Shown: one piece after another, positions 1 through 63,072 of the stretch
Layout of the letters: the number at the start of each line of letters is the position of its first letter
How positions within the stretch are numbered: the stretch's first letter is position 1
The notes under the pieces: generated by a model
The model's input: the letters and a program-made list of their open reading frames with translations, nothing else
Database searches by the model: none
What the model was told of the DNA's origin: nothing
Origin: Rhodospira trueperi
Lineage (GTDB): Bacteria > Pseudomonadota > Alphaproteobacteria > Rhodospirillales > Rhodospirillaceae
Reading direction: 5' to 3'
Assembly (NCBI RefSeq): GCF_900101965.1
Contig: NZ_FNAP01000016.1
Span: 1-63,072, forward strand
DNA: 63,072 nt
Made by a program: the position numbers and the translations under genes

Positions 1-50
1 GTCAGACCATCAACCTCCGAAAGCCAAACCAAAAACGTGTCCCGATCCAT
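1..50 (-). CDS. Partial CDS, N-terminus only, unrecognised
   Basis: A reading frame on the minus strand starts with ATG at 50 and runs off the left edge, giving MDRDTFLVWLSEVDGL. A strong Shine-Dalgarno match (GGGAGG) lies six bases upstream, which is the main reason for calling it. Sixteen residues are too few to assign a family. Mobile-element transposases can start in this style, but that is a guess. Bases 51-284, between this start and the end of ubiB, are comparatively AT-rich and contain one copy of a dispersed repeat (187-271). Confidence 0.35.
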   Translation of the reverse strand, partial: MDRDTFLVWLSEVDGL

Positions 51-186
51 ACCCGCCTCCCGCGTTCAGCATCCTTTATGATACCAAAAACGGGAACGCA
101 TACCTAACGCTAATTGAGCCTATATTTTTAATTGGGCTGCGCTTCTCACAATGACGAGCATAAGTGAAGATGTGTGAATCGGATAG

Positions 187-271
187 CCCTATCCAGGGGA
201 GGGGGCCGGTGCGCGCCAGGGGCGACAAGCCGTTCACTTCGGAGGCCGGGCGGCCAAAATGAGAACTGCTG
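187..271. repeat. Dispersed repeat, copy A
   Basis: This segment starts with a CCTATCCAGGGGAGGG motif and ends with GGCCAAAATGAGAACTGCTG. The same start, end and internal order recur at 10375-10461 with only a few substitutions and small indels. Here it lies just downstream of the ubiB stop; the second copy lies between ffh and the phytochrome gene. It is non-coding in both places. Confidence 0.7.
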
Positions 272-284
272 CGCCCCCGGTTCC

Positions 285-1832
285 TCAACTCAGAATCAGC
301 AGCGTTCCCAGGATCGCGATCAGGCCCCAGGGCAGCGCCTGCCTGAACGGGTTGGGGCGTGGCCGCATGGCCTTCAGGGTGTCGGGATGCAACCGGAGGC
401 CGTCGGCGCTGATCATCGAGGCGGCCCGATCGGCGTGATCCAGGATCTTCGGAAGCCGGTCCGCCGCCGTGGCCAGTGTTTCCATGCCGCTGCGCAGGCG
501 GCCCACCGGTCCAAGGGTCTCGGCCATCCACTTCTCGATCAGGGGCTGCGCCAACTCCCACATGTTCACCGTGGGCGCCACGGTGCGCCCCACGCCCTCG
601 ATCACCAGCAGGCTCTTCTGCAACATCAGAAGCTGCGGCTGGGTGGACATGTTGAAGGTCTCGGTGACCTGGAAGAGCTGCCCCAGCAGGCGGGCGATGG
701 AGATTTCGGCCAGGGGCTTACCCAGGATGGGCTCGGCGATGGAACGCGAGGCCTGGGTGAAGGCCTCGACCGACTGGTCGGCCGGGATCCAGCCAGCAAC
801 GAAGTGGGCCACGGAGACGCGGCGATAGTCGCGGGTCAGGAACCCCAGCAGCATCTCGCCCAGGGTGCGGCGGGTCGCGGAATCGACACGGCCCATAATG
901 CCGAAGTCCACCGCTACGACGGTGCCGTCGGGCTCCACGAACAGGTTGCCGGGGTGCATGTCGGCGTGAAAGAATCCGTCGCGGAACACCATGTTGAAAA
1001 AGGCGTTGGAGGTGCGGCGAATGACCTCCAGCGGGTCCAGCCCGGCGGCCACGAGTTGGTCGATCTCGTCAATAGGCAGGCCGACGATGCGCTCCAGCGT
1101 CATGACGCGTTGGGCGGTGCGGGTCCAGTCCACCTCGGGCACGCGGAAGGTCTCGTCACCGGCGAAGTTCTCCGCCATCTCGCAGGCGGCGGCGGCCTCG
1201 AATCGCAGGTCCATCTCCATGTGGACCGAAATCTCGAAGGTGCGGATGGTCTCCACCGGCTTCAGCCGCTTCATGATCGGCTGGGTGGCCTCCATCAGTT
1301 CCGCCAGCCAGATCAGCAGGCCGACATCGCGGCGGAACGCGGTCTCGACTCCCGGGCGCAGCACCTTGACCGCAACCTTGCGGCCCTCCGGGTAGGTCTT
1401 GTCGGGCGGGGTGACGGCGTAATGGACCTGGGCGATGGAGGCGGCGGCGACGGGCGTTTCCTCGAATGCCTCGAACGCCGCTTCCAGCGGCCGGTCGAGT
1501 TCCGATTCGATGATCTCGCGGACATCCTCGAACGGGAACGGCGGCAGGCGGTCCTGAAGCCCGGACAGGTCGGCGGCGATCTCCTCGCCCAGCAGGTCGG
1601 AGCGGATGGACAGCGCCTGACCGAACTTGATGGCCGTCGGCCCCAGTTCGACCAGGGCATTGGCCAGCCGCTGGCCCGGGCGCCCCGGGGCCTTCTCGTT
1701 GACGAACAGGCGGGCGGCCGCGATGACCGGCTTGGCCACGCCGACCCGTTCCACCAGGAACAGGGCGTTGTGGCGCGCCAGCACGCGGGCGATCACCCAC
1801 AGGCGAAGCAGATTACGGCCGAGGCGTTGCAT
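285..1832 (-). CDS. ubiB: UbiB-family ubiquinone biosynthesis protein
   Basis: This 515-residue protein belongs to the UbiB/ABC1/ADCK atypical kinase family needed for ubiquinone biosynthesis. The family signature KFGQ lies near residue 70, the alanine-rich nucleotide loop (AAASIAQVH) near 130, and the metal-binding VDFG motif near 308. The C-terminus ends in a hydrophobic helix (about residues 500-515), as expected for a membrane-anchored member. Length matches the family. It sits downstream of ubiE on the same strand with about 160 bases between, and mutM diverges beyond ubiE, a common alphaproteobacterial order. Known family members have ATPase rather than typical protein-kinase activity. 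Confidence 0.93.
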   Translation of the reverse strand: MQRLGRNLLRLWVIARVLARHNALFLVERVGVAKPVIAAARLFVNEKAPGRPGQRLANALVELGPTAIKFGQALSIRSDLLGEEIAADLSGLQDRLPPFPFEDVREIIESELDRPLEAAFEAFEETPVAAASIAQVHYAVTPPDKTYPEGRKVAVKVLRPGVETAFRRDVGLLIWLAELMEATQPIMKRLKPVETIRTFEISVHMEMDLRFEAAAACEMAENFAGDETFRVPEVDWTRTAQRVMTLERIVGLPIDEIDQLVAAGLDPLEVIRRTSNAFFNMVFRDGFFHADMHPGNLFVEPDGTVVAVDFGIMGRVDSATRRTLGEMLLGFLTRDYRRVSVAHFVAGWIPADQSVEAFTQASRSIAEPILGKPLAEISIARLLGQLFQVTETFNMSTQPQLLMLQKSLLVIEGVGRTVAPTVNMWELAQPLIEKWMAETLGPVGRLRSGMETLATAADRLPKILDHADRAASMISADGLRLHPDTLKAMRPRPNPFRQALPWGLIAILGTLLILS

Positions 1833-1992
1833 CAGGACAGGTCCGGGGTCGGAGTCACACCGGCCTCAGAAAAGGCTAGCCTTTTCGGGGGCCGGTCGGC
1901 GCAAGCGCGCCGACGTGGCGGGAGAACCAAACCGTCATCGGTTCGCCGCGGCGATCTTGAAACGAAGGCACGGCTCTCATCGTCGGTCACGA

Positions 1993-2862
1993 TCAGAGGC
2001 GCCAACCCGAATGAATCGCGGCGATTCCCGCCGACAGGTTGCGATAGCGGGCGTGCCGCAGGCCGGCGGCGGTCATGCGACGGCACAATTCCTCCTGGGG
2101 CGGGAAGCGGCGGATGCTTTCCGCCAGATATTCGTAGGACTCGCGGTCTCTGGCGACCACCTGCCCCAGCGTGGGCAACACCGAGAACGAATAGACGTCG
2201 TACAGCCGGTCCAGGCCCGGCAGCACCACCTTGCTGAACTCCAGGCAGTAGAACCGTCCGCCCGGTTTCAGCACCCGGCGGGCCTCGGCCAGGGCGTTGT
2301 CGATGTGGGTGACGTTCCGCAGGCAGAAGGCGATGGTGTAGACATCGACGCTGGCGTCATCCACGGGCAGTTTCTCGGCGTCGCCGACCAGCCAGTCCAG
2401 GCCCGTCACCAAGCCCCGGTCGAGCGCGCGGTCGCGGCCGACCCGGATCATGTTCTCGTTGATGTCGCAGACGGTGACCCGCCCGCCCCCGGCCGGCGGC
2501 GCCTGGGCCAGCGCCTCGTCGGTGGTCTCGTCTTCCGTCTGGCGGCGCTTCGCCTCGGCGCGGCGCGTCATGTGGTCGAGCAGGCGGAAGGCGATGTCAC
2601 CGGTGCCGCCGCCGACATCCAGGCAGGCCATGCCCGGTCGGGGCGAGACCTGATGGACGAACGAATCCTTCCACAGGCGGTGGACGCCGCCGCTCATCAG
2701 GTCGTTCATCAGGTCATAGCGCGAGGCCACGGAATCGAACACGCCCCGGACCATGCCCGCCTTCTCGGCGGCGCGGACGGTGCGGTATCCGAAGTGGGTG
2801 GTGTCCGGGTCGGCCGGGGCGGCGGAGCCGGACTCCGGCAGGTCGGAGTCTTGGTGCGTCAT
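1993..2862 (-). CDS. ubiE: Demethylmenaquinone/demethoxyubiquinone methyltransferase UbiE
   Basis: SAM-dependent C-methyltransferase of ubiquinone (and menaquinone) synthesis. The UbiE signatures [25 protein letters not shown] and [16 protein letters not shown] are present, and the SAM-binding motif is [12 protein letters not shown]. At 289 residues it is longer than the usual 250 or so: a charged, low-complexity insertion of about 28 residues follows motif I (around residues 98-126). An ATG four codons upstream (2874) is an alternative start; I chose 2862 because it opens directly on MTHQ. It is divergent from mutM, with about 100 bases of shared promoter space, and ubiB follows. Confidence 0.93.
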
Positions 2863-2965
2863 GGCCGGCAACATAGCGGATCACATCGCATCGCACCAGA
2901 ATTGTTGCACGCGGATCGGGCGTCTATATGAGGCGGTTGTCCGTCGATCCGGAGCGCGCGCCGCC

Positions 2966-3805
2966 ATGCCCGAACTGCCCGAGGTGGAGACCGTCCGCCG
3001 CGGCCTGGAACCGCTGTTGCTGGGCCGTCGGCTGGCGCGGGTCGTGGTGCGCCAGCCTCTGTTGCGCTGGCCGGTGCCGGCCGGATTCGCCCGTGCCCTG
3101 ACCGGCCGGCGGGTCGAGGCGCTGGACCGGCGCGGCAAGTACCTGCTGATCCGGCTGGACGACGGCCGCGCGGTGATCGGGCACCTGGGCATGTCGGGCT
3201 CGCTGGCGACACGTCCCACGGCAGCGGCGCCCGACCCCCACGATCACGTCCTCTTCGAGACCGACGCGGGCGCGCGCCTGACCTTTCATGATCCGCGCCG
3301 ATTCGGCGCCCTGTTGCTCGCCGACGCGGCCGGGCTGGCGTCGCACCCACTGCTCGCCCACCTGGGGCCGGAGCCGCTGGACGAGGCCTTCGACGGCCCG
3401 GCGCTGGCGGCGCGGCTGGCCGGCAAGCGGTGTTCCATCAAGGCGGCGCTGCTCGACCAGCGCGTGGTCGCCGGTCTCGGCAATATCTATGTCAGCGAAA
3501 GCCTGTTCCGCGCCGGCCTGTCGCCGCGCCGGCTGGCGGGAACGGTGACGGGCGCGCGCGCCGTCCGGCTGGCCTCCGCGATCAAGGCCGTGCTTCTGGA
3601 GGCGCTGGAGTCGGGCGGCTCGACGCTGCGCGACCACCGCCGCGCCGATGGTACCCTAGGCTATTTTCAGCACGCCTTCGCCGTCTATGACCGCGAGGGA
3701 CTGCCCTGTCCCGGCTGCGATTGCGACCTTGCCCGCACCGGCGGCATTCGGCGCTTGGTGCAGAATGGCCGCTCGACATTTTTCTGTGCGGCGCGGCAAC
3801 GCTGA
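2966..3805 (+). CDS. mutM: Formamidopyrimidine-DNA glycosylase (MutM/Fpg)
   Basis: Bifunctional glycosylase/AP lyase that removes oxidised purines such as 8-oxoguanine. The start at 2966 gives the invariant N-terminal MPELPEVE, where Pro2 is the catalytic nucleophile and Glu3 is also catalytic. The conserved lysine sits in RRGKYLLI near residue 60, and the protein is 279 residues. The C-terminal zinc finger is odd: it reads CPGC, then 20 or so residues, then FFCAARQR, so the fourth zinc cysteine normally in the CxxCQ end is arginine. An extra cysteine two residues after the first pair (CPGCDC) might compensate. The following gene starts 17 bases downstream. Confidence 0.93.
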
Positions 3806-3821
3806 TGTAGCGTGCGGGGCC

Positions 3822-4202
3822 ATGACACGGGGACCGAAACACGCGGTTGGCGCGCTTCTGGCGCTTGCGCTCCTGGCGGCCATGCCCTCGCCCGGCGTGG
3901 CCGACGAGGCGGGCGTCTTCGTGACCGGGACCGAGGATCTGCCGTTGATGCCCGGGCTTCGCGAGGTGCCGGATCGCGGCGTGGTGTTCGAGACCGGCCA
4001 GGGCCGTATCGTGGAGGCGTATGCCGTCGGATTCCTGTCGGCGGATGCGGTTGGGGGGTTTTACCGCGAAAGCCTGGAACAGTTGGGCTGGAGGCGAGTC
4101 GGCGACCTCACCTTTCATCGGGAGGGAGAGGTCCTGACGCTGACGTTTCCGTCCGCGCCCGATCCCCTGACGGTGCGGTTCCGGATCGCGCCGGGCCCGT
4201 GA
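3822..4202 (+). CDS. Small exported protein of unknown function
   Basis: A 126-residue protein with a clear Sec signal peptide: MTRGPK, then a hydrophobic core LLALALLAAMP, then cleavage near VADEA. The mature part holds two recognisable segments, GRIVEAYAVG and FYRESLEQLGWRRVGDLTFHREG, the latter typical of small periplasmic proteins that follow mutM in alphaproteobacteria. I do not recognise a characterised family. The in-frame ATG at 3687 would overlap mutM by 119 bases, so the start at 3822 is preferred. It lies between mutM and the enoyl-CoA hydratase on the same strand and could be co-transcribed. Confidence 0.75.
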   Translation: MTRGPKHAVGALLALALLAAMPSPGVADEAGVFVTGTEDLPLMPGLREVPDRGVVFETGQGRIVEAYAVGFLSADAVGGFYRESLEQLGWRRVGDLTFHREGEVLTLTFPSAPDPLTVRFRIAPGP

Positions 4203-4262
4203 GGATTCAGAGTCATTTTCCCGCGCACCGGACGGGCGCGGACCAGTGCGGAGCGTTGAGAT

Positions 4263-5039
4263 ATGGCCTACGAGAACATTCTGGTCGAGACCCACGGCAA
4301 GGTGGGCGTCATTGTCCTGAACCGGCCCAAGGCCCTGAACGCCCTGTCGAAGGGCCTGACCCGGGAACTGGCGCAGGCGCTGGACAGCTTCGAGGCCAAC
4401 GACGACATCGGCGCCATTGTCCTGACCGGCAGCGAGAAGGCCTTCGCCGCCGGCGCCGACATCAAGGAGATGGCCTCCAAGTCCTACATGGACGTCTACA
4501 TGGAGGACTTCATCACCGTGGACTGGGAGCGGGCCTCCACCTGCCGCAAGCCGGTGATCGCGGCCGTCTCCGGCTATGCCCTGGGGGGCGGCTGCGAGTT
4601 GGCCATGATGTGCGACTTCATTCTGGCGGCCGAGAACGCCAAGTTCGGCCAGCCGGAAATCACCATCGGCACCATGCCCGGCGCCGGCGGTTCCCAGCGT
4701 CTGACCCGTTTCGTCGGGAAGTCCAAGGCCATGGAGATGTGCCTGACCGGCCGCATGATGGACGCCGCCGAGGCCGAGCGTGCGGGCCTCGTCAGCCGCG
4801 TCGTGCCGGTCGATGACCTCAAGGACGAGGCCATCAAGACGGCCTCTAAGATCGCCGACCTGTCGCTGCCGGTGGTGATGATGACCAAGGAGGCGGTCAA
4901 CCGCGCCTTCGAGACCACGCTGGGCGAGGGTCTGCGGTTCGAGCGCCGCCTGTTCCACTCCACCTTCGCCACCGAGGACCAGAAGGAAGGCATGGCCGCC
5001 TTCGTCGAGAAGCGCCAGCCGGACTTCAAGAACAAGTAG
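4263..5039 (+). CDS. Enoyl-CoA hydratase
   Basis: A 258-residue crotonase-fold protein that hydrates 2-trans-enoyl-CoA in fatty acid or short-chain acyl-CoA breakdown. The oxyanion-hole segment [11 protein letters not shown] and both catalytic glutamates are present, one in [11 protein letters not shown] and one in [15 protein letters not shown]. The C-terminus ends with the usual [12 protein letters not shown]. Length is standard for single-function EchA/PaaF-type enzymes. The cytosolic enzyme could serve fatty acid oxidation or crotonyl-CoA steps; the sequence alone does not say which. Confidence 0.93.
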
Positions 5040-5163
5040 GGCGGCGCGGTCGGGGTCGGTGCGACAGGGGCGCTCCCCCTCGACAGGCGGGCGCGACGTG
5101 CCTACATGGCCGGGGACTGTTCGTGCGGACCCTGCGCGGTTCCGCCAGCCGGGACGCCATGCC

Positions 5164-5529
5164 ATGACCGAAGCCGAGACCCAGACCGCCCCCCCGCCGG
5201 CCGGCACGCTGTCCGTCAGCGAGGCCTGCGCCGCCCGCGTGCGCACCCTGATCGCCGGAGAGCCGGCGCCAGAGCCCATGCTGCGCGTGATCGTCGAGGG
5301 CGGGGGATGCTCCGGCTTTCAGTACCGCTTCGACCTGGACCGGGTGGTGGCCGACGACGACCGGGTGTTCGCGGCCCACGGCATCCGCGTGGTGATCGAT
5401 GAGGCCTCTCTGGAGATTCTGGACGGCTCGGAGATCGACTATGTCGAGGATCTGATGGCCGCCGCCTTCACCATCCGCAACCCGAACGCCACCGCGACCT
5501 GCGGGTGTGGAACGTCGTTCGCGGTGTAA
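5164..5529 (+). CDS. erpA: Iron-sulfur cluster insertion protein ErpA
   Basis: A-type Fe-S carrier of 121 residues that passes clusters to apo-proteins. The three conserved cysteines are in GGGCSGFQY and in the C-terminal CGCGTSF, the standard arrangement. The LxVSEACAARVRTL opening and the IDEASLEILDGSEIDYVEDL segment match ErpA rather than SufA. The proline-rich first 18 residues are specific to this protein. An upstream in-frame start at 5059 only adds unlikely sequence. A nested palindromic repeat begins right after the stop codon. Confidence 0.88.
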   Translation: MTEAETQTAPPPAGTLSVSEACAARVRTLIAGEPAPEPMLRVIVEGGGCSGFQYRFDLDRVVADDDRVFAAHGIRVVIDEASLEILDGSEIDYVEDLMAAAFTIRNPNATATCGCGTSFAV

Positions 5530-5705
5530 TCCGGAACCCGGATGATCGGCTCCCGTGCGTTGGCCGCCAACCCGTAGGTTGGGGTGAGCGAAGCGAACCC
5601 CAACGGATCCGGCCACCAGAACCGAATGGTGTTGGGGTTCGCTTCGCTCACCCCAACCTACGGGCCAATTCGCCGGATCGCGAACGAGTCACCCGGTCTC
5701 CGGAT
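5529..5705. repeat. Palindromic repeat element R1 with terminal inverted repeats
   Basis: Between erpA and rplS lies a structured element. Its centre is a perfect 34-bp inverted repeat, arms 5571-5604 and 5631-5664 around a 26-base loop, and each arm is itself near-palindromic around TTCGCTTCGCTCA. The ends form a second, imperfect inverted repeat: 5529-5549 (ATCCGGAACCCGGATGATCG) against 5681-5705 (CGAACGAGT..CCGGAT). The same terminal sequences flank element R2 at 26299-26445, whose centre is different. The convergent position between two stop codons suits a bidirectional terminator role. Confidence 0.85.
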
Positions 5706-5754
5706 AAGACCTTAGGCCGGAACCGAAATCCCGGCCGGTGGTCCCGGTGGCGTG

Positions 5755-6189
5755 CTACTCACCCTTGGTGCTGGCGGCGTCCTTGCGGGCCTTGGAGACC
5801 TCGCGCTCGTGATGCAGCGCCTTCTGCGTCGCGGTGCCGTCCTCGACGATGCGCGCCGAGCGACCGCGACGGCCCCGCAGATAGTACAGCTTGGCGCGGC
5901 GGACCTTGCCTCGGCGCACCACCTCGATGCGGTCGATGGTCGGAGCGTACAGCGGGAAGACGCGCTCCACACCCTCGCCGAACGAGAGCTTGCGCACCGT
6001 GAAGGAGCTGTTGAAGCCGGCGTTGCGGCGCGCGATGACCACGCCCTCGTAAACCTGGATACGGCTGCGCTGGCCCTCGACCACCTTCAGGTGGACCTTG
6101 ACGGTATCGCCCGGGGAGAACTCCGGCACGCCGCGCTGCTCCAGCGCCTTTTCGATTTGCTCTTTCTCAAGCTGTTCGATGAGGTTCAT
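5755..6189 (-). CDS. rplS: 50S ribosomal protein L19
   Basis: A 144-residue ribosomal protein at the 30S-50S interface. It begins [14 protein letters not shown] and carries the family block [14 protein letters not shown], followed by [20 protein letters not shown] and the basic [14 protein letters not shown]. The tail after residue 120 is a lysine-rich extension. It is the last gene of the ffh-rpsP-rimM-trmD-rplS series, but about 400 bases of hairpin-rich DNA separate it from trmD, so it may have its own promoter or processing site. Confidence 0.96.
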
Positions 6190-6596
6190 GGTCTGTCGTC
6201 CTTTCGCATCAATCTTGGTTGGTTTTCATTGGCGTTTTTGTTTTCATCGCCGCAACGATCCTGACGGATCACGCGGCAGTTCACATTTCAGTCGCCGCCG
6301 CGATCCGTCAGGATCGCGCGGCTTCGGGCCTTCGGCCCGCCCGGGCGGTCGCCCGGGATTGGCACACCACATCCGACGCGACCGCGTCGGCGCGGCGAAG
6401 CCGCGGAGCCCCGCGAGGTCCGAAGGACCGAGCTGGGGCGATAAAGAACAAAGATTCGCTCGGGTTTGGCACACTCCATTCAGCGCAGACGTGCCCAGTT
6501 AACACCTCTTCTTCGTAGGGCGGGTTCGCGCCGAAGGCGCAACCCGCCATGTGTGGTGCCGTCTGTGGCGGATTGCCGCTGCGCGGCGACTCCACC
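6190..6596. repeat. Hairpin-rich trmD-rplS intergenic region
   Basis: This 407-base gap holds no convincing gene. Six short stem-loops follow each other at 6299-6318, 6325-6339, 6340-6357, 6373-6390, 6391-6405 and 6417-6429; all stems are 5-8 perfect base pairs with loops of 2-4 bases. The segment around 6250-6270 repeats 6294-6320 in part (GATCCTGACGGATC against GATCCGTCAGGATC). A separate imperfect inverted repeat spans 6515-6600, starting GTAGGGCGGGTT and ending CCACCCTAC, and abuts the trmD stop codon. Confidence 0.75.
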
Positions 6597-7322
6597 CTAC
6601 TCCTTCTCCACATACCGTGCCCACAGATCGGGGCGCCGGTTCCGGGTGATCGCCTCGGCCTGTTCGCGCCGCCACTGGGCGACGCGGCCGTGGTGACCGG
6701 AAACCAGCACCTCGGGCACGGTCCGTCCGTCCCACACCTGCGGCCGCGTGTAGTGCGGATACTCCAGCAGGCCGGTCTCGAAACTCTCCTCCGCCAGCGA
6801 TTCGGCCTTGCCCGTCACCCCGGGCAGCAGCCGCACCACCGCGTCCAGCATCACCAGCGCCGCCGGCTCGCCCCCGGAGAGGACGACATCGCCGACACTG
6901 ACCTCCTCCATGGACCACGCGTCAATCGCACGTTGGTCCAGGCCCTCGTAGCGACCGCACACCAGGGTCACCCCCGGCCCGGCGGCCAGCTCCCGCACCA
7001 GCGCCTGATCCAGCACCCGCCCGCGCGGGGACGGGTAGATCAGCCGCCGCTCCGGCGTGTGGTTCGCGGCCACCGCGTCGCTCACCACGTCGGGGCGCAT
7101 CACCATGCCGGCGCCACCGCCGAACGGCGTGTCATCCACGGTGCGGTGACGGTCCCGGGCATAGCCCCGAATGTCCACCGCGTCCAGCGTCCACACCCCC
7201 TCGGCCAGCGCCTTGCCGGCCAGCGACAGCCCCAGCGGACCCGGAAACATCTCCGGGAACAGCGTCAGCACCACCGCCGACCAGGGACGCGCGGCACCGG
7301 TCTCAGCCCCGGTCTCAGCCAT
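6597..7322 (-). CDS. trmD: tRNA (guanine37-N1)-methyltransferase
   Basis: SPOUT-class methyltransferase that makes m1G37 in tRNAs reading codons that start with C. The 241-residue protein has the N-terminal [14 protein letters not shown], the [13 protein letters not shown] block, the knot segment [16 protein letters not shown] and [22 protein letters not shown]. The start at 7322 (MAETGAE) is inside the end of rimM and overlaps it by 8 bases, implying translational coupling; longer in-frame starts add only arginine-rich junk. Confidence 0.95.
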
Positions 7323-7860
7323 TGCCGTTGCCCTCGTCCGCGCCCGCGTCCTCCAGCAGCCCCGGCAGATCGGCCACCACCGCCCGGCCCGCCGCCACAT
7401 CCACCACCGGCACGGCGGCCCGGGTGAACGGGATCATCAGCGGCTTTCCGCCCGCCGCCGTCGGCGTCACGTCCAGCACATCGCCGGCCCCGAAATCGTG
7501 CACCGCGCGCACCGTGCCCAGCGCCGTGCCGTCCTGTCGCTCCACCCTCAGGCCGATCAGGTCGGCGTGGTAGTATTCCTCGTCCTCCCCGGCCGGCGGC
7601 AGCGCGTCGCGCGGGACATACAGCCGCAGGCCCTTCAACGCCTCGGCGGCGGTGCGGTCATCGACGCCGTCGAGGCGGCACAGCACCACGCCCTTGGCGT
7701 CGCCGACCACCGACAGGCCCCACGACCGCGCCCCGTCCTCGGTCCAGACGGGGCCGTAAGCGCCCACATCGGCGGGGTCGGCCGTGAAGCTCTTGACCCG
7801 CACCGCGCCGCGCACCCCGTGCACGCCGACCACCACGCCCAGGCAGACCCGTTCGGCCAT
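7315..7860 (-). CDS. rimM: Ribosome maturation factor RimM
   Basis: A 181-residue 16S rRNA-processing factor that binds S19 and the 30S head. The N-terminal RimM domain opens with [20 protein letters not shown]; the PRC-barrel half contains [12 protein letters not shown] and later [17 protein letters not shown]. It lies 21 bases downstream of rpsP and overlaps trmD, forming a tight operon. Confidence 0.94.
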
Positions 7861-7881
7861 GGTCCCGGCTCCCAGGGGAGA

Positions 7882-8277
7882 TTACGTAGCGTCGCCGTCC
7901 GCGGGTGCGGCGTCCGCCTCGGCGGCGGCAGCGGCGGCCTCGGCCTTCTCCTGAGCCTCGCGCAGACGCTCCTGGGCTTTGGCCTTGGGCTGGTTCTTCT
8001 TGGTCTGCTCCGGATGCGGGCGGGCGTCCATCAGGCCGGCCTCGGCGAGGAACTTGGCCACGCGGTCGGTCGGCTGCGCGCCCTGGGCCATCCAGTGGCG
8101 GATGCGCTCCTCCTTCAGGCGGACGCGCTCCTCGTGCTCGCGCGGCAGCAAGGGATCGTAGGTGCCCAGCTTCTCGATGAAGCGGCCGTCGCGCGGCGAC
8201 CGCGCATCGGCCAGCACCACACGGTAGAACGGCCGCTTCTTGGCGCCACCACGGGACAGACGGATCTTGAGGGACAT
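7882..8277 (-). CDS. rpsP: 30S ribosomal protein S16
   Basis: A 131-residue ribosomal protein starting [20 protein letters not shown], the standard S16 opening, with [20 protein letters not shown] following. The core ends near residue 85. The rest is an alanine- and lysine-rich tail (about 45 residues) common in alphaproteobacterial S16. It is 43 bases downstream of ffh and is followed closely by rimM. Confidence 0.96.
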
Positions 8278-8320
8278 GCTTGCTCTCTCCTGGTGTTTCT
8301 TGTTCTCGGTGTTCAGGTGT

Positions 8321-9958
8321 CTATTTCTTGCGGCCCTTGGGCCGCTGCATCATCAGGTTGGTGGGGAGCCCGGATCGGCCGGGACCACCGGCGCCCAGCC
8401 CAGGGGGCAAGGCCGGGCCACCCGCGCCCCCGGCGCCCAGGCCGGGCGGCAGTTTGCCATCGGCCAGTTCGGGCGGCAGCTCGCCCCGCTGCGCCATGTC
8501 GGCCAGCATTTTCGGGTCCATGTCGCCCATGTCGGGGGCGCCACCGCCGCCGCCGAACATGCCGCCCATCTGTTCGGCCAAGCCCTTCATGCCGCCCATC
8601 TTTTTGACCTTCTTCATCATCTGGGCCATCTGCTGATGCTGTTTCAGCAGCTTGTTGACCTCCTGCACCGTGGTGCCAGCGCCGGCGGCGATGCGCTTCT
8701 TGCGCGAGGCCTTGATGATGTCGGGATAGCGCCGCTCGCGCCGGGTCATGGACAGGATGATGGCTTCCTGGCGCTTGATCATCGAATCGTCGATGTTGGC
8801 GGCCTCGATCTGCTTTTTCATCTTGCCGACGCCGGGCATCAGGCCGAGCAAGCCCTTGACGTCGCCCATACGGCGGACCTGTCGGAACTGGGAGAGCATG
8901 TCCTCCAGGTCGAACTTGCCCTTCTCCATGCGCCGGGCGAGCTTTTCGGCCTCGTCCACCTGAATCGAGCGGGCCGCCTTTTCCACCAGACTGACGACAT
9001 CGCCCATGCCCAGGATGCGCCCGGCGACGCGGTCGGCCTGGAATTCCTCCAGGGCGTCCATCTTCTCGCCGGTGCCCATCAGCTTGATGGGCCGGCCGGT
9101 GATGGCGCGCATGGACAAGGCCGCGCCGCCCCGGGAGTCGCCGTCCACACGGGTCAGAACGATGCCGGAGATGCCGACCTTCTCGTTGAACTCGGTGGCC
9201 ACGACGACGGCGTCCTGGCCGATCATGGCGTCGGTGACGAGCAGGGTCTCGGCCGGGTTGGTGATCTTGCGGACCTCGGCCACCTCCTCCATCAACTCCT
9301 CGTCGATGGCCAACCGGCCGGCGGTGTCGAGGATGACCACGTCGTAGCCGCCCTTGCGGCCCTCATCCAGGGCCCGCTTGGCGATCTGCACGGGCTTCTG
9401 GCCCATGATGATGGGCAGGGTGTCGACGCCGGTCTGTTCGCCGAGCACGGCAAGCTGATGCTGGGCCGCCGGGCGCTGCACGTCCAGCGAGGCCATCAGC
9501 ACCTTCTTGCGCTGCATGGTCTTCAGGCGCAGGCCGATCTTGGCCGACGTGGTGGTCTTGCCGGAGCCCTGCAGGCCGACCATCAGGATCGGGACCGGCG
9601 GCGTGGTGTTGAGGTCCAGGGCCTCGGTCACCCGGTCGCGCTTGCGGGCGCTCCGCTCGTCCTCATCCTCGTCGTCCGCCGCGCCGCCGACCTCGCCGGC
9701 CAGCATTTCCACCAGGGCGTCGTGAACGATCTTGATGACCATCTGGCCCGGGGTAACGGACTTCAGCACCTCCTGACCGACAGCGCGCGCGCGCACCTTG
9801 GCGACGAAGTCCTTGACCACCGGCAGGGCAACGTCGGCCTCCAGGAGGGCGACGCGCACCTCCCGCATGGCCTCCTTCACGTCGTCCTCGGAGATGCTGC
9901 CCTTGCCGCGCAGTTTCTCCAGAACGTCGCCGAGACGACCCGACAGCCCTTCGAACAT
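8321..9958 (-). CDS. ffh: Signal recognition particle protein Ffh
   Basis: The SRP54 GTPase subunit that binds signal peptides and 4.5S RNA during co-translational membrane targeting. Of about 545 residues, the N domain is followed by the G domain with P-loop [37 protein letters not shown] and [11 protein letters not shown]. The M domain holds methionine-rich helices ([15 protein letters not shown]) and a glycine/proline-rich tail. An acidic insertion (DDEDEDERS) sits before the P-loop. I start at MFEGL; two codons upstream is another ATG (9964). Its RNA partner is encoded at 48467-48562. Confidence 0.96.
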
Positions 9959-10292
9959 GACCAAACCCCAAGCCTATTGGTCCGCGCCGCGTCGCGTTAC
10001 GCCAACAGCAAACACGCCAGTGCGCGAACCCTCGCGGACTGGCGGGCCGCCGTGGCGGCAAACGTCACGACCCAATGCGGTACGAAGACGATCCGGCCGG
10101 ACAAGGCCCGGACGGAAGACGGCTTTTTAGGCCGGCGCGCCCCGGCGAGTCAATGAAAGGATTGGCGGGACAGCAATTCTCAGGATGGAGGGAGAACACC
10201 GGTTGCGGCCGGTGCCGGCCTGTTCTCCTCCCCCTTCGGGGGGACGTTGGGAGGGGGGCGAGGGGATGTCCGCACGGACCCCGCTTGCCGCA

Positions 10293-10366
10293 TCAACCCC
10301 GCGGGCCTTTTTTCAACCCCACGGGCTTTCTTTTCAACCCCACGGGCTTTCTTTTCAACCCCACCC
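10293..10366. repeat. 21-base tandem repeat, about 3.5 units
   Basis: Units starting at 10293, 10313, 10334 and 10355 share TCAACCCCACGGGCTTTC plus a short T run. The second and third units are identical, the first has small changes, and the fourth breaks off after TCAACCCCAC. There are no spacers, so this is a simple tandem array and not a CRISPR. Confidence 0.8.
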
Positions 10367-10374
10367 CAGGCCCT

Positions 10375-10461
10375 CCCCTATCCAGGGGAGGGCGTTCGGC
10401 TCGCGCCTGGGGCTCACAGCCGTTCCCTTCGGAGGCCGCGCGGCCAAAATGAGAACTGCTG
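10375..10461. repeat. Dispersed repeat, copy B
   Basis: Second copy of the repeat at 187-271. It begins with a hairpin (CCCTCCCC/GGGGAGGG) and ends in GGCCAAAATGAGAACTGCTG. The two copies lie 10 kb apart, in non-coding DNA and in the same orientation. Confidence 0.7.
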
Positions 10462-10909
10462 TTGGCGGGAGCTTGACACAGGGGGCCGCTGTTGCCCCGA
10501 GAAGGCAAGGGCCGATGCGACGGGCGCGACGATCCGCTCGATCTCGGCGGGCGCGGGGGATTCGATGGAAAAGGGAACCGTCGGGTCAGAATTCCAACAG
10601 ATCGGCTCTCGTCTCCCCGGTTTCAAGCGAAGCCCGTGCCCATCGCGTCGCCCCGTCGAATCCCGTCAACGGACTCCTCATGCCGGCCCCAACGCGGCTT
10701 GAACGGCCTGAGCCCGTGTGCGGGCCGTCAGGCCGCTTTCGAAAAGCCTTCTCTAAAGACGCAGGCGGCCGGAAACCAGTCCCGTCCAATTGAGAACTTA
10801 CCTCTGCGGGCAAGCTCCGGTATGATGGGCAGGCCGCATGGTCCCGAAGGCGGCGCGGATCGGTTCGAGCCTTTTGGGACCGCATGGACTTTGGGAGGGG
10901 TTTGAGACG

Positions 10910-13717
10910 TTGAGCAACCCGGGCACGTCGGGGGCCACGAACGGTCCGATGCCAAAGGACGGCGGCACACCGCCGACGGGACTTGACCTGTCGGAGTGCG
11001 AGGCCGAACCAATCCATTTACTCGGCCACATCCAGCCGCACGGATACCTGTTGGCGCTTGATGCCGACGCCACCCGGATTACCCACGTCAGCGCCAATAT
11101 CGCCGGATTCCTGGGGCAGCCCCCCGAAGCCGTGTTGGGGAAATCCCTGCCGGACGTTCTGGAGGCCCCGGTGGCCCAGCGCCTCGTCGACCTGATTCGG
11201 GGAATCGGGACCCGGGCGGGGCCGACCGCGGCGACGGCGGTTTGTCCGCCCGGCTCGTCCGAGCCCTGCGCCGTCACGGTTCACCGGCACGCCGGCCGCC
11301 TGTTCGTCGAGGTCGAGCGTCTGCCTGCCGAGGAGACCGCGCCGACCGTGCCGGCCCTCACCGCCGTACCCGATTCTTTGGCGGAAATGGGCGACGACGT
11401 GCTGCATCGTCTGGCCGACCGTGCCGTGCGCGCGGTGGCCGAGGAAACCGGCTATGACCGGGTGATGATCTACATGTTCCATCCGGACTGGAGCGGTGAG
11501 GTCATCGCCGAGATGCGCCGCCCGGAGATGGTGCCCTATCTCGGTCTGCGCTATCCGGCCACGGACATTCCCTCTCAGGCGCGCCAGCTTTTCACCCTGA
11601 ACCTGCTGCGGGTGATCGCCGACGTGGACGCCCGGCCGGTCTCCATCGTGGCCGAGCCCGGCACCGCCGAGGACGCACAGGCGCCCGATCTGAGCCTGTC
11701 CGGCCTCCGCAGCGTCTCGCCCTACCACCTTGAATACATGCGCAACATGGGGGTGGCGGCGTCGCTGACCGCGTCGATCATCATCGACGGAGAACTGTGG
11801 GGCATGGTGGCCTGCCACCACCGGCGTCCTCGTCTGACCCCGCCCGCGCAGCGCGCGGCGGTGATGCGGCGGGTCGGCGATCTGGTCGCCCACGTCAAGG
11901 CCCAGGAGCAGATGGAGGCGGTGCGCCGCGCGCGCGCCGTGGACTTCGCCATGGGCCGGCTCGATCGGCGCTTGAGCGAGGGTCAGGATCCGGTGTCCGC
12001 CCTTCTGATGGGCGATCAGCGCCTCGTCGAGGACCTGGAGGCCCAGGGCGCCATGGTGGCAGCGGATGGGGCGATGGCCCTGGTCGGCCGCTGCCCCAGC
12101 GGGCCGGTGATCGCCAGAGTCCTGGAGATGGCCGCCCGGACGGACGGTCCGGTTTTCATGACGGACGCGCTCAGCGCCGAGATCGGCGCCGTTGGCGACG
12201 GCGAAGGGCCGAATGCGGACGAACCCGTCGTGGGGGTGTCCGGGGATATCGCGGGGTGCGCCGTCCTGGTGATGTCTCGCGCGCCCCTTGTGGCCATCGC
12301 CGCATTCCGCGAACCCGAATCCCGCAATGTGTTCTGGGCCGGCGATCCCAACAAGCCGGCGATCCGCGAAGAGGGCAAGGAGCGCATCAGTCCGCGCAAC
12401 TCCTTCGCCGCCTGGAGGGAAAGAGTCGAGGATCGGTCGCGTCCGTGGGAGAGGTGGTGCGCCGACCTGCTGACCCGCGCCGGGACCGCGGTGGGCCGTC
12501 ATGTTGGCGCGGACAATCCGGCCGAGGCCTTGGGAAACGCCGTGCGCGGCCTCGCCATGCGCTTCAAGGATGCGCGCACCGTGCCAGGCGGGACCCTGGA
12601 CGCGGCGGGACAGGGAGTTCTGCTGACCCTGCGACAGTCCGGGCATCGGGCTCGCGTCGTAGCCACCAACCAGACCTTTCTCGACCTGTTCGACCTGGAA
12701 CCCGGCACGATCGAGGGTGAATCTCTGCACACCGTCGCGGCGCGGATCGGCCTGCCCGACGACCTTCGCCGCAAGGTCCTGTCCGGTCCCCAAACGTTCG
12801 ACTGCTGGTCACGGTCGCTGGGGCGGCGGGCGCTGGAAACGGTCGCCCGCAACATGCTGGCGGTGCGCGACAACGGATCCGTCGTGGAATGGGACGTGTT
12901 CACCTTCCGCGATGTCACCGCCTTCCACCGCACCGCCGAGGCCTTGGCCGCCGCCCGTGACGAGGCGGTCACGGCCTCGCGCCAGAAGAGCGAGTTTCTG
13001 GCCAACGTCAGTCACGAACTCAAAACACCGCTGAACGCGATCATCGGGTTTTCCGAGTTGATCCAGTCCGGCCGAGTGGGGCCGACATCGGATCGGGTCA
13101 CCGACTACGCGCGCATCATCGGCGAGGCGGGTCACCATCTGCTGACCATGATCAACGATCTGCTCGATCTGTCCCGGGCCGAGGCCGGCCGTCAGATCAT
13201 CGAGGATGAGCCCGTCAATCTGACCACGCTGGCGCGGGACTGCCTGTCCTGGATGCGCTCGCAGCCGCGCGGCGACGCCGTCACCTGGACTCCCGGCGGT
13301 GTGCCCGATGGCCCCCTTTGGGTGCGCGGCGACAGTCGCGCCCTGCGCCGGGTCCTGCTCAACCTTCTGGGCAATGCCCTGAAGTTCACGCCCGACGGCG
13401 GAACGGTTGGTCTGGTGGTGGGACACATGGGCGATGGCAGCGTGTTCCTGGAGGCGCGGGATACCGGAATCGGCATTCCGGCCGATGAGGTGGAGAGCAT
13501 CTTCCAACCGTTCCGGCGCGGCAAGGGCGCGAACGTCAGCGCCCGGGAAGGCGCGGGACTGGGGCTTGCCATGACCAAGGCCATGGTGGACCTGCACGGC
13601 GGCCGGATCACCGTCGAGAGCACGGTCGGCACGGGTAGCACCTTCCGCGTTCTGCTGCCGCGAGACCGGGTGTTGAGGTCGGGCTCGGATCCGATCAACC
13701 CCGCCCAACCCGCGTAA
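10910..13717 (+). CDS. Bacteriophytochrome sensor histidine kinase
   Basis: Red/far-red photoreceptor kinase with PAS, GAF, PHY, an extra PAS-like segment, HisKA and HATPase_c. The biliverdin-attachment cysteine is in the expected N-terminal place (LSECEAEPIHLLGHIQPHG). The GAF domain has YPATDIPSQARQLF (PASDIP motif) and SPYHLEYMRNMGV, with ACHH further on. The PHY tongue PRxSF motif is PRNSF. The kinase core has FLANVSHELKTPLNAI (phosphorylated His), NALKFTP, DTGIGIP and GAGLGLAM. A TTG at 10910 with GGGAGGGG nine bases upstream is the best start; ATG at 10838 or 10949 are alternatives. No heme oxygenase or paired regulator adjoins it; the nearest single-domain regulator is at 17804. Confidence 0.92.
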   Translation: MSNPGTSGATNGPMPKDGGTPPTGLDLSECEAEPIHLLGHIQPHGYLLALDADATRITHVSANIAGFLGQPPEAVLGKSLPDVLEAPVAQRLVDLIRGIGTRAGPTAATAVCPPGSSEPCAVTVHRHAGRLFVEVERLPAEETAPTVPALTAVPDSLAEMGDDVLHRLADRAVRAVAEETGYDRVMIYMFHPDWSGEVIAEMRRPEMVPYLGLRYPATDIPSQARQLFTLNLLRVIADVDARPVSIVAEPGTAEDAQAPDLSLSGLRSVSPYHLEYMRNMGVAASLTASIIIDGELWGMVACHHRRPRLTPPAQRAAVMRRVGDLVAHVKAQEQMEAVRRARAVDFAMGRLDRRLSEGQDPVSALLMGDQRLVEDLEAQGAMVAADGAMALVGRCPSGPVIARVLEMAARTDGPVFMTDALSAEIGAVGDGEGPNADEPVVGVSGDIAGCAVLVMSRAPLVAIAAFREPESRNVFWAGDPNKPAIREEGKERISPRNSFAAWRERVEDRSRPWERWCADLLTRAGTAVGRHVGADNPAEALGNAVRGLAMRFKDARTVPGGTLDAAGQGVLLTLRQSGHRARVVATNQTFLDLFDLEPGTIEGESLHTVAARIGLPDDLRRKVLSGPQTFDCWSRSLGRRALETVARNMLAVRDNGSVVEWDVFTFRDVTAFHRTAEALAAARDEAVTASRQKSEFLANVSHELKTPLNAIIGFSELIQSGRVGPTSDRVTDYARIIGEAGHHLLTMINDLLDLSRAEAGRQIIEDEPVNLTTLARDCLSWMRSQPRGDAVTWTPGGVPDGPLWVRGDSRALRRVLLNLLGNALKFTPDGGTVGLVVGHMGDGSVFLEARDTGIGIPADEVESIFQPFRRGKGANVSAREGAGLGLAMTKAMVDLHGGRITVESTVGTGSTFRVLLPRDRVLRSGSDPINPAQPA

Positions 13718-13820
13718 GACATCCCGCGCAGGCCCGGACCAGCGGGCGAAGACGTCGGGGACCGAGGCCGGATGCGGCGGGGGGCAACGCACCCAAGCCG
13801 GATCAACATGGACCCTGACC

Positions 13821-14240
13821 ATGCGCCAGCATCACGACACCCTGACCGTTCAGACACGCGGCACCGGCTTCGTTGAGTTCACCCGCGACGCCGCCCGGCT
13901 CGTGGCCGACAGCGGCATCCGCGACGGCCTGCTGACCCTGCTGATCCAGCACACATCGGCCGGACTGACCATCACCGAGAACGCCGACCCGGACGTGCTC
14001 GCCGATCTGACCGACCGCCTCGCGGTGCTGGCGCCGCGCGATCCCTCGCTGTACCGCCATGGGCTGGAGGGGCCGGACGACATGCCCGCGCATATCCGAA
14101 CCCTGCTGACCAACGTGCAACTCTCGATTCCGGTCAGGGACGGCCGCATGGTCCTGGGCACCTGGCAGGGGCTGTTCGTGGTCGAACACCGCGCGCGCGG
14201 TGGTCGCCGTCAGGTTGCGGCGCATGTCATCGGCGAGTGA
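13821..14240 (+). CDS. YjbQ family protein (UPF0047)
   Basis: A 139-residue single-domain protein of the YjbQ/UPF0047 family. The signature HTSAGLTITENADPDV is at residues 44-59 and the metal-site end GTWQGLFVVEHR at about 113-124. Members have weak thiamine-phosphate-synthase activity in E. coli and are otherwise uncharacterised. It lies 103 bases after the phytochrome gene; the functional link, if any, is unclear. Confidence 0.9.
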   Translation: MRQHHDTLTVQTRGTGFVEFTRDAARLVADSGIRDGLLTLLIQHTSAGLTITENADPDVLADLTDRLAVLAPRDPSLYRHGLEGPDDMPAHIRTLLTNVQLSIPVRDGRMVLGTWQGLFVVEHRARGGRRQVAAHVIGE

Positions 14241-14510
14241 CGCCGAAAAGGAACTCCGCGCCCACAGAAGGTCTCGATGCGGTTGGACGACAGGGGACCT
14301 GACGGCGCCGCCCGGCGGCCTCCGCGCCGCCGAAAGGTTTGTTCGCAGTGCAGCATTGACTATATTGCCGGCACAGGGATGAGCGGTGATCCGCTGGCGC
14401 CGGGGTTTCCGGCGCGACGGGACGCCGCGTCCACGGTCCGGGACCGACGCTCGGTCTCGTCCCAAGGGGAGAAACAAGCTTCCCCGTATCAGTCGATCTT
14501 GGAGGACTTC

Positions 14511-15488
14511 ATGAGCTTCACCGTCATCGAGCAGGCTCCGGCGCGCCTGAACCGTTCCGAATTGGCCGTGCCCGGCTCCAGCGCGCGTTTTCTGGAAAAG
14601 GCCGCGCAGGGGGCCGCCGACGTGGTGTTCCTGGACCTGGAGGACGCGGTCGCGCCCGACGAGAAGGAGAAAGCCCGCAAGAACATCATCGCGGCGCTGA
14701 ACGATCTGGACTGGAGCGGCAAGACCGTGTCCATGCGTATCAACGGCCTGGACACGCACTACATGTACCGCGACTTGGTCGAGGTGCTGGAGGGCGCCCC
14801 CGGCAAGCTGGACCTGATCATGATCCCCAAGGTCGGCACCGCCGCCGACGTGTACACGGTGGACTGTATCGTCAGCCAGATCGAGGCCGCGACCAAGGTC
14901 GAGAAGCGCATCGGCTTTGAGATGATCATCGAGACCGCGCTGGGCATGGCCAATATCCATGAAATCGCCGCCGCCTCGCCGCGCAACGAGAGCCTGCATT
15001 TCGGCGTCGCCGACTATGCGGCCTCAACCAAGGCGGCCACCGTGGGAATCGGCGGTCCCAATCCGAACTACGGTGTGTTGACCGACCCGGCCGACGACGG
15101 CAGCCGCGACTATCATTGGGGCGACATGTGGCACTACGCCATCGCCCGCATGGTGGTGGCCGCGCGCGCCCACGGCCTGCGCCCGCTGGACGGCCCCTTC
15201 GGGGACATCAAGGACCCGGACGGCTACACCGCCCAGGCGCGCCGTGCCATGGTACTGGGCTGCGAGGGCAAGTGGGCGATCCACCCCTCCCAGGTCGATC
15301 TCGCCAACGAGATCTTCACACCGACCGAAAAGGACATCGCCAAGGCCAAGGCGATCCTGGAGGCCATGGAGCAGGCCAAGAAAGAGGGTCGTGGCGCCGT
15401 GACCCTGGACGGCAAGCTGATCGACATCGCCTCCATCAAGCAGGCCGAGGTGATGGTCAACAAGGCCGCGCAGATCGCGGGGAAGTAG
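14511..15488 (+). CDS. mcl1: L-malyl-CoA/beta-methylmalyl-CoA lyase
   Basis: A CitE-like aldolase of 325 residues that cleaves malyl-CoA and beta-methylmalyl-CoA to glyoxylate and acetyl- or propionyl-CoA in the ethylmalonyl-CoA pathway. It closely follows Rhodobacter Mcl1: MSF.., ADVVFLDLEDAVAPDEK, VSMRINGLDTHYMYRDLVEVLE, IMIPKVG, IIETALGMANIHEIAAASPR, GKWAIHPSQV and DIASIKQAEVMV. The start at 14511 has GGAGG five bases ahead. The 270-base leader upstream suggests its own promoter. Presence of this enzyme suggests acetate assimilation without isocitrate lyase, but the other pathway genes are not in view. Confidence 0.92.
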   Translation: MSFTVIEQAPARLNRSELAVPGSSARFLEKAAQGAADVVFLDLEDAVAPDEKEKARKNIIAALNDLDWSGKTVSMRINGLDTHYMYRDLVEVLEGAPGKLDLIMIPKVGTAADVYTVDCIVSQIEAATKVEKRIGFEMIIETALGMANIHEIAAASPRNESLHFGVADYAASTKAATVGIGGPNPNYGVLTDPADDGSRDYHWGDMWHYAIARMVVAARAHGLRPLDGPFGDIKDPDGYTAQARRAMVLGCEGKWAIHPSQVDLANEIFTPTEKDIAKAKAILEAMEQAKKEGRGAVTLDGKLIDIASIKQAEVMVNKAAQIAGK

Positions 15489-15522
15489 GGCGTGTCCGGG
15501 CGGGCGGCCGATGGTCGCCCCC

Positions 15523-16776
15523 CTATGCCCCCGGCAGGGCGTCGAGCAGGCGGTCGACGTCTTCGGCCGTGTTGGTGTGGACCATGCTGGCGCGGACGAT
15601 GCCGTCGTCCGGATCCAGGCCCAGCGCCTCGATGGCCCGCCAGGCGTAGAAATTCCCGTGACGGACGGCGACCTTGCGGGCGTGCAGCGTCGATGCGATG
15701 TCGCGGGACGACAGGCGCTCATGCACGAAGGCCACGGTGGGCGAGCGGTGCGTCCCGGCCTCCTGGGCGCCGATCACCCGGATCCCGGGGATGGCGTGCA
15801 GGCCCGCCAGCAGACGCGCGGTCAGGGCCTCCTGATGGGCCTCGAAGGCGCCGAACAGGCGCTCGACGCGGGTGCGCGGGGCATCGTCCGGCCCGCCCCC
15901 CAAGTCCCGGTCGAGGGCTTCCAGATAGTCGGTGATCCCGGCCAGTGCCGCCGCCAGTTCGTGCGGGGGGCCGCCGGGATTGAGCGGCAGGGTGCCCTTG
16001 CCGGCGAGAAACATGTGGTTCTGGTTCTCCAGACGTCCCGGCAGTTCCGGCCGCAGCGCCAGAACGCCCACATGCGGCCCGAACACCTTGTAAGGACTGA
16101 ACGCATAGGCGTCGGCGTTCAGCGCCATCACGTCCACCAGCGCATGTGGGGCGAACGACACGCCGTCCACCACCGCCAGCGCGCCGGCCTCGTGCGCCAG
16201 CCGGACGGCGTGGGCGGCATCGCTCACCGCGCCGGTGACGTTGGAGGCATGGGGCAGGCACACCAGCCGGGTGTTCTCGGTCAACAGGGACTCAAGGTCC
16301 GCGATGTCCAGCGCGGCCGTCTCCGGATCGAGGCGCCATTCCCGGATCGTCGCGCCCACCCGTGTCAAGCGCCGCCATGGCGTGATGTTGGCCTCGTGGT
16401 CCAGGTTGGTGACGATGATCTCGTCGCCCGGCTCGAACAGCGGGGCCAACGCGTTGGCCAGGACATGCAGGTTGGTCGAGGTATCGGCGCCAATCACCAG
16501 GGTGTCGACCGGAGCATTGGCCATCGTGGCCATGGCGGCCGTGCCTTCAGCGATCATGGCCGACGCCAGCGCCGACGCCGGGAAGGGTGCGCCCGGCTGC
16601 ACCTTGGCCTCGATCATGAAGCGGGTCAGGCGGTCCAGGACGGCCTGGGGGACATAGGTGCCGCCGGCGTTCTCGAAAAACGCCCAGCCCGCGCAGGGGC
16701 CGGTTCGGAAGGCGGGGAAACGCGCGCGGGCAACGGCTGGATCGAACGCGGGTGCTGCGGCATTGGCATCGGGCAT
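15523..16776 (-). CDS. Class V aminotransferase, cysteine desulfurase-like
   Basis: A PLP enzyme of 417 residues from the class V family, in the cysteine-desulfurase-like subgroup that differs from IscS and SufS. The motifs FFENAGGTYVPQAVLDRL near the N-terminus, LVIGADTSTNLHVLANAL, TNLDHEANITPW, LPHASNVTGAV and the PLP-lysine segment AFSPYKVFGPHVG are all present. No Fe-S assembly genes neighbour it, so desulfurase activity is not assured; kynureninase- or isopenicillin-epimerase-like chemistry is possible. The start at 16776 excludes a long arginine-rich upstream extension. It converges with mcl1. Confidence 0.85.
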   Translation of the reverse strand: MPDANAAAPAFDPAVARARFPAFRTGPCAGWAFFENAGGTYVPQAVLDRLTRFMIEAKVQPGAPFPASALASAMIAEGTAAMATMANAPVDTLVIGADTSTNLHVLANALAPLFEPGDEIIVTNLDHEANITPWRRLTRVGATIREWRLDPETAALDIADLESLLTENTRLVCLPHASNVTGAVSDAAHAVRLAHEAGALAVVDGVSFAPHALVDVMALNADAYAFSPYKVFGPHVGVLALRPELPGRLENQNHMFLAGKGTLPLNPGGPPHELAAALAGITDYLEALDRDLGGGPDDAPRTRVERLFGAFEAHQEALTARLLAGLHAIPGIRVIGAQEAGTHRSPTVAFVHERLSSRDIASTLHARKVAVRHGNFYAWRAIEALGLDPDDGIVRASMVHTNTAEDVDRLLDALPGA

Positions 16777-16835
16777 GACGGGACGAACTCGACAAAGGGG
16801 ATAGGGAGGCATTGGACCACTGGCCTCGGCCGGGG

Positions 16836-17594
16836 TCAGGCCATCAGTCCGGTGCCCACGGCCAGCGCCAGCAGCATCAGCCCGCCGGCGCCCAGGAAGA
16901 CCACGCCCGTGGCGGTACGCTGATCCGCCATCAAACGGCGCAGGGCGCGGCGGGGCATGGCCGACCAGGATCCGGGTCCACCCCTGTGCCGGGCCAGCCC
17001 CGCGTCGTGCAACGCGGTCCAGGCCTGCTCGACGGATGCGGAGGGCGCTGATCCGTCCGCGTCCGCCGCCCGTAACTCCTGCAGAAACGGCCCGAGCGGC
17101 GCGACACCCTCGGGACGGCCGCGCGGAAATTGGGTGCGTCCGGGCACCAGCACCTGACCGGTGACCGTCAGGTCTTCGGCGTCCGCCTCGGCAAGCGCCG
17201 CGCGCACGGCCGTCATGGCGCGGTTCAGACGGAGGAGCGGGTTGCCGAAATGATAGATTTCCAGGCCCAGGTCCTGGCGCCAGACGCGGGCGCCGCGCCG
17301 CCCGATCAGACGGCCCGACCGCATGCATGTCTCAAGAACCACGAGGCCGGTGGGCAAGCGCACCAGATGATCGATCTGGCACAGCCCGCCGTGCCGGCCC
17401 TTCAGGACCAGATCGTTCAGGCAGGTCAGGCCGGCCTTGTGCAGCGAGCGGGCCACCCGCCGCTCGGCCCGGCCCTGCCGCAGTGCCGGCCCCACGGTCA
17501 TGTAGACGCCGGCGACCAGCAGGAACACGGCGACGACGGCGAACAGAAGGCCCCACAACACATCCGTGGCCCACAGGATCAAGCTCTGTTCCAT
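16836..17594 (-). CDS. Membrane-anchored NERD domain protein
   Basis: A 252-residue protein with an N-terminal membrane helix (VLWGLLFAVVAVFLLVAGVYM), a nuclease-related NERD domain, and a C-terminal membrane helix (VVFLGAGGLMLLALAVGTG). The NERD core is LNDLVLKGRHGGLCQIDHLV, then LVVLETCMRSGRLIGRRG; the acidic IDHL aspartate is kept, but the usual lysine of the E-x-K motif is replaced (ETCMR), so nuclease activity is doubtful. It is upstream of the aminotransferase on the same strand and diverges from the response regulator. Confidence 0.78.
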   Translation of the reverse strand: MEQSLILWATDVLWGLLFAVVAVFLLVAGVYMTVGPALRQGRAERRVARSLHKAGLTCLNDLVLKGRHGGLCQIDHLVRLPTGLVVLETCMRSGRLIGRRGARVWRQDLGLEIYHFGNPLLRLNRAMTAVRAALAEADAEDLTVTGQVLVPGRTQFPRGRPEGVAPLGPFLQELRAADADGSAPSASVEQAWTALHDAGLARHRGGPGSWSAMPRRALRRLMADQRTATGVVFLGAGGLMLLALAVGTGLMA

Positions 17595-17803
17595 GGTGTC
17601 GTGCCCGGGCTCCCGTTGTGGCCGGCGGCCGGCCGGGACCGCCGCCGCGTTTTCCATCCGTTTCCGGTTCTTCTTCATACGCGTCGACCGGCGCGTTGGC
17701 CAGCGCCGAAACGCCCTGTCGCCCGGCGGGGCGCGGCGAACTTGACCTGACGGGTCGCACCCTGACATTGAAGAGAGGGGAAGTTTACAAAAAGGACGGT
17801 CTC

Positions 17804-18352
17804 ATGGGTCTCGACCTCAGCCGGCTGTGCGTCCTGATCGTTGACGACAATACGCACATGCGCCTGATCGTCACGGAGATCCTGCGCTCCCTTGGCGTCG
17901 GAACGATCAAGGCAGCCGCCGATGGGGCGGATGCCCTGAAGATGATGCGCGTGGTGGAGGCCGACATCGTCATCGCCGATATCGACATGGCGCCGCTGGA
18001 CGGGCTGGAGCTGACGCGGCTGTTGCGAACCTCGAAGGACAGCCCGAACCCTTACGTGCCCATCATCATGCTGACCGGCCATACCGAGGCGTTCCGGGTG
18101 GTCGAGGCCCGCGACGCCGGGATCGATGAGTTCCTGGCCAAGCCGATCTCGGTGAGCAGCCTGTATTCGCGCATGCGCGCGGTGATCGAGCGCCGCCGAC
18201 TGTACATCCGCTCCAAGGGATATGTGGGGCCGGATCGGCGGCGTCGCGACAGTGACTTCCGCAAGTCCGGTGGTACCGAGCGGCGCCGCGATCCGGAGGG
18301 CGGACTGAGTTCGGCATTAATTGACACTCCTGGGCAGGATCAAACCGCCTGA
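17804..18352 (+). CDS. Single-domain response regulator
   Basis: A receiver domain of about 125 residues plus a basic tail. The acidic pair is in LIVDDNTHMR, the phospho-acceptor aspartate in VIADIDMAPLDG, the conserved Thr in IIMLTGH and the Lys in FLAKPIS. After residue 130 comes YVGPDRRRRDSDF, a tail typical of alphaproteobacterial CheY-like regulators without an output domain. The start follows an A-rich leader and an AAAGGACGG ribosome site. It has no paired kinase next to it; the orphan phytochrome kinase at 10910 is one possible partner. Confidence 0.87.
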   Translation: MGLDLSRLCVLIVDDNTHMRLIVTEILRSLGVGTIKAAADGADALKMMRVVEADIVIADIDMAPLDGLELTRLLRTSKDSPNPYVPIIMLTGHTEAFRVVEARDAGIDEFLAKPISVSSLYSRMRAVIERRRLYIRSKGYVGPDRRRRDSDFRKSGGTERRRDPEGGLSSALIDTPGQDQTA

Positions 18353-18420
18353 AACCGTTTGCCTTCCCACCATGAGCCGCTAAGGTGCCCAATTGCTGGG
18401 TTGACGGGGAGATGGCGGCC

Positions 18421-19062
18421 ATGACGTGGACCGTGAGCAGGGCCTTGACCGTGGGATTGGTAGGCCTGGGCCTGAGCGTGGGCGCGCCCGGTTCGACGGC
18501 GCGCGCGGATCAGGACTTCAATCTGATTGCCGCCGCCTCGTTGGCCGTCATCGGTGCGGGCATGATCGGCGATCATATTCGCGGCAACGACATCTGGGCT
18601 CCCGGGCCGGAGGAGCCCTTCCGCGTCGCTCTGGGCGCTGGTGTCGCCAACGTGAATCCCGACAATGAGGCGGACGGAGACACCCTGTACGGCCTGTTCC
18701 GGGCTGAGGCCCGCCTGCCCATGAAGCTGTGGCGGTTCACACCCATCGCCGGTGTTGAGGTGACCCATGAGGGGTCGGTCTACGGCTACGGCGGCCTTGC
18801 GCTCGACGTGTTCTTCGGTGAGAACATCCTCGTCACGCCGAGCGCGGCCGTTGGCTTCTACAGCGCCGGGGGCGGCCGCGACCTGGGTTATCCGCTGGAG
18901 TTCCGCACCGGCCTGGAGGCGGCCTGGCAGTTCGAAGGCGGCACCCGCCTGGGCTTAGCCTATCACCACATCTCGAACGCCGAACTGGGCGACCGCAACC
19001 CGGGCATCGAGAACTTGACGGTCAATCTGGCCGTGCCCCTGGGCATGGTGTTCGGGGAGTAA
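18421..19062 (+). CDS. PagL-like lipid A deacylase
   Basis: A 213-residue outer-membrane beta-barrel with a signal peptide (LTVGLVGLGLSVGAPGSTARA). The C-terminal half carries the PagL/acyloxyacyl hydrolase signature YHHISNAELG..NPGIENL, in which the catalytic His, Ser and Glu are all recognisable. PagL removes the 3-O acyl chain of lipid A, altering envelope permeability and immune recognition. Two close ATGs (18412 and 18421) compete; 18421 has GGGGAG at nine bases. It stands alone on the plus strand, convergent with the following gene. Confidence 0.8.
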   Translation: MTWTVSRALTVGLVGLGLSVGAPGSTARADQDFNLIAAASLAVIGAGMIGDHIRGNDIWAPGPEEPFRVALGAGVANVNPDNEADGDTLYGLFRAEARLPMKLWRFTPIAGVEVTHEGSVYGYGGLALDVFFGENILVTPSAAVGFYSAGGGRDLGYPLEFRTGLEAAWQFEGGTRLGLAYHHISNAELGDRNPGIENLTVNLAVPLGMVFGE

Positions 19063-19109
19063 CGGGGGGGCGGGTGGCGTGCCGGCGTCCGGACCCATCG
19101 GCCTGCGGA

Positions 19110-19625
19110 TCAGGCGGGCTCCTCGGGCGCGGTCAGGTCGATCTCCCGGATCTCGTGGCCCAGCTCGTCCAGGAACCGGCGCAGGTCGGCCGTGCGGATC
19201 GAAGTGGTCGCGGTATTCACCAGCGGGTGATAGTTCGCCACCTCCGACGCCATCATGTGGGCGTCCAGAATGACCGTCACGCGCCGTTCCGTGTCATTGA
19301 TCAGCGCAAAGGGCGTGACCGAGCCCGGCTCCACCCCCAGCACCGCGCGCAGCAGCTCGGCGTTGCCGAACGACAGTCGCTTGCACCCCAGGCGTTTGTG
19401 CAGCCGGTTGGCGACGATCTCGCGATCATGCGGGCAGACCACCAGAAACAGCGCGCCCTTGGCGTCCTTCATGAACAGGTTCTTGCAATGCACGCCGGAG
19501 ATCGCGTCGTAGGTGGCCTTGGCCTCCTCGACCGTGAACACGGGATGGTGCTCGACCGTGGTGGTCTCGATGCCCAGCCGGTCGAGATGAGCGAACAGGG
19601 GGGCGGTGACGTCGGAAAGGGGCAT
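19110..19625 (-). CDS. Prolyl-tRNA editing protein ProXp-ala (YbaK/ProX family)
   Basis: A 171-residue free-standing INS/YbaK domain that hydrolyses mischarged Ala-tRNA(Pro). The motifs HHPVFTVEEAKATYDAISGVHCKNLFMKDAKG, LSFGNAELLRAVLGVEPGSVTPFALIND and NYHPLVNTATTSI mark the PrdX/ProXp-ala group; the lysine in CKNLF is the conserved catalytic one. It is downstream of the regulator gene on the same strand, with about 85 bases between. Confidence 0.88.
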   Translation of the reverse strand: MPLSDVTAPLFAHLDRLGIETTTVEHHPVFTVEEAKATYDAISGVHCKNLFMKDAKGALFLVVCPHDREIVANRLHKRLGCKRLSFGNAELLRAVLGVEPGSVTPFALINDTERRVTVILDAHMMASEVANYHPLVNTATTSIRTADLRRFLDELGHEIREIDLTAPEEPA

Positions 19626-19710
19626 GGGGCGTCTCGTGCGGGGTTCGGGGATTGCGGGTGGAAAGAACGCTCGGATCGTGCGCCGTTTCCGGGCGCGGCC
19701 GCAAGGGGGG

Positions 19711-20496
19711 TCACAGCCGCTCCACCGGTACGGCGAGCACGTATCCGCCGCCCCACACGGTTTTCAGCACGGCCGGCTCCTTGGGGTCGACCTCGATCTT
19801 GCGGCGCAGGCGGGAGACCTGGGTGTCCATCGACCGGTCGGTGACGGCGGCGTTGTGGCCGCGCGCCAGATCCAGCAGTTGGTCGCGGGTCAGCACCCGC
19901 TGCGGATGCTCGACAAACGCCCGCAGCATGGAGAACTCACCGCTCGACAGCGCCACCGCGACACCGTCCGGCCCCTCCAGTTCGCGGCGGCCCAGATCCA
20001 GAATCCAGCGGTCGAAGCGTACCCGACCGGCCGGCGGCAGCCGGTCGGCTGCCGCCTCCGCGTCACCATTCACGACACTCGCGCGCGGGCCGGCGCGGCG
20101 CAGCACGGCCCGCACCCGGGCCAGCAACTCGCGCGGATTGAAGGGTTTGGGGATGTAGTCGTCGGCGCCCAGTTCCAGGCCGACGACGCGGTCGGTCTCC
20201 TCGCCCATGGCGGTCAGCATCACCACCGGCAGCGCGGCCGTCGCCGGATCGGCGCGCAGCGCGCGGCACAGCGACAGCCCGTCCTCGCCCGGCAGCATCA
20301 GGTCGAGGATCATCAGGTCGGGCCGGTCGTCGGTCGGCCCCTCCAACACCCTGCGCGCGGCGGCGGCATCGGCGGCCGTGGAGACGGCGAAGCCGTGCTG
20401 GCCCAGATAGCGCGCCAGCAGATCGCGGATGTCGGCGGTGTCGTCCACCACCAGGATGCGCGGCGCCGCACCCGCGCCGCCACCGGTCTCAGCCAT
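19711..20496 (-). CDS. OmpR/PhoB-family response regulator
   Basis: A receiver plus winged-helix regulator of 261 residues. The receiver has LVVDDTADIR, the phospho-acceptor DLMILDLMLPGEDG, VVMLTAMG and IPKPFNPREL. A glycine/alanine-rich linker of about 35 residues precedes the DNA-binding domain with LSSGEFSMLRAFVEHPQRVLTRDQLL and TQVSRLRRKIE. Its start overlaps the 3' end of folD by 8 bases, so translation is probably coupled. No kinase gene accompanies it. Confidence 0.9.
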   Translation of the reverse strand: MAETGGGAGAAPRILVVDDTADIRDLLARYLGQHGFAVSTAADAAAARRVLEGPTDDRPDLMILDLMLPGEDGLSLCRALRADPATAALPVVMLTAMGEETDRVVGLELGADDYIPKPFNPRELLARVRAVLRRAGPRASVVNGDAEAAADRLPPAGRVRFDRWILDLGRRELEGPDGVAVALSSGEFSMLRAFVEHPQRVLTRDQLLDLARGHNAAVTDRSMDTQVSRLRRKIEVDPKEPAVLKTVWGGGYVLAVPVERL

Positions 20497-21385
20497 GGCG
20501 GGCCTTCTCGTCCAGCCGGTTCTGTCGGCGGCAGGCGGTGACGACGTTGCGCATCAACATGGCGATGGCCACCGGGCCGACCCCGCCGGGAACGGGCGTG
20601 ATCCATCCCGCCACCTCGCGCACCTCGTCGAATCGGACGTCCCCGACGATGCGCAACTCGTCGTTCACCGTCACCCGGCTGCGGCCCAGGTCAATGACGG
20701 CGGCGCCCGGTTTGACATGGCGGGTGCGGATCATGCCGGCGCGGTTGGTGGCGGCCACCAGGATATCGGCTTGCCGGCAGACCTCGGCGAGATCGCGGGT
20801 GTCCTCGTTGGCGACGGTCACCGTGCAGCGCTCGTTCAGCAGCAGGCGCGCCGCCGGCCGCCCGGTGCGGTGGGTGTCGCCGACGACCACGGCGTGCCAG
20901 CCGACCGGGCGCGACTCGACCACGGTCTTCAGCAGGTGGATGCCGGCCAGCGCCTCGCACGGCACGAAGGCGGGCGCGTCGTTGGCCAGCAGCCCGGCAT
21001 TGCTGGTGTGGAACCCGTCCACGTCCTTGCTTGGGGCGATGGCCTCGATCAGGCGTCGGGCGTCGCGGTAGCGTGGCAGGTAGTGTTGCACCAGGATGCC
21101 GTGAACGGCGTCATCGTGATTCAAACCGTCGATGACGGTGATGACCTCGGCGTCCGTGGTGTCGGCGGGCAGGGTATAGAGCTGGGTGCGCAGGCCGGCC
21201 TCCTCGGCCCGGGCCTTCTTGTTCTCGATCAGACGCAGGGTGTTGGCGTCGTCGCCCACGACCACCAGGGCCAGGGTGACGGTCAGGCGGTGGTCGGTGT
21301 TGAGGTCGCGAACGGCCTTATGCACCTCCCGCAGCATGTCGCGGGCGGTGGGCTGACCCTCGATCACACGGGCGCCGCCGGCCAT
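20489..21385 (-). CDS. folD: Divergent FolD-like methylenetetrahydrofolate dehydrogenase/cyclohydrolase
   Basis: A 298-residue protein with the overall FolD fold and several FolD blocks: VVVGDDANT, the catalytic-lysine region (ENKKARAEEAG), APSKDVDGFHTSNAG, and the C-terminal TPVPGGVGPVAIAMLMRNV. It is clearly divergent. By alignment with E. coli FolD the tyrosine of the YxxxK pair is leucine, the VQLPLP loop reads VQHYLP, and the Rossmann GxS.xVGxP turn is GDTHRTGRP. The usual bifunctional role is therefore uncertain. It is co-directional with, and overlaps, the OmpR-type regulator. Confidence 0.75.
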   Translation of the reverse strand: MAGGARVIEGQPTARDMLREVHKAVRDLNTDHRLTVTLALVVVGDDANTLRLIENKKARAEEAGLRTQLYTLPADTTDAEVITVIDGLNHDDAVHGILVQHYLPRYRDARRLIEAIAPSKDVDGFHTSNAGLLANDAPAFVPCEALAGIHLLKTVVESRPVGWHAVVVGDTHRTGRPAARLLLNERCTVTVANEDTRDLAEVCRQADILVAATNRAGMIRTRHVKPGAAVIDLGRSRVTVNDELRIVGDVRFDEVREVAGWITPVPGGVGPVAIAMLMRNVVTACRRQNRLDEKARHG

Positions 21386-21448
21386 GGCTGTCTCTCCTTT
21401 CAGACGGTGGGCGGACGGATCGGGAGGCGGACCGCCACGGCGCGGCGA

Positions 21449-21787
21449 TTACCGGCGGGGCAGGGCCATCAGACGTGCCGTGATGTCCTCGACTGTCGCC
21501 GCGTCGGCGGAGATGTGCAAGGTTTTGCGGCGGTCGATGGCGCCGGCCGTGACCTGAATCGCGCCCTTGGGCACCTTCCACGCCTTGGCCAGAAGCGCCA
21601 CCAGGGCGGCGTTGGCCTTGCCGGCCTCGGGCGCGGCGGTGACGGAGACACGCAGCCACGGCCGGCCGTCGGCGTCCCGTGCGATGCCGTCGATGCCGGC
21701 CCGTGCCGCTCGGGGCGTCAGGCGCACCGACAGGCGGGCCCCACCCTCGGCGGCGACCAGAGGCAGGGTGTCATCCTCGGCGCGCAT
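21449..21787 (-). CDS. DUF167/YggU family protein
   Basis: A 112-residue DUF167 protein. It has LSVRLTPRAARAGIDGI, WLRVSVTAAPEAGKANAALV and the closing KTLHISA, all typical of the YggU fold. The biochemical function is unknown. It is 12 bases downstream of the yggT gene, a pairing that is widely conserved. Confidence 0.9.
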   Translation of the reverse strand: MRAEDDTLPLVAAEGGARLSVRLTPRAARAGIDGIARDADGRPWLRVSVTAAPEAGKANAALVALLAKAWKVPKGAIQVTAGAIDRRKTLHISADAATVEDITARLMALPRR

Positions 21788-21799
21788 GGCGATGCCCTG

Positions 21800-22099
21800 C
21801 TAGCCCAGCTTCATCAACAGCCGTGTGAACAGCATTTCCAGGAAGATCAGGCCCAGGATCAGCACCATGGGCGACAGGTCCACCCCGCCGAACGAGGGCA
21901 GCCGGCGGCGGATCGGCCCCAGCGCCGGTTCGGTCAGCCGGTACAGCATTTCGCCCACCGTTGCGATGAAGCGGTTGTAGCCGTTGACCACGTTGAAGGC
22001 CACCAGCCAGGACAACACCACCTGAGCGATGACGACCCACATGTAAAGGCGGATGACGATCAGCAGAATGCCGAACACGGGTCCGAATATGATGTCCAT
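21800..22099 (-). CDS. YggT family membrane protein
   Basis: A 99-residue integral membrane protein with two hydrophobic segments at each end (ILLIVIRLYMWVVIAQVVLSWLV and LSPMVLILGLIFLEMLF) and the central conserved LYRLTEPALGPIRRRLPSFGG. Family members are linked to envelope or osmotic physiology and, in cyanobacteria and plastids, to membrane-associated division functions; the role here is not determined. Confidence 0.9.
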   Translation of the reverse strand: MDIIFGPVFGILLIVIRLYMWVVIAQVVLSWLVAFNVVNGYNRFIATVGEMLYRLTEPALGPIRRRLPSFGGVDLSPMVLILGLIFLEMLFTRLLMKLG

Positions 22100-22242
22100 G
22101 GCGGACGGATCCCTGATGTTTGTGTGGGTGGGGGAACGGAGAGGGACCCTAGTGCAAAAATGGGCGTGAGGGAATCACCGGATGGGACGGGTGGCGTTCC
22201 GCCCGCAAGGTCACCGCGCCCGTGCACCGGCCGGTCCGAGCC

Positions 22243-24339
22243 TCACCGTGCCTCGCGCCACCACGCCAACCCCAACCCGCCCAGGATCAGCAGCAACGCC
22301 AGCCACGGCGGCAGCAGCGCCGCCTGATCCACGCCGACCACCCGATAGGATCCGGTGTCGCGCAGGCCGATCCAGCCCGAACCGGCCAGGGCGCCGGTTC
22401 CGGACACCCGGCGCACGGCGGGCATGCCGTCCGTCTCCAGCCAGCGCACCGTCCCACCGCTGGCCTCGGCGAGCGGTGCCAGCGGCGCGTCCGTCGCCCT
22501 GACCTCGGCCGTTTCCAGCGGGTTGGGGGTGCCGGCCACGGCCACGGCGCTCAGGGTGCCGTCGTCCAGGGTATGCACGCCCGGCGCCGCGTCGGGCAGC
22601 ACCGCCACCGCGCGGCCGTCGCCTTGGTCGGTCAGGGGCAGTTCGTGCGTCTGTCCCAACGGGTCGGTGACGGTGACGGTGTCCGGCATCGCCTCCGGAT
22701 CCAGGCCGCGCCGGGTGACCTCCAGTCCGTCGCCGACCATGCGTGCGCCCAGGGTCTCCTCCTCCAGGTCCGGCTCACGCATCAGCCAGTGCGCCACGCG
22801 GCGCAGCAGCTCGGCCTGTGGGCCGCCGCCCTCGAAGCCCTTGGCCCAGAGCCACATGGTATCGCTGAGCAGAACGCCGGCCCGGCCCTCGCCGGCTCGC
22901 GCCAGCACCAGCAGCGGACGCTCGCCCGCGCCGGTCAACAGGGTCTGGCCGTCCCCGGAGACTTCCGCACCGGCCGCGAGGTCGGCCTCCACCACCCGCG
23001 CCCAACGTCCCCAGGCGGGTTCGCTGTTGGCGTCCGACGGCAGGCCGGGCAGGCTGGCGGTGACCGGATGGCGACGGCCCATGGCGGTGGGGTTGGGACG
23101 GAAGGCCTCGTCGATGACGGCCCGGGTGGGAGTCACCGGCAGCACGTCGGCCAGCGCGCTGTCGTACAGGCTGACGGTCTCCGCGAATTCCGGCCCGACC
23201 GCGAGCAGGAGGGCGCCGCCCCGGCGAACGTAGGCCGCCACGTTGGCCAGATAGCCCAGCGGCACCAGCCCCTGACGCCGGTAGCGGTCGAAAATGATGA
23301 GGTCGAAGCTGTCCAGCCGCTCCTGGAACAGATCGGCGATGGGAAACGCGATCAGGGCCAGTTCGTGCAGCGGCGTGGCGTCGTCCTTGTGCGGCGAGCG
23401 CAGAATCGTGAAGTGGACCAGATCGACGTTGGGGTCGGACTTCAGCAGGTTGCGCCAGACCCGCTCACCCGCGTGCGGCTGGCCGGAGACCAGCAGCACC
23501 CGCAGTCGGTCGCGCACACCGTTGACCGAGATGGCGGCCCGGTTGTTGACGACGGTCAGTTCGCCCGGCACCGGCCGTGCCCGCATCTCGAACACCGTGT
23601 CCCCGGCGTGCTCCAAAGGCAGCGAGACCGATCCGGGCCGGTTGGCGGGCACCGTGACGGTTCCGGCCGGCCGGCCGTCGCGAAACAGAGTCAGCGGCAC
23701 CGGGGTTCCGTCGGCCAGCGTCGGATCGCGCAGGCGCACGGTGGCCTCCAGCGTGCGGCCGACGAGCCCGTAGGTCGGCGCCGCCTCGACCGAAAGGTGG
23801 CGGTCCACCTCGTCCGGACGCCCGGTCAGCAGAACGTGCAGCGGCGCTCCCAGGGTGGCGGCGTCCAGGGTGTCGGCGTCGTGGACCCGGCCGTCGGTCA
23901 GGGCGATTACCCCGGCCCGGCGCGACGGCGGCACGTCTGCCAGGGCGGCCCGCACGGCGGAAAGCAGTCGGGTGCCGCGTTCGCCGTCCGTTTCCTCGAC
24001 CCGCGTCACGCGAACCTCCAGGTCGGGACTGTCCCCGAGCGAGTCGCGCAACGCCGCCAACCCGGCTACCGTGCGGGCCGCGCGCCCGTCCAGTCGGTTG
24101 GAGGTGCTCTCGTCGACCGCGATCACGGCCACGTCGGCCAGCGGCTCGCGGCGCTCCGCCACGCCCTGCGGGTTGGCCAGCACCAGAAGCAGCAGGGCAC
24201 CGGGCAGCAGGCGCGTCCACGCGCCGCGCGCCCGGCGCCAGACGGCCAGGGCGGTGAACAGCCCTACCAGCGCGCCCAGCCCCCAGAGCACGGGGACGGG
24301 GACCAACGGGGCCAAAGCGATCTCGACGGGCGGGGTCAT
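22243..24339 (-). CDS. Large membrane protein with VWA-like and GATase1-like regions
   Basis: A 698-residue protein with two N-terminal membrane helices (VLWGLGALVGLFTALAVW and LLPGALLLLVLANP), a long periplasmic part and a C-terminal helix ending LGLAWWREAR. A von-Willebrand-like section holds VAVIAVDESTSN, where the metal-site DxSxS is partly kept. A glutamine-amidotransferase-like fold without the catalytic cysteine is suggested by LRVLLVSGQPHAG and FDLIIFDRYRRQGL. In alphaproteobacteria such proteins usually neighbour MoxR, DUF58 and DUF4159 genes; none is here. I cannot give a specific function. Confidence 0.65.
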   Translation of the reverse strand: MTPPVEIALAPLVPVPVLWGLGALVGLFTALAVWRRARGAWTRLLPGALLLLVLANPQGVAERREPLADVAVIAVDESTSNRLDGRAARTVAGLAALRDSLGDSPDLEVRVTRVEETDGERGTRLLSAVRAALADVPPSRRAGVIALTDGRVHDADTLDAATLGAPLHVLLTGRPDEVDRHLSVEAAPTYGLVGRTLEATVRLRDPTLADGTPVPLTLFRDGRPAGTVTVPANRPGSVSLPLEHAGDTVFEMRARPVPGELTVVNNRAAISVNGVRDRLRVLLVSGQPHAGERVWRNLLKSDPNVDLVHFTILRSPHKDDATPLHELALIAFPIADLFQERLDSFDLIIFDRYRRQGLVPLGYLANVAAYVRRGGALLLAVGPEFAETVSLYDSALADVLPVTPTRAVIDEAFRPNPTAMGRRHPVTASLPGLPSDANSEPAWGRWARVVEADLAAGAEVSGDGQTLLTGAGERPLLVLARAGEGRAGVLLSDTMWLWAKGFEGGGPQAELLRRVAHWLMREPDLEEETLGARMVGDGLEVTRRGLDPEAMPDTVTVTDPLGQTHELPLTDQGDGRAVAVLPDAAPGVHTLDDGTLSAVAVAGTPNPLETAEVRATDAPLAPLAEASGGTVRWLETDGMPAVRRVSGTGALAGSGWIGLRDTGSYRVVGVDQAALLPPWLALLLILGGLGLAWWREAR

Positions 24340-24418
24340 GGGCGGTGGACATCCTCGCCACGGCGTTGGAACCGGTTACGGATACCACATGGGAACGCGG
24401 ACCGGCTGCGTCACGGGT

Positions 24419-25501
24419 TTATCGCCGAGCCGGCGTCCGGTCGGTCAGTCGAACCGCCAGTGGCGCGAGCAGAACGATCAGCAGGATCCGCGCGATGTGA
24501 TGCGTGGAGACGAACGCCACATCCACGCCCAACGCCAATGAGACCAGACTCATCTCCACCACGCCGCCGGGGGCGTAGGCCAGAATTAACTCGCGCGGGG
24601 GCAGGGGGGTGACCAGGGACAGGCCGCCCGCGAACGCCACGGTCAGCGCCAACAGAACGGCCGTCGCGCCGATACTCGCGACGAACAGACGGGCCACCTC
24701 GCGGATCGACACGCCGGCGAAGCGCGCGCCGATGCTGGCGCCGACCACCACCTGGGCGGCGGCCACCGCCAGGGCCGGCGGGTGCGAGGCGGTCCACCCA
24801 AGGCCGTGAACCAGCGCGCTGAGGGCCATGGGGCCGATCATCATGCCCGCCGGCACCTTGAGGGCGCGGGCGCCGAGTCCCCCCAGCACGGCGCATCCCA
24901 GCAGCCAGACCGCGTCCATCAGGTCAAAGCCGCCCGATCCGGGGCCGGCGCCGACGACGGCGCCCCCGTCGGGCCGCTCGTAACCGGCCAGCAGCGCAAA
25001 CGCCGTCGGCACCGTGAACACGACCAGAAGGATGCGAATCCCGTGAGTGAGGCCGATGACCCGCTCGTCGCCGCCCAGGGCGCCGCCCATCAGGATCATC
25101 TGGCCCAGTCCCCCGGGCGCGGCCGAGAACCAGGCCGTCACCGGGTCATAACCGGCCACCCGCCGCAGCCACGCTGCCACAAGCAGCGTGGAGAGGCCGA
25201 CATAGGCCAGCAGGCCGCACAGGCTGGGCCCCCACCGCGCCATCTGTTCGAGCATGCCCGGGTGAAAGGCGCTGCCCAGCATCACCCCCAGGATGCTGAT
25301 CATTCCCGTGCGCAGGGGGTCGGCGACGGCCAGCCGGCCGCCGGTCACGGCCACCGCCGTGGTCGCGGTGATGGCCCCCAGCATCCACGGCAGCGGCAAC
25401 CCGAGACCCCAGAAAACCGCGCCGCCGCCCGCGCCCAGGGCGAGCGTCAACCCCCAGGCGCCCCAGGGCCGCCGCCGTGTCTCGCCGTCGGCGTCCGTCA
25501 T
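24419..25501 (-). CDS. AbrB-family (ammonia monooxygenase-like) membrane transporter
   Basis: A 360-residue polytopic protein with about ten hydrophobic segments and an internal duplication, matching the AbrB duplication family once mis-named ammonia monooxygenase. Both repeats show the conserved small-residue turns: [10 protein letters not shown] with LGVMLGSAF in the first half, and [15 protein letters not shown] with [10 protein letters not shown] in the second. [15 protein letters not shown] and [16 protein letters not shown] are the paired signature loops. The substrate is unknown. Its start overlaps the end of nadK by 4 bases (ATGA). Confidence 0.85.
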
Positions 25502-26265
25502 GGCATGAATTGTTCGTTCAGAATGCGCTCTTCCAGATTGTGTTCCGGGTCGAACAGCATGAGCAGGCTGGCGTCCCGGTTCTCGCGTACCTCGACCGAG
25601 ACCACGTCGCGCACCTCGGTGTAATCCGCCACGGCACTGACCGGGCGCTTTCGGCCCTCCAGCACCTCAATGCCCACGGTCGCGGTGCAGGGCAGGATGG
25701 CGCCCCGCCAGCGGCGCGGCCGGAAGGCGCTGATCGGGGTGACCGCGACGACGTTTGCTCCCATGGGCAGGATCGGTCCGTAGGCGGAGGCGTTATAGGC
25801 GGTCGAACCGGCGGCGGTGCACACCAGCACGCCGTCGCAGATCATTTCGGGGAGGCGCACGCGGCCGTCCACGCTGATGCGCAGCTTGGCGGCCTGGCGG
25901 GTCTCGCGCAGCATGGAGACCTCGTTGATGGCCAAGGCTTCCTCGATCGCGCCGTCCTCGGTGTGGGCGATCATGGCTAGCGGCTTCAGCGAGACGGGCT
26001 GGGCCGCGCGCAGACGGTCCATCAGGCCGTGAATGCGGAACTGGTTCATCAGAAACCCGACCGAGCCCTGGTTCATGCCGAAGATCGGGGTGCCCAGGGG
26101 CATGTGCTTGTGCAAGGTTTCCAGCATGAAGCCGTCACCACCCAAGGCGACGATCACGTCGGCGTGTTCCGGTTCGGTGTGCCCGTACTTCTTGCGCAGC
26201 AGGTCGCCGGCGGCGCGGGCGGCGTCGGTGTCGGCGTTGAGCACGCTGAGCGTGGTGATATCCAT
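25498..26265 (-). CDS. nadK: NAD kinase
   Basis: Phosphorylates NAD to NADP. The 255-residue protein has the GGDG motif in [30 protein letters not shown], and the second conserved block [25 protein letters not shown]. The ending [10 protein letters not shown] matches alphaproteobacterial NadK, which is shorter than the enterobacterial form. The gene overlaps the transporter downstream; upstream lies repeat element R2. Confidence 0.93.
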
Positions 26266-26298
26266 GCGAGGCCTCGCGCGACCGGAGCAGGGTCAATC

Positions 26299-26445
26299 AT
26301 ACGGAAACCGGATGATCGGTTCGGTGTGTCGAGGATCAAGTGTAGGGCGGGTGGCCGAAGGGCACCCGCCGCCCCCTCGGCTTGGTGGCGGCTGTCCTTC
26401 GGCCAGCGGCCCTACAGGTGCGAACGAGTGAACCGGAAACCGTAT
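26299..26445. repeat. Palindromic repeat element R2 with terminal inverted repeats
   Basis: The ends ATACGGAAACCGGATGATCG (26299) and CGAACGAGTGAACCGG..CCGTAT (26445) form an imperfect inverted repeat. They match the ends of element R1 (5529-5705) closely: 19 of 21 bases on the left and about 18 of 25 on the right. The centre is different: an imperfect palindrome between GTAGGGCGGGTGGCC (about 26342) and GGCCAGCGGCCCTAC (about 26415). The rest of 26266-26647, between nadK and ppa, holds no gene. Confidence 0.82.
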
Positions 26446-26647
26446 CACTTAACGGCAGTGCGCCCCCGCCTGTCCAGCGTCCGGATATGACCGTTGGACG
26501 ATTTCACCCGGCATCGCGCGCGTCGGGGTTTTGCCGCAGCGCGGAAACGGATAGGGTCCGCCTATTCCCAACGCCGCGCCGGCTGACGCGGGGACACTGT
26601 CCCGGCGCCAGCTGGTCCATTACGTCACGAAGGACACGCAACACACC

Positions 26648-27175
26648 ATGGACCTGAACAAGATTCCCGTCGGCGAAAACCCGCCCGAAGATGTCAACGT
26701 CATCATCGAGGTGCCGCTGCGCGGCGAGCCGGTGAAGTATGAAATCGACAAGGCGTCGGGCGCCATGTACGTGGACCGATTCCTGCACACGGCCATGCAT
26801 TACCCGGTCAACTACGGTTTTATCCCGCACACCCTGTCCGACGACGGCGATCCGGTGGACGTCATGGTTCTGGGTCGGCTGGCCGTGGCCGTGGGCGCGG
26901 TCATGCGGGTGCGCCCCATCGGCGTCATGAGGATGCGGGACGAGGCCGGCATGGACGAGAAGATTCTCGCCGTGCCGCACTCCAAGCTGCATCCGTACCA
27001 CGACAACGTTTTGCACTATAAGGATCTGCGCCCGACCGAATTGAAGCGGATCGAGCACTTCTTCACCCACTACAAGGACATTGAGGAAGGCAAATGGACC
27101 AAGGTCCTGGGCTGGGGCGACCCTGAGGAGGCATGCGGCCTCATCAGCAAGGGCATCGAGGCAGCGAAGTCCTGA
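26648..27175 (+). CDS. ppa: Inorganic pyrophosphatase, family I
   Basis: A 175-residue soluble Mg-dependent pyrophosphatase that pulls biosynthetic reactions forward. The family I signature DDGDPVDVMVLG is at residues 65-76, and other conserved blocks are VIIEVPLRGEPVKYEIDK, DRFLHTAMHYPVNYGFIPHT and HYKDIEEGKWTKVLGW. The start ATG at 26648 gives the usual MDLNKIPVG opening. Two strong hairpins directly follow the stop codon. Confidence 0.96.
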   Translation: MDLNKIPVGENPPEDVNVIIEVPLRGEPVKYEIDKASGAMYVDRFLHTAMHYPVNYGFIPHTLSDDGDPVDVMVLGRLAVAVGAVMRVRPIGVMRMRDEAGMDEKILAVPHSKLHPYHDNVLHYKDLRPTELKRIEHFFTHYKDIEEGKWTKVLGWGDPEEACGLISKGIEAAKS

Positions 27176-27179
27176 CGAA

Positions 27180-27221
27180 CCGCTCCTTGTAAGGAGCGGT
27201 CGGGGGCGCTCAGGCGCCCCC
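27180..27221 (+). terminator. Double stem-loop after ppa
   Basis: Two perfect hairpins follow the ppa stop codon: 27180-27199 (9-bp stem, GT loop) and 27202-27221 (8-bp stem, TCAG loop). No long T run follows, so termination may be only partly intrinsic. From 27222 to 27476 the DNA is comparatively AT-rich and has no gene; it should contain the promoter of the HD-GYP gene. Confidence 0.7.
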
Positions 27222-27476
27222 AGAATCCGGGTGAAAACGGGCGGTCGGGCGGCCCTTGGGCAGGGTCGATCCGACCGCGACTTTTTCTTTGAGAAACAGA
27301 GGCTTTCTTTAAATCCCTAAGAAAAAAGAGGCCTGAAAGGGTAGGCTTTAACTGAACCGTTGCCGCGACGTACAATCGTTAGCAGTAGGTGCCCTTCTTG
27401 ACTTATCAAGGTTCGCGATCTAGCCTCTCTAGTCGTTTGTGATCGTTTGAACCTTTTGTAATTTGTGGGCTTGCCT

Positions 27477-28700
27477 ATGGTCAGCTTGGCGCGGTCATCT
27501 GTCAGCCATATCGTGCGCGTGCAAGAGGTCTGCGCCGAAACTCAAGGCGAAGGTGTGGTTTCGCTCGCCGAGCGATCCGATGGCGTTGACGCGCCTCCGT
27601 ATATCCCTCTCAAGACCGTCTTCATCGTCGATCCGCTCACCCGCCATCGCGGTGACTTGGCCGAAGCCCTGAGGGGGCAGTACGAAGTTGAGGAGTTTGC
27701 CGACGCTCCGGCGCTGAAGGAACGACTGCGAGCGCTCCGGCCGTCCCTGATTCTGGTCGATGAGGCGACGCCGCCCGACGGTGGTGGGGCGGTCGTGCAG
27801 CGCCTGAGGGAGTCGCAGGCGACACACTCGATTCCCATCGTCGGCATGACGCGCAGCGGCGGGTCTCGGTTCGTATCGTTGCTGCACGAGGCCGAGCTCG
27901 GGATCCTGATCAAACCGGCCACGCTGCACACCCTGTACGACGCCGTCACTCACGCCATCTGCAAATCTGTCGAGGATGAATGGCAGACCCTGGAGGAAAA
28001 CCAGCGTCTGGCCCTGACGCAGACTATTGCCGTGTTCCGGGACCTGCCGGACCAGATCATGAACGGCGAGCCCATCGAGTACGTCTCGATCCGGGAAAGC
28101 TGCGCGCCCATCGTGACGGCGGTCTGCAACAACCAATTCTCGGATCTGCTGAATGGGGTCAAGGGACACGACAACTACTCTTATGTTCATTCCGTTCGGG
28201 TCGCGATCCTGCTCGCGCATTTCGGACGGGAGCTTGGCTTGCCCCGGGACGACCTGCTGACCCTGGGCACCGGTGGCGTGCTGCACGACCTCGGCAAGGT
28301 GGCCATTCCCCATTATGTGCTCAACAAGCCGGGCCGGTTGACCCCAGAGGAATGGGTGGTGATGCGGTCGCATGTAGACCGCAGCATCGAACTGCTCGAT
28401 TGTATCGAGCACCTGCCGCGCGGGGTCATGACCATCGCGGCTCAGCATCACGAGAAGCTCGACGGCACCGGTTATCCGCACGGGCTGAAGGGCAGCGAAC
28501 TCAACGAACTGGCGCGCATGGCGGCCATTGTCGATGTTTTCGGGGCGCTGACCGACCAGCGCATCTACAAACCGCCCCATGCACCTGATGCGGCTCTCGA
28601 CATGATGCGGGAGATGGGCCCCAACCACCTCGACCAGCACCTTCTGACGCTGTTCCGGTCCATGCTGCTGGATACCGCGTCCGTCGTCCAGGCGCTGTAG
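27477..28700 (+). CDS. HD-GYP domain protein with degenerate receiver
   Basis: A putative cyclic-di-GMP phosphodiesterase of 407 residues. After about 45 disordered residues comes a receiver-like domain (KTVFIVDPLTRHRGDLAEAL, LILVDEATPPDGGG, IVGMTRSGG, ILIKPATL). The usual first acidic pair is reduced to one Asp, so phosphorylation is uncertain. The C-terminal HD-GYP domain has HDLGKVAIPHYVLNKPGRLT and HHEKLDGTGYPHGL, keeping the HD and GYP residues. An upstream GTG at 27465 is another possible start. The leader is unusually AT-rich for this genome. Confidence 0.85.
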   Translation: MVSLARSSVSHIVRVQEVCAETQGEGVVSLAERSDGVDAPPYIPLKTVFIVDPLTRHRGDLAEALRGQYEVEEFADAPALKERLRALRPSLILVDEATPPDGGGAVVQRLRESQATHSIPIVGMTRSGGSRFVSLLHEAELGILIKPATLHTLYDAVTHAICKSVEDEWQTLEENQRLALTQTIAVFRDLPDQIMNGEPIEYVSIRESCAPIVTAVCNNQFSDLLNGVKGHDNYSYVHSVRVAILLAHFGRELGLPRDDLLTLGTGGVLHDLGKVAIPHYVLNKPGRLTPEEWVVMRSHVDRSIELLDCIEHLPRGVMTIAAQHHEKLDGTGYPHGLKGSELNELARMAAIVDVFGALTDQRIYKPPHAPDAALDMMREMGPNHLDQHLLTLFRSMLLDTASVVQAL

Positions 28701-28746
28701 GTCCCGAGATCAGGGGAGTCGCATCGACGGATTCAGCTTGATAAGC

Positions 28747-28766
28747 ATATAAAGATATCTTTATAT
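28747..28766. promoter_or_regulatory. Perfect 20-bp palindrome, candidate SahR operator
   Basis: ATATAAAGATATCTTTATAT is a perfect palindrome in the short sahH leader, 85 bases before the start codon, with a TTGATA element directly upstream. ArsR-family SahR regulators that sense S-adenosylhomocysteine bind AT-rich palindromes of this kind at methionine-cycle genes in Proteobacteria. The assignment rests on my recollection of the motif plus the gene context. No riboswitch-like fold was recognised. Confidence 0.65.
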
Positions 28767-28850
28767 TTCGGCTCAGTCGAGCCGGGTGCCGTGATCGCGC
28801 GCGCCCGCGCCCGTGTCCATTCTTCTCACGTGCACCGGAGCCGCTTCCCC

Positions 28851-30143
28851 ATGACGTTCACCGATTTCAAGGTCAAGGACATCAGCCTCGCCGACTGGGG
28901 CCGCAAGGAAATCAATATCGCCGAAACCGAAATGCCCGGCCTGATGGCCACCCGCGAGGAATACGGCGCGTCCAAGCCGCTGAAGGGCGCGCGGATTGCC
29001 GGTTGCCTGCACATGACCATTCAGACGGCCGTGCTGATCGAGACCCTGATCGAACTGGGCGCCGAGGTGCGCTGGTCCTCGTGCAATATCTTCTCCACCC
29101 AGGACCACGCCGCGTCCGCCATTGCCGCCGCCGGCATTCCGGTGTTCGCCTGGAAGGGTATGTCGGAGGAGGAGTTCTGGTGGGCCATCGACCAGACCAT
29201 CTTCGGTCCGGACGACTGGCGCCCGAACATGATCCTGGATGACGGCGGCGACCTGACGCTGGTCATGCACGAGAAGTACGCCGACCTGATGACGGACGTG
29301 AAGGGCATCTCGGAAGAGACCACCACCGGCGTGCACCGCCTCTACGAGATGGCCAAGAAGGGCACGCTGCTGGCCCCGGCCATCAACGTCAACGACAGCG
29401 TCACCAAGTCCAAGTTCGACAACAAGTACGGCTGCCGCGAAAGCCTGGTGGACGGCGTGCGCCGCGCCACCGACGTCATGATGGCCGGCAAGATCGCCGT
29501 CGTGGCCGGCTTCGGCGACGTCGGCAAGGGCTCGGCGGAGTCGCTGCGCAGCGCCGGCTGCCGCGTCGTGGTCACCGAGGCCGATCCCATCTGCGCGCTG
29601 CAGGCCGCCATGGAGGGCTACGAGGTCACCACCATGGACAAGGCCGCCCCGCGCGGCGACATCTTCGTCACCTGCACCGGCAACATCGACGTCATTACCA
29701 TCGACCACATGCGGGCGATGAAGGACCGGGCCATCGTCTGCAACATCGGCCACTTCGACAGTGAGATCCAGATCGGCGCGCTGCAGAACTACACGTGGGA
29801 CAACATCAAGCCGCAGGTCGACGAGATCGAGTTCCCGGACGGCAAGCGGATCATCGTCCTGGCCGAGGGCCGGCTGGTGAACCTGGGCTGCGCCACCGGT
29901 CACCCCAGCTTCGTCATGAGCGCCTCGTTCACCAATCAGGTGCTGGCGCAGATCGAGCTGTGGAACCACGCCGACAAATACGAGCGTCAGGTCTACGTGC
30001 TGCCCAAGCACCTCGACGAGAAGGTGGCCACGCTGCACCTGGGCAAGCTGGGCGTGGACCTGGAAACCCTGTCGGAGGAGCAGGCCGCCTATATCGGAGT
30101 CACCCCGCAGGGACCGTTCAAGCCGGATTCGTACCGGTACTAA
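28851..30143 (+). CDS. ahcY: Adenosylhomocysteinase
   Basis: S-adenosylhomocysteine hydrolase, 430 residues, which splits SAH to adenosine and homocysteine and so relieves product inhibition of methyltransferases. It shows the [15 protein letters not shown] opening, [16 protein letters not shown], the NAD-binding [30 protein letters not shown] and the C-terminal KPDSYRY that reaches into the neighbouring NAD site. The start at 28851 ([10 protein letters not shown]) is used rather than the 20-codon arginine-rich upstream extension. It is single-gene, with a palindromic operator in its leader. Confidence 0.96.
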
Positions 30144-30156
30144 AGCAAACACGAAG

Positions 30157-30199
30157 GCAAATTCCGAGCGATCCGGACCGGATCGCGACGATGATTTGC
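30157..30199. repeat. 43-bp palindromic dispersed repeat, copy 1
   Basis: The segment begins GCAAATTCCGAGCGATCC and ends GATGATTTGC, an inverted repeat centred on GGACCGGATC. A second copy of exactly the same length is at 55002-55044 with 6 differences. Both lie just downstream of a gene (sahH here, nikL there). The remaining gap to 30616 has a 124-codon open frame that I do not accept as a gene. Confidence 0.75.
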
Positions 30200-30616
30200 T
30201 TGAACTTCAACAAAAACGAGAGCGCGGTGCGTGGTTCGGAACGCAACGCGCTCTGACCGGCGCCGGTCTCTCTTGTCCTGACACCAAACCGCCTCAGACG
30301 TTGCCGCCGGAGGCGGCCGCGTTAGGGGCGTTCGCATGGGGGCGTGTCGGCAACTCGGCCGTGCCGCCCCTGACGCGAACGGGCGTCGATCCGGTCTGGA
30401 CCGACGCCCGCTATCGTCTCTTCAACATTCTGTGTCGCGATGGTGGCCCGATTCGCCGGTCCATGACGCCACGCCCGGAGCGGCGCCTTCGATTCGCGCC
30501 CCGTGTGCCGGTTCTCCCTGACCCGGGAGCCGACCCGAACACTCCCGTTCCGGAGAACCGCGCTTCCTAGGGCGAGGTCAGCCAGCGGAGTCGACGGGAC
30601 GGCGTCGGACCGGCCC

Positions 30617-31087
30617 TCAGATCAACTCCACGCGCCCGGCCATGGGGCCTTTCTTGCCCATGCGGCACATCATGCGCACGCGCTGTCCGGCGTCCAGGTT
30701 GGATAGCCCGGAGTATTCCAGGGCGCGGCTGCCGACGTAGACGTCCTTGCCGCCCCCATCCGGGGTCACGAAACCGAACCCCTTGTCAGCGCTGAAGAAT
30801 TTGACGACACCGTCAATCTCTTCCTCTGTGTCGGAGGCGTCCATGCCGCCCGGATCCTGGGCTCCCTCCGGGACCTCCACTTCGTGGATGAAGGCCACCT
30901 GAGGTCCCTTCTGACCCATCGACAGGTCGCAAACAATGGTCGCGCCCTCGGGGATATCCCGATAGCCCGCACGCTGAAGCACGGAGATGTGGAGGAACGC
31001 GTCGGGAGTGCCATCCGACAGGGCCACAAAACCGAAGCCCTTGGTGGCATTGAACCACTTAACCGTGGCGGAAGACCGAGACTGCAT
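30617..31087 (-). CDS. Two-domain cold-shock protein
   Basis: A 156-residue protein made of two cold-shock domains joined by an acidic linker. Domain 1 has ATVKWFNATKGFGFVALSDG and AFLHISVLQRAG; domain 2 has GVVKFFSADKGFGFVTPDGG and VYVGSRALEYSG. Both keep RNP1 (KGFGFV), but RNP2 (usually VFVHIS) is intact only in the first. Such proteins bind single-stranded nucleic acid and are common in Rhodospirillales. The start MQSRSS at 31087 is preferred over in-frame upstream codons. Confidence 0.9.
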   Translation of the reverse strand: MQSRSSATVKWFNATKGFGFVALSDGTPDAFLHISVLQRAGYRDIPEGATIVCDLSMGQKGPQVAFIHEVEVPEGAQDPGGMDASDTEEEIDGVVKFFSADKGFGFVTPDGGGKDVYVGSRALEYSGLSNLDAGQRVRMMCRMGKKGPMAGRVELI

Positions 31088-31233
31088 AGCGGAAGAGAAA
31101 CCTTCATAGCGTGGAGTCGACAAAACCATCCAAGGGATACCCGAAAAACCCGTCGACGCCAATTGGTCTTATGACGAAGGGGATATTTTTCGTCGCGTCC
31201 GTGGCGCCTCCGCACCGGCCGGCCCGGCCGGTT

Positions 31234-33201
31234 TCATCGCAGGTTGCCGTCCATCGGCAGGGATTCCGGGCCGTCGCTATCCTCCGAATCAGTCGCCGCG
31301 CCGCCCATTCCGCCACCATGGGTCGGGCGCGCGCTCCAGTCCGGATCGGCCACCGTCCGCGTACCCTGCCTGTCGATCATGTTTTCAACCCGGCGCATGT
31401 TGCGCGTGACGATGTCCGCCTGACGCTTCGCGCCGTGCTGTTCATAGGTCTCGGCCGACTGGTGGAAGGCCTCGCGCGCCTCGTGAAGGGCGCCGATGTT
31501 CCGGGTGACGCGGAACAGAAGGAACAGCGCGGAGCCAAGGTTGTTCTGTGTGGCCGCCCAGAGCAGCGGCACGCGCTCCAGGGTGCGGACCTGAAGGGCC
31601 GCCCGGGCGGCCTCGACCGCGCGTTCGATCACCTCGCCCTTGCGCTCCTGACCACCGTACACCTGAAGCACCTGGGCCAGATCGTGCATGATTTCGCCCC
31701 AGCGGTCGGGGGTCTCCGCCGGGCTGAAGACCTGGAGGGCGGCCTGGAACGCGGTGATGGAGTCGCGCAGGGCGGCGGGATCGCCCTCCGCCATGTGGAC
31801 CCGATAACACAGAATTCCCAGGCGGTTCTTCAGGCCGGCCCAATCATAAGGGTAGAGGTCCCGCTGGAACGAATCCAGGGCCGCCTTGAAGGCGTCCACC
31901 GCCTGCCGGGGGTCGATGCCGCCGGCGCCGCGTTCCACCAGCGCCTGGAGCACCAGCCCCAGTGAGCGGTGAATGACACCCCACTCGGCGTCCGCATTGC
32001 GCGGCAGATGGCGGATGGCTTCCTCGTAGGCGGCTGCCGCGTGCTCCATCCACGCCGGTTCATTGGCCCAGGCCCCGACGACGGCGAGAACGTTGCCGTA
32101 GCAGGCCACGATGTGCGCCGTCTCCAGCCCGCTCAGGCCGTAGGGCAATTCCGACAGCAGCGCGCCGGCCTCCTCGGCCATCGGCGGCAAGATTTCTACC
32201 AGCGCCTTGCCCTGGTTCTCGGTACGCGGCTCCATCGCCGACAACGCCACCGCCCTGAGCAGAACATGCCAGGAGTCCTCGAAGTCCAGCGGCAGATACA
32301 GGGCGTTCTGTGGCGACATCATGCCGATCCGTTCCACCTCCTTGCTGGGCCACGGCGTCAGAAAGCGGACCTCGACCAGCCGGCCGGTGGGATCGGGGCC
32401 ACCCCAGATCAGCAGATCGGCCAGGTTCTCCCGCAGAAGCGGCCGGCCGATGGCGGCGGCTCCGGACAGCGCGGTATAGGGGTCCAGTTCGGGGGAATAC
32501 GGCACCGACTTGTCGAGGCGGCGTACCCGCACGCCGGGCAGAGTTTCCAAGGCAGCCAGCACCCGGGCGCGCTGTTCATCGCCGCCGGTTCCCGGAAACC
32601 CTGCCAACAGCAGGACCGGCTGGCGGGTCCGCGCCGCGCCGGCCAGCGCCGCGCCGGCGCCCCGGGGGCCGCCACCTCCGCCCCGTAGAGCCCCGATCAA
32701 GCGCCCGATCAGACCGCCGGACCGCTCCACCTCTCCGCCCGCGCCGTCGGAGGTCGCCAGGGCGGTGGATCGGGATGACGCGGCCCCCCCGGCCGACGAG
32801 GCCGAATCGGTGTCCTCCGGTGCCACGTCGACGGCAGGTTCCAGTTGGGCAATGCGGTCGTTGGCATTGCGCAGCCGGCGCGACAAGCGAATGAGAATGC
32901 GCACCGTCATGTCCGGGTCTTCCATAAGCTTCCGGACAAACGCCTTGCGGGGAAAGGCGTGCAGGACGATGTTGCTCTTCGCGACCGCCGTTGCCCCGCG
33001 CGGATCGTTCTCGACCGCTCCCATCTCGCCCAGCAGTTCGCCCTTTCCAAGGGTCGCCAGATGCACGAGCCCGCGCGCGGATTCCTTGTAAAGCACGACC
33101 TCGCCGTCGGCGATGATATAGGCGGTGGCGCTGTCGTCGCCTTCCCGGAAGATGACGTCTCCGGTCTCGAATCGCTGGACGGTGGGTTTCATGGTGGCCA
33201 T
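31234..33201 (-). CDS. Cyclic-nucleotide-binding domain protein with TPR-like repeats
   Basis: A 655-residue protein. Residues 5-105 form a cNMP-binding domain (FETGDVIFREGDDSATAYII, ATLGKGELLGEMGAVENDPRGATAVA) with the phosphate-cassette GEMG..PRGATA present. A 70-residue linker rich in Ser/Ala/Gly follows, then a middle region with no clear homology, and from about 370 a helical repeat region with TPR character (AYEEAIRHLPRN, AVDAFKAALDSFQRD, AAQNNLGSALFLL-like helices). No membrane segment is visible. Cyclic nucleotide sensing is inferred from the domain; the output is unknown. Confidence 0.8.
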   Translation of the reverse strand: MATMKPTVQRFETGDVIFREGDDSATAYIIADGEVVLYKESARGLVHLATLGKGELLGEMGAVENDPRGATAVAKSNIVLHAFPRKAFVRKLMEDPDMTVRILIRLSRRLRNANDRIAQLEPAVDVAPEDTDSASSAGGAASSRSTALATSDGAGGEVERSGGLIGRLIGALRGGGGGPRGAGAALAGAARTRQPVLLLAGFPGTGGDEQRARVLAALETLPGVRVRRLDKSVPYSPELDPYTALSGAAAIGRPLLRENLADLLIWGGPDPTGRLVEVRFLTPWPSKEVERIGMMSPQNALYLPLDFEDSWHVLLRAVALSAMEPRTENQGKALVEILPPMAEEAGALLSELPYGLSGLETAHIVACYGNVLAVVGAWANEPAWMEHAAAAYEEAIRHLPRNADAEWGVIHRSLGLVLQALVERGAGGIDPRQAVDAFKAALDSFQRDLYPYDWAGLKNRLGILCYRVHMAEGDPAALRDSITAFQAALQVFSPAETPDRWGEIMHDLAQVLQVYGGQERKGEVIERAVEAARAALQVRTLERVPLLWAATQNNLGSALFLLFRVTRNIGALHEAREAFHQSAETYEQHGAKRQADIVTRNMRRVENMIDRQGTRTVADPDWSARPTHGGGMGGAATDSEDSDGPESLPMDGNLR

Positions 33202-33261
33202 GACGGGGGCTCAGGGTCGTTGAATGGGGGCGCTGAAGATGGTCCGGCGACGGATCGTGGA

Positions 33262-33555
33262 TCAGGCGTTGGCGTCGGTGTCCGTCCGGGCCCGCAGCGC
33301 GGCGTCCCTGTAAACACGGGCGGTGCGTCGGTCATCGCCCTCGCCGTACTCGGCCGCGATGTAGGGGCGACCGTCGGCGTCCGTCTCCAGGCTCAGGGTC
33401 AGATCGCCGGACTCGAGCAGGGCGGCCACCTGCTCCGATGGCAGGGCCAGGGCCGCCGCCAAGTGGCCCAGCAGGGTCTGGATCTCGTGGTACATCTCGC
33501 GGTGTTCGGTCAAGGACGACGCTCCCGATTGGCTGCCGGTCCCCCCAGGCATCAC
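33262..33555 (-). CDS. Small hypothetical protein
   Basis: A 97-residue protein that I do not recognise. The first 18 residues are low complexity; the remainder has a helical segment (YHEIQTLLGHLAAALALPSEQVAALLESG) followed by a strand-like part with an acidic turn (LTLSLETDADGRPYIAAEYGEG). The composition is protein-like and codon use fits the genome. A start at MYHEIQ (33495) is also reasonable. It shares orientation with the cNMP-TPR gene and lies 60 bases upstream of it, so an operon is possible. Confidence 0.6.
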   Translation of the reverse strand: MMPGGTGSQSGASSLTEHREMYHEIQTLLGHLAAALALPSEQVAALLESGDLTLSLETDADGRPYIAAEYGEGDDRRTARVYRDAALRARTDTDANA

Positions 33556-33682
33556 GATATCTTTACCAGAGCGGCCCGAAAGTCTAAAGAAAAGGCCAAA
33601 CGACCCAAACGAACGTGGGGCGTGGGGGCGCCCGACCCCGCGCCGCAGCCATCAAAGGGCCCAGACATCAGGAGGCAACTGC

Positions 33683-33946
33683 ATGAGCTACGAGCAGGTA
33701 GAGGAAGCCTGGGGTCTGATCGACGAGGCCGCAAAGCACAAGGAAGAATCGGGTCAGGACCTGAATTCGGATGCCTACTGGGATGCCGTGTTCGCCAAAT
33801 CTCCTCTTGTGGATGTTGAACGTACCAAGGCGGAAGGCGGTTCCCCCCTGGAAAAAGTTTTTCTGAGATCGCCCTACGGTCTTCAGTTCCGTACCGAATA
33901 CATGGACTGGATTCCGTTCCGCCATGGCGAGGTCAAGCTGGATTGA
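33683..33946 (+). CDS. Small hypothetical protein
   Basis: An 87-residue soluble, acidic protein starting MSYEQVEEAWGLIDEAAKHK, with a perfect AGGAGG ribosome-binding site seven bases ahead of the ATG. The C-terminal half contains FLRSPYGLQFRTEYMDWIPF. I know no family for it. The strong ribosome site and normal composition make it a likely real gene. Bases 33947-34237 that follow hold no recognisable feature. Confidence 0.7.
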   Translation: MSYEQVEEAWGLIDEAAKHKEESGQDLNSDAYWDAVFAKSPLVDVERTKAEGGSPLEKVFLRSPYGLQFRTEYMDWIPFRHGEVKLD

Positions 33947-34237
33947 CCCCGGCCCCGACGGCCTGAAATGTGGATTTCAGATTATCCGGTCCCGCCGGTG
34001 CTGGACTTTTGCGGTCGCGGTGTCGGCTTCGTTCGGACAGTCTTCCCAGGGATTAGGGGAGGGTGGGGGGCGGCGCTGTCCGGCCCATGGTTCTCCACCC
34101 ACACCGAGGCCGGTTGTCGTGGCGCGGCGGCGGTTTCGTGCCGACGCGATCCAGGGTAGACTCTTTTCGGCCGTCGGCCCCGGATAGGTTCGGGCCTCGC
34201 GGTGATTCCTGACACGGGCCGGTCTGGAGGGCGAGAC

Positions 34238-34930
34238 GTGGCGATGAAGACTCAAGGCGTGCGACGCCTTCTTGTGGTGGGCATGCTGGTGCTGGCCGGG
34301 GTCGCAGGCGCGCGGCCTGCGCTGGCCGACAACGGGGCCACGGTCGTTCCCGTAGACCCGTTGCAGGCGACCATCAATGCGGCCGCGTTCCAACCGCTGC
34401 CCGCGCCCGCCGTGTTCGTCATCCGGCGCGATGATGATTCGGAGATGCACGACGCCATTCACAGCGCGCTCGTCTCTGCCCTGCCACCCTCTCCGGCCCA
34501 ACCGAACACGGCCACCGTCCTGGAGATGGATTTCGACGTTCACGTCATCCGTTCGGGTGTTCCCGAGATGGCAAAGGGCGTGCTGGAGATGGAGGAGGCG
34601 CGGGGTAGCGGACGCGCCTCGACCGTTCCACCGACGGTGAACGCGACCGACCTGCGCGGCCGAACCACCGCCCTGGAGGGGAACGTCCTGCACCTTCGAC
34701 GGGACAGCTTCGCGTCGGCCATGCGCCTTCAGGTCACGGTCAGCGATCCGCGGACCGGCGCCTACCTGTGGCGCGGCTGGGTGGATACGCCGCTGAACCG
34801 GCTGTCGCGCGCCGAGGTCGCCGCGCTGGTGGCGGAGCCGCTGCTTGCGACCCTGGGCCAGACGGTCGCCGGACGCGAGATGAAGGTTGAGGTTCCGGCG
34901 GCCATGGGCGGCGAAACGCAGGGGCGTTGA
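34238..34930 (+). CDS. Exported protein of unknown function
   Basis: A 230-residue protein with a signal peptide (RRLLVVGMLVLAGVAGARPALA) and a mature domain without recognised homology. The segments VLEMDFDVHVIRSGVPEM and MRLQVTVSDPRTGAYLWRGWVDTPL resemble the beta-rich periplasmic proteins that report variant envelope components. GTG at 34238 has GGAGG seven bases upstream; ATG at 34244 is the alternative. The gene is followed by two further small proteins with membrane segments. Confidence 0.7.
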   Translation: MAMKTQGVRRLLVVGMLVLAGVAGARPALADNGATVVPVDPLQATINAAAFQPLPAPAVFVIRRDDDSEMHDAIHSALVSALPPSPAQPNTATVLEMDFDVHVIRSGVPEMAKGVLEMEEARGSGRASTVPPTVNATDLRGRTTALEGNVLHLRRDSFASAMRLQVTVSDPRTGAYLWRGWVDTPLNRLSRAEVAALVAEPLLATLGQTVAGREMKVEVPAAMGGETQGR

Positions 34931-34963
34931 CGCCGACGCGGCGCCGGGCCGGCCCGAAGGACG

Positions 34964-35203
34964 GTGCAAATGTGCCTGGAGGAAGCGGGCCATGACACCC
35001 TCGACCGCATCCGGACACCCTCCTCCCGAACCCGGCGCGAAGCCCCCGGTGCGGGCGGCGGGCCCTGGGTCCTGTTGGGATGGGCCTTCGGCGTGCTGGT
35101 TCTGCTGCTGATCCTGCCCGACCTGGGCGTCAACCCGCGCGCGGGAGAGGACGACGGCCCCAGCATCAACCCTGTGGGATCTCGTTCAGGGTCCAGTGGC
35201 TGA
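34964..35203 (+). CDS. Small single-span membrane protein, possibly frame-disturbed
   Basis: A 79-residue frame with one strong membrane helix (PWVLLGWAFGVLVLLLILPDLG) followed by a short acidic tail. The N-terminal part in this frame is less convincing; the other frame, starting with ATG at 34992, gives a proline-rich opening (MTPSTASGHPPPEPGAKPP) that fits a small membrane protein better but hits a stop in the helix. A one-base indel near 35045 would join the two. Treat as tentative. Confidence 0.4.
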   Translation: MQMCLEEAGHDTLDRIRTPSSRTRREAPGAGGGPWVLLGWAFGVLVLLLILPDLGVNPRAGEDDGPSINPVGSRSGSSG

Positions 35204-35410
35204 ACAGGGTGCGGCGGCCGATAGCAGGCGCTGAACCGCCGGCGGGGTGGTGGCGTCCTGACGGCGTCCGGGTCCAGCATGTCCATGCAGATCTCTTTCC
35301 ATGATCGTTGTTACAATATCGCCGATCTGATCGGGGGTTGACTTCGCGACTCGGTCGGTTACCTTCAATGCGTCAAGTATTTTCGTAAATGGCGCGAAGG
35401 ACTCCGGCAT
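35186..35410 (-). CDS. Short ORF, possible small protein
   Basis: A 74-codon minus-strand frame, head-to-head with the following plus-strand gene. The first 35 residues (MPESFAPFTKILDALKVTDR and on) look protein-like, with a helical pattern and no GC-driven bias, while the rest is low complexity. Its start codon overlaps the start region of the gene at 35409, which argues against both being translated. Low confidence. Confidence 0.25.
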   Translation of the reverse strand: MPESFAPFTKILDALKVTDRVAKSTPDQIGDIVTTIMERDLHGHAGPGRRQDATTPPAVQRLLSAAAPCSATGP

Positions 35411-35798
35411 GGCACAGAAGCGAACATTCGGACGTCGGCGCCCGGATCAGAGCGCGTCGGCGCAATCCGGTGAGGGGCCGAGCCCCGAAGATCTGCGAGA
35501 GGCCCGTTCAGACACCGAGACGTTCGCGCGAACGCTCTACATCGACACCCGGGATCACCGGTCGGGTTTCGGTGCCGGCGCTATCATGAGTGGCCTGGCG
35601 GCCTTGGTCCTGCTTGCGCTGGCGGTTCCCTATCTCAACTCCGGGGTCGGCCCGGGAAGCGGCGCGAGCGGACAGGGCTCCACGGTCGTTGCCCAGGACT
35701 TCGACCGGATGTCACCCAGCGAACTGGCCGAGCTTGCCCCCGCCGCCGGAGAGTCCCGCGGGCCGCTCGACTGGCTGCTGGACGCGTTGTGGCAGTGA
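35409..35798 (+). CDS. Small single-span membrane protein of unknown function
   Basis: A 129-residue protein: a basic, disordered N-terminus (MAQKRTFGRRRPDQS), a short block DTETFARTLYIDTRDHRSG, one membrane helix (MSGLAALVLLALAVPYL) and a polar periplasmic tail containing MSPSELAELAPA. It is preceded by AAGGA at a good distance. No known family. It lies close upstream of tadA and may be co-transcribed. Confidence 0.6.
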   Translation: MAQKRTFGRRRPDQSASAQSGEGPSPEDLREARSDTETFARTLYIDTRDHRSGFGAGAIMSGLAALVLLALAVPYLNSGVGPGSGASGQGSTVVAQDFDRMSPSELAELAPAAGESRGPLDWLLDALWQ

Positions 35799-35841
35799 CC
35801 GAACGGGCGTGACGGGTTTCGCGTGGTCCAAGGCCCGGGCC

Positions 35842-36309
35842 GTGCCCGATGACCGGGACCCGATGGCGCTGGCCCTGTCGGAGGCGCGCGCCGCCGCCGG
35901 ACGAGGCGAGGTTCCAGTCGGGGCCGTGCTGATCGGTCCCGACGGACAGGTGCTTGCCCGCGCCGGCAACCAGGTGGAAGCGGACGCCGACCCCACGGCC
36001 CATGCCGAAATGCTGGTGATCCGCGAAGCCGCCCGCCGTCTTGGCACGCCCCGGCTTGTGGACTGTTCTCTCGTGGTGACGCTGGAGCCCTGCGCCATGT
36101 GCGCCCAGGCCATTGCCTTGGCGCGCCTGAAGCGCCTGGTGTTCGGGGCCTACGATCCCAAGGGCGGCGGCGTCGAGCACGGTGCCCGGGTGTTCGAACG
36201 CGCCACCTGCCATCATCGGCCGGAGGTCATCGGCGGTGTTCGCGAGCGCGAGGCCGGGGATCTTCTGCGCGGTTTTTTCCGGGACTGCCGGGTAGATCCC
36301 TCACCGTAG
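35842..36309 (+). CDS. tadA: tRNA-specific adenosine-34 deaminase
   Basis: Converts A34 to inosine in the anticodon of tRNA-Arg(ACG). The cytidine-deaminase-type zinc site is complete: the HAE motif in TAHAEMLVIREAA and PCAMC in TLEPCAMCAQAI; the loop GAYDPKGGGVEHGARVF follows. It is about 155 residues with the GTG start at 35842; ATG at 35863 and GTG at 35809 are alternatives. The first is preferred for an AAGG at seven to eight bases and the usual spacing to the first helix. Confidence 0.9.
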   Translation: MPDDRDPMALALSEARAAAGRGEVPVGAVLIGPDGQVLARAGNQVEADADPTAHAEMLVIREAARRLGTPRLVDCSLVVTLEPCAMCAQAIALARLKRLVFGAYDPKGGGVEHGARVFERATCHHRPEVIGGVREREAGDLLRGFFRDCRVDPSP

Positions 36310-36374
36310 GCGATCATAGCGGCGATGTGTGGTACATCGGAGCTGAAGGATCGGCTGACGATGGAGGGGATACG

Positions 36375-37346
36375 ATGAGCGATCTGCGCGTGGATTTCGA
36401 CACCACCGACCGGGCCGAAACCCGGCAGGGGCATGATGCCCTGATCGCATGGTCGCCGGACCTCAGCGTCAGTTCCCCGACCCTGGATCTTCATCATCAG
36501 ATCCTGGTGGGGTGTCTGAACCGTATGATCCTGTTGCAGGGAAACTGGAGAGACTGCCTGCCGGCGGTGCGCCGGGAACTGGCGCTGGTCATGAACTATT
36601 GCCGCATTCACTTTTTCATCGAGGAAGCGGCGATGAAACTGGCCCAGGTTCCCGATGAAACCGTCCAGGAGCACACGGCCATCCATCGCAGGATCGTGGG
36701 CAAGATGTCAGACGCGGTGGGGGCCTTCAAGTCCGACCCGCTCGGCTTTCCCTTCGACGAGACGCTGCGCTTTTTGAACATGTGGTTGGTCCGTCACATC
36801 CAGGACGAGGACAAAAAACACTACGCGGAGGCGCTGCGGGCCTTCCACGGTGTGGAAGTGGACCTGAGGAAGTACAAATACGCCCAGATTTCGCGCAAAC
36901 TGAAACTGAAAGAGGATCCGACCCGAACCGCCGCAGCCGGTGACACCCTGTCCGGCCGATGGGTCAGCATCATCGAAAGCAACATGGAACGCCGGGCGTT
37001 CATGGCGCGGGTGTTCCAGGATCAGGGCATGCGGGTCTCTCAGGCAAACAATGTTCTGGATGCTCCCGTCCTGATCGACGCCAACATGCCCGAGGTGGTG
37101 TTCCTGGACTGGTCGATGCGCGACGCTCTGCCGTTTGCCCGGGAACTCTACTCCAAGCGCAACGCGGCCGTGGTGGCCTCGTACTTCGGCGATCCGATGG
37201 AGATCATCGACCAGTGCGACCTGGAGGGCGTGGCGAACATTCTGGCGCACCCGGCCAGCGCCGTCGACATCATCTCCGTCACCCGGGAAACCCTGGACGC
37301 TCTGGTGCCGCTGCGGGCCCTCGTCCTGGAACGCCTGGAAGGTTAG
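36375..37346 (+). CDS. Bacteriohemerythrin fused to a receiver-like domain
   Basis: A 323-residue protein. Residues 30-160 are a hemerythrin domain with a di-iron ligand pattern: [18 protein letters not shown] (HxxxE), HTAIHRRI (HxxxH) and [11 protein letters not shown]. From about 195 a second domain resembles a receiver ([47 protein letters not shown]), in which the acidic pair near strand 1 and the terminal lysine are missing. An oxygen- or redox-sensing role is inferred from the hemerythrin half. The start at 36375 follows GGAGGGG. Confidence 0.82.
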
Positions 37347-37444
37347 GCCAGATCGCATCCCGGAAGCCGGTTGGCGGCTTGTCTTTCCCCTCCCGATATG
37401 GGAGGCAGAAGCCGACACGAACGCCATCCGAGAGGGATCCCGCC

Positions 37445-38545
37445 ATGAAGGTCAACGGCACCCCCACCCGCACCATCTGGCTGGCCGAGGACGGCCGCAC
37501 GGTGGAGATCATTGATCAGACCCGCCTGCCGCACCGTTATGAAATCACGCGGCTGGAGACGCTGGACGATGCCTGCCGGGCGATCAAGGACATGCTGGTG
37601 AGGGGTGCGCCGCTGATCGGCGCCACGGCGGCGCACGGACTGGCGCTGGCCATGCGCGCTGATCCATCGGACGGGGGGCTGGCCACGGCCTATGACCGCT
37701 TGTTCGCCACCCGCCCCACGGCGATCAATCTGCGCTGGGCGCTGGACGACCTGCGAACCCGCCTGACACCGCTGCCTCCCGGCGAACGCGCTACCGCCGC
37801 CGTCGCCCGGGCTGTCGCGATCTGCGACGAGGACGTTGCGCTCAATGAGGCCATCGGCGATCACGGCCACGCCATCTTCCGCGACCTGTGGGAGCGGAAA
37901 GGCCAGCCCGAGCGGTTCAACGTGCTCACCCACTGCAATGCCGGGTGGCTCGCGACGGTGGACTGGGGGACGGCGCTGGCGCCGATCTACAAGGCGCACG
38001 ACGCCGGCATTCCGGTCCATGTGTGGGTCGACGAGACTCGGCCACGCAACCAGGGCGCGAGCCTGACCGCCTGGGAACTGAACCAGCACGGGGTGCCGCA
38101 CACGGTGATCGTCGACAACGCTGGCGGTCATTTCATGCAGCACGGCATGGTCGATGTGTGCATTGTCGGCACCGACCGTACCACGGCGACCGGCGACGTT
38201 TGCAACAAGATCGGCACCTACCTGAAGGCTCTCGCTGCCCGGGACAACGGCGTGCCGTTCTATGTCGCCCTGCCCAGCCCGACCATCGACTGGACCGTGC
38301 GGGACGGCGTGGCGGAGATTCCCATCGAGGATCGCGGCCCCGGCGAAGTGCAGCGCCTGTGGGGCCGCCTGGACTCCGGCGAGACCGCCTGGATCACGGT
38401 GACGCCGGAGGGCAGCCCGGCCGCCAACCCGGCGTTCGACGTGACCCCGGGGCGCCTGGTCACCGGACTGGTCACCGAGCGCGGCGTCTGCGCCGCCAGT
38501 GCCGACGGCCTTTCCGGTCTGTTCCCGGATCGCGCGGCGGCGTGA
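37445..38545 (+). CDS. mtnA: S-methyl-5-thioribose-1-phosphate isomerase
   Basis: Converts 5-methylthioribose-1-phosphate to the ribulose form in methionine salvage. Of 366 residues, the signature blocks are [41 protein letters not shown] (catalytic Cys), [12 protein letters not shown], and [18 protein letters not shown] (catalytic Asp). The start at 37445 gives [13 protein letters not shown]. The other salvage genes are not adjacent. An upstream in-frame extension lies inside the hemerythrin gene and is rejected. Confidence 0.94.
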
Positions 38546-38670
38546 GACGAACATCGGAAAAGGCCGGCCGCCCGATCAGAGAAGCGCAAGCCTTTCACCA
38601 GCCGTGATCGGTGCCGATCTGATCGCCACCCTCCGGACGGGAGGAAGCGCTGGCGTCCATGGGCGGGGGA

Positions 38671-39999
38671 TCAATCCCCGGTCGCCGGGGGCAGTCCAAG
38701 GCGGAAGGTGGTGCCCTCGCCCTGAACGCTCTCCACGTCGATCGAGCCCTCCAGGCGGTCCATCATCTCCTTGCAGATCAGAAGGCCCATGGCGGTTCCC
38801 GTTTCGCCGCCGGTGCCGATAAGCGACGCCCGGGCGCCGACGTCGAACAGGCCTGCCAAGTGGTCGGGCGCAATGCCGACGCCGGTATCGCTGACCGAGA
38901 GGGTGACACCGTCCGCCGCCATATCGGCCCGGATCGTGATGCTGTCGCCCGGATGGGTGAACTTGATCGCATTGCTGATGAGGTTGCGCAGGACCGTGTC
39001 CAGCATGCTGACATCGGCCCAGGCGCGAGCCATCCCGGTCTGCTCGACCTCGATGCTGACTCCTTTGGCCTGGGCGGCGTAGCGATAGCGTTCGATGTTG
39101 GTGGCCACCAGTGTGCCGATATCCACGGCATCGGGATTGATCTCGATCCGATCAAGCTGGATGCGCGACCAGGACAACAGGTCCTCCAGCAGTTTGTGAA
39201 CCTCGGTGGCGGCGCGGTGCAGCAAGGCGCCGTACTCCACCACCCGATCCGGCGGCAGGCTGCCGCCCTGGGTAGCCAGGATCTCGGAAAACCCGAGCAG
39301 GGGTGTGAACGGGCTCCGCAGGTCGTGGGCGACGACGGAGAAGAATTTGTCCTTCTGCACGTTCAGCGCCTCCAGCCGGGTCCGGTTTTCCTCCAGCGAC
39401 TCGGCGAGGGCGACCAGTTCCCGGGCCTGACTTTCCAGCCGCTGTTCCTGGTCCCGCAACTCGGTGATCTGGGCCTCCATCTCCTCGGCCCGCTCATTCA
39501 GCGCCCGTTCCGTTTCCTTCAGGGCGGTGACATCCGTATGCGCGCCGATCATGCGCACCGGACGGCCGGCCTCGTCACGGATCATCATGCCCCGGCACCG
39601 GATCCAGACGGTGTGCCCGTCCCTGTGCCGATAGCGCACCACCTGATCGAAGGGGTGAGTCGGGTCGGCCTTGTGCTTTTCGAAGTTGTTGAGCGCGACC
39701 TTGAGGTCGTCCGGATGGATATTGGACTGCCACCAGTCCACGGTGTTGTCCATCTCGTGGTCGGCGTAGCCGAACACCTCCTTGAAGCGTGGGCTCAGCC
39801 ACTCCTCATGCATGCCCTCCAGGTCCCAGTACCAGAGCCCGTCAAGTGAGCCGTTCTGGAGGAAATCGAAGATGGCCGGATCGGTGCGGACGCGTTCGTA
39901 CAACTCGTCCTTCAGCCAGTGCGTGCCGCCCGTGTTCCCGCCGGTCATGTCTGGGTTGGTTTCCTGAACAACTGCCTGCTTGTCGACACTTCCCACCAT
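38671..39999 (-). CDS. PAS sensor histidine kinase
   Basis: A soluble-looking sensor kinase of 442 residues. A PAS domain of the PAS_3 type occupies about 45-165 (GLWYWDLEGMHEEWLSPRFKE, IHPDDLKVALNNFEKH, IGAHTDVTALKETE). A coiled coil of 60 residues follows, then HisKA (FFSVVAHDLRSPFTPLLGFS with the phospho-histidine) and HATPase_c (NLISNAIKFT, SDTGVGIAP, TGTAMGLLICKEM). It has no membrane helix. No response regulator adjoins it. Confidence 0.9.
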   Translation of the reverse strand: MVGSVDKQAVVQETNPDMTGGNTGGTHWLKDELYERVRTDPAIFDFLQNGSLDGLWYWDLEGMHEEWLSPRFKEVFGYADHEMDNTVDWWQSNIHPDDLKVALNNFEKHKADPTHPFDQVVRYRHRDGHTVWIRCRGMMIRDEAGRPVRMIGAHTDVTALKETERALNERAEEMEAQITELRDQEQRLESQARELVALAESLEENRTRLEALNVQKDKFFSVVAHDLRSPFTPLLGFSEILATQGGSLPPDRVVEYGALLHRAATEVHKLLEDLLSWSRIQLDRIEINPDAVDIGTLVATNIERYRYAAQAKGVSIEVEQTGMARAWADVSMLDTVLRNLISNAIKFTHPGDSITIRADMAADGVTLSVSDTGVGIAPDHLAGLFDVGARASLIGTGGETGTAMGLLICKEMMDRLEGSIDVESVQGEGTTFRLGLPPATGD

Positions 40000-40285
40000 T
40001 CGGGTCCGATCTACGTCCGATGTCGATTAAACGCGCTCGACGGAACCCGAGTATGCCCCCGATAGTCGAACGCGGTCGACGATGAACACTCGCACTTCAT
40101 GGGCGCGGAACGGCCCGACTCCGAACAGCGCTCCAAATTCGATTGAACAACCGCCCCATCAACCGATTGCACTGAGTGTTTACGATATTTCCATGACGTC
40201 TGGAGTCGTGACCGCACGGGACTTGACCCCGGCACCCAACCGCACGCGCCCGCGCCACCCGCGACTCGGAGGCCTCGAAACCGCG

Positions 40286-43200
40286 TCAGTGACTCCCAGG
40301 ATCCAAGCCCATCGACCGCAGCTTTTCGGTGATCCGCTGCGGAATCGTATAGCCCTGGAGCCCCTCCTGAAGCAGACGGGTCAGCGGGCCGCTTACACTT
40401 AGATTAATTTGAAACGGGTATCCGTCAAGGACCGCGTCGTTGGCCCCGTCCAGACGCACCGCCATCGCCATGTCATCGCGCGTGTCGCCATTCAGGGTCA
40501 GCGACAGGTCGCTGTACTGGAAGTTCTCCAGTGCCCGCCGCGCCAGATCCACGCCCTGCATGCCCTCCGGCAGCGCCTCGCCGGTGTACCGGACCACGCC
40601 GGGTCCGATGGTCGCCAGTCGCCCGGCATCGACGCGGACCGCGCCGGGTGTGAGCACCAGCGGCAGGCGGCCGTTGACCTCCCCAGAAATGGTCAACCCA
40701 TCGACCGGAGTCAAGGCGGCCAGCTCGGCGAGGTCCAGTCCCTCGACCGTCAGGGTCAGGGGCACCCGGTCGAATCCGGCCAGCGGAACCAAGGCTTCGC
40801 TGACGGTGATGTCACCGTCGGCGAGGCGCATGCTGGCCCCGTCCAGCACGAACGCCCCCTCTTCTCCATCAATGTGATAGGTGACCTCCAGGTCGGTGAA
40901 CGGAACGCCCATATCCAGCCCGCCGGCCACCAGGTCCTGGGGAGGGGCGGTCAGCGGGGCGAGGTCCGTCAAGTGGACCACGCCGTTCAGTTTGTGCAGC
41001 CGTATGGCGCCGTATGCGGCCCCGACGTCCACCAACCCGATCAACAACTCCGGGCGCGGGCGGCCGCCGTTACGCCACGCCAGCGTGCCTTGGAGGCCCA
41101 CGGTGCCCTCGCGGGTGCTGAGATCGACCAGCGCCCCGTGCAGGTGCCACGGTTGAACCCCTTCGTTCCCCAGGGGGAGAGGTGTTCCGGCAAGGACAAG
41201 CCGACCGTCCCGCCCGTCGGCCGAGATCCAGCCCCGCGCCGACGCCAGGGTGGCGCGGAACGGCGCCCCGATGGCCGCGTCCACCCGCAACCGCCCGGTA
41301 GTCTCCGCATCCGGCGACACCGTGCCGCGCACGCGCAGCGGTCGTAGCGGATGGCGTTCCCCCTCCGGCGCCGGAGGCTCGCCCGGCAGATCGGGCAGCA
41401 CCGCCGTCACATCGAGCGTGGGGCCGTCCGGCGTCAGGGTCAGGTCGGCCGTGGCGGTCGAGACCCGCCAGTCGGCCAGTCGTGCCCGCGACACCGTCGC
41501 CGACAGCGCGAACGGCGCTCCGGGAACCGGCGGCAGGCGCCCGGCCGCCGTCACCCCCTCCACCCGCCCCGTCACGGTGCCGGTCAGATCGACGGGCTGG
41601 AGCGCCAGACCCAGCGTCAGGGCCGGCGCGCCGTCCTCCATTCGGTCAAGGATCACCACATGCCGGCGATCCCGCGTCAGCGCCAGGGACAGCAGGGACG
41701 GCCCGGTCCAGGCCCCACCGGTGGCACGCGCCGCCGCGATCTCCAGCGCGCCCGTGTTCAGGGTCACCTCCGCCCGGGATGGGGACAGCGCCACCGTTCC
41801 GGCGGCCGTAAGGTGGATCGGCCCCGCCAAGAGGCCCGCCGTCTCCAGACCGGCCGCGTCGGCCCGCGCCCGCAGCGTGCCCGTCACGCGCCCGTCGCGC
41901 AGATCCAGGCGCGGGCTCGACAGCCCCGCCGTCACCCGGCGCAGTCCCATCGGCGCCACGCCCTCGGCTGTGATGGTCAGGTCTCTGATGCGGGCGGTTC
42001 CCAGCCCGTCCACCGGGGAGGCTCTCCCCTCCAGGCGAGCCGACAGGGACGCGCGGGCGGACCCCGCATCGCGCGCGGTCACCGCGCCGTCGAGGTCCAC
42101 GGCCCAGACCGCCGGACCATCCACGTTCGGCTCCGGCGTCAGGGTGGCGCGCCACGCCTCGCCGCCCTCGCGCGCCGACACGGTCAGGTCAAGCGGCAAC
42201 ACCGGGGGCGCGCCGAGCCCCGATGCTAGAGCCTCGACCAGTGCCGGCTCCGGGTCCGGCGCCGTGACACGCAGCGGTGTCACGGCCCGCCAGACCAGAC
42301 CAGCGTCGTCGAAGGTCAGGCGGCCCGCCGCGTCCACCCCAATCCCGGATCCCAGGACCGGGGCCACCGCGTCGCGGACCCGAAGGTTCAGATCCACGGT
42401 GCCGCGCGGCCGTGCGGCCACGCCCGACACACGCCCCTCGGCCGTCACCGCCAGCCGCGCCGTTTCCAGGCGCAGACGCCCGCGCGCCTGGGGCGGACCC
42501 GACGCCGGATCCGTGCCCAGGGCCAGCGGCAGGCTGAGGCGCGGCGCCTCGCCGCCGTCCACGGGCTCGACACGCAGGTTCAACGGTCCCTCGGCAAGCG
42601 CGGCCAACGCCGGGTGCAAGGGAGCCAGCAGGGCCGGATCCACGGCGTCGGCCCGCAGCGCGAGAGAGTCGGCGGTCAGCGACAGCAGCCCATCGCGCCA
42701 GTCCAACCGCAGCGTGCCCCGGCCGGCCAGACCGCGCGCCAGCCCCGGCCGGTCGCGTTCCTCCGCCTGGACCATGGCCACGGCCTCGAACGCCGGTGTG
42801 GGCCACGGTCGGCCCCGTCCCTGAACCACCGCGAACAGACCGGCCCCGGACACGGTCACATCCGCGCTCGCCTCCGGCTCCGCTCCGGTCGTGTCCAGCC
42901 CGCCGTCTCCCAGCGCGCGCAGCGACCCCCAGGGTGTGTCCAGCGTGACGCGGAGGTCATTCAGGCGCAAACCGTCGAAGGGAAGGTCGGGCGTGCGTCC
43001 CGTTCCGCCACCTCCGCCGCTGCGCAGAAGGGCGTTGAACGGCCCGGCGTCCAGGCCTGTGTCCGGCGCCCACGCCAGCGCCGCGTCGGCACCGCTCACG
43101 GTCACCGACTCAATCCGTCCCCGCGCCAGACCCTCCGGGGTATAGGTTGCGGTGATCCGGTCCGCGATCACCCGGCCGCCGCCCAAGCGGACGTCGCGCA

Positions 43201-43450
43201 GATCGAGCCGATCCGGCTCCAGCGCAGCCACGGTCAGCGCGGCGGGACCAAACCCTGCACGGGCCAGCGCCCAGGGCGCCAGCGCCTCCACCAGGGGAAC
43301 GCGGGCCACCCACAGCGCGCCTGCAAGGGCCCCCAGGGCCAGCACCGGCCCGAGAATGTCGCGTGCCAGAAATCGCCACAGCGGCCGGCGGCCTGGCGGG
43401 GACCTGGGGGACACATCGGTCCCGGACGAAGGAGACGGAGGGTCTGTCAT
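40286..43450 (-). CDS. YdbH-like intermembrane phospholipid transport protein
   Basis: A 1054-residue AsmA-related protein with an N-terminal membrane anchor (FLARDILGPVLALGALAGALWVA) and a very long beta-rich body. The C-terminal ALENFQYSDLSLTLNGDTR with MAMAVRLDGANDAVLDGYPF and INLSVSGPLTRLLQEGL is the diagnostic YdbH end, a region also called the DctA-YdbH domain. In E. coli YdbH, with YhdP and TamB, bridges the inner and outer membrane to move phospholipids. The usual partner lipoprotein YnbE was not recognised here. Bases 40000-40285 downstream hold no gene. Confidence 0.86.
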   Translation of the reverse strand: MTDPPSPSSGTDVSPRSPPGRRPLWRFLARDILGPVLALGALAGALWVARVPLVEALAPWALARAGFGPAALTVAALEPDRLDLRDVRLGGGRVIADRITATYTPEGLARGRIESVTVSGADAALAWAPDTGLDAGPFNALLRSGGGGGTGRTPDLPFDGLRLNDLRVTLDTPWGSLRALGDGGLDTTGAEPEASADVTVSGAGLFAVVQGRGRPWPTPAFEAVAMVQAEERDRPGLARGLAGRGTLRLDWRDGLLSLTADSLALRADAVDPALLAPLHPALAALAEGPLNLRVEPVDGGEAPRLSLPLALGTDPASGPPQARGRLRLETARLAVTAEGRVSGVAARPRGTVDLNLRVRDAVAPVLGSGIGVDAAGRLTFDDAGLVWRAVTPLRVTAPDPEPALVEALASGLGAPPVLPLDLTVSAREGGEAWRATLTPEPNVDGPAVWAVDLDGAVTARDAGSARASLSARLEGRASPVDGLGTARIRDLTITAEGVAPMGLRRVTAGLSSPRLDLRDGRVTGTLRARADAAGLETAGLLAGPIHLTAAGTVALSPSRAEVTLNTGALEIAAARATGGAWTGPSLLSLALTRDRRHVVILDRMEDGAPALTLGLALQPVDLTGTVTGRVEGVTAAGRLPPVPGAPFALSATVSRARLADWRVSTATADLTLTPDGPTLDVTAVLPDLPGEPPAPEGERHPLRPLRVRGTVSPDAETTGRLRVDAAIGAPFRATLASARGWISADGRDGRLVLAGTPLPLGNEGVQPWHLHGALVDLSTREGTVGLQGTLAWRNGGRPRPELLIGLVDVGAAYGAIRLHKLNGVVHLTDLAPLTAPPQDLVAGGLDMGVPFTDLEVTYHIDGEEGAFVLDGASMRLADGDITVSEALVPLAGFDRVPLTLTVEGLDLAELAALTPVDGLTISGEVNGRLPLVLTPGAVRVDAGRLATIGPGVVRYTGEALPEGMQGVDLARRALENFQYSDLSLTLNGDTRDDMAMAVRLDGANDAVLDGYPFQINLSVSGPLTRLLQEGLQGYTIPQRITEKLRSMGLDPGSH

Positions 43451-43785
43451 GCGGGCCGGGGCCTTGACCGGAACGGGAACGCCGCCAACTCTACCGGATC
43501 ACGCGCCCGGTGGCATCGGTCCAGAGCACGCTGCCCTGCTCTGCCTGGAGGTTCATGTCGAGGCGGTCGCGTGCGCCCTGCGGCGTTGTTCCTCGTTCCG
43601 TCGGGCTGTTGTCCGCAAAGCGTCCCCACCCGGCACGTCCCGACGGGGAGGCGGCAGATTCTGCCGGGCTCGGCGGCGCTGTGGCCAGACAGACCGGCGC
43701 GTTCCGCGGGCTCACACTGGCACGGCGTGTGCTTCGGTCAGCGACGGAAGAGTCCGTTCCCCGCGTTCCGCACGGAGCCCGCACC
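43451..43785. other. ydbH-flgE intergenic region, nothing clear seen
   Basis: 335 bases between divergent genes. A minus-strand frame here (43491-43883) overlaps flgE in antisense and was not accepted. No promoter pair, operator or repeat stands out; no sigma-28 or sigma-54 type flagellar promoter was recognised. Confidence 0.4.
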
Positions 43786-45018
43786 ATGAGTGTGTTCGCC
43801 GCCCTCCATACCTCGTCCCAGGCCATGGCAACGCAGTCGCATGTCATGGAACGGATCAGCGGCAACGTCGCGAACGTCAACACGACAGGCTACAAGGCGT
43901 TCGACGCCCATCTGAGGGACAGGGTCAACCACGTCTCGGCATTGGGCACTTTCCTTGGGGTTGGGAGCGTCGATATCCGGCGCATGGAGCAACAGGGCGT
44001 CACCGTCGCCACGTCCAACGCGCTGGACATGGCGATCAACGGTCGGGGCTTTTTCGTCACCAATCCGAAGTTCGACCTCTCCGATACACCGCACTATACC
44101 CGGAATGGGGCGACAACCACCGCCCTGGGCGACGACGGGAATTCCTATCTCGCCACGACCGCCGGCCAGTTCATCCTGGGATGGGCGGCCGACGAGGACG
44201 GCGCGGTGGACACGACCGGTACACCGGCGCCGATTCAGGTCAACAGCCTCGATCCGCTGCCGGGGGCGCTCACGACCGAGGCCACGTTCGCAGGCAACAT
44301 CGAGGCCAACTCGACCCAGAGCCATAACTTCCAGGTCAATCTCTGGTCCAGTCCGAACGATCAAGGTGAGAACGATCCCTATGCCCTGGTGATGACCTGG
44401 GAGCCCGGCGCCCCGGGAAGCAATGCGTGGACCGTCAGTTACACCGTGCGCGGCCCGGACGGCAGTGTTCAAGTCCTGCCCGACACCACGCCGGTCAGCT
44501 TCGACGGGCGCGGTCAGTACCAGTCTCCGGCGGTCAATCCGGTTCTGACGATTCCCTTCGCGAACGGTCCATCGGACGTGACCCTCGACCTCTCTGGCAT
44601 GACCCAGTTTGGCGGCGCCGGTTCCCATGAGAAATACCAGGCAGCCAACGGATACGCCCAGGGAATGATCTCGTCGGTTCGGATCGATCCGTTCGGCCGG
44701 TTGACCGCCAGCTACAGCAATGGCCAGAGCCGGATTCTGTCTCAGGTGGCGCTGGCCGATTTCACAGCGCCGCAGCACCTGCAGGACGAAGGCAACACCT
44801 CCTTTACCTATCGGGAGGAAGCCGGCGAAATGGCGCTGTTCGGGGTCGAGGATCGAAACGCCAGCAGCGGCATCCAGCCCTCGGCCGTGGAGGCCTCGAC
44901 GGTTGATCTGGCGGAGGAATTCTCCCGCATGATCATCACGCAGCGGGCGTATTCGACGTCGGCGACGGTCTACCGCACCTCCGATGAAATGATCCGCACG
45001 GCCACGGACCTGAAGTGA
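43786..45018 (+). CDS. flgE: Flagellar hook protein FlgE
   Basis: A 410-residue hook/basal-body family protein. The N-terminal rod motif SGNVANVNTTGYKAF, the middle AINGRGFFVTNPK and TRNGA segments, and the C-terminal coiled-coil tail SAVEASTVDLAEEFSRMIITQRAYSTS with a final RTATDLK are all present. The length suits FlgE rather than FlgF or FlgG. It is an orphan: no flagellar genes adjoin it, and the upstream 335 bases show no obvious flagellar promoter. Confidence 0.88.
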   Translation: MSVFAALHTSSQAMATQSHVMERISGNVANVNTTGYKAFDAHLRDRVNHVSALGTFLGVGSVDIRRMEQQGVTVATSNALDMAINGRGFFVTNPKFDLSDTPHYTRNGATTTALGDDGNSYLATTAGQFILGWAADEDGAVDTTGTPAPIQVNSLDPLPGALTTEATFAGNIEANSTQSHNFQVNLWSSPNDQGENDPYALVMTWEPGAPGSNAWTVSYTVRGPDGSVQVLPDTTPVSFDGRGQYQSPAVNPVLTIPFANGPSDVTLDLSGMTQFGGAGSHEKYQAANGYAQGMISSVRIDPFGRLTASYSNGQSRILSQVALADFTAPQHLQDEGNTSFTYREEAGEMALFGVEDRNASSGIQPSAVEASTVDLAEEFSRMIITQRAYSTSATVYRTSDEMIRTATDLK

Positions 45019-45028
45019 CGGGCGGGGG

Positions 45029-45646
45029 TCAGACCGGTCGGCGCGCCCTGAGGGCGGCCCCGATGGTGCCGTCGTCGAGATAGTCCAGTTCGCCCCCCAC
45101 CGGCACGCCCTGTCCAAGCGAGGACACGGTCAGACCGGGGGCCACGGTGGCCAGCCGGTCGGCGATGACGTGCGCGGTGGTCTGGCCGTCCACGGTCGCG
45201 CCCAGGGCCAGCACCACCTCGCGGACAGCGCCGACGGCACAGCGGGTTTCCAGCGCGGGAATGGTCAGGTCGTCCGGACCGACGCCGTCGAGCGCCGACA
45301 GCACGCCGCCCAGCACATGGTAGCGGCCGGCGAAGGCGCCTGCGCGGTCCATCGCCCACAGATCGGCGACATCCTCGACCACGCAGATCAGGCCGTCGTC
45401 GCGGCGCGGGTCGGCGCACACGGCGCAGGGGTCGCGGGTGTCGAAGTTGCCGCAGATGGAGCAGGGCCGCACCCGCTCCGCCACGTCCCCAAGGGCGGCC
45501 ATCAGGGGCCGCAGCGCCGTTTCGCGATTCTGGATCAGGTGCAGGGCCACGCGCCGGGCCGAACGCGGCCCCAGTCCGGGCAGCCGCGCCAGCAGGGTCA
45601 TCAAGCGGTCGATTTCGGGACCGGTCACGGCGCGGCCACCCGACAT
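45029..45646 (-). CDS. recR: Recombination protein RecR
   Basis: RecFOR-pathway factor of 205 residues that helps load RecA at gaps. It has the helix-hairpin-helix [20 protein letters not shown], a four-cysteine zinc finger ([16 protein letters not shown]), and a Toprim domain starting [17 protein letters not shown]. It is the usual downstream neighbour of dnaX-ybaB; here an EamA gene lies between. Confidence 0.95.
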
Positions 45647-45727
45647 CCGGGTTCCGTTCGGACGCTCATCGGGAATAGACCCCCAACACCGCTGGCATGA
45701 GGCGAAAATCCGGGTCCATCAGGCCCT

Positions 45728-46159
45728 CTAAACCGCAACCAGCAAAGCGCCGCCCGTGATGAGGACGACACCCAGCCAATTGATCGTGCTGAGGCGCTCT
45801 CCCAGAATCCAAACGCCAAACAGCGCAACCAGAACAACGCTCAGTTTGTCGATCGGCGCCACCCGCGCCGCATCGCCCAGCTTCAGGGCATGGAAATAGC
45901 ACAGCCACGACGCGCCGGTGGCCACCCCGGACAGCACAAGGAACAGGACGGGACGGCCGGACAACCCGGATATCCCCTGCCACCCACCTGTCAGGGTCAG
46001 GATCACGGTCAGCAGTGCAACCACGACCAAGGTTCGGACCAGGGTCGCCAAGCCAGTGCCGATGTCCGAAACGCCGATCTTGGCAAAGACGGCCGTCAGA
46101 GCGGCGAACACGGCGGCCAGCAGTGCCCAGAACTGCCACGAGGCGAAAACCGTTTTCAT
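45728..46159 (-). CDS. Single EamA-domain membrane protein
   Basis: A 143-residue protein with about five hydrophobic segments and the closing EamA motif LGERLSTINWLGVVLITGGALL. It is one EamA unit, so it would work as a dimer of the drug/metabolite-transporter type. WLCYFHALKLGDAARVAPIDKLS is the conserved central stretch. The substrate is unknown. Bases between this gene and recR (45647-45727) show no feature. Confidence 0.85.
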   Translation of the reverse strand: MKTVFASWQFWALLAAVFAALTAVFAKIGVSDIGTGLATLVRTLVVVALLTVILTLTGGWQGISGLSGRPVLFLVLSGVATGASWLCYFHALKLGDAARVAPIDKLSVVLVALFGVWILGERLSTINWLGVVLITGGALLVAV

Positions 46160-46196
46160 CCTGGCCCGATCCTTCCGCGACCGGCGCGAGCGGCCG

Positions 46197-46520
46197 TCAC
46201 ATCGGCAGGTTCATGCCGGGCGGCAGCTTCATGCCGCCGGTCACTTTTTGCATTTCCTCTTTCATGGCTTCCTCGGCCTTGGCCTTGGCGTCGTTGAAGG
46301 CGGCGACGATCAGGTCCTCCATCATCTCCTTATCCTCGGGATCGACGATGGCTTTGTCGATGGACAGGCGGCGCATGTCCCCCTTACCGCTGATGACCAC
46401 CTCGACCATGCCGCCGCCAGAACTGCCGGAGACCTCCATCTCCTGCAGTTTTTGCTGCATCTCGGCCATCTTGGATTGCATTTCCTGGGCCTGCTTCATC
46501 AGGTTGCCAAGGTTTTTCAT
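46197..46520 (-). CDS. ybaB: YbaB/EbfC nucleoid-associated protein
   Basis: A 107-residue DNA-binding protein. The [20 protein letters not shown] opening, [20 protein letters not shown] and [20 protein letters not shown] match the family. Its ATG overlaps the dnaX stop by 4 bases, the conserved dnaX-ybaB coupling. Confidence 0.95.
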
Positions 46521-48427
46521 GTGTCGTCGTCTCCGAAACCATCCCCGAACGCCCCGAAGGCCGGCGCGTCCTCATCGGGCTCTGTGATGAACTCTCCGGC
46601 GGCCACGGCGTCGCCGCCGTCGTCCACCATGTCGGTCGGTGCGTCCGCGTCGGCGGCCAGCGTCCGGACGGCGCCGATACTGGCCCCCGGAAAGACCTCC
46701 AGCACCGCGCGCACCAGGGGGTCCGCCAGCACGCTGGCGTGAAGCTGCTCGTGCAGCGTCGGATCACCCGGCTGGTCGGAGACCATGACGACCCAGCGCC
46801 GCCCCGTCCAGTCCTGAAGAGCCGCGCTCAGCCGTCCGGCCAGATCGCGGGGTGCCTCCGGGCCCGGATTGATCTCGATTCGGCCCGGTTCAAAGTGAAC
46901 CAAGCGCACGTCGTGGGTGAGGTGCTTGGCCAGGCGGCCCTCGCGTCGATCGCGGGCCAGATCGGCCACGGCCTGAAAGCTGGCCGGCCCGTCCGCTCGG
47001 GCCGCGTCCCGCCGTTCAGGGTTTGGCGCGGGCGGCGGATCGGCCGGAAGCGGACGGCTGTCGGCCAGGGCGACCACGGTGTTATCGCGTCCCGCCCGTG
47101 CCGCTGGCCCCCCAGTCGGGGCGGAGGCGGAGGCGGACGCCGATGCCGACGGTCGCGGTCCCGAAGTGCCGCCGCCGCCTGTCGCCGGGCCGGCACCTCC
47201 AGTCCCGCCACCGTTTCCGTCCCCGGCAACACGGGCCACCACTTCCGCCGGGGGCGGCAGGTCGGCGGCATAGGCCAGCCGGATCAGGGCCATCTCGACG
47301 GCCTGCAACGGATCGTGCGCGGCGCGCGCCTCGCCCAACCCCTTCAGCAGCATCTGCCACGCTCGCGTCAGGGTGGCGATGGACAGCCCGCCGGCCATGT
47401 CGCGACCCCGCGTGCGCTCGGCCTCTGGCACGGCGGGGTCGTCCTCGCCGCCCTTGACCACCTTGAGGCGCGTGAGCCAGTGGGTCAGGTCCAGAAGGTC
47501 CTGCATGACCACCAGCGGGTCGGCGCCCAAAGCGTACTGCGCCGCCAGAAGCTCCAGCGCGGCGGCGATGTCGCCCTTCATGACCGACTCGAACAGGTCG
47601 AACACGCGGGTGCGGTCGGCCAGCCCGAGCATCTCGCGCATCTGGTCCTCGGTGACCGCGCCCTCGCCATGGGCTAGGGCCTGGTCGAGCAGCGAAAGCC
47701 CGTCGCGCACGGAACCATCCGCGGCGCGCCCGATCAGAGCCAGCGCGGCCGGTTCGACCGAGCCCCCTTCCTTTTCGGCGATGCGGCCGAAGTGGGTGGC
47801 CAATTCCTCCTGGTCCACGCGGCGCAGGTCGAATCGCTGGCAGCGCGACAGCACGGTGACCGGAACCTTGCGGATTTCGGTGGTCGCGAAGATGAACTTC
47901 ACATGCTCCGGCGGTTCCTCGAGCGTCTTCAACAAGGCGTTGAAGGCCGGGGTGGAGAGCATGTGGACTTCGTCGATGATGTAGACCTTGTAGCGCGCAG
48001 ACGTCGGCCGGTAGCGCACGCCGTCCAGGATCTCGCGGATGTCGTTGACACCGGTGCGGCTGGCAGCGTCCATCTCCAACACATCCACATGGCGGTCGGC
48101 CATGATGGCGGTACAGTGCTCGCAGACCCCGCACGGCGAGATCGTCACCCCGCCGGAGCCGTCCGGGCCGACGCAGTTGAGCGCACGGGCGATCAGCCGC
48201 GCCGTGGTCGTCTTGCCGGTGCCGCGCACGCCGGTCAGCATGTAGGCTTGGGCCAGCCGGCCGTTCCTGACGGCATTGGTCAGGGTGCGGACCAGGGCCT
48301 CCTGGCCGATGAGCTGATCGAAGGTGGTGGGGCGGTATTTGCGCGCCAGCACGCGATAAGCCGTCTCCGACCCCGTTTGCGGACCCGGCGGCGCATCGGT
48401 CGGGGCCTCGGCGGGGGGCTCGGTCAT
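46517..48427 (-). CDS. dnaX: DNA polymerase III subunit gamma/tau
   Basis: Clamp-loader ATPase of 636 residues. The N-terminus has [20 protein letters not shown], Walker A in [13 protein letters not shown], a zinc module with [30 protein letters not shown] and the arginine-finger [10 protein letters not shown]. After residue 370 comes a Gly/Ala/Pro-rich linker and a tau-like C-terminal domain. I see no obvious A-rich slippery site for gamma production. It lies just downstream of the SRP RNA gene and upstream of ybaB. Confidence 0.95.
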
Positions 48428-48466
48428 CGCTGTCGAAGCTGTGGGGGTGAGGCGGCGCGGCGAAGT

Positions 48467-48562
48467 GGAAGACTGAACGGCGACCCGGACCGAAACTCGT
48501 TACGGCTGCTTCCTTCCGGACCTGACCGGGTTGGCGAGGAGCCCGTCCACCGCCAGCCTTCC
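48467..48562 (-). ncRNA. ffs: Signal recognition particle RNA (4.5S, small bacterial type)
   Basis: The minus strand contains the conserved SRP core: GGTCAGGTCCGGAAGGAAGC, which forms the Ffh-binding internal loops and the GGAA-type tetraloop. The ends pair (GGAAGGCTGG at the 5' side with TTCAGTCTTCC at the 3' side), defining a 96-base hairpin RNA. It is 40 bases upstream of dnaX, a frequent arrangement in Proteobacteria, and its protein partner is ffh at 8321-9958. Confidence 0.92.
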
Positions 48563-48666
48563 GACTCCCACTATAGGAACCCGCCCCCCCGGGACGCAAG
48601 GGCTGTGTCGCGACACCGGTTCCATCCCGCGCTCGGAGACGTCACGAGGGCGGCCACGGGCGCCAC

Positions 48667-48795
48667 GGTGACGACGACTCCCGGGAGGCAAACGCCCTGG
48701 AGGCCGTGGTGGCCCGCCTGCGGCGCAAGCTGAGCGCCGGGATCATCGAGACCCGGCGCGGATTAGGCTATATCCTGGCCGACGGTGGCGACTGA
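48667..48795 (+). pseudogene. C-terminal remnant of an OmpR-type response regulator
   Basis: A plus-strand frame reads DDDSREANALEAVVARLRRK, then LSAGIIETRRGLGYILADGGD and a stop at 48793-48795. This is the last part of an OmpR/PhoB winged-helix domain (recognition helix and wing), with no start codon; only about 105 bases separate it from the SRP RNA gene, so the receiver and most of the DNA-binding domain are missing. The intact kinase gene begins 14 bases after its stop, as in a normal regulator-kinase operon. A deletion between ffs and this tail is the simplest explanation. Confidence 0.82.
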
Positions 48796-48809
48796 CGGGA
48801 TCTGTCATC

Positions 48810-50165
48810 ATGGTCCGGCTTTCTCTTTCGTCCGTGCGTCTGCGTCTGCTGGCGGCCGGCGCCGTTTCCGTCGCGGCGGCGCTGGTGCTGGCCGGGCTCG
48901 GGCTCGCGCTGCTGTTCGAGCGCCACGTCGAACGGCGCGCCGTGGCCGAGCTGTCGGATCATCTCGATCAGGTGATCGCGGGACTGGACAGAACGGCCGA
49001 CGGCGCCCTGATCGAAACCCGACTGCCGGCCGATCCCCGCTTCGACCGGCCACTGTCCGGGCTGTACTGGCAGGTCAACGCCGGAACGGAGGTGCTGCGG
49101 TCGCGCTCGTTGTGGGATTCGCGACTGACCCTGCCGGACGATGTGCTGGCCGACGGTCAGGTGCATGAACACCCGCTGTCGGGACCGACCGGAGAAACGC
49201 TTCTGGCGGTGGAACGGCGGGTGACCCTGCCGGCGCGGCTGGGCGGTGAGGCCGCGCGCGTAGTCGTGGCCCTGAACCGGGCGGAGGTGCGTGCGGCGAC
49301 AGCGGCCTTCGTGACCGACCTGCTGCCGTATCTGGCGGTTCTGGGGCTGGTCCTGATCGGCGCGAGCTGGGCGCAGATCACGGTGGGTCTGCGGCCCCTG
49401 GCCGCCATCAGGGCGCGCGTTGAGGCCGTGCGCTCGGGGCGCGCCACGCGCCTGGGCACGGATTTCGCCGACGAGGTGCGCCCGCTGGCCGCCGAGGTCG
49501 ATGACCTGCTGGAGGCCCGGGAGGACGACGTGCGGCGCGCCCGCGCCCGGGCCGCCGACTTGGCGCACGGGCTCAAGACCCCCTTGCAGGTGCTGGCCGG
49601 GGATGTGGAGCGACTGAGGGCGCGGGGCGAGACGGCCGAAGCCGATGGGATCGAGCAGGTCGCCGACGCCATGCGTCGTCACGTCGACCGTGAACTGGCG
49701 CGGGCGCGCATCGCGGCGGGCCTGACGCCGGCCACCTGCCGTCCGGCCGAGGTGGCGGATCGTGTGGTCGGCGTGGTCCGGCGAACCCCGGACGGCGCGC
49801 GGCTCACATGGCGGCAGGACGTGCCCGCCGATCTGGTCGCGCCCATCGACGCCGATGATCTGACCGAGGTGTTGGGCGCGCTGATCGAGAACGCGGCCCG
49901 GAGTGCGAGCTCTGACGTGGTGCTATCCGGTTGGCGGGACGGGGATGGCGCGGTTCTGACGGTCGCCGACGATGGCCCGGGCATTCCCGCCGACCAGCGC
50001 GCGGCGATGCTGGAACGGGGCGGGCGCCTGGACACCCGGGGCGACGGCACCGGCCTGGGGCTCGCCATCGCCCAGGACATCCTGGCCGCCTGGGGCGGGA
50101 CGCTGGCATTGGACGACGCGCCAAGCCGCGGCCTGACGGTCCGGGTGACGTTCGTCGGGGCGTAA
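48810..50165 (+). CDS. PhoQ-like membrane sensor histidine kinase
   Basis: A 451-residue kinase. The first membrane helix is LRLLAAGAVSVAAALVLAGL, a periplasmic sensor domain of about 120 residues follows, and the second helix is LLPYLAVLGLVLIGASWA. A HAMP-like linker leads to HisKA (AADLAHGLKTPLQVLAGDVE, phospho-His) and HATPase_c (LIENAARSAS, DDGPGIP, GDGTGLGLAI). The start at 48810 follows the broken regulator tail, so this kinase has lost its cognate partner in cis. Confidence 0.9.
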   Translation: MVRLSLSSVRLRLLAAGAVSVAAALVLAGLGLALLFERHVERRAVAELSDHLDQVIAGLDRTADGALIETRLPADPRFDRPLSGLYWQVNAGTEVLRSRSLWDSRLTLPDDVLADGQVHEHPLSGPTGETLLAVERRVTLPARLGGEAARVVVALNRAEVRAATAAFVTDLLPYLAVLGLVLIGASWAQITVGLRPLAAIRARVEAVRSGRATRLGTDFADEVRPLAAEVDDLLEAREDDVRRARARAADLAHGLKTPLQVLAGDVERLRARGETAEADGIEQVADAMRRHVDRELARARIAAGLTPATCRPAEVADRVVGVVRRTPDGARLTWRQDVPADLVAPIDADDLTEVLGALIENAARSASSDVVLSGWRDGDGAVLTVADDGPGIPADQRAAMLERGGRLDTRGDGTGLGLAIAQDILAAWGGTLALDDAPSRGLTVRVTFVGA

Positions 50166-50323
50166 TCGCGGCCGGTCGGCACGCTCCTTCGCCCCATTCC
50201 CACGCGTGCCTTGCGTGCGGCCCGCACCAGGTTCAATGTGCTTGCATGAACCGCAAGCACCGGAAGGCCCTGGCCGCTGAGGCACCAAATTGAGAGGAGT
50301 CAGGGGCCCGAAACGATCGATCT

Positions 50324-51352
50324 TCACCGCCCGGTCTCTGTGGGCAAGCCCGAAACTCGTGCCATCACCACATCCCCCTCGACCGTGCCGAACACCAGAC
50401 GGTCGGGATCGGCGGTCGGGGTGACAAACGGACGCGCCCGGAACGGCAGGTCCGGGGCCGCCGCCTCGCGGCCGTTGGCGCGGTCCAGCACGTGCAGCCG
50501 GTGGCCCATGTCCAGGACCCACAGCCAGGGACCGGAGGCCCGCACCTCGGCCATGATCGGGGCCCAGTCGGCGCGGCCGTCGGAGCCGAAGCGGTGGGTG
50601 CGGGTCCGCCAACGCCGGTCGCCCGTCCGGGCGTCCAGGCCGATCACCCAGCCGGTCGGGGACCAGAAGTAGACCCCGCCTTCATGCACAAGCTGACTGT
50701 TGATGAAGTTGCCGGCCTCGAAGCGCCACAGAATGGCGCCGTCGGTCGGGTTCAGGCCGTAGACGGCGTCGTCGTACCCGCCGGCGACCAGAACGCCGCC
50801 GTCTGCTGTCAGCGCCATCTGACGCAGATATTGCCATTGTCCGAATCGGTCGATGGACCACCGCACCGCACCGCTGTCCGCGTCCAGCGCCGTCAGGTGG
50901 CCGTCACCGGCGCCCAGGAACAGCGTTCCGCCGCGAGCGGCCGGCGCGTAAAAGATGCCGGCGCTACCGTGAACCGTGTAGCGCCACAGCGGCGCGCCGT
51001 CCGCCAGGGCGAAGGCGGCCAGATCGGAGCCGTCGCCGACCAGCAGGCGGTTCCCATGCACAAGGGGCGCGCCGAAGGCCTCGGTCGGGGTCGCCCGCCA
51101 GGCGGTGCTCCCGTCGGCCATCTCCAGCACGGACAGGCCCTTGCGCCCGCCGATCACGACGTGCTCCGGCGCCGGTCGCGGCGCGAAGTTCGCGGGCATG
51201 GCCAGAGGCGATGTCCAGGCCCGGGCCCCATCCGGGCTCCAGGCCTCGGCCGTCGCTTCGCCGGCCACGATGATCCGATCCCCCTGGATCGCGGCGGGCG
51301 CCAGTGTCCTGTTTTCGGTGGTCCCGCGCCACGCCACGGCGACGGCGGGCAC
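50324..51352 (-). CDS. PQQ-like beta-propeller protein
   Basis: A 342-residue propeller with repeated blade motifs: DGSTAWRATPTEAFGAPLVH, DGAPLWRYTVHGSAG, DSGAVRWSIDRFGQ, TDGAILWRFEAGN and TGDRRWRTRTHRF. No methionine-preceded signal peptide is present. The GTG at 51352 is the only usable start I see. The same frame is open upstream to the stop of the cytochrome gene at 51425, and those 24 codons (including GAAGLAGPAFARQAGG) look like a weak signal sequence or linker. It is probably periplasmic and partnered with the diheme protein. Confidence 0.78.
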   Translation of the reverse strand: MPAVAVAWRGTTENRTLAPAAIQGDRIIVAGEATAEAWSPDGARAWTSPLAMPANFAPRPAPEHVVIGGRKGLSVLEMADGSTAWRATPTEAFGAPLVHGNRLLVGDGSDLAAFALADGAPLWRYTVHGSAGIFYAPAARGGTLFLGAGDGHLTALDADSGAVRWSIDRFGQWQYLRQMALTADGGVLVAGGYDDAVYGLNPTDGAILWRFEAGNFINSQLVHEGGVYFWSPTGWVIGLDARTGDRRWRTRTHRFGSDGRADWAPIMAEVRASGPWLWVLDMGHRLHVLDRANGREAAAPDLPFRARPFVTPTADPDRLVFGTVEGDVVMARVSGLPTETGR

Positions 51353-51424
51353 CCCGCCGGCCTGTCGCGCGAAGGCCGGACCGGCGAGGCCGGCCGCCCC
51401 TCTCCACGGACATCCCGGCGGGCG

Positions 51425-52351
51425 TCACTCGCACTTCGCCCCCTGGTCGATCCACTGCATCAGGATCTGGATGTTCGGGTGGTCGCGGTTCTCGCTGGGC
51501 TCGATACCGGCCGGCATGCGGTTTTCGATCAACCGCTGGTAAAGCGGAGAGGCGGCGGAATCGCCCGGAATGACGATCTTGGTGGGCTCCTCGCCGATGG
51601 CGGCGTGCGCGATGGCATCCGCCCCCAGCATGATGCCTTCGAAGCTGGTCAGGTCCAGTTCGTGGAAGCTGGGCGGTTCCTGGTTGGACATGTGGCAGTC
51701 CGTACAGGGCTGAAACCCGCCGAACGCCATGGGATCTTTGAACAGCGGCAGCACGTCCTCCTGGAAGACGTCGTCGTTCAGGGCGCCGTCGTCGATCCAC
51801 ATCTTGATGGTCTGGATGTTCGCGGTATCGCGCGGCGCGTCGAACGGCACACCGTAAGGCATGCGGTTGTTGCGCAGGTAGCGCCGCAGGCTGCTGTCCC
51901 CGGCGTTCCCCGGCTCGAACAGGGGGCGCGCTGGCGGTTGGGTGGCCCCGGTCTTGATGCCCTCGCAGGTGGTCAGATCAAGGCCCCGGTAGCTGGTCTC
52001 CGGATCGCTCGACGAGTGGCAGACCACGCACGCCGCGCCCTCGCCGAAGGCGTTCGGAATCCGCATCAGGGTGGCGATGTAGTCGTAGGGAATGGCGATG
52101 TCGCGGTTCTGCACCAGCTTGGCGACCGCCTCCTCGTGGCTGCTGGCGTAGGCGGGTTCTTTGTCCAGCGCCTGATAGTAGGCCTCCAGGCCGGTCAGGG
52201 GGGCGCTGTCTTTATGGTCGTCATCGTCGTCATCGTCGGCGAAGGCGGGCGAACCTCCGGCTAGTCCAAATCCCAGGGCGCCGACCATGGCCAGCGTCAG
52301 CAGGCCGCGCATCGGTTGGAGCCAGTCCGCATCAGGAAAGAAACGTATCAT
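51425..52351 (-). CDS. Diheme cytochrome c-type protein
   Basis: A 308-residue exported protein with a signal peptide (LTLAMVGALGFGLAGGSPAFA) and an acidic run (DDDDDDDH) after it. Two heme-binding CxxCH motifs are present, CVVCH and CTDCH, each in a similar repeat containing NRMPYGVPFD or NRMPAGIEPS and then IQTIKMWIDDGA or IQILMQWIDQGA. The pattern matches the planctomycete-type cytochrome c domain, also found in proteobacteria. Redox partner unknown; the propeller gene directly follows. Upstream bases 52352-52769 include the hairpin TCCCTTCtcttatGAAGGGA and no gene. Confidence 0.82.
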   Translation of the reverse strand: MIRFFPDADWLQPMRGLLTLAMVGALGFGLAGGSPAFADDDDDDDHKDSAPLTGLEAYYQALDKEPAYASSHEEAVAKLVQNRDIAIPYDYIATLMRIPNAFGEGAACVVCHSSSDPETSYRGLDLTTCEGIKTGATQPPARPLFEPGNAGDSSLRRYLRNNRMPYGVPFDAPRDTANIQTIKMWIDDGALNDDVFQEDVLPLFKDPMAFGGFQPCTDCHMSNQEPPSFHELDLTSFEGIMLGADAIAHAAIGEEPTKIVIPGDSAASPLYQRLIENRMPAGIEPSENRDHPNIQILMQWIDQGAKCE

Positions 52352-52769
52352 GGTTAAGTGTCCTCCCGGTTCGTTTCTGTATTCATGACGGCCAGGAGAG
52401 ACCATTCACCAGCGCCGCTATTGGCGTGATGTCAAGAATGCTGCGTTGCGAAAACGCCGGAAGCCTAGGCTTCCGTCCCCCCTGGTTCGTTACGCGCGTA
52501 TATCGCGCTTTTGTTATGTATCCCTTCTCTTATGAAGGGATTATGTACCCTGTCACACCAGACCGGATGGAATAATGAGAAATTTGTTTCGATCAGCGAA
52601 AATTAAGGCGTCGCTCGGCGCGCGGACCGGCGCCGTCCGGCCCGGCCCGGCCCGTAACCACGAGGTCGATGAGTCACTCTTTCTGATGGCCCGCCGTATG
52701 ACGCTTTGAGTGCGTTTCGAGGGGGGCACCCTTTAGATGTTTGATGCTTGGTTGAACCGCCGTCGCGAT

Positions 52770-53198
52770 TCACGCCGGATCAAGCGCTACCGGAATCAGT
52801 TGCAACCCGCCGTACCGAACGCCGCGCTGGGTGGTGACGCTGTCGGCGAGGGCGCGCAGGTCGGCCGGGGTGCCACGCAGGACCGCCACCTCCAGGCACG
52901 ACCTGTGGTCCAGGTGGACATGCAGGGTCGCCACCGTCAGGTCGTGGTGGTGGTGCTGGGTCTCGATCAGGCGACGGCCGAGGTTGCGCCGGGCGTGGTC
53001 GTAAACGTAGCTGAGCGCGCCCAGGCAGGGCGCCTTGCGTTCCTCCTGTGCGGTGTTGGGGCCGTCGATGCCGATCGCCTGACGCAGGATGTCGCGCACG
53101 GCCTCCGAGCGGTTGGCGTAGCCGCGCCGGGCGATCAGGTCGTCGAGGGTGGTCAACAGGTCGCCGTCGATCGAGATGGTGACGCGTTCCATGTCCAT
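52770..53198 (-). CDS. nikR: Nickel-responsive regulator NikR
   Basis: A 142-residue ribbon-helix-helix repressor. The N-terminal DNA-binding part is MERVTISIDGDLLTTLDDLI, and the ACT-like metal domain has all high-affinity nickel ligands: His in the TQHHHHDLTVATLHVHLDH stretch and the cysteine in HRSCLEVAVLRG. It represses nickel uptake when nickel is plentiful. It is divergent from nikK, and a strong operator lies between them. MDMERV (53198) and MERV (53192) are both usable starts. Confidence 0.94.
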   Translation of the reverse strand: MDMERVTISIDGDLLTTLDDLIARRGYANRSEAVRDILRQAIGIDGPNTAQEERKAPCLGALSYVYDHARRNLGRRLIETQHHHHDLTVATLHVHLDHRSCLEVAVLRGTPADLRALADSVTTQRGVRYGGLQLIPVALDPA

Positions 53199-53308
53199 GG
53201 CTCCGACAGGGGGCGCGCGCGGCCGAGGGACGGCGCGAGCGGGGCGCGCCATGATGGTCCGCCCGGCCGGGGCCGGCAACCGCACAGCCCACGGCGTCCG
53301 CCCCGTGC

Positions 53309-53356
53309 TTGACAGAGGTCGCTCCAGAGTGTGATGTTTCGTTTCGTTCTTCATAC
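53309..53356 (+). promoter_or_regulatory. nikK promoter with overlapping NikR box
   Basis: 53329-53356 reads GTGTGA, 16 bases, TCATAC, differing at one base from the E. coli NikR operator half-sites GTATGA-N16-TCATAC. A -35 element TTGACA lies at 53309-53314; the base at 17 from it starts a weak -10 (TGATGT, 53332-53337) inside the box. A NikR dimer bound here would block polymerase on nikK and could also affect nikR. Confidence 0.82.
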
Positions 53357-53413
53357 GGAACGCTCGATCCGCAGCCTCGTGCCCACCACCAAGATCAAGA
53401 CGGGAGAGACGGA

Positions 53414-54202
53414 ATGCCTGCGACACCGCGCCTTGGACTGATGGCGGCCCTGACGGCGGGATGGACCCTGCTGGCCATGCCGGCGGCCGCCCACTTCCAG
53501 GAATTGATCCCCGAGGCCGATGTTCTGCCCGAGGGCGGCGCCGTCAGCCTGGATCTGGTCTTCACCCATCCGGTCGACGGCGGGCCGGTCATGCCCATGG
53601 AGGCGCCGCGTCGCTTCGGCGTGGTGATCGGCGGCGAGGCGCACGATCTGGCGGACTCGCTGGAGTCCCGTCCGATCGACGGGGCACAGGCCTGGACCGC
53701 CACCCACGCCCTGCCCGAGCCCGGCGCGGCCGTGTTCTTCGTCGAGCCCGCGCCGTACTGGGAGCCGGCCGAGGGCAAGTTCATCATCCACTACACCAAG
53801 GTCGTGGTCGACAGTTGGGCTTCGGGTGAGGGCTGGGATGCCTTGGTCGGTCTGCCGGTGGAGATCATGCCGCTGGCGCGCCCCACAGGCCTATGGACCG
53901 GCAACACCTTTCGCGGGGTCGTGCTCAAGGATGGCGCGCCGGTGCCCCACGCCGAGGTCGAGGTCGAGTTCATCAACGGCGGGCGCGTCGCGCCGCCCAA
54001 CGACGCCTTCGTCACCCAGGTCATCAAGACCGACGCGCATGGCGTGTTCGCTTATACCATGCCGCTGGCCGGCTGGTGGGGTTTCGCCGCGCTCACCGAG
54101 GCCGACGGGACAATGACCGCGCCTGACGGTCAAGAGGCGCCGATCGAGGCTGGCGCGTTGATGTGGATTAAGGCCACCGACATGCCGCGCGCGGGCCAAT
54201 GA
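53414..54202 (+). CDS. nikK: NikK, periplasmic nickel-uptake component (DUF4198)
   Basis: A 262-residue exported DUF4198 protein with a signal peptide ending AAAHF. Motifs HFQELIPEADVLPEGGAVSL, GFAALTEADGTMTAPDGQEA, and the metal-rich early residues fit NikK of the ECF nickel transporters NikKLMQO. The start at 53414 follows GGGAGAGACGGA. A NikR box sits 57 bases upstream of the start codon, which supports the assignment. nikL follows after a gap of 137 bases. Confidence 0.87.
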   Translation: MPATPRLGLMAALTAGWTLLAMPAAAHFQELIPEADVLPEGGAVSLDLVFTHPVDGGPVMPMEAPRRFGVVIGGEAHDLADSLESRPIDGAQAWTATHALPEPGAAVFFVEPAPYWEPAEGKFIIHYTKVVVDSWASGEGWDALVGLPVEIMPLARPTGLWTGNTFRGVVLKDGAPVPHAEVEVEFINGGRVAPPNDAFVTQVIKTDAHGVFAYTMPLAGWWGFAALTEADGTMTAPDGQEAPIEAGALMWIKATDMPRAGQ

Positions 54203-54339
54203 TACCGGCCGACGATAGGATCGACTCATCGGTCTCGTGGTCACTGCGACGAACCGGTGACGATGAGTCTTTGTTTTTCTCGCCGCTGCGCCCCTTCGGG
54301 GGGCGCGGCTCCGGGCCGACGACATGGTCGTCGGGCGGT

Positions 54340-54936
54340 ATGTTCACCCCGAGCATTCGCGCCGCGTGCCTGGGACTGGTGCTTCTGTTGGGTCCGCTGG
54401 CTGGCCCCGCCGTCGCGCACAATATGAAGGTGTTCGCCACCGTCGAGGCGGGGGAGGTTTCGGGCTACGGCTTCTTTGTCGGCGGCGGGCGGGCGCGCAA
54501 CGCGGCGGTAACCGCGACCACCGGGGACGGTCGGATCGTCTTCGAGGGTAGGACGGACGCCGAGGGCCGGTTCTCGTTCACACCGGAGGGGCCGGCCCCG
54601 CAGGCCGTGACCGTCACTCTGAAGGTGGGTGATGGACACATGGCGTCCATCACCCTGGACGGGGCGCGCTTCGGTGCCGTCGCGGCGCCCGAGGCCGCCG
54701 CCGTCACGACGCCCGCGCCTCAGGACCTTCCGGACCCACCCGAGGAGCGTCTGGTGGCGCTCGTGGAAGCGCGGGTCGAGGCTGCGGTCGCCCGCCAGAT
54801 CCGCCCACTGCTGGAGGCCCAGGCGGAGGCCGAGGCCCGCATCCGCGTCAAGGACATCGCCGGCGGCTTGGGCATGATCCTGGGCTTGGTCGGTATCGCC
54901 CTGTGGGCGCTGTCGCGGCGGCGCGAATCCACCTGA
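54340..54936 (+). CDS. nikL: NikL, small membrane subunit of nickel ECF transporter
   Basis: A 198-residue protein with a signal peptide (LGLVLLLGPLAGPAVAHNMK), whose mature start AHNMKVFA is typical of NikL, a carboxypeptidase-like beta domain (ARNAAVTATTGDGRIVFEG), a coiled-coil section and a C-terminal helix (IAGGLGMILGLVGIALWALS). NikM, NikQ and NikO genes do not follow; bases 54937-55275 hold only a dispersed repeat and then the tRNA fragment. The transporter is therefore incomplete in this window. Confidence 0.82.
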   Translation: MFTPSIRAACLGLVLLLGPLAGPAVAHNMKVFATVEAGEVSGYGFFVGGGRARNAAVTATTGDGRIVFEGRTDAEGRFSFTPEGPAPQAVTVTLKVGDGHMASITLDGARFGAVAAPEAAAVTTPAPQDLPDPPEERLVALVEARVEAAVARQIRPLLEAQAEAEARIRVKDIAGGLGMILGLVGIALWALSRRREST

Positions 54937-55001
54937 TCGGGTTTGCGGAGGCACCGACTGGGGTGTTCGGACGGCACGATCACCCAACCCGGATGTCCAA
55001 A

Positions 55002-55044
55002 GCAAATCCCGAGCGATCCTGGACGGATCCCGACGACGATTTGC
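55002..55044. repeat. 43-bp palindromic dispersed repeat, copy 2
   Basis: Second copy of the repeat at 30157-30199, same length, 6 mismatches. It starts GCAAATCCCGAGCGATCC and ends GACGATTTGC. It lies between nikL and the tRNA-Gln fragment. Confidence 0.72.
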
Positions 55045-55275
55045 TTCAGTCACAAATGGCTGCGGCGACACGGCCTGTCGGGTCGGTGGTCGTCCCCCGA
55101 AGACTCGGTCGGAGGAGGACCAGCCGCAGCGTCGAGACCCTCTATCGCCGCGATATCGGCCGAACCGCCCGCCTTGCCGAGAGCCCATGGCCCGGCTGGA
55201 GAACGCGATGGGACCGGATCCTGCAAGCTGACCGGCCCGGTTCCAAAAGAGGGCGGAAAAACTCTATTGGATCAA

Positions 55276-55323
55276 TGGCTGGGGGACCTGGATTCGAACC
55301 AGGACTGACGGAGTCAGAGTCCC
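55276..55323 (-). mobile_element. tRNA-Gln 3' fragment, candidate attL
   Basis: The minus strand carries the 3' part of a tRNA-Gln(CTG): anticodon arm GGACTCTGACTCCG, the T-arm with GGTTCGAATCC, and the acceptor end CCCCCAGCCA including the encoded CCA. The expected D-arm and 5' acceptor strand are absent; the sequence upstream of the anticodon arm is unrelated. A partial 3' tRNA copy is what site-specific integration leaves at the far end from the intact tRNA. Its orientation predicts an element to the right and the complete tRNA-Gln at the element's right end, outside this window. Confidence 0.8.
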
Positions 55324-55496
55324 AGGAAGACAATTGATTTTGTTTGGCTTTTCCTCGAACCACGAGGAAGGCCGCCCGTGCAAAAACAATGGGTTACAGG
55401 CCGTTTTCAAACGGCCTCAGGTCACCAGGACGCGATAGCGCCGCGCTGGGATTTATCCGTTGCCCGGTCCATCCATCAGGGCCTGGACGGTGCCCC

Positions 55497-55700
55497 ATGA
55501 CGGACCCAGCCCGTTTCGCCGACATGGCCGATCCCGAGCGGAACCCTCAGTTCCGGCGTCGCTGGATCGAGCCGGGCACCGACGGGACGGCCGGTCCCGC
55601 GCCCCGCGAGGTATGCGCCCCGGCCGACGATCCCCTGGACCATCTGGGCACCCTGATCGCAACCGACTTCCGCGCCGCCCGGGCCGGGGGGTGTCGATGA
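55497..55700 (+). CDS. Small element protein, unknown
   Basis: A 67-residue protein, first gene after the tRNA fragment. No family recognised. It contains DPERNPQFRRRWIEPGTDGT and is otherwise polar. Its stop overlaps the start of the next gene by ATGA, and the next two genes are coupled in the same way, so it is likely a real member of the operon. Confidence 0.6.
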   Translation: MTDPARFADMADPERNPQFRRRWIEPGTDGTAGPAPREVCAPADDPLDHLGTLIATDFRAARAGGCR

Positions 55701-56299
55701 TCGACCTGATTGGCGAGTTCCTGGACATGGCCGCCCAGGTCACACCACAGCATGACCTGGCGCTGGCGTCTCTCGGCGTGCCCATCAACTGGTTGCGGGG
55801 CTGGCCGAACACGACCCGATACGGTGTCACCCGGGCGACGCTGCCCCGTTCTGGTGCCTTCTGGGAGCCGCATCCCGATGGCGAGCCCGTTTGTGTTCTG
55901 CCGGATCAGATTCCACTCGACGGCGACGATCCGCTGTTCGCCATCGCCACCTTCGAGCCGTCCGATCTGATCGCGTTTCGTCCGAGAGACCCCTCCCGCT
56001 GGTGGCGTCGCGTCGGCGACGCGGTATTGATCAACCGCGAGGCCGTCGAGCGGGCCAAGTATCTGGACGAACCCTTGCCGGTCCACCCGGACCCCCTGGC
56101 CTGGATGGTGGCGCGCGGCGCCGGTGTGGTGATTGTGGATTGGGGCCGGCGGCCGTTGCGCCTGCACCTGTCCGGCCCGCCCTCGCTGGTGTGCGCGACC
56201 TATGAACTGGCGGACCGCCTGGATCGTCGGTTTAAGGCCGAACGTCGGGACGACACGCCGCGCCTCACCTTCATGCAAGAGGAGGTCGCGGCGGTATGA
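55697..56299 (+). CDS. Element protein of unknown function
   Basis: A 200-residue protein translated with ATGA overlaps to both neighbours. I do not recognise a family. It contains an internal stretch rich in Trp and Arg (RPRDPSRWWRRVGDA) and the segment PHDPLAWMVARGAG-like VHPDPLAWMVARGAGVVIVD. Position directly before a primase/helicase suggests a replication-linked or host-takeover role, which is inference. Confidence 0.7.
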   Translation: MIDLIGEFLDMAAQVTPQHDLALASLGVPINWLRGWPNTTRYGVTRATLPRSGAFWEPHPDGEPVCVLPDQIPLDGDDPLFAIATFEPSDLIAFRPRDPSRWWRRVGDAVLINREAVERAKYLDEPLPVHPDPLAWMVARGAGVVIVDWGRRPLRLHLSGPPSLVCATYELADRLDRRFKAERRDDTPRLTFMQEEVAAV

Positions 56300-57681
56300 G
56301 CGAGCCCATTGACTTCGAAAAGGCCAAGAAGCAGCGCCGCAAGGCCAAGTCTCCCGACGATGACGGACCGTTGCACGAGATGAATGAGCGGTTCGGCCTG
56401 GTCAAGATCGGTGCCGAAAACCGCGTGGTCGAGTTCACGACCGGGGCCGATGGCAAGCCGACGACCGCGTTCCGAACGACCCGGGCCTTCCGGGAAGAAT
56501 TCGGCAACCGCTTCATCCCGCGTGGTGACGCCTACAAGCCGATAGGCGACGTGTGGCTGAAGTGGTCCGGCCGGCGGACCTTCCAGGGCATCACCTTCGC
56601 GCCCCAGGGGGCGCCGGACGGCTGGCTGAACCTGTGGCAAGGCTGGTCGGTCGCGCCCGGATTGGGGACCTATGCGACCTTCCGTGACCACCTGTTGACG
56701 AACGCGTGCGACGGGGACGAAGACCTTTTCCGCTGGGTCTTCGCCTGGTTTGCCCAGATGGTGCAGGAACCGGAGAAGAAGCCGGGGACGGCGCTTGTCC
56801 TTCGGGGCGGGATGGGCACGGGAAAGACCATCGTCGGCGAAATCTTCGGCTCGCTGTTCGCCCATCACTATGTGCTGGTGGACCAACCCAAGCACCTGAC
56901 CGGCCCCATCAACAGCCACATGGAATCCTGCCTCCTGTTGCAGGCGGACGAAGGGTTCTGGGCTGGCGACAAAGGCGCGGAGGGCCGCTTGCGCGGGCTT
57001 ATCACGTCCGCGCGCCAGCTGATCGAACGGAAGAACGTCGATCCGATCCCGCTGCCCAATCTCACCCGTGTGCTGATCACGTCCAACCACGATTGGGTCG
57101 TGCCCGCCGGCCGTGATGAACGCCGGTTCGCGGTCCTGGACGTGGCGGACTATGCCAAACAGAACGCCGAATACTTCGGGGCCATCATGGATGAGATGGA
57201 CAACCAGGGCGGCCGGGCCGCGCTGCTTGCCGACCTGTTGGCCTTCGACCTGTCCACAGTGAACTTGCGCGCCATCCCGCAGACGGCGGCCCTGGCGGAG
57301 CAAAAGGCCGCCAGCATGCCGCCGATTCATCGTTGGTGGTACGACCGACTTATGGATGGCGTGCCTGTCCGCGCCCTGGACGGCTACGGGGAGCAATGGG
57401 GCTGGGGACCGTATGTGGCCCCGATCCCGAAGGCCGTGCTGTTCGAGGATTATGTGCGCGCGTCGGAGCACACTGGGGACCGTCGGCGATCCAGCGAAAC
57501 GCAGCTGGGGACGGAGCTCCGGCGCCTTGTGCCGACACTGGAGGTCATCCGGACCAATGCCGGGGGTGTTCGGAAATGGTGTTGGGTGCTCCCGACGCTG
57601 GAGGAATGCCGCGATCATTTTGCGAGCATGTATGGCCTCGGCAACCCCTGGCACCCAGAAGATGAGGAGTTTGGAGGGTAA
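56296..57681 (+). CDS. Phage-type primase/helicase (DUF5906, SF3-like)
   Basis: A 461-residue ATPase with Walker A RGGMGTGKTIVGEIFG near residue 175 and downstream features typical of phage/plasmid SF3 helicases: QADEGFWAGDKGAEGRLRGL (Walker B region), ERKNVDPIPLPNLTRVLITSN with a sensor asparagine, and DERRFAVLDVAD. It matches the primase-helicase family proteins of phages and satellites; no separate primase catalytic domain is visible. The start overlaps the previous gene by 4 bases. Directly downstream lie the twelve GTCCAACC repeats. Confidence 0.85.
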   Translation: MSEPIDFEKAKKQRRKAKSPDDDGPLHEMNERFGLVKIGAENRVVEFTTGADGKPTTAFRTTRAFREEFGNRFIPRGDAYKPIGDVWLKWSGRRTFQGITFAPQGAPDGWLNLWQGWSVAPGLGTYATFRDHLLTNACDGDEDLFRWVFAWFAQMVQEPEKKPGTALVLRGGMGTGKTIVGEIFGSLFAHHYVLVDQPKHLTGPINSHMESCLLLQADEGFWAGDKGAEGRLRGLITSARQLIERKNVDPIPLPNLTRVLITSNHDWVVPAGRDERRFAVLDVADYAKQNAEYFGAIMDEMDNQGGRAALLADLLAFDLSTVNLRAIPQTAALAEQKAASMPPIHRWWYDRLMDGVPVRALDGYGEQWGWGPYVAPIPKAVLFEDYVRASEHTGDRRRSSETQLGTELRRLVPTLEVIRTNAGGVRKWCWVLPTLEECRDHFASMYGLGNPWHPEDEEFGG

Positions 57682-57682
57682 G

Positions 57683-57933
57683 GTCCAACCTTGGTCTGTC
57701 AGGGTCCAACCTCGGTCCAACCTATGCACTCGGGAAAACGCAATGTTTTCAACGGGGAGTCCAACCGGTCCAACCAGTCCAACCTTTTCTTCGGGTTTCG
57801 CGCGCGTGTGTGCGCGGGCGTGCGCGCAAGACCCCCTTTATAGGTTGGACTGGTTGGACTGGTTGGACCAAGCAAGGCGTTCTGCGGGTTTCGGACGGTC
57901 CAACCTTGGTCAGGAGGTTGGACTCGGTTGGAC
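57683..57933. repeat. Cluster of twelve GTCCAACC repeats
   Basis: The 8-mer GTCCAACC (or its complement GGTTGGAC) occurs twelve times. Forward copies start at 57683, 57704, 57715, 57759, 57768, 57777 and 57898; reverse copies start at 57843, 57852, 57861, 57916 and 57926. The triplets at 57759/68/77 and 57843/52/61 have 9-base spacing and face each other around a 58-base loop that holds a CGCGC-type palindrome (about 57802-57829). The 15-mer GGTCCAACCTTGGTC occurs at both ends (57682, 57897). It sits between the helicase and the small terminase gene. Confidence 0.9.
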
Positions 57934-58078
57934 CAAGGTCGGACCTAAAGGACTTCCCAATGAGATTCGGGTCCTTCCCAAAAAAGCGAGATGCGGGCAT
58001 TTCGAACCGAGGCACTTCGCTAGCGTCAGGGCAAGAATTAAGCTAAACTCAGCACTGAACATGACAGGGCTATACACT

Positions 58079-58672
58079 ATGCAGAACCAAGACGAGCCCC
58101 ACATTGACCTTGACGGAGCCGTCATCACCAAAGCCGAGTTCGCCCGCCGTCTTGGGGTTTCGCGTGGCCGTGTCTCCCAACTGGTCCAGGCTGGCATGCC
58201 GACGCGCGAAGGCGGCAAGCTGGACGAAGCAGAGGCCCGGGCGTGGTACGCCGCCAATATCGACCCGTCGCGCCGCCGGGGATGCGCCGTGGTGAGCGAG
58301 GGCGCCCTCAAGGTCCTGGCGGCGGAGATGCCCCCCAGCGGGCTCCGAAACGGGCCGCACGGGGCCGCCCCCAGCGACCTGACCACCTGGCGCACCGAAC
58401 ACGAGCGCCTGAAGGCCGAAGAGCGGGCCATGCGACTGGCGCGGGAACGGGGGGAGACCCTACCCAAGGCGGACGTGGCGCGCCTGTTCGGCGACTTGGG
58501 GCGACACCATCGCGAGACCTGGTCACAGTTCCCCACCCGGGTGGCGCCGCTGCTGGCGGCCGAATTCGGCGTGTCCGAACCCGCCATGCTTCACGCCCTC
58601 GAAACCCATGTGCGGAACCAGCTGTCCGCCATGGTCGAGGCCCCGCCGGAGGTGTTCGCCGATGCTGGATGA
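58079..58672 (+). CDS. Phage terminase small subunit, Nu1-like
   Basis: A 197-residue protein with an N-terminal winged helix-turn-helix (ITKAEFARRLGVSRGRVSQLVQAGMP) of the Nu1/DNA-packaging type. The middle is a charged helical region (ERLKAEERAMRLARERGE) and the C-terminal part has FPTRVAPLLAAEFGVSEPAMLH. It precedes, and overlaps by 11 bases, the large terminase gene, the usual terS-terL order. ATG at 58079 is preferred; another lies at 58061. The nearby repeats are candidate binding sites for its HTH. Confidence 0.8.
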   Translation: MQNQDEPHIDLDGAVITKAEFARRLGVSRGRVSQLVQAGMPTREGGKLDEAEARAWYAANIDPSRRRGCAVVSEGALKVLAAEMPPSGLRNGPHGAAPSDLTTWRTEHERLKAEERAMRLARERGETLPKADVARLFGDLGRHHRETWSQFPTRVAPLLAAEFGVSEPAMLHALETHVRNQLSAMVEAPPEVFADAG

Positions 58673-60638
58673 TGCCGCCGCCTGGTGCTGGGATGCCTAC
58701 CGGCGGCAGGCCGCGCCGCCGCCGCTGCTGACCGTCTCGGAATGGGCGGACACATACCGCCGCCTGACCAGCAAGAGCGCGGCGGAGCCCGGTCCCTGGC
58801 GCACCGACCGCACGCCTTACCTGCGGGCCATCATGGACGCCCTGAGCCCGCAGGCGCCCTGGCAGCGCGTTGTGTTCGTGAAGGGGGCACAGCTTGGGGG
58901 CACCGAGGCCGGGAACAACTTCCTGGCCTATCTCATCCACTGGCACCCCGGCCCGATCATGGCCGTCCAGCCGACCGTCGAGGGCGCCAAGCGGTGGTCG
59001 CGCCAACGCCTGGATGACCTGGTCGAGGCGCCGCCGCTGGCGGGCCTGGTCAAGGATCCCCGGTCCCGGGACTCCGGCAACACAACCCTGCTGAAGGAGT
59101 TCCCCGGCGGGGTGCTGGTCGTGACCGGCGGCAACAGCGCGGTGGGGCTGCGGTCCATGCCGGTGCGGTTCCTGTTCCTGGACGAGGTGGACGCCTACCC
59201 CATCGACGCCGACGGGGAAGGCGATCCCATCGACCTGGCGGTGCAGCGCACCGCGACCTTCGGGCACCGACGCAAGGTGTTCCTGGTCAGCACGCCGACG
59301 ATCGAGGGCCACAGTCGGATCGAGCGGGCCTATCAGGAATCGGACCAACGGCGGTTCTGGGTCCCATGCCCCCACTGCGGCGAATTCCAGGTGCTGACCT
59401 GGGATCAGATGCGCTGGACCGAGGAGGCGCCGGAGACGGCGTTCTACGAGTGCGCGCACAACGGGTGCGTGATCGTCAACGCGGACAAGGCGACCATGCT
59501 CCCCCGGGGCGAATGGCGGGCGGAGGCGGATGGCGACGGCGAGACCGCCGGCTTCCATATCAGCTCGCTCTATTCGCCCGTCGGCTGGCTGTCCTGGGCG
59601 GACCTGGCGCGCCAGCACGAGAAGGCGAAGGACTCGCCCGCGCGCATGCAGGTGTTCGTCAATACCAAGCTCGGGGAGACCTGGCGGGACCAGGGCGAGG
59701 CCCCCGCCTGGGAACACCTGTGGGAGCGGTGCGGCGGCTATACGGCCGGCGAAGTCCCCGAAGAGGTCGCCTTGCTGACGGCCGGAGCCGATGTCCAGCC
59801 CGACCGGATTGAGGTCGAGGTGGTTGGATGGGGCGAAGGGTTTCGGTCCTGGTCCATCAGCTACCACGTTCTGGACGGATCGCCCGAAGGCGAAGCGGTC
59901 TGGCAGGCCCTGGACCAGGTCGTTCGGCACACCTGGCGCCGCCAGGGCGGGGGCGATGCCCTGACCGTCCAGCGGATCGCCGTTGATTCGGGCTTCCTGA
60001 CCCCGGCCGTGTATCGCTGGGTCGGCAGGACCGGGCAGAAGCTCGCCATGGCCATCAAGGGCCGCGCCAACATGATGACCGCCCTGGGCACCGCAACCCG
60101 CACCGAGGTGACCGGCGCCGGCCGGCGCGCCCGCACGCGCGGCGTGCGCGTCTGGACGGTTGGCGTGGACCTGTTGAAGGGGGAGCTGTATGGCCGCCTT
60201 CGCCTGACGCGCGGCGACGATGGCAGGGTGCCGCCCGGCTATTGCCACTTCCCGGAGGGCTACGAGGCCGAGTACTTCAAGCAGTTGACGGCGGAAGAGC
60301 TGGTCACCGGCACCAACCGGAAGGGCTACGAAACGCGGGAGTGGCGCAAGACCCGTCCGCGCAACGAGGCCCTGGACTGCCGCGTCTATGCTACGGCGGC
60401 GCTGCTGGCGTTGGGGGCGGCCCGCTGGGGACCGACCGAATGGGAAGCTCGGCGCCGGGCCAACGCGGGCGGGCTGCCCCTTTCTGCCCCCATGCCGGCG
60501 CCGCATGTGACGGCCGGCAATGATGAGACGGCGCCAGGGGGCAGCGCTGCCGACACCCCATCCGCGCACGGCGTGCGCGGTCCCTCCCCGCGGCCCGCGT
60601 CCAGGCCCGCGGTCATCCGGTCCAGCTGGTTGGGGTGA
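58662..60638 (+). CDS. Phage terminase large subunit, GpA family
   Basis: A complete 658-residue packaging motor of the lambda GpA type. The ATPase half has the deviant Walker A in VVFVKGAQLGGTEAGNNF and Walker B in VRFLFLDEVDAYP, with FLVSTPTIEGHSRIER as coupling motif and a CxxC zinc pair (CPHCGEFQVLTWDQM). The nuclease half carries LTAGADVQPDRIEVEVVGWG, IAVDSGFLTPAVYRW and the final RPRNEALDCRVYA. Ending is proline-rich. No portal or head protease follows, which is unusual for a GpA gene. Confidence 0.93.
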   Translation: MLDDAAAWCWDAYRRQAAPPPLLTVSEWADTYRRLTSKSAAEPGPWRTDRTPYLRAIMDALSPQAPWQRVVFVKGAQLGGTEAGNNFLAYLIHWHPGPIMAVQPTVEGAKRWSRQRLDDLVEAPPLAGLVKDPRSRDSGNTTLLKEFPGGVLVVTGGNSAVGLRSMPVRFLFLDEVDAYPIDADGEGDPIDLAVQRTATFGHRRKVFLVSTPTIEGHSRIERAYQESDQRRFWVPCPHCGEFQVLTWDQMRWTEEAPETAFYECAHNGCVIVNADKATMLPRGEWRAEADGDGETAGFHISSLYSPVGWLSWADLARQHEKAKDSPARMQVFVNTKLGETWRDQGEAPAWEHLWERCGGYTAGEVPEEVALLTAGADVQPDRIEVEVVGWGEGFRSWSISYHVLDGSPEGEAVWQALDQVVRHTWRRQGGGDALTVQRIAVDSGFLTPAVYRWVGRTGQKLAMAIKGRANMMTALGTATRTEVTGAGRRARTRGVRVWTVGVDLLKGELYGRLRLTRGDDGRVPPGYCHFPEGYEAEYFKQLTAEELVTGTNRKGYETREWRKTRPRNEALDCRVYATAALLALGAARWGPTEWEARRRANAGGLPLSAPMPAPHVTAGNDETAPGGSAADTPSAHGVRGPSPRPASRPAVIRSSWLG

Positions 60639-60730
60639 AACAGGCATTGGCTTGCCTGAAAAAGGTACATTCGCACCTAACTGCTTGAAAACGAGCCAGA
60701 ATAAGTTCCTTTGAAGTCAATGGGTTAAGG

Positions 60731-60759
60731 TTGACATTGGGGCGCTTCCCACCTATATT
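60731..60759 (+). promoter_or_regulatory. Near-consensus sigma-70 promoter with no gene downstream
   Basis: TTGACA (60731-60736), 17 bases, TATATT (60754-60759): the best sigma-70 promoter match in the window. It points right, but the next 70 bases have no credible start codon with ribosome site, and transcription would run into the 3' end of the convergent DUF3800 gene. It could make an antisense or small regulatory RNA. Confidence 0.6.
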
Positions 60760-60832
60760 GGGTATAGGCCCTGCCTTGCACGAAGTCTCAAGTGCCTACT
60801 TGGGATACGCCTCCGGCATAGTGCGGGCGGGG

Positions 60833-61672
60833 CTACTTTTTGTGCTTGGACATATCGGTGCGAACTCGATGGTTGCTTGGAATGAAGAGCCAATGCCGAT
60901 ATGGGTGAGTCCAATGATCTGACGCCTCTACGGTGCCCGTATTTGCGCCAATGTTAAAGTTTGGATATATTGACCGGATCCTGCGGCTAATTTCCTTAAA
61001 CACCTCTTCCTTTGCGCGGGTTCTCTTGCCGCGTATCCTTTGGCCTTCCGGTTTAATTTTGTGCAAATCGTTAAGCCTAAAATTCATTGACCCAAGTATC
61101 ACATCAAGGCACTGAAGAACGACGTGTTCGTGCGAGACGACATCAGCAATATTTTCACTTTTGACGATGATCTGCGCGCGCCGGAAATACGGGTTTTTTT
61201 CAAGGCCGCATATGTAAGACTTAAACTGAGCGACCTTCTCTTTCGTATCTGGCAATCGATCAAAATACACGCGAATTGATACTGGTTGCCCATCGAAATT
61301 ACAATGCTGTAGGCCGAAAGCATGCTTAACAAACTGATAGTATAGTAAAAAGTACTCGTTCTCTAACTGATCTGCAGTAAGCCCGACGGGCTCACGTAGG
61401 TTTTGGGTGAACATTATGCGGACCTTCACGGACCCCGCATCAATAAGATCGAAAAATGCGTTCATAAGCTCTATGTACTTATCCCTATAATTTTCCGTAA
61501 TCTTAACCCATTTTACTTCTCCATGAAGATTTAGATCTGTTTTTTTATCGTTGAGTGTTTGGCGAACAAAATCTATATTTTCGCCACCCACAAGCGCTCC
61601 GCCGTAAAAATTAGAAAAATGCACCCCTTTCTTTGCTGATTCGTCACAGTAAATCACAAGCTCTCTGGTCAT
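60833..61672 (-). CDS. DUF3800 domain protein, low-GC cargo gene
   Basis: A 279-residue protein with the DUF3800 opening ELVIYCDESAKKG and FSNFYGGALVGGEN (conserved acidic residues of an RNase H-like fold), FDRLPDTKEKVAQFKSYI and the late ASDHWTHPYRHWLF. DUF3800 genes are frequent in mobile elements and defence neighbourhoods; function unproven. Base composition (about 43-45% G+C) is far below the rest of the window, so it was acquired separately. A TTG-started extension reaches 61693; ATG at 61672 is preferred. Confidence 0.85.
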   Translation of the reverse strand: MTRELVIYCDESAKKGVHFSNFYGGALVGGENIDFVRQTLNDKKTDLNLHGEVKWVKITENYRDKYIELMNAFFDLIDAGSVKVRIMFTQNLREPVGLTADQLENEYFLLYYQFVKHAFGLQHCNFDGQPVSIRVYFDRLPDTKEKVAQFKSYICGLEKNPYFRRAQIIVKSENIADVVSHEHVVLQCLDVILGSMNFRLNDLHKIKPEGQRIRGKRTRAKEEVFKEISRRIRSIYPNFNIGANTGTVEASDHWTHPYRHWLFIPSNHRVRTDMSKHKK

Positions 61673-62096
61673 GTGATCAAATCCAAATTCCAAAGTGATG
61701 GCACATCTGGACCGCGTCCACTCTATTTTTGGCTCCTGCCCCTTGCAACAACTGACAAGCGGAGCGGACCAATGCTACTGAGCCCGGATCACAACCCTTG
61801 AAACGGCGCGGCGGCAAGGCCGACCATATGATGCCTGTGGGCGGGCCACAGTACAACGGTGCGCAAGCCCTTGTTGACGACAAGGGACCGGCGCCCGCCC
61901 GAATCAATCGCTCTGGAATGTCAAGGACCTGTGTAATGTTTCAGAAGTTGGGCCGGGCAAGCGGATCACTTTCGCCATACCTGGCGAACGTGCGGGGGCG
62001 GCCGTCCGTGGCCACAGTGCGCCCGCCAGAAATCGTTGAAGATCAAGCTCCCCGAAACGGGGGAGCAAAGAAATCAAAGGCTTAGGCCCTTCTACG
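61673..62096. other. Region between DUF3800 gene and the transposase, no gene seen
   Basis: About 420 bases without an acceptable gene on either strand. Composition rises back to the genome average through it. A promoter for the DUF3800 gene should lie near 61700-61800 on the minus strand, but no strong hexamer pair is evident. Confidence 0.5.
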
Positions 62097-63072
62097 GTAA
62101 CCGGGGCAGAAGTGCGGGCGGTGGCTGCGTCGCGACTCACATTTGGTTGCGCGAACTCGCGGTTCGTGATTCGCTGCGGGCATGGTCAAGCCGCCGTTCG
62201 ACATTGATGCCCTGTATCCGGCGACGCTGAAGCCGTTGACGCTGGGCCTGCTGGAAGAGAACGCCCGGCTGGTGTCGGAGAACGGGGCGTTGCGCGACGA
62301 GATCGCGCGGCTGAAGGGTCTGAAGGGCAAGCCGGACATCAAGCCGCCCTTGAAGCCGTCTGGCATGGACAAGGCAACGGACAAACGGCCCCGGCGCGAG
62401 GGGAAGCGGCGGCGCGGGCCGAAAAAGCCGTCGGGCGTGGTCGAGGAGCGGCGGATCGCGGTCGATGGTGTCCCGCCCGGCTCGCGGTTCAAGGGCACCC
62501 AGCCGTTCACGGTCCAGGAGCTCAGGATCGAGGCCCGCACGGTGTGCTATCACCGTGAACGGTGGATCACTCCGGACGGCGTGACGATGCTGGCGCCGCT
62601 GCCCGATGGGGTCACCGATCACTTCGGTCCCGCGCTCAAGCGCTTCATCCTCGCCCAATACCACCAGGGCCAGACGACGGTGCCCCGCCTGGTCGAGATG
62701 CTGCAAGGGCTGGGGGTGGCGATTTCCCAGCGGCAGGTGGTGCGCATCCTCATCGCGTCAAACGACCAGTTCGTCACCGAGGCCCGGGACGTTCTGCGGG
62801 CGGGCCTGACCCACGGACGGTGGATTTCGGTGGACGATACCGGCGCCCGTCACCAGGGCAGAAACGGCGTCTGCACCCAGATCGGCAACGATGCGTTCAC
62901 TGTTTTCGCCACCACGGTTTCCAAGAGCCGGCTCAATTTCCTCGAGCTTCTGCGGGCCGGGCACGGCGACTATGTGCTGAACGATCAGGCCTTCGCCGCC
63001 ATGCGCCGGCGCGGCCTCGCCGGTTCCGTCATCGCCCGACTGCAGGCCCACCCGGACCGGTTTTTCGCCGAT
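62097..63072 (+). mobile_element. IS66-like insertion sequence, left part only
   Basis: The DDE transposase gene starts 85 bases inside a possible left end at GTAACCGGGGCAGAAG (62097); IS66-family ends commonly begin GTAA. Lack of tnpA and tnpB before the transposase would fit the single-gene branch of that family. The right end and any 8-bp target duplication lie outside the window, so the boundaries are provisional. Confidence 0.5.
62182..63072 (+). CDS. IS66-like transposase, partial at right edge
   Basis: An open frame from ATG at 62182 to the end of the window, 297 codons with no stop, so its tail is cut. The N-terminus has a leucine-zipper-like helix (LTLGLLEENARLVSENGALR) and then a basic, proline-rich hinge. 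The catalytic region begins WISVDDTGARHQGRNGVCTQ, carrying the first DDE aspartate, and KSRLNFLELLRAGHGDYVLN with the second. The family call is from resemblance; related DDE families are possible. Confidence 0.72.
   Translation, partial: MVKPPFDIDALYPATLKPLTLGLLEENARLVSENGALRDEIARLKGLKGKPDIKPPLKPSGMDKATDKRPRREGKRRRGPKKPSGVVEERRIAVDGVPPGSRFKGTQPFTVQELRIEARTVCYHRERWITPDGVTMLAPLPDGVTDHFGPALKRFILAQYHQGQTTVPRLVEMLQGLGVAISQRQVVRILIASNDQFVTEARDVLRAGLTHGRWISVDDTGARHQGRNGVCTQIGNDAFTVFATTVSKSRLNFLELLRAGHGDYVLNDQAFAAMRRRGLAGSVIARLQAHPDRFFAD

What the first reader, a model, noticed from the sequence alone, without database searches (positions are those of the whole stretch)
55276..60640. Candidate phage satellite (or stripped prophage) at tRNA-Gln
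A tRNA-Gln 3' fragment in the correct orientation for attL is followed by two small ATGA-coupled genes, an SF3-type helicase, a repeat cluster, a Nu1-like TerS and a complete GpA terminase. Normally a portal gene follows GpA at once; here non-coding DNA and a low-GC gene follow. A mini-element with its own replication and packaging functions but no capsid genes resembles a satellite that uses helper capsids. No integrase is visible; it may lie at the right end beyond the IS.
Basis: partly seen in the sequence, partly recalled or inferred. Interest (0 to 1): 0.78.

Follow-up and report, generated by a model that had tools for sequence, protein, structure and literature searches.

The report
Tail-less satellite with its own capsid
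The end of this window is the left half of a small virus-like parasite of bacteriophages that makes its own head but has no tail genes, so it must probably borrow a tail from another phage, and similar elements sit at many different tRNA genes across one large class of bacteria.

Summary
The contig ends inside an IS66. The 52 bp with the tRNA-Gln fragment (55271-55322) recur exactly in an intact tRNA-Gln on contig C10. C10 begins with the other end of that IS66, and both sides carry the same 8-bp target duplication. Without the IS the element is 15,537 bp. Beyond the IS lie a MerR-type regulator, a lambda-family portal, a fused protease-capsid, a small head-tail adaptor, a decoration protein and an integrase, but no tail gene was recognised.

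Two close relatives (L040, L041; genes under purifying selection) and a distant one (Pararhodospirillum oryzae, L042) keep this layout. Head genes followed at once by an integrase, nearly always beside an intact tRNA, recur across Alphaproteobacteria. It works like a capsid-forming PICI, with other head and packaging families. No helper or particle was shown. The integrase is frame-switched, so this copy may be immobile.

The parts
55271..55322 (.). attL: displaced 3' end of tRNA-Gln(CTG) in 52 bp identical to C10:8815-8866 (attR, intact tRNA-Gln)
55497..55700 (+). small ORF (67 aa) coupled ATGA to the next; homologue in P. oryzae element L042 (38%)
   Evidence: no PHROG hit
55697..56299 (+). 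conserved 200-aa protein of unknown function, beside the helicase also in L041 (63%) and L042 (48%)
   Evidence: no Pfam hit above cut-off, no PHROG hit; model poor, pLDDT 41
56296..57681 (+). SF3-type helicase / primase C-terminal part (DUF5906)
   Evidence: dN/dS 0.14-0.16
57682..57934 (.). candidate replication origin: 12 GGTTGGAC iterons in two orientations (function inferred)
   Evidence: similar layout in L040 and L041, different iteron (GGTGGTCC) in L042
57968..58029 (.). candidate cos region: CGGGTCCTTCCC and CTAGCGTCAG blocks conserved upstream of terS (function inferred)
   Evidence: alignment of W, L040, L041, L042
58079..58672 (+). TerS, Nu1-like (phrog_57)
58662..60638 (+). TerL, GpA type (PF05876 + PF20454), 658 aa from the MLDD start
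   Evidence: dN/dS 0.08-0.12
60833..61693 (-). low-GC cargo gene, DUF3800; hits a candidate phage-defence family (PADLOC PDC-M04A, 6.3e-18)
62089..62096 (.). 8-bp target duplication CTTCTACG of the IS66; second copy at C10:96-103
62097..63072 (+). IS66 left end and transposase (PF03050), cut by the contig end; inserted in the cargo region

Best explanation
A 15.5-kb integrated phage satellite of the capsid-forming, tail-stealing kind. SHOWN by sequence: it sits in the 3' end of tRNA-Gln between 52-bp repeats, was split by an IS66, and encodes a helicase beside an iteron-like cluster, TerS and GpA-type TerL, a lambda-family portal, a fused protease-capsid, a small head-tail adaptor, a decoration protein, a repressor-type HTH, a MerR-type regulator and a frame-switched integrase, but no recognisable tail or lysis gene. 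Relatives with the same plan are bounded and widespread. INFERRED: after a helper phage infects, repression is lifted, the element excises and replicates from the iterons, packages itself through cos into its own heads, and the finished heads join helper tails. Cargo between TerL and portal may defend host or helper against other phages. This copy may no longer excise.
For: Link across the IS: 52-bp att, intact tRNA-Gln, IS66 target duplication shared by C4 and C10 and by no other of the eight ends read. Content. Same order of core genes in L040, L041 and L042; dN/dS 0.05-0.30 between this copy, L040 and L041. Integrase 0.3-1.6 kb after the capsid gene in 25 of 160 capsid-bearing loci. An intact tRNA starts -115 to +91 bp from the integrase end in 15 of 16 such genome loci, and a direct repeat from the tRNA end was found in 7 of 16. 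None of 19 PHROG families hit by 40 otherwise unlabelled ORFs of six bounded elements is named as tail; 10 of the 19 have no name. Defence-type hits among 68 cargo ORFs. Tree: 27 of 27 integrase-adjacent rows lie in one 101-row part, none in the 59-row part.
Against: The integrase is in two frames here and in L040, so mobility is doubtful. No helper, induction or particle data exist. No PF10145 (tape measure) or PF13550 (Phage-tail_3) was found in the host genome, so no resident helper is visible; these two families do not cover all tails. L041 carries one minor-tail-type gene (phrog_1924, 5.3e-69). A tape-measure-like gene occurs in nine capsid relatives and in L211; three of these (L075, L210, L211) are among the 25 loci above. 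So 'no tail gene' is not absolute in the wider group. The nearest capsid outside the trio (L143, 60%) is in such an element. In one search a major-head and a head-protease family hit one downstream ORF each, which I did not trace. The adaptor model matches phage adaptor chains only weakly (E 0.13 and 0.82). No empty site was found in the five same-genus genomes searched.
Confidence: 0.8

Rival explanations
1. Stripped or dying prophage: a tailed temperate phage that lost its tail and lysis genes by deletion, then took an IS and an integrase frameshift.
For: IS66 insertion, integrase frame switch, no tail gene recognised.
Against: The same tail-less order of core genes in two records at 79-90% identity and in P. 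oryzae at 33-56% for helicase, terminases, portal and capsid. All ten genes or gene parts measured against L040 or L041 are under purifying selection. Bounded elements at different tRNAs with the integrase straight after the head genes.
Confidence: 0.1
2. Functional family, dead copy: the lineage is a capsid-forming satellite, but this copy is a fixed remnant because its integrase no longer works.
For: Frame switch in the integrase here and in L040, while three more distant homologues (L069, L261, L274) are in one frame.
Against: The two halves keep dN/dS 0.05 and 0.09 between this copy and L040, odd for a gene dead before their split. A programmed frameshift is not excluded.
Confidence: 0.4
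3. A small autonomous virus that needs no helper tail: heads are released and enter in another way, or an unrecognised short tail is encoded.
For: Several ORFs (orf200, twA/twB, r145, r167) have no assigned function.
Against: A lambda-type portal and a head-tail adaptor point to tail joining. None of those ORFs lies in the head operon, and none hits a tail family.
Confidence: 0.08

Closest known systems
Capsid-forming PICI (cf-PICI; e.g. E. coli EcClEDL933)
   Same: About 14 kb on average; integrative; own terminases, portal, protease, capsid and connectors; no tail (passages of PMC10803314, PMC13230959 and PMC11389934; the original paper is recalled, not held).
   Different: Different families: GpA TerL (PF05876/PF20454), lambda portal (PF05136) and protease-capsid fusion (PF25209), against PF05065 capsids and an HNH gene in those passages. 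No AlpA or HNH hit in the element. Integrase at the capsid end. In Alphaproteobacteria, which are not in the host list given by PMC10803314.
Second island of the same genome, C14:371949-386912
   Same: 14.9 kb, between 26-bp repeats at tRNA-Asn, with its own head genes and no tail gene seen.
   Different: AlpA, PF04860 portal, PF05065 capsid, HNH, Terminase_4 and TerL PF03354, the order I recall for cf-PICIs. Of its Pfam families the window element shares only Phage_integrase and, below cut-off, Peptidase_S78.
Tailed phages with the same head set (Rhodobacter phage RcOceanus, Paracoccus phage Psul1)
   Same: TerS-TerL-portal-protease/capsid fusion order as annotated.
   Different: They continue into tail, tape-measure and fibre or tip genes and lysis, and are about 38 kb.
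P4-like, PICI and PICMI satellites
   Same: Small integrated satellites with their own replication module.
   Different: They use helper capsids; this element encodes its own (from the same passages and recalled knowledge).

Membership tests
cf-PICI | Integrated island of about 14 kb bounded by att repeats | tested here: met
   52-bp repeats, intact tRNA-Gln, 15,537 bp without IS
cf-PICI | Encodes its own portal, protease, capsid, connector, TerS and TerL | tested here: met
cf-PICI | No tail genes | tested here: met
   the likely ORFs of the element were scanned with PHROGs or Pfam; no tail hit. The L041 relative has one minor-tail-type gene
cf-PICI | Head and packaging set of the passages read: PF05065 capsid, HNH endonuclease | tested here: not met
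   PF05065 not among hits of the capsid at 0.05; the only PF05065 match in the genome is the C14 island; no HNH hit in the element
cf-PICI | Induction by a helper and use of helper tails | not testable with these tools
   no helper known; no PF10145 or PF13550 in the host genome
Defective prophage | Decaying genes, no conserved reduced architecture in relatives | tested here: not met
   dN/dS 0.05-0.30, recurring architecture; the integrase frame switch is a point for it
Classic PICI / P4-like | No capsid genes, redirects helper capsids | tested here: not met
   own portal and capsid
Lambda-like tailed phage | Tail module after the head module | tested here: not met
   a 107-aa ORF, integrase and attR follow the decoration gene

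The most novel reading that the evidence does not exclude
A class-wide alphaproteobacterial lineage of tail-stealing satellites that arose independently of the published cf-PICIs, built on lambda/Mu-type heads, hopping between tRNA genes, with a defence-cargo slot between TerL and portal. A sub-branch carries its own tape-measure protein but no tube, and would so re-measure or claim the stolen tail.
Probability: 0.35. Interest if true: 0.8.

Novelty: new variant of a known kind. Interest (0 to 1): 0.64.

Why it matters
If right, making one's own heads and borrowing tails is not peculiar to the cf-PICI head set but also evolved with another one, in Alphaproteobacteria. It gives bounded examples in named strains (Pararhodospirillum oryzae NBRC 107573, Aquabacter spiritensis DSM 9035, Pseudoroseomonas coralli M0104) in which helper identity, head-tail matching and cargo function can be tested directly. 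One genome with two unrelated tail-less head-making islands suggests that the habit may be common there.

Tried and rejected
(2) A GTA or resident tailed prophage as source or helper: PF13550 and PF10145 had no match in the genome, while they ring in 2 and 7 of 14 control genomes; the one PF05065 locus is another tail-less island. (3) My own first label 'tailed' for L143, L155 and L208: on inspection they hold a tape measure (and in L155 and L208 a neck-type gene) but no tube was found with my queries. Most other loci labelled T were not inspected one by one.

Led nowhere: an empty site in five same-genus genomes (flanks not found side by side); a model of orf200 (pLDDT 41); operator-like repeats beside the repressor gene are present here (GGTGACTTTATCACC, GGTGACAAAATCACC) but not in the matching regions of L040, L041 or L042. 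The distant helicase relatives with another terminase and portal (in L043-L058) were not followed for tails.

Rows dropped: A4 used 69 of 130 downstream ORFs, and only 25 of 79 families were shown. A5 used 66 of 90 cargo ORFs plus two from this element, and 25 of 247 PADLOC families were shown. The tree used the last 430 residues, left out L060, L216 and L137 and any row whose match ended before residue 590. In one search, L211 and the three primases scanned were left out. In one search the ORF before the integrase was scanned in a wrong frame; the right frame and the first integrase part were scanned.
Full report
1. What is in the window. The window is contig C4 of a 4.2-Mb genome and ends inside an IS66-like transposase at 63072. 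From 55271 rightwards it holds a tRNA-Gln 3' fragment, two small ATGA-coupled ORFs, an SF3-type helicase, a repeat cluster, TerS, GpA-type TerL and a low-GC DUF3800 gene.

2. The other half. The 52 bp at 55271-55322 are found once more, exactly, at C10:8815-8866, in an intact tRNA-Gln(CTG) at C10:8820-8893 minus. C10 starts with the opposite end of the same IS family. Of eight IS ends read, C4 and C10 share the 8-bp duplication CTTCTACG; C7-C45 (GATTTGCC) and C32-C17 (CCGCCTCT) form two other pairs; C3 and C27 had no partner (further partial copies listed were not read). So C4 and C10 are most simply joined through one IS66 copy. Without the IS and one duplication the element measures 15,537 bp, 65% GC.

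3. Gene content beyond the IS (contig C10, locus L009). Leftward: a 145-aa ORF (332-769), a 167-aa ORF (1087-1590) and an HTH protein (1583-1828; HTH_3, 2.5e-5). Rightward: two related ORFs (1962-2381, 2359-2775), a MerR-type protein (2904-3371; 1.4e-6), portal (3374-4834; Phage_portal_2, 6e-85), protease-capsid fusion (4969-6816; phrog_4523, 1.4e-144; PF25209, 2.3e-47), a 71-aa head-tail adaptor Ad1 (phrog_2545, 5.6e-18), decoration protein (7037-7387; PF09956, 1.9e-21), a 107-aa ORF (7539-7862, no firm hit) and a tyrosine integrase in two frames (7723-8376, phrog_1 1.5e-15; about 8373-8810, PF00589 1.1e-9), then attR. No ORF scanned in the element hit a tail family. The AlphaFold model of an Ad1 homologue (L060, 76% identical) is helix-hairpin-helix, pLDDT 77. 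Its first Foldseek match is a siphophage portal-adaptor chain (E 0.13), and a chain of lambda's portal-adaptor is at rank 7 (E 0.82): suggestive only. The likeness to lambda gpW is recalled knowledge of that fold.

4. Replication and packaging sites. Between helicase and TerS lie 12 GGTTGGAC units on the two strands (shuffle mean 0.03, maximum 1). L040 has 7 and L041 has 12 in a like arrangement. In L042 the repeated unit is GGTGGTCC (6 copies, both strands counted together) in the same place. This is what one expects of an iteron origin whose units change with their initiator; that is inference. Just before TerS, CGGGTCCTtCCc and CTAGCG.CAG are conserved in the four elements, a candidate cos site by position.

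5. Relatives with the same plan. Two IMG/VR records of 14.0 and 15.5 kb (L040, L041) share the core genes in order, at 79-90% identity for helicase, TerL, portal and capsid; no DUF3800 homologue was found in either, and the integrase of L041 is another one. The P. oryzae contig (L042, same contig as L216) has the same core order at 33-56% identity for helicase, terminases, portal and capsid, between 48-bp repeats at an intact tRNA-Thr, 11.4 kb. dN/dS of ten genes or gene parts among the window element, L040 and L041 is 0.05-0.30 (three of the ten compare only with L040).

6. How wide. The same with a 12-row alignment for the genome contigs gave 229 encoding stretches, 80 kept, nearly all Alphaproteobacteria by title. 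Of these 160 loci: 25 have an integrase 0.3-1.6 kb after the capsid gene, 40 have two or more hits to tail queries, 54 end too soon to tell and 41 are undecided. L060 is the record of L040. Of the 16 genome loci (14 genomes) among the 25, 15 have an intact tRNA starting -115 to +91 bp from the end of the integrase ORF (Phe, Leu, Arg, Ser, Lys, Glu, Thr); L207 has none. In 7 of 16 a 15-54-bp repeat of the tRNA end marks the left boundary, giving elements of 9.7-13.2 kb. In six of the bounded elements 40 unlabelled ORFs hit 19 PHROG families at 1e-4; none is named as tail, 10 have no name. The seventh, L211, has an ORF matching what I take for L144's tape measure, and no portal or TerL was found. 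L075 and L210, also among the 25, carry a tape-measure-like ORF. Among 69 ORFs after the capsid gene, tape-measure families hit one (L143) in the 25 of 79 families shown; a major-head and a head-protease family hit one ORF each and were not traced. A further group of mostly Rhodobacterales loci (44 tree rows, L160-L205) shows TerS-TerL-cargo-portal-capsid-Ad1, mostly followed by decoration, and then unrelated genes in the nine maps I read, with no tail hit by my queries; the 820-aa ORF before TerS in L177 is a primase. I did not prove their boundaries.

7. Tree. A quick tree of 160 capsid rows (midpoint root, 55 weak forks, several long branches) puts all 27 integrase-adjacent rows and all 44 of that group in a 101-row part that also holds 10 T rows. 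A 59-row part has 32 T and no integrase-adjacent row. The integrase-adjacent label needs at least 8 changes on well-supported branches. So the tail-less state is clustered but not one clean clade. The window copy, L040 and L041 group with L143, while L042, whose helicase is homologous, lies elsewhere, as if heads were exchanged.

8. Cargo. Between TerL and portal, 68 sampled ORFs give PADLOC hits: mad2 in 8, type II methyltransferases in up to 5, type IIG enzymes in up to 4 (one ORF can hit several models). The window's DUF3800 protein hits a candidate defence family, PDC-M04A, at 6.3e-18. Hotspots of antiviral genes in P2/P4 elements are the subject of PMC9122126 (search listing and start of abstract seen).

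9. The same genome has a second, unrelated island with head genes and no tail gene seen, on C14, laid out as I recall for cf-PICIs.

10. Literature. Passages of PMC10803314, PMC13230959 and PMC11389934 and the abstract of PMC10690885 were read. [quoted passage not shown] The founding paper and a large satellite census are not held. Ten searches listed no paper that, from titles and starts of abstracts, describes such elements in Alphaproteobacteria. That is a limited library, so 'not in print' is not claimed.

11. Verdict. It works like a cf-PICI. It is not filed as a member, because the head set of the passages read (PF05065 capsid, HNH) was tested and not met and helper use could not be tested. 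The mechanism (helper tails) is inferred from what is missing and from the analogy. The weakest points are the absence of a known helper and the frame-switched integrase of this copy.

Noticed in passing
G000:C14:371949-386912 (L238, L239): A second, unrelated tail-less island in the same genome: integrase, AlpA, primase-type genes, PF04860 portal, protease + PF05065 capsid, HNH, TerS, TerL, between 26-bp repeats at tRNA-Asn.
   Followed up: yes
L064, L075, L143, L153, L154, L155, L157, L208, L210: Elements with related capsids carry a tape-measure-like gene (in L155 and L208 also a neck-type gene) but no tail tube was found with my queries. A satellite bringing its own tape measure would be unusual.
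   Followed up: partly
L009:7723-8810 and L040:4-1088: The integrase changes reading frame at the same place in both copies although both halves are under strong purifying selection (dN/dS 0.05 and 0.09); three more distant homologues are in one frame. Programmed frameshift or old break is open.
   Followed up: partly
57682-57934; L042 12188-12528: The putative origin iterons keep their place but change their sequence (GGTTGGAC to GGTGGTCC) between relatives.
   Followed up: partly
55001-55061: A short intergenic repeat next to attL recurs about 50 times among listed matches in this genome, partly in tandem about 60 bp apart, and in same-genus genomes.
   Followed up: no
L160-L205: A large, mostly Rhodobacterales group of loci with terminase-cargo-portal-capsid and no tail hits; three small contigs (L162, L171, L191) have high coverage in their titles (316 to 775), baseline unknown.
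   Followed up: partly
L041:5015-5713: One minor-tail-type protein (phrog_1924, 5.3e-69) directly after TerL in an otherwise tail-less relative.
   Followed up: partly
L009:1832-1907: Two operator-like palindromes (GGTGACTTTATCACC, GGTGACAAAATCACC) between the HTH gene and the divergent genes; not found in the matching regions of L040, L041 or L042.
   Followed up: partly
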